DNA of 10,112 nucleotides from positions 1-10,112 of the forward strand of contig JALLBK010000690.1 in assembly GCA_036940085.1 (NCBI GenBank), in the 5' to 3' direction. Shown here in pieces: positions 1 through 10,112 of the stretch; positions within the stretch are counted from its first letter, which is position 1, and each line of letters opens with the position of its first letter. This DNA comes from Discostella pseudostelligera (lineage: Eukaryota; Bacillariophyta; Thalassiosirophyceae; Thalassiosirales; Thalassiosiraceae). Made by a program: the position numbers and the translations under genes. Below the pieces are notes generated by a model. That model ran no database searches. It was not told the origin of the DNA and saw only the letters and a program-made list of their open reading frames with translations.

Positions 1-701
1 TCCCTCGCGGCATCCAGTTCTTCTGATGCACGCTTCAGCCTAGTCTCGAGAACGAACCATTCCTCGGTGTACTTGCAATGACGCTCTCTCAGCAGGGACA
101 TAACATGGGTTAGTTTGATGCATTCATTTTCGAGTAGGGCTATTGTTCGATCTTCACCCTCGTCATCGTCATCAACTTTATTTAGATCGATGATTAGATC
201 AGGTATCATTTCATTATGGTTGTTGGATAACTGACGATTCGATAACGACAATTGTCGGATGCGGCCAAAGTCTTGATGACAGCGCTGCTTGTCGTCAGTT
301 TTACTCTGCTTCGCCGACCATGATCCATCTCCACATAGGGTGACAGTCGCGGATTCCATATTAGCATTAGGCCTATCCTTCGTCCGCAGTCTATGTTTAC
401 TGGCCGCTTGCGTTGTTGTTGCTGACGATTGCATTCGTTGCTCTCCTGATATTGCAGCTGACGATGCTGCTGATGCCAATGATGGAACTACCAATATATT
501 GTTGTTCTGGCAGGCGGACCGTGATGTGGATGGTCTCAAGCCTTCTTCTTCTGGTAATGTCGCAGCGGCAACCCCATCAGCATCTGCAGGAACCTTCTTC
601 TTCTTCTTCTTCGGTTTCGGCCCGTCGTAATCTTCTCCTCCTCGTCCAGCAACTTTATCAGGATTATTGTAACGAGCCATATTCCAACGTCGCAACAACA
701 T
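1..701 (-). CDS. Partial hypothetical protein with Lys-rich NLS-like motif and coiled coil (5' end of gene; runs off the left edge)
   Basis: The reverse strand is open without a stop from an ATG at 699-701 to the window edge (233 complete codons). An in-frame TGA lies just upstream of that ATG, so the start is at 701 or at the second ATG at 678-680, which has A at -3 and G at +4. Counting from the second ATG, residues 22-29 read KPKKKKKK, a classic monopartite nuclear-localisation pattern encoded by six AAG codons. A long low-complexity stretch rich in Ser, Ala, Thr and Gln follows. After an acidic DDDDEGED patch, the last ~45 visible residues (from LLENECIK onward) are rich in Leu, Glu, Arg and Lys with heptad spacing, which suggests a coiled coil continuing past the edge. 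I do not recognise the family. A nuclear location is inferred from the Lys run alone. The coding call rests on the unbroken frame and the changing but protein-like composition. Confidence 0.6.
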   Translation of the reverse strand, partial: MLLRRWNMARYNNPDKVAGRGGEDYDGPKPKKKKKKVPADADGVAAATLPEEEGLRPSTSRSACQNNNILVVPSLASAASSAAISGEQRMQSSATTTQAASKHRLRTKDRPNANMESATVTLCGDGSWSAKQSKTDDKQRCHQDFGRIRQLSLSNRQLSNNHNEMIPDLIIDLNKVDDDDEGEDRTIALLENECIKLTHVMSLLRERHCKYTEEWFVLETRLKRASEELDAAR

Positions 702-1264
702 GATTCAGGTTTGCTATGATTTGTAGATCACGTCCATTTCTCCCCGGAAAAGAGCTATTGCCTCATTTAATTTGTGTGTAGCATGCCTCATTCTCATTAT
801 CGCTCGCGATGGGCTATGGCATTGTTGTTGTTGTATGTGGCGTGGTGTTTGCTTTGTGTGATTGTGAGGAGACGGTACACCACAGCTGTACGTTCAAAGC
901 CGACATGGGAATCACTACATTTACCCCACCAGAGCTCGAACGCGAAGGAGAGGACAGATAGATGATGTCTCTCCGACCTGCCGATGGTCGTCCAATAATA
1001 CTCCTCTAAAGTGTCAATCAATGCGAATGCAAGTCAAATTGGAAGTCGGTATGACAGTAGTAATGCTCATTACAGTCATCATCTTCTTTAGAGATTAGGT
1101 CAAACTTTCGGCAGACGGCAGAATCAAACCCTCAATAATTTGAGTAGATTTGATGGACGTTGTGTGCAGAAGAATGAAATTTTCTTCCCGATGACCGACA
1201 TCCATCACCCAAAAGAGTACCTTTGTTACTGCAATTATATGATGACGCGATTGTTCCAAGCGGT
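702..1264. other. Intergenic region between two minus-strand genes
   Basis: These 563 bp separate the stop of lysA from the start of the partial gene at the left edge, both on the minus strand. The stretch should hold the lysA 3' UTR and the promoter of the left gene. It has short GTT runs. The small open frames here (for example 783-965 plus, which would give a 60-residue peptide with one hydrophobic segment) have no supporting features. I found no AATAAA on the minus strand within 170 bp after the lysA stop. No RNA gene or repeat is evident. Confidence 0.5.
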
Positions 1265-2935
1265 CTAAAATAAACCAGCCTCCGCATGGCATTCATTTTC
1301 ATAAATCTGCTTCAAAGACTGTCGCTTCCTTATTAAATGAACCTTTCCTTCCAAATCAACAAGAACCTCTGGTGCCTCCGGGAAGCTATTGTAATTCTTA
1401 GTCGACATGCCAGCACAGTATGCACCACTGCCATCCATAACTGCAATATCACCAATCTGAGCCGTGCGTAGACTACGTTCCGCAAGTGCCTCGGGTTCAC
1501 CGGGTTTGGGTGTCATGAGATCTCCAGACTCACAGCAGTGCCCGACCACCACGACGCTTTCCATGGAGGTACCAACGTCGGAGGATTTACCCGATGCAGG
1601 GAGGATAGTTATCGGGTGGATTGCTCCGTAGAGAGAAGGACGAAGGACATCTGTCATCCCAGCATCCATCTTAAGAAAGATGTGCCCAGCATCTCCTGAT
1701 GATGATTTGGTAGAGACCTGTAGCAATCGATTTCAATAAATAGAGCATCACGCGACTATTCTCACAGTTGATAACACTCCAATGGGGAATATTTTGCACA
1801 TACCTTGTCCTGAATTGTAGTAACAAGTGCCCCAGCATTGGCTACCAAATACGTACCCGGCTCAATCTCCATCTTTAATTCCCTTCCATGCTCTTTGGCA
1901 AAATCCCTAAATGCATCCGCGACGGGAGCACCAATCTCTTTCAAATCGGTAGTCTTTTCTCCAGCATTCCGTCCCACCTTGTACCCCCCACCCAAATTCA
2001 ACGTTGTTACCGTATCCCACAAGGCGCAGAACGATAGCGATGTTTTGGCCACCGATTGCCAAATCGCAGGATCGGAACCCGATCCAATATGAGTATGTAT
2101 CCTTTCCACTTCCAAGCCGTACTTTTCAACAATGGATGGCACGGTCCCATCCGAGACGAGTTCGTGCCATATCCCAAAGGAGGAGGCAGGACCACCGACG
2201 TTGGTCTTTGAGAATCCGGTAGCAGAGGAGGAGAAGCCTCCAGATCCTACACCGGGATTAATGCGTACGCCCACCTTTTGGGAAGTGTTGGCAAATGCCT
2301 GTCCGAAGCGTTCTAGTTGAGATATGGAGCTGGGATGATGGCAAACAAATAATTGGGATAAGAAACGATACATTTATTACGAAAGCAATATCAAAAACAA
2401 GTTATAAAGTCAATGCAATTCTCACGGTGCACCACAGCTCGACTCACCAAGCATTGATCTTCACACCCAACTTAACCAACTCATCAAAATCATGGGGCAG
2501 TTCCTGCGAACTCAAACTAATCTTCTCTGCCGGGACACCCATGTCCATTGCCCTGCGAACCTCGAAGCCACTGCTAGCATCGATGCAAATTCCTCTACTC
2601 AAGAAGTACTTTAATATGGTTCCATTAGGACACGCCTTCATGGCATAACGAACAGTAAGACCATATGCATTTGGGAAGGCGAGGCAGTCATCGGCAGACT
2701 TGGCGAGCGTCGCGAGGGAGTAGGCGTACAATGGTGTCCCGGAGGCAACGTCGATGCAGGATTGGGCGAGTTCCGGCGTTAAGAAGTTCGAGGCGGCGGG
2801 CGGAGATTCGGCATGGAGAGATGTTGCGCTGATGACTGATGATGAGATGCGGGGTTTGATGGGAGCGAATGCGTCAACAGTTGACGCTAGGGCCATCAAG
2901 ATGGCGAGGGTGGAGGGTGATGCTCTCATCTTCAT
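1265..2935 (-). CDS. lysA: Plastid-targeted diaminopimelate decarboxylase (three exons)
   Basis: This PLP enzyme makes L-lysine and CO2 from meso-diaminopimelate, the last step of the DAP pathway. Exons are 2935-2448, 2329-1804 and 1717-1265; the joins keep frame and give 488 aa. Residues 1-22 form a signal peptide and the junction VDA|FAP (22-25) matches the plastid ASAFAP-type motif, so import into the plastid is expected. Visible enzyme motifs are the PLP lysine in YAMKAC (Lys100), HIGSG (243-247), the Gly-rich loop LGGGYK (275-280), EIEPG (317-321), the catalytic cysteine in CESGD (Cys400) and GAYC (436-439, Tyr438). The segment [16 protein letters not shown] and the C-terminal [12 protein letters not shown] and LIRKRQSL resemble E. 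coli-type LysA rather than the plant enzyme. The start is the first ATG; a second ATG is two codons later. The gene shares a 334-bp promoter with the divergent membrane-protein gene. No truncation or missing key residue was seen. Confidence 0.93.
1718..1803 (-). other. lysA intron 2 (86 bp, phase 0)
   Basis: Reading on the minus strand, the donor is AAG|GTATGT and the acceptor is CTACAG|GTC. Removing it joins residues QDK to VSTK and restores the family sequence. It contains in-frame stops, so it must be removed. Confidence 0.9.
2330..2447 (-). other. lysA intron 1 (118 bp, phase 2)
   Basis: The donor is GCTTG|GTGAGT and the acceptor is ATCCCAG|CTCC on the minus strand. The split codon becomes TGC (Cys163) and yields the join [13 protein letters not shown], which fits the conserved N-A-(C/G)-S segment of LysA. 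The spliced frame is unbroken on both sides. Confidence 0.92.
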
Positions 2936-3269
2936 GGTTCACTGCATTTTGTGTTGGTTGCGGCGCCCGCTGATCCATCTAGTGATCTATGCTATCGATC
3001 GGCTGCCCGATCTTTCTTCTGTCAGCGTCAGGATTGGAATTCCACGTGGAGTTAGGTGAGAACAAATGAATTCCACGTGGACAATATCTTTTGTCTGTCT
3101 GGCGTCAGGATTTTGTTCAAAGATCTTCCCGCTCTGACGTCAGAAGTTTCTTTAGCGTCTGCTGTCGATGACGTCACACGCCTCTTGACACCTCTCAACG
3201 ACGAGCCACGTGCCTCGAAATCAAAGGGATAAGACCATGAAGGCCGCCGGCTTGCGGGCGTACTGAAAG
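2936..3269. promoter_or_regulatory. Bidirectional promoter between lysA and the membrane-protein gene
   Basis: This 334-bp gap lies between two divergent start codons. It holds three CACGTG G-boxes (3043-3048, 3074-3079, 3207-3212). The first two sit in an identical 14-mer, GAATTCCACGTGGA (3037-3050 and 3068-3081), 31 bp apart, about three helical turns. Two full CRE palindromes TGACGTCA lie at 3135-3142 and 3169-3176, 34 bp apart. An 11-mer, GCGTCAGGATT, is repeated at 3025-3035 and 3102-3112. G-boxes and CREs are typical sites for bHLH and bZIP factors. CRE-like TGACGT elements have been described in diatom promoters that respond to CO2 and cAMP. Binding here is inferred. Confidence 0.7.
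3237..3266 (+). promoter_or_regulatory. Short upstream ORF (9 codons plus stop) before the membrane-protein gene
   Basis: An ATG with a strong context (ACCATGA, A at -3) opens a frame encoding MKAAGLRAY that stops at TGA 3264-3266, three bases before the main ATG at 3270. If it lies in the transcript, ribosomes would meet it first, and it could limit translation of the main ORF or require reinitiation. Whether transcription starts upstream of 3237 cannot be seen from the sequence. Confidence 0.35.
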
Positions 3270-4571
3270 ATGCACCACGCTATGATGTGCAGTACTAAAT
3301 ATATTCTCGTTCTCGTCGGTTTGCCTTTCAGTTCCCCATTCTCGACAAAACAATCCTCAATAGTAGAGGTACATTCCCATCGACGAAATCACATCCTACG
3401 CATCGCCGACGCAACAATTCCAACCACATTCATCCAGTCAACTCGCACCCCGACACACATTCATGCATACAGAAAAGGATCAGAAATATGGCCCGAATGC
3501 AACGAAGATCCAATTCGTTTAGCGGCATCGTTTCCAGGGGGCGTGATTCCTCAACCGGCGAAGGACCTACTGGATTTCACGTCTTCTACTTCTACAGCTA
3601 ATATCACCCCAATCTCACCCATATTATCAACAACTTCGTCGGACGCGTCATCTACTAATGACATAGTAGCATCACCATCCTATCCAACAAGAGGGATCAA
3701 ACGGCGTGCAGTACGCACGACACTATCCCACATTCTCCGTTCGGCGGCACAAGCATCGACGCGTCGAGCACGCTCGCATTCCACACTTGGCAGAGTGTAT
3801 GGTCAAACGTTTGGTGTGCCACCCCCGGCAATAAGCAAAGGTCCATCAATTATAGCATTGATATTATTGGGAACGAACTGTGTCAATTTTCATGACATTG
3901 TATCCGTGATATTGTTGAGTACCTACATCATTGGACTGGCATCATGGTGCGTTGCACCGAAAGTTGCTAGCACACCGCATCATCCGATTGTGAATATGCC
4001 ATCATTTCCAAGTAAAGGACATGTTCCTGCTTTGATAAGTAATCCGTTGGGTGTATCATTGACTAATTCAAGACTGTATAAAACTTGGCTGCGATTGGGG
4101 GCAGTAGTTGGGGTATTGCTACCCATCATGGTGTTGGCGCAATTGACATTCAGCAGCCACTATCCAATACTTACCAATACACTACTGGGTAACATCAACA
4201 CAGACAACATTGGAGAGTTGAAGAGGACTATAGGAGGGCATACATTTCTACTTTGCTGTCAGGCACTCACAGAGTCCTTGTCACGTGCGGCATTATTACC
4301 ACTACCAATCCGAATACTCATTCCAGTCTCCTACAGCGCATTACGGATATCTTCCCTACAATCGTGGGCGTTTTCAGCATCCGAATCTGTGATGCCCCTG
4401 TCGATTCGGGTTCTAGGAATTGTGAATCTCTTGTTTTGGTTTGCTAATCTAATATTCTTCCTGATTCCTGTGGGTGTAATACGGTACCTGAGAGCTCATT
4501 TCTATTGCGTCGAGGCGGAAGAAGTGACGGTCAGGAAAGGGGGAGAGAGTTCGATTGGTCTATTGCCTTGA
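3270..4571 (+). CDS. Unrecognised multi-pass membrane protein (433 aa)
   Basis: A single open frame runs from ATG 3270 to the stop at 4571. The N-terminus (residues about 10-22, YILVLVGLPFSSP) looks like a signal sequence or anchor. A Ser/Thr-rich, basic, probably unstructured stretch follows to about residue 185, including an Arg-rich part near 142-171. The second half is a membrane domain with about five to six hydrophobic segments, near 193-228 (one or two), 275-293, 322-338, 341-360 and 379-402. A conserved-looking stretch, SNPLGVSLTNSRLYKTWLRL, lies at 257-276 just before a membrane segment. The tail is short and polar. I do not recognise the family. A leader, a long low-complexity linker and a C-terminal membrane domain would suit an organelle-envelope protein, but that is inference. 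The gene is divergent from lysA and convergent with the hydrolase gene. Later in-frame ATGs at residues 5 and 6 are alternative starts. Confidence 0.75.
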   Translation: MHHAMMCSTKYILVLVGLPFSSPFSTKQSSIVEVHSHRRNHILRIADATIPTTFIQSTRTPTHIHAYRKGSEIWPECNEDPIRLAASFPGGVIPQPAKDLLDFTSSTSTANITPISPILSTTSSDASSTNDIVASPSYPTRGIKRRAVRTTLSHILRSAAQASTRRARSHSTLGRVYGQTFGVPPPAISKGPSIIALILLGTNCVNFHDIVSVILLSTYIIGLASWCVAPKVASTPHHPIVNMPSFPSKGHVPALISNPLGVSLTNSRLYKTWLRLGAVVGVLLPIMVLAQLTFSSHYPILTNTLLGNINTDNIGELKRTIGGHTFLLCCQALTESLSRAALLPLPIRILIPVSYSALRISSLQSWAFSASESVMPLSIRVLGIVNLLFWFANLIFFLIPVGVIRYLRAHFYCVEAEEVTVRKGGESSIGLLP

Positions 4572-4581
4572 TGGAATTGTA

Positions 4582-4600
4582 TTTGAATAAAATATTCAAA
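4582..4600 (+). terminator. Hairpin with AATAAA after the membrane-protein gene
   Basis: A perfect 8-bp inverted repeat, TTTGAATA and TATTCAAA, with a 3-base loop lies 11 bp after the stop codon. It contains AATAAA at 4586-4591, a candidate poly(A) signal for the plus strand. Confidence 0.45.
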
Positions 4601-4645
4601 GATATACCGTACGATGTATCAGCATGTAATTTCAAAAACCGATTG

Positions 4646-4651
4646 TTTATT
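4646..4651 (-). terminator. Candidate poly(A) signal of the hydrolase gene
   Basis: The plus-strand TTTATT reads AATAAA on the minus strand, 24 bp downstream of the stop codon of the alpha/beta hydrolase. With the plus-strand hairpin it packs both 3' ends of the convergent pair into a 103-bp gap. Confidence 0.4.
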
Positions 4652-4674
4652 GTCTATATTGAGTTGATGTCACA

Positions 4675-5460
4675 TCAGAGTTGCTTATCCAGCCAATCAA
4701 GGACAACCTTTGCCACAAGCGGGTCATACCTCGAGCTTTCTAATTCGAAGTGTCCAACCTTTGGTACAATTTCGACAACGACATTGTCATCATTACCATT
4801 TTGTGCTCGCGCTTTGTTTGCCATGTCCTCGAGTTGATCTACCGACGTGAATTCATCCCTCTCTCCCATTATGAACAGTTTGGGAATTGACGACGAAGAC
4901 GACGATACAACAGATGAAAAATGTCTACCAAAGCCGATTGAAGCAAAATTTCCAAAGGTATACCCCACTGCAACGTAGGCTGATTCAGAAATGTTCCCAA
5001 GTTGTTGTTGTAGTTGAGACATGACGGTCCCAGCAATTGGTGCACCTGCCGATGATCCAAGGAGGACAATCCTCTCATCTATGCCATACTTCTGATGGAC
5101 CCATTGCACTACATCGACAGTCTGGTGTACTTCGTAGGCGTGGCTCGAGCAAATTCCCCATATCGCGCCACCTTGCCAGAAGGAATTCGATTTGAGGGTG
5201 AATGTAACGACCCTCCAAAAGGAAGTAATGCCACTTCCGTCAACATCTCTTTCTGATTTGTTAATTTGGCGATTTACAATATGTCGAGCAAGGCCAATTG
5301 TATTATGTTCTCCTCCTCCGAGCGCTGACCAAGGGTGGATTGTTACGATCGTTCCTCGAATAGTGATAGGTGACGATCCGCCTGCTGGCTCGAAGACGTG
5401 AGCATCAATCACTCCTGCAGTTACGGATGGGATAGAATGGCTAGATATTGTTGGCTTCAT
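4675..5460 (-). CDS. Alpha/beta hydrolase (261 aa, single exon)
   Basis: The fold and a full catalytic triad are visible. The nucleophile elbow GSSAG is at 135-139 with Ser137 after a hydrophobic strand (RIVLLGSS). The acid is probably Asp202 in FIMGERDEFTS, and the histidine is His237 in VPKVGHFELE. The HPWS segment at 42-45 after strand TIVTIHPW is a likely oxyanion loop, as in dienelactone-hydrolase-like and COG2945-type proteins. The C-terminal helix (DPLVAKVVLDWLDKQL) is typical of the fold. There is no signal peptide, so the protein is probably cytosolic. A run of six serines (186-191) marks a loop. The substrate cannot be deduced; esterase, thioesterase or peptidase activities are all possible. 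The length fits a complete small hydrolase. It is convergent with the membrane-protein gene and divergent from the Alg13-like gene. Confidence 0.85.
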   Translation of the reverse strand: MKPTISSHSIPSVTAGVIDAHVFEPAGGSSPITIRGTIVTIHPWSALGGGEHNTIGLARHIVNRQINKSERDVDGSGITSFWRVVTFTLKSNSFWQGGAIWGICSSHAYEVHQTVDVVQWVHQKYGIDERIVLLGSSAGAPIAGTVMSQLQQQLGNISESAYVAVGYTFGNFASIGFGRHFSSVVSSSSSSIPKLFIMGERDEFTSVDQLEDMANKARAQNGNDDNVVVEIVPKVGHFELESSRYDPLVAKVVLDWLDKQL

Positions 5461-5573
5461 GAGATGGCCGTGAAAATCCTAGTCAATCAGAGCAGACGGT
5501 AACAGTCCTATCCTTCCATCTTGGCCTTGGGTTCATTCATCTTCTGTCTACTGCTATTGCACCGACAGCTTCA

Positions 5574-5608
5574 TCGTCCGTCGTCCGTCGTCGGTCGTCG
5601 GTCGTCGG
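5574..5608 (+). repeat. Tandem repeat, five units of a 7-mer
   Basis: Five contiguous 7-bp units: TCGTCCG twice, then TCGTCGG three times. The units differ only at one C/G position. Further TCGTCG-like pieces occur near 5865-5895. The period of 7 argues against a codon repeat. Confidence 0.9.
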
Positions 5609-5637
5609 CGCAGGTTGGCGCGCGGTGGCCAGCACCA

Positions 5638-5690
5638 AAATGGCGGGAAGTATTATTTGGCGAATGAAAAGTGTGGAAATGGCGGGAAGT
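5638..5690 (+). promoter_or_regulatory. Pair of identical 14-mers with E2F-like core
   Basis: AAATGGCGGGAAGT occurs at 5638-5651 and at 5677-5690, 39 bp apart. The core GGCGGGAA (reverse TTCCCGCC) matches the E2F/DP consensus known in animals and plants. A function in cell-cycle control is inference. The same GGCGGGA core recurs in the repeat-rich right end of the window, so these may instead be part of a dispersed repeat. Confidence 0.45.
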
Positions 5691-6001
5691 TTCATGTTTT
5701 GCCATCAACACATCATGAACCTACATCAACCAGGTCCCAGGTCGGTCACCCCCCCCCGTACTCTAACTCTAGTGCTATTCCTACCTCACTACCATACCGC
5801 ATCGCTCCTCTCCTCTTGCTTGCGCTGCATCCTCATATCAATATCATCTATTCCATCGTCCATGATGTCGTCGCTGCCGTCAGTCGTCGGACGCCGCGTT
5901 GCATTGAATAACTGATCGCATTGAATATCGAATTGTCGGTCCACTCGAACTCGTCACTCGTCACCACAGTATCTTCAACATTGTCCCATCAAGGAGTGTC
6001 C

Positions 6002-6778
6002 ATGAATAGATCAATATTCGCCACCGTTGGCACTACATCGTTTGACGATTTCGTGAAATCATTGTGCTCTCTTCAATTTTTGACCGCAATGGCCAATCAT
6101 GACTATTGGGCTAGCTCTCATCGCGGACTGTTCGGCGACAATAATCCAACGTTGGATTTTACTATTCAATACGGCAGAGGTCAGTGTCCCATATCATATA
6201 TACCGTCGTGTCTCCTGGACAAGTGCACACCACAACCCCCTGTCGATATGGATGAAGGAATAATAATTTTATCCATACCCATCAAATCATCAGTACCGAC
6301 CAAACAAACTTTGCATCGAGTACAACTTCGATATTTTAGATTCAAACCCTCCCTTACTGATGATATGGATCGTGCTGATATTATCATATGTCATGCCGGC
6401 GCTGGGACATTATTGGAAGCGTTATCTTTGACTTCACCATCCGAACGAAAATCATCGTCAAATCAAAAGATTATTAATGCGGTAATCAACTCGAAACTGA
6501 TGGATAATCACCAATCGGAGTTGGCTGATGAGTTGGAAATGCGTGGACACATTTCCGTTACACGAAATTGCGAGTCGATATGGACTAACGAAGTTTGGGC
6601 AAAAGCTTTTTGGGAAATGATCGGGACATTCGAACCGGTGCCTTTCTTTGGTGGAAGGAGCAATGGAGATGATGAAGGTGGGAGGGGAGTGAATGGTCAT
6701 GCGAGCAGTTTTCAACATATTCTTGATCAAGTAATGAGTGGTGACGAAACATCATGGAATAGGGACGACTCTATGTAG
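6002..6778 (+). CDS. ALG13: Alg13-type UDP-N-acetylglucosamine transferase subunit (258 aa)
   Basis: Alg13 is the catalytic, soluble subunit that binds membrane-bound Alg14 on the cytosolic ER face. Together they add the second GlcNAc to GlcNAc-PP-dolichol in N-glycan assembly. The sequence shows the N-terminal strand and loop FATVGTTSFDDFV (6-18), TIQYGRG (54-60), the UDP-GlcNAc-binding motif ICHAGAGTLLEAL (129-141), and KLMDNHQSELADELEMRGHI (165-184), all typical of the GT28/Alg13 family. The tail SFQHILDQVM (236-245) fits the family end. Extra Ser/Lys-rich residues (144-156) lie between the HAGAGT helix and the INSKLMDNH segment, and an acidic Gly-rich loop lies at 218-233. The start is the first ATG after an in-frame TAA at 5909-5911. 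No introns are needed, and there is no membrane anchor, as expected. The ALG14 partner is not in the window. Confidence 0.9.
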   Translation: MNRSIFATVGTTSFDDFVKSLCSLQFLTAMANHDYWASSHRGLFGDNNPTLDFTIQYGRGQCPISYIPSCLLDKCTPQPPVDMDEGIIILSIPIKSSVPTKQTLHRVQLRYFRFKPSLTDDMDRADIIICHAGAGTLLEALSLTSPSERKSSSNQKIINAVINSKLMDNHQSELADELEMRGHISVTRNCESIWTNEVWAKAFWEMIGTFEPVPFFGGRSNGDDEGGRGVNGHASSFQHILDQVMSGDETSWNRDDSM

Positions 6779-6897
6779 AAAAAGAGATAGTCACAATTCG
6801 TCCAGTTATTTACAAATTACCGAATTGGTTCATTCGAGCTTTTTTCACATGCATTTGAGTGCATCTTTCCATTTTGCCAATAATAAGTATAAGCTCG
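6779..6897. other. Convergent intergenic gap (119 bp)
   Basis: The gap lies between the stops of the Alg13-like gene (plus) and the ArsJ-like gene (minus). It must hold both 3' ends. It is AT-rich with a short T6 run. I see no clear AATAAA in either direction. Confidence 0.5.
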
Positions 6898-8736
6898 TCA
6901 TGTCATTTGCATTTCTTCTTGTTCTTCTTCTTTGTCGGACTCTCCAATCTTCTCAATCGGCGACATTATTTTCCAATTGCCGCATTTCAGTCCAGCATCT
7001 TCGTCTTTGATCCAACAAGTTATAATTGCTGCCAGGGCACTGCTTAATGTTCCCGCTAAAAGACAAGCAGCAAATCCTATCCTTGCATCCATCCCTGGAT
7101 TGTAGCCGAATAAGTTTTCTAACGACCCGCCAGCATAGGTAAAAATGAAGCCACTTCCCAATGTTCCGAGCAAGCGACCGAGCGCGTTACTCATGTAATA
7201 AAATCCAACGCTGACCGCGACTTTGTCACGTGCAGCATACTTCACAACCAAAAACGAATGGATGGACGAATTAATTGCAAATATCACTGCAAAAGAAATG
7301 ATGATAATAGCAAGCCATGCTGTCATCGACGGCAATTGATATTGGATGAAGGATTCGCTTGCATAGACGACGATAGTTCCTATCAATGTGGGGTAGCAAT
7401 TAAAGATTCCCCAGAACACTTCAGTCATCTTATTTGGAGGAGACTGATTCAAAGGTCCAGTGACGAGTTGAGGCGTCCAACTCTGAACCTGTCCGTACAG
7501 GATTATGTAGCCACCAAGGACTGCTCCGACAAGAACACGGTTTAAACCTTGTGGCGAATTCAGCAATATCTGGTTAGATGAGCATATCTCCGGTGTAATA
7601 CAGGAGCAAATTCTTAAACATACCTAATCCACCACATCCGCCTCCAGGATTTGGATTTGTACAGAAGTCAGTAGGTGCTTCGCAAACAGCGCCACGAGTG
7701 CATTGGTCCGCATCCTCAGGCGAGCAAGGAAAATCAGGGCCCAACGCTTGACAATCAGGACTTCTGAGGTAAAACGGTAGCTAATTAAACAGTATCGGTT
7801 AGAGGAGGCCTCGACAGAAAAGTGACGATGCTCTTCATTGACACTCACCGGAACTTCAAACCAAAAATCTCTCGATGCAAACAAGAACAATCTCGCAAAA
7901 CTCAATACGTTCAGGTTGAAATTATCGAGCACAAATATCTCCTTCCATGATGAGTTCTTCTTCTTTGCAGTTCCCAGATCTTTATTCAGGCCGAATATCG
8001 CAAAGGGCAATGCAATCGCGATCAGCCCAATCATAAACCCAAGCGCTAATTCATAGCTGACTTCCATCAAGGCACTTCCAAGGAAATAGCCCACTCCTTT
8101 CAAAGAATTTTTCCATCCGGTTAACAGGCTCACCAACCGAAACAGGCGAGTATCCCTTCCTTCTGGTGTCACCAACTTGGTGACTGTTTTCCCTCCCAAT
8201 TTTGTCAAATCTTTTGCAATACCTGCGAACATTTGCGCAACAGTTACGTAGACGATCGCTTGCTCTTTTGACCAATCATCTTGCCAACCAAACATCAGAC
8301 CGTAACTCAATATTTGCAGTAATAGGCCTATGACCAACGTAAACCGAATACCCCACCTAGCCCCCATCATCCCCGCAGCTAAGTTGGTAAAAACCCCGGC
8401 AAGTTCGTACAATGTGAACATGATAGCGACTTCAAGCGCGGAGAAAGATTTGTTGTATGCGTGAAGGAGGACGATCATGCGGATGGCACCATCGGTTATT
8501 GTGAAGAGTAGGTATGTAATGGAGATGACGACAAAGGGGCGTAGGCGAGGGTCTGAAAATCCCCACGTCCCTTGTCCATCATTGGCTGAAGCATTCTGCT
8601 CGGCGTCGTTGGTGTCCCCCCCCTCGCCATCGTCAACACTTATTGGCCCAGTTCCGCCGTCCTCATTTCGCATCAGGATTTCCAAGTCCCTGAGAACAGA
8701 GTTCGTTGCTGCATCTGAGTTCACCATGTTTCTCAT
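6898..8736 (-). CDS. arsJ: ArsJ-like major-facilitator transporter (three exons, 564 aa)
   Basis: Exons are 8736-7849, 7780-7624 and 7547-6898; together they give 564 aa. In bacteria ArsJ exports 1-arseno-3-phosphoglycerate, which GAPDH makes from arsenate and glyceraldehyde 3-phosphate, so the pair confers arsenate resistance. ArsJ-type signatures are the first membrane segment with TDGAIRMIVLLH (81-92), ELAGVFTNLAAGMMGARWG (111-129), AQMFAGIAKDLTKLGGK (167-183), LTGWKNSLKGVGYFLG (205-220), ARLFLFASRDFWFEVP (281-296), FAINSSIHSFLVVKYA (438-453) and VGFYYMSNALGRLLGTL (462-478). The first ~58 residues are acidic and soluble and the tail is acidic (SDKEEEQEE). Exon 2 encodes an extra loop with six cysteines (306, 315, 323, 329, 336, 345) between the middle membrane segments. 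A G8 run (8616-8623) lies in the acidic N-terminal part with frame intact. No GAPDH gene is adjacent. The membrane it sits in is unknown. The family call is firm; the arsenical substrate is inferred from homology. Confidence 0.82.
7548..7623 (-). other. ArsJ-like gene intron 2 (76 bp, phase 1)
   Basis: The donor TTAG|GTATGT is strong. The frame-keeping acceptor is CACAAG|GTTTAAAC, which gives CGGLGLNRVLVGA. A candidate branch point CTAAC lies about 24 bp before it. A more typical CAG (7570-7572) lies 22 bp upstream but breaks the frame. Confidence 0.7.
7781..7848 (-). other. ArsJ-like gene intron 1 (68 bp, phase 0)
   Basis: The donor is CCG|GTGAGT and the acceptor is TTTAATTAG|CTACCG on the minus strand. 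The join reads FEVPLPFYL, matching the (V/L)P-x-FL pattern after the conserved R-D-x-W-F segment in the family. Confidence 0.85.
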
Positions 8737-8938
8737 GCCACTACCACACTAACATTTGTTTCTTCATCATCGACATCATCTTTATCGCTATTGCGGTGGA
8801 CTTTGAATGATGAATGGATGGTACTACGACATGAATCTTAGCTGGCACCCATCATGAGCCCCTACTTACGCGAGCCGGCCTTCAATTGACCTTTCTCTCG
8901 CCAGCGACTTCCCATCGAGCTGCTACCGTAAGGCCATG

Positions 8939-9045
8939 TCTGGAGGCAGAAAATTTTGAGTACTCAAATCGACTTGCGTACCCCTTCAAATGTACTGGCC
9001 GTCGTCCGGATGTGTTTTATCTCTGGAGGCAGAAAAAATGAGTAC
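8939..9045 (+). repeat. Degenerate direct repeat, about 83-bp period
   Basis: TCTGGAGGCAGAAAA at 8939-8953 recurs at 9022-9036. Both copies continue into a GAGTAC (to 8963 and 9045). Further along, TTGCGTACCCC (8974-8984) matches TTGCATACCCT (9054-9064). The two units look like diverged copies of one element. Confidence 0.7.
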
Positions 9046-9050
9046 GCACC

Positions 9051-9075
9051 ATTTTGCATACCCTCGTCTCCCGCC
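9051..9075 (+). repeat. Left copy of an inverted dispersed module
   Basis: ATTTTGCATACCC (9051-9063) followed by TCCCGCC (9069-9075). The 13-mer is present in exact reverse complement at 10084-10096, and the 7-mer at 10059-10065. Another TCCCGCC lies at 9125-9131. Confidence 0.65.
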
Positions 9076-9329
9076 ATCATCTTCTGTCTGTCGGTCGTTT
9101 CGCATTTTCTCAAGTTGCGAGGTCTCCCGCCAAGAATTAAAGTTGACTCTTTGTGTGTTGTGGCCATAGCAATAAAATTCCTATTGAATATAATTGAAAC
9201 CAATACCCCCGTCGGCGGATTACCATTTCTGAATCGATAATCAGTCTCTACTCATTCTAACTCGGATACAGCATAATAAAGCACTGACGAATAGCCTGTC
9301 CAATTTTTCTTAGGAGAGAGTATCATTCT

Positions 9330-9401
9330 AGTTTCAATTTTGATGTAATGGCCAGAGAGAAAATATTTCAGTTTTCGCTCCCACTTGATTCCGATAGTTG
9401 G
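9330..9401 (+). repeat. 72-bp exact duplicate, copy 1
   Basis: This copy is identical to 9403-9474 and separated from it by a single N at 9402. The first base is the A of AGTTTCAATTTTG and the last bases are GATAGTTGG. Confidence 0.95.
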
Positions 9402-9402
9402 N
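9402..9402. other. Assembly gap (single N)
   Basis: This is the only ambiguous base in the window, placed exactly between two identical 72-bp stretches. It most likely marks a scaffold join where overlapping contig ends were not merged. Confidence 0.85.
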
Positions 9403-9474
9403 AGTTTCAATTTTGATGTAATGGCCAGAGAGAAAATATTTCAGTTTTCGCTCCCACTTGATTCCGATAGTTGG
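9403..9474 (+). repeat. 72-bp exact duplicate, copy 2
   Basis: The second copy of the 72-bp block; see 9330-9401. The sequences diverge immediately outside both copies. Confidence 0.95.
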
Positions 9475-10058
9475 TGGGGCATAAGATTGAGAATAGTCGT
9501 ATGATCATGATTCTTGTCGCAAAATAGAAAGATAACTTAAAGAATAAAAGAATGATTGCTTCGGTTCAAGATATGGACAATTAATCATCAAGTTAGGGTA
9601 TTTCTTCGACGGGTAGGCATGAAAATGAAAGGCGGCCGCTCCCCCGTCGAGTTATTATCATATATTCTATAATAATGGTCTCCATGTAACGATTTAACTA
9701 TTATTCAATAATATGATTCATAATCTATTGTTTGATACTGAAACCATGCTCGCCCGACAAATATTCACAAAGTTATAGCAATTCGAAAGTCACACTCATT
9801 TCGACACAGCTGCGACGACAATTATCCTCGACAGCAGTCGTCGAAAAACGATATCTATTAAAATTCCAATGACTACCATATTGCACCAGATCATTTAAGG
9901 ATTTATCGGCTATCTTCTCCTCAAATATGGTGATGATCTTACCAATAGTTGTCGAGATATGGCTAGAAGCCGCGGGGTGTACCGTCGCGGAAGTCACCAT
10001 CATGGTGTGGTTGTGGTAAGTAGGAAGTACGTCGTTGGTGTTGAGTTGACAAAAATGT

Positions 10059-10096
10059 GGCGGGAAGGGGGTATGCATTTTGGGGGTATGCAAAAT
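10059..10096 (-). repeat. Right copy of the inverted dispersed module, with 15-bp tandem unit
   Basis: GGCGGGA (10059-10065) is followed by GGGGGTATGCA at 10067-10077 and again at 10082-10092, a 15-bp period. The last part, GGGTATGCAAAAT (10084-10096), is the exact reverse complement of 9051-9063. The repeat may continue beyond the window. Confidence 0.65.
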
Positions 10097-10112
10097 TTCT
10101 GTTGCCGGGTAT

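What the first reader, a model, noticed from the sequence alone, without database searches (positions are those of the whole stretch)
6898..8736. ArsJ-type organoarsenical exporter encoded in an algal nuclear genome
The spliced protein matches the ArsJ subfamily along nearly its whole membrane domain, and three exons show it is a real eukaryotic gene rather than bacterial contamination. ArsJ was characterised in bacteria, where it works with a dedicated GAPDH beside it. Here no GAPDH gene is adjacent, so any partner would be a resident GAPDH. This suggests an arsenate-detoxification route acquired by transfer and then fitted with introns and extra N- and C-terminal regions.
Basis: partly seen in the sequence, partly recalled or inferred. 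Interest (0 to 1): 0.75.

Follow-up and report, generated by a model that had tools for sequence, protein, structure and literature searches.

The report
Diatom version of algal arsenic exporter
This diatom gene encodes ArsJ, a membrane pump that a green alga needs to tolerate arsenate; the diatom form has an extra cysteine-rich loop and, in this draft genome, no visible dedicated partner enzyme.

Summary
In detail: a three-exon minus-strand gene (8736-6898) encodes a 564-aa MFS protein. Its only NCBIfam match is ArsJ, NF033734: 340 bits, E 2e-101, but below the curated 400. So are 10 of 10 other eukaryotic ArsJs scanned (341-399), while 4 of 4 bacterial ones exceed it (524-631). A 91-row tree splits eukaryotes from bacteria at 100/100 and puts the window with Thalassiosira and Skeletonema: an ordinary diatom member of a eukaryotic ArsJ clade, not a private acquisition. 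Algal ArsJ is already published: green algae carry ArsJ-GAPDH3-PGK neighbourhoods and a Chlamydomonas arsJ mutant is arsenate-sensitive (PMC7826186); Cyanidiales carry arsJ alone (PMC9812998). Two features were not in the passages I read. A six-cysteine loop, encoded almost exactly by exon 2, marks the ochrophyte-type branch. And the draft assembly shows no ars-type GAPDH; its four GAPDH loci look canonical. Most likely it exports 1-arseno-3-phosphoglycerate made by a resident GAPDH; that step is inferred.

The parts
7849..8736 (-). arsJ exon 1, residues 1-296: low-complexity N-tail and membrane region up to about TM7
7781..7848 (-). intron 1, 68 bp, GT-AG
7624..7780 (-). arsJ exon 2, residues 297-349: almost exactly the six-cysteine loop between about TM7 and TM8
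7548..7623 (-). intron 2, 76 bp, GT-AG
6898..7547 (-). arsJ exon 3 with TGA stop: C-terminal membrane half and acidic tail
6002..6778 (+). convergent neighbour with Glyco_tran_28_C domain (ALG13-like, name recalled); start codon assumed; not an arsenic gene

Best explanation
The gene is the diatom orthologue of eukaryotic ArsJ. Shown here: family, exon structure, conservation across named diatoms and a bolidophyte, a predicted MFS fold for a 77%-identical relative, and ordinary GAPDH genes in the same assembly. Inferred: arsenate enters by phosphate carriers; a resident GAPDH makes 1-arseno-3-phosphoglycerate from glyceraldehyde-3-phosphate and arsenate; ArsJ moves this anion out of the cytosol, where it falls apart, giving arsenate tolerance. 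The six-cysteine loop should face the non-cytosolic side and is probably disulphide-bonded, acting as a stabilising or gating ectodomain.
For: ArsJ is the only NCBIfam match. 75 columns are invariant among the window, two other ochrophytes and seven bacterial ArsJs, including charged motifs (DGAxR, KDLxK, GxKNxxKG, RDxWF, NSxxHS, GR) that would suit an anionic substrate. The window lies on the eukaryotic side with C. reinhardtii, 100/100, and a Chlamydomonas arsJ insertion mutant is arsenate-sensitive (PMC7826186). 85 of 87 bacterial arsJ loci examined have a GAPDH in the same fetched stretch, tying the family to this chemistry. The model of P0007 has pLDDT 83.8 and matches MFS structures, SLC37A4/G6PT among them. 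The assembly has two ArsM-like frames and no ACR3 match, so a separate arsenate route would be useful.
Against: The score is below the curated ArsJ cut-off. In the green algae surveyed, ArsJ and the special GAPDH3 are both present or both absent (PMC7826186), yet no ars-type GAPDH was found here, so the chemistry may differ. PMC9812998 describes red algal arsJ as working in As(III) efflux, not arsenate. Structural neighbours are mixed (drug, amine, lipid and sugar-phosphate carriers), so the fold does not fix the substrate. No expression or arsenate phenotype is known to me for this gene. The motif GNATATNC does not occur upstream of it.
Confidence: 0.7

Rival explanations
1. The ochrophyte branch has shifted substrate: it keeps the ArsJ fold but carries another phosphorylated or arsenic-bearing organic anion (a phosphoglycerate, or an arsenosugar intermediate made downstream of ArsM).
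For: No ars-type GAPDH in the assembly; the five ochrophyte ArsJs scanned score 340-354 bits against 372-399 for six other eukaryotic ones; six-Cys loop; two ArsM-like frames.
Against: The 75 residues invariant with bacterial ArsJ are kept. Much of the score deficit could come from the roughly 46-residue insert.
Confidence: 0.2
2. Recent horizontal transfer from a bacterium into this diatom lineage.
For: The family is common in marine bacteria, on plasmids and in genomes, including bacteria isolated with Skeletonema.
Against: No bacterial protein of 87 exceeds 38.2% identity, against 42-84% for 239 fetched eukaryote-side proteins; one eukaryote/bacteria split at 100/100.
Confidence: 0.03
3. 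Bacterial contamination or mis-assembly.
For: Draft assembly; one N inside a duplicated 73-bp stretch at 9330-9474.
Against: Two GT-AG introns and diatom orthologues at up to 84% identity.
Confidence: 0.01
4. A general MFS sugar or drug transporter with chance ArsJ likeness.
For: Pfam sees only MFS_1; fold neighbours include DHA1 drug pumps.
Against: ArsJ is the only NCBIfam match at E 0.01, at 340 bits; only 2 of 14 control genomes show any match to the ArsJ model although 14 of 14 have MFS_1 proteins; tree position.
Confidence: 0.03

Closest known systems
Green algal ArsJ (Chlamydomonas reinhardtii and relatives, PMC7826186)
   Same: Same eukaryotic ArsJ clade; the C. reinhardtii protein P0145 also falls below the bacterial cut-off (380 bits).
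   Different: There it lies near GAPDH3 and usually a PGK-like gene; here neither is on the contig and no ars-type GAPDH was found. The diatom form has a six-Cys loop; the green rows read here do not.
Cyanidiales arsJ (PMC9812998)
   Same: arsJ present by itself and monophyletic with Viridiplantae and other eukaryotic lineages (authors' statement; their tree was not seen).
   Different: Red algal; authors assign As(III) efflux; no Cyanidiales sequence was examined here. The two other red algae examined lack the loop.
Bacterial ArsJ with ArsJ-associated GAPDH (NF033734, NF033735)
   Same: Membrane core and invariant charged residues; 33-38% identity.
   Different: GAPDH in the same stretch in 85 of 87 loci; no insert between TM7 and TM8 in 80 of 80 readable proteins; no long tails in the seven aligned.
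Pteris vittata GAPC1-OCT4 route (described in PMC9454679, passage read)
   Same: A eukaryote using a plant GAPDH plus a transporter for 1-arseno-3-phosphoglycerate.
   Different: OCT4 is another transporter family; PMC7826186 calls it convergent; it fills vesicles.

Membership tests
ArsJ (NF033734) | Best curated subfamily match is ArsJ | tested here: met
   the only NCBIfam family at E 0.01
ArsJ (NF033734) | Score over the curated equivalog cut-off of 400 bits | tested here: not met
   340 bits. 10 of 10 other eukaryotic ArsJs scanned are also below (341-399) and 4 of 4 bacterial ones above (524-631). Strict equivalog membership is not claimed; membership of the eukaryotic ArsJ clade is.
Eukaryotic ArsJ clade | Groups with algal ArsJ apart from bacteria | tested here: met
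   100/100, 49 eukaryotic against 42 bacterial rows; root not inferred
ArsJ system | Dedicated ArsJ-associated GAPDH next to it or in the genome | tested here: not met
   None on the contig. 4 GAPDH loci in the draft assembly, each better matched by a canonical GAPDH model than by NF033735 and below its 450 bits; 36-44% identity to five ars-type GAPDHs that share 59-71% among themselves. Two bacterial ars-type GAPDHs score 543 and 581. Completeness of the assembly is not known.
ArsJ | Transports 1-arseno-3-phosphoglycerate and confers arsenate resistance | not testable with these tools
   needs bench work
MFS | MFS fold | tested here: met

The most novel reading that the evidence does not exclude
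Ochrophytes uncoupled ArsJ from its dedicated GAPDH: a whole algal lineage discards arsenate as a by-product of ordinary glycolytic or Calvin-cycle GAPDH, through an ArsJ that gained, as a separate exon, a folded six-cysteine ectodomain seen in no other ArsJ examined, possibly a redox- or arsenite-sensing gate.
Probability: 0.25. Interest if true: 0.6.

Novelty: new variant of a known kind. Interest (0 to 1): 0.4.

Why it matters
Arsenate mimics phosphate, so phosphate-starved diatoms should take it up. An ArsJ shared across diatoms would mean that major ocean primary producers can discard arsenate without first reducing it to arsenite, and it allows a direct test of whether an ordinary GAPDH can feed ArsJ.

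Tried and rejected
Fusion of ArsJ to GAPDH or PGK as linking evidence: of 11 long proteins found, ten carry only the MFS domain in the precomputed Pfam column. The exception, a Thalassiosira profunda model with an FAD-binding domain (P0124), reads like a merged gene model and was not taken as a fusion. P0035 and P0058 have low-complexity tails.

Phosphate-starvation motif GNATATNC (a plant-type site, recalled): one match in the window, at 3992, against 2.6 expected; none upstream of arsJ.

Solved relatives by sequence: 0 at E 0.01. Fold matches are generic MFS and do not name a substrate.

Papers, eight searches: ArsJ+diatom, 2 papers, neither about a diatom ArsJ by title and abstract; ArsJ+1-arseno-3-phosphoglycerate+eukaryot, 5; ArsJ+alga, 19; arsenate+Phaeodactylum+transcriptom+phosphate, 30 of which 15 listed; organoarsenical+Thalassiosira, 4; ArsJ+horizontal gene transfer+eukaryot, 10; hemichordate+arsen+horizontal gene transfer, 5; diatom+arsenate+GAPDH, 9. 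Only listings with abstract starts were seen, except passages of PMC7826186, PMC9812998, PMC9454679 and PMC9846622. The original ArsJ paper (PMC4992400) was not held and is known only through these passages and recall.

Whether other diatoms have an ars-type GAPDH could not be tested: all three protein searches went to ArsJ. The three PGK loci of the assembly were not classified.

Full report
What is there. The window is the whole of contig C665 (10112 bp) of a 23-Mb, 963-contig assembly. On the minus strand, 8736-6898, three exons give a 564-aa protein. The introns are 68 and 76 bp with GT-AG ends. The junctions agree with close homologues. Pfam sees MFS_1 only; NCBIfam sees ArsJ only, 340 bits over residues 67-488, below the curated 400. 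As controls, 10 other eukaryotic ArsJs score 341-399 and four bacterial ones 524-631, so the cut-off separates bacteria from eukaryotes rather than ArsJ from something else. The ArsJ model matches 2 of 14 control genomes, 1 over its cut-off, and one locus in this assembly.

Relatives. Of 878 homologues at E<=0.001, 120 are listed; the named ones among them are diatoms (Thalassiosira, Skeletonema, Mediolabrus, Odontella, Amphiprora, Seminavis, Nitzschia, Fragilaria, Cylindrotheca, Epithemia, Mayamaea and others) and a bolidophyte (taxid 91992, Triparma pacifica, listed as Bolidomonas). A search from an Ulva relative found 4042 at E<=0.001, 120 listed, with green algae (Chlamydomonas, Volvox, Ostreococcus, Chlorella), Mesostigma, red algae (Rhodochaete, Compsopogon), a Pavlovales haptophyte and three acorn worms among the named. 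Best-segment identity to the window is 42-84% for the 239 fetched proteins and 33-38% for 87 bacterial proteins.

Tree. I chose 91 rows by hand: the window, 48 of the 239 proteins, 42 of the 87 bacterial ones; 451 columns were kept and the loop drops out of them. Eukaryotes and bacteria are the two sides of one branch, 100/100; the window groups with two Thalassiosira and a Skeletonema, 100/99; the 15 ochrophyte-type rows form one group, 100/95. The eukaryotic set was gathered by likeness to diatom and Ulva queries, so a missed intermediate is possible. The root is not inferred; bacteria-to-alga direction is the opinion of PMC7826186, not a result here. What the tree speaks against is a recent transfer into this diatom.

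The loop. Between about TM7 and TM8 the diatom protein has some 46 extra residues with six cysteines (residues 306-345). Of the window plus P0001-P0124 (125), 119 could be read by the pattern and all 119 have six or more cysteines there; of P0125-P0239 (115), 99 could be read and 2 have it (P0205, P0237, both in the ochrophyte-type group of the tree); of 87 bacterial proteins 80 could be read and none has it. Of the 22 unread, P0032, P0054, P0091 and P0113 have the six cysteines, P0124 has a broken version, P0028 could not be read, and 16 show no loop. One Pseudo-nitzschia gene model (P0225), counted above among those without a loop, sits among diatoms and stops inside the loop after its first cysteine; I take it as a gene-model gap and kept it in the ochrophyte-type group. 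In the window, exon 2 (residues 297-349) is almost exactly this loop. In the model of P0007 the loop region 301-350 has mean pLDDT 90-96 per ten residues and three short strands. That it faces outwards follows from usual MFS topology (recalled); that it forms three disulphides is inference.

Partner enzyme. In bacteria, 85 of 87 loci have a GAPDH match (tblastn, E<=1e-20) in the fetched stretch: 78 of 80 genome loci and 7 of 7 plasmid loci, five of which supplied the queries; misses L074 and L093. The window's assembly has four GAPDH loci: a TPI-GAPDH fusion (C238), two with a leader that looks plastid-type (C161, C5; recalled), and one split by introns (C51). Each scores better on a canonical GAPDH model than on the ArsJ-associated one (for C51 its first exon only), and none reaches the latter's cut-off of 450, whereas two bacterial ars-type GAPDHs score 543 and 581. 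Sub-threshold matches to that model mean little: it rings in 11 of 14 control genomes, over the cut-off in 1. Completeness was judged roughly: Cpn60/TCP1 matches on 9 contigs, where 10-11 genes are expected (recalled), and proteasome-family matches on 20, where 14 core subunits are expected (recalled; some may be other proteins of the fold). So absence is suggestive, not proven.

Other arsenic genes. No ACR3 match; the same search rings in 7 of 14 control genomes. Two frames resembling the ArsM arsenite methyltransferase, on C760 and C319, are below that model's cut-off of 263 (245.6 and 193.3 bits); since the model rings in all 14 controls, over the cut-off in 1, these are likely but not certain ArsM genes.

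How it works. Best explanation: export of 1-arseno-3-phosphoglycerate made by an ordinary GAPDH. The chemistry and transporter role come from bacterial work as described in PMC7826186 and PMC9454679; the eukaryotic role rests on the arsenate-sensitive Chlamydomonas arsJ mutant (PMC7826186, passages read). I could not verify that the C. reinhardtii protein used here (P0145) is the product of the mutated locus. PMC9812998 instead speaks of As(III) efflux. In the cyanobacterium Nodularia the ArsJ-associated GAPDH and arsJ rise in at least one of the phosphate-limitation comparisons tabulated (PMC9846622, passage read), which fits arsenate entering as a phosphate mimic.

Verdict. What remains of interest is the ochrophyte form: loop domain and apparent lack of a dedicated GAPDH.

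Noticed in passing
P0161, P0172, P0183: Three acorn worms (Glandiceps, Ptychodera, Saccoglossus) encode ArsJ proteins 52-56% identical to Ulva ArsJ; they form a 100/100 group on the eukaryotic side. Saccoglossus scores 399.2 against the cut-off of 400. One paper search with these terms listed nothing on an animal ArsJ (listings only).
   Followed up: partly
window 9330-9474: Two perfect 73-bp copies with a single N at the join (9402): looks like an assembly join artefact rather than a natural repeat.
   Followed up: no
window 1265-2938, minus strand: PLP-dependent decarboxylase gene in three frames (Orn/DAP/Arg decarboxylase domains), likely diaminopimelate decarboxylase with introns.
   Followed up: no
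window 3267-4571, plus strand: 434-aa frame with DUF7733, a domain of unknown function.
   Followed up: no
window 4675-5478, minus strand: Alpha/beta-hydrolase-like protein with several weak family matches.
   Followed up: no
L115 (C760), L116 (C319): Two ArsM-like methyltransferase reading frames in the same assembly, below the model's cut-off.
   Followed up: partly
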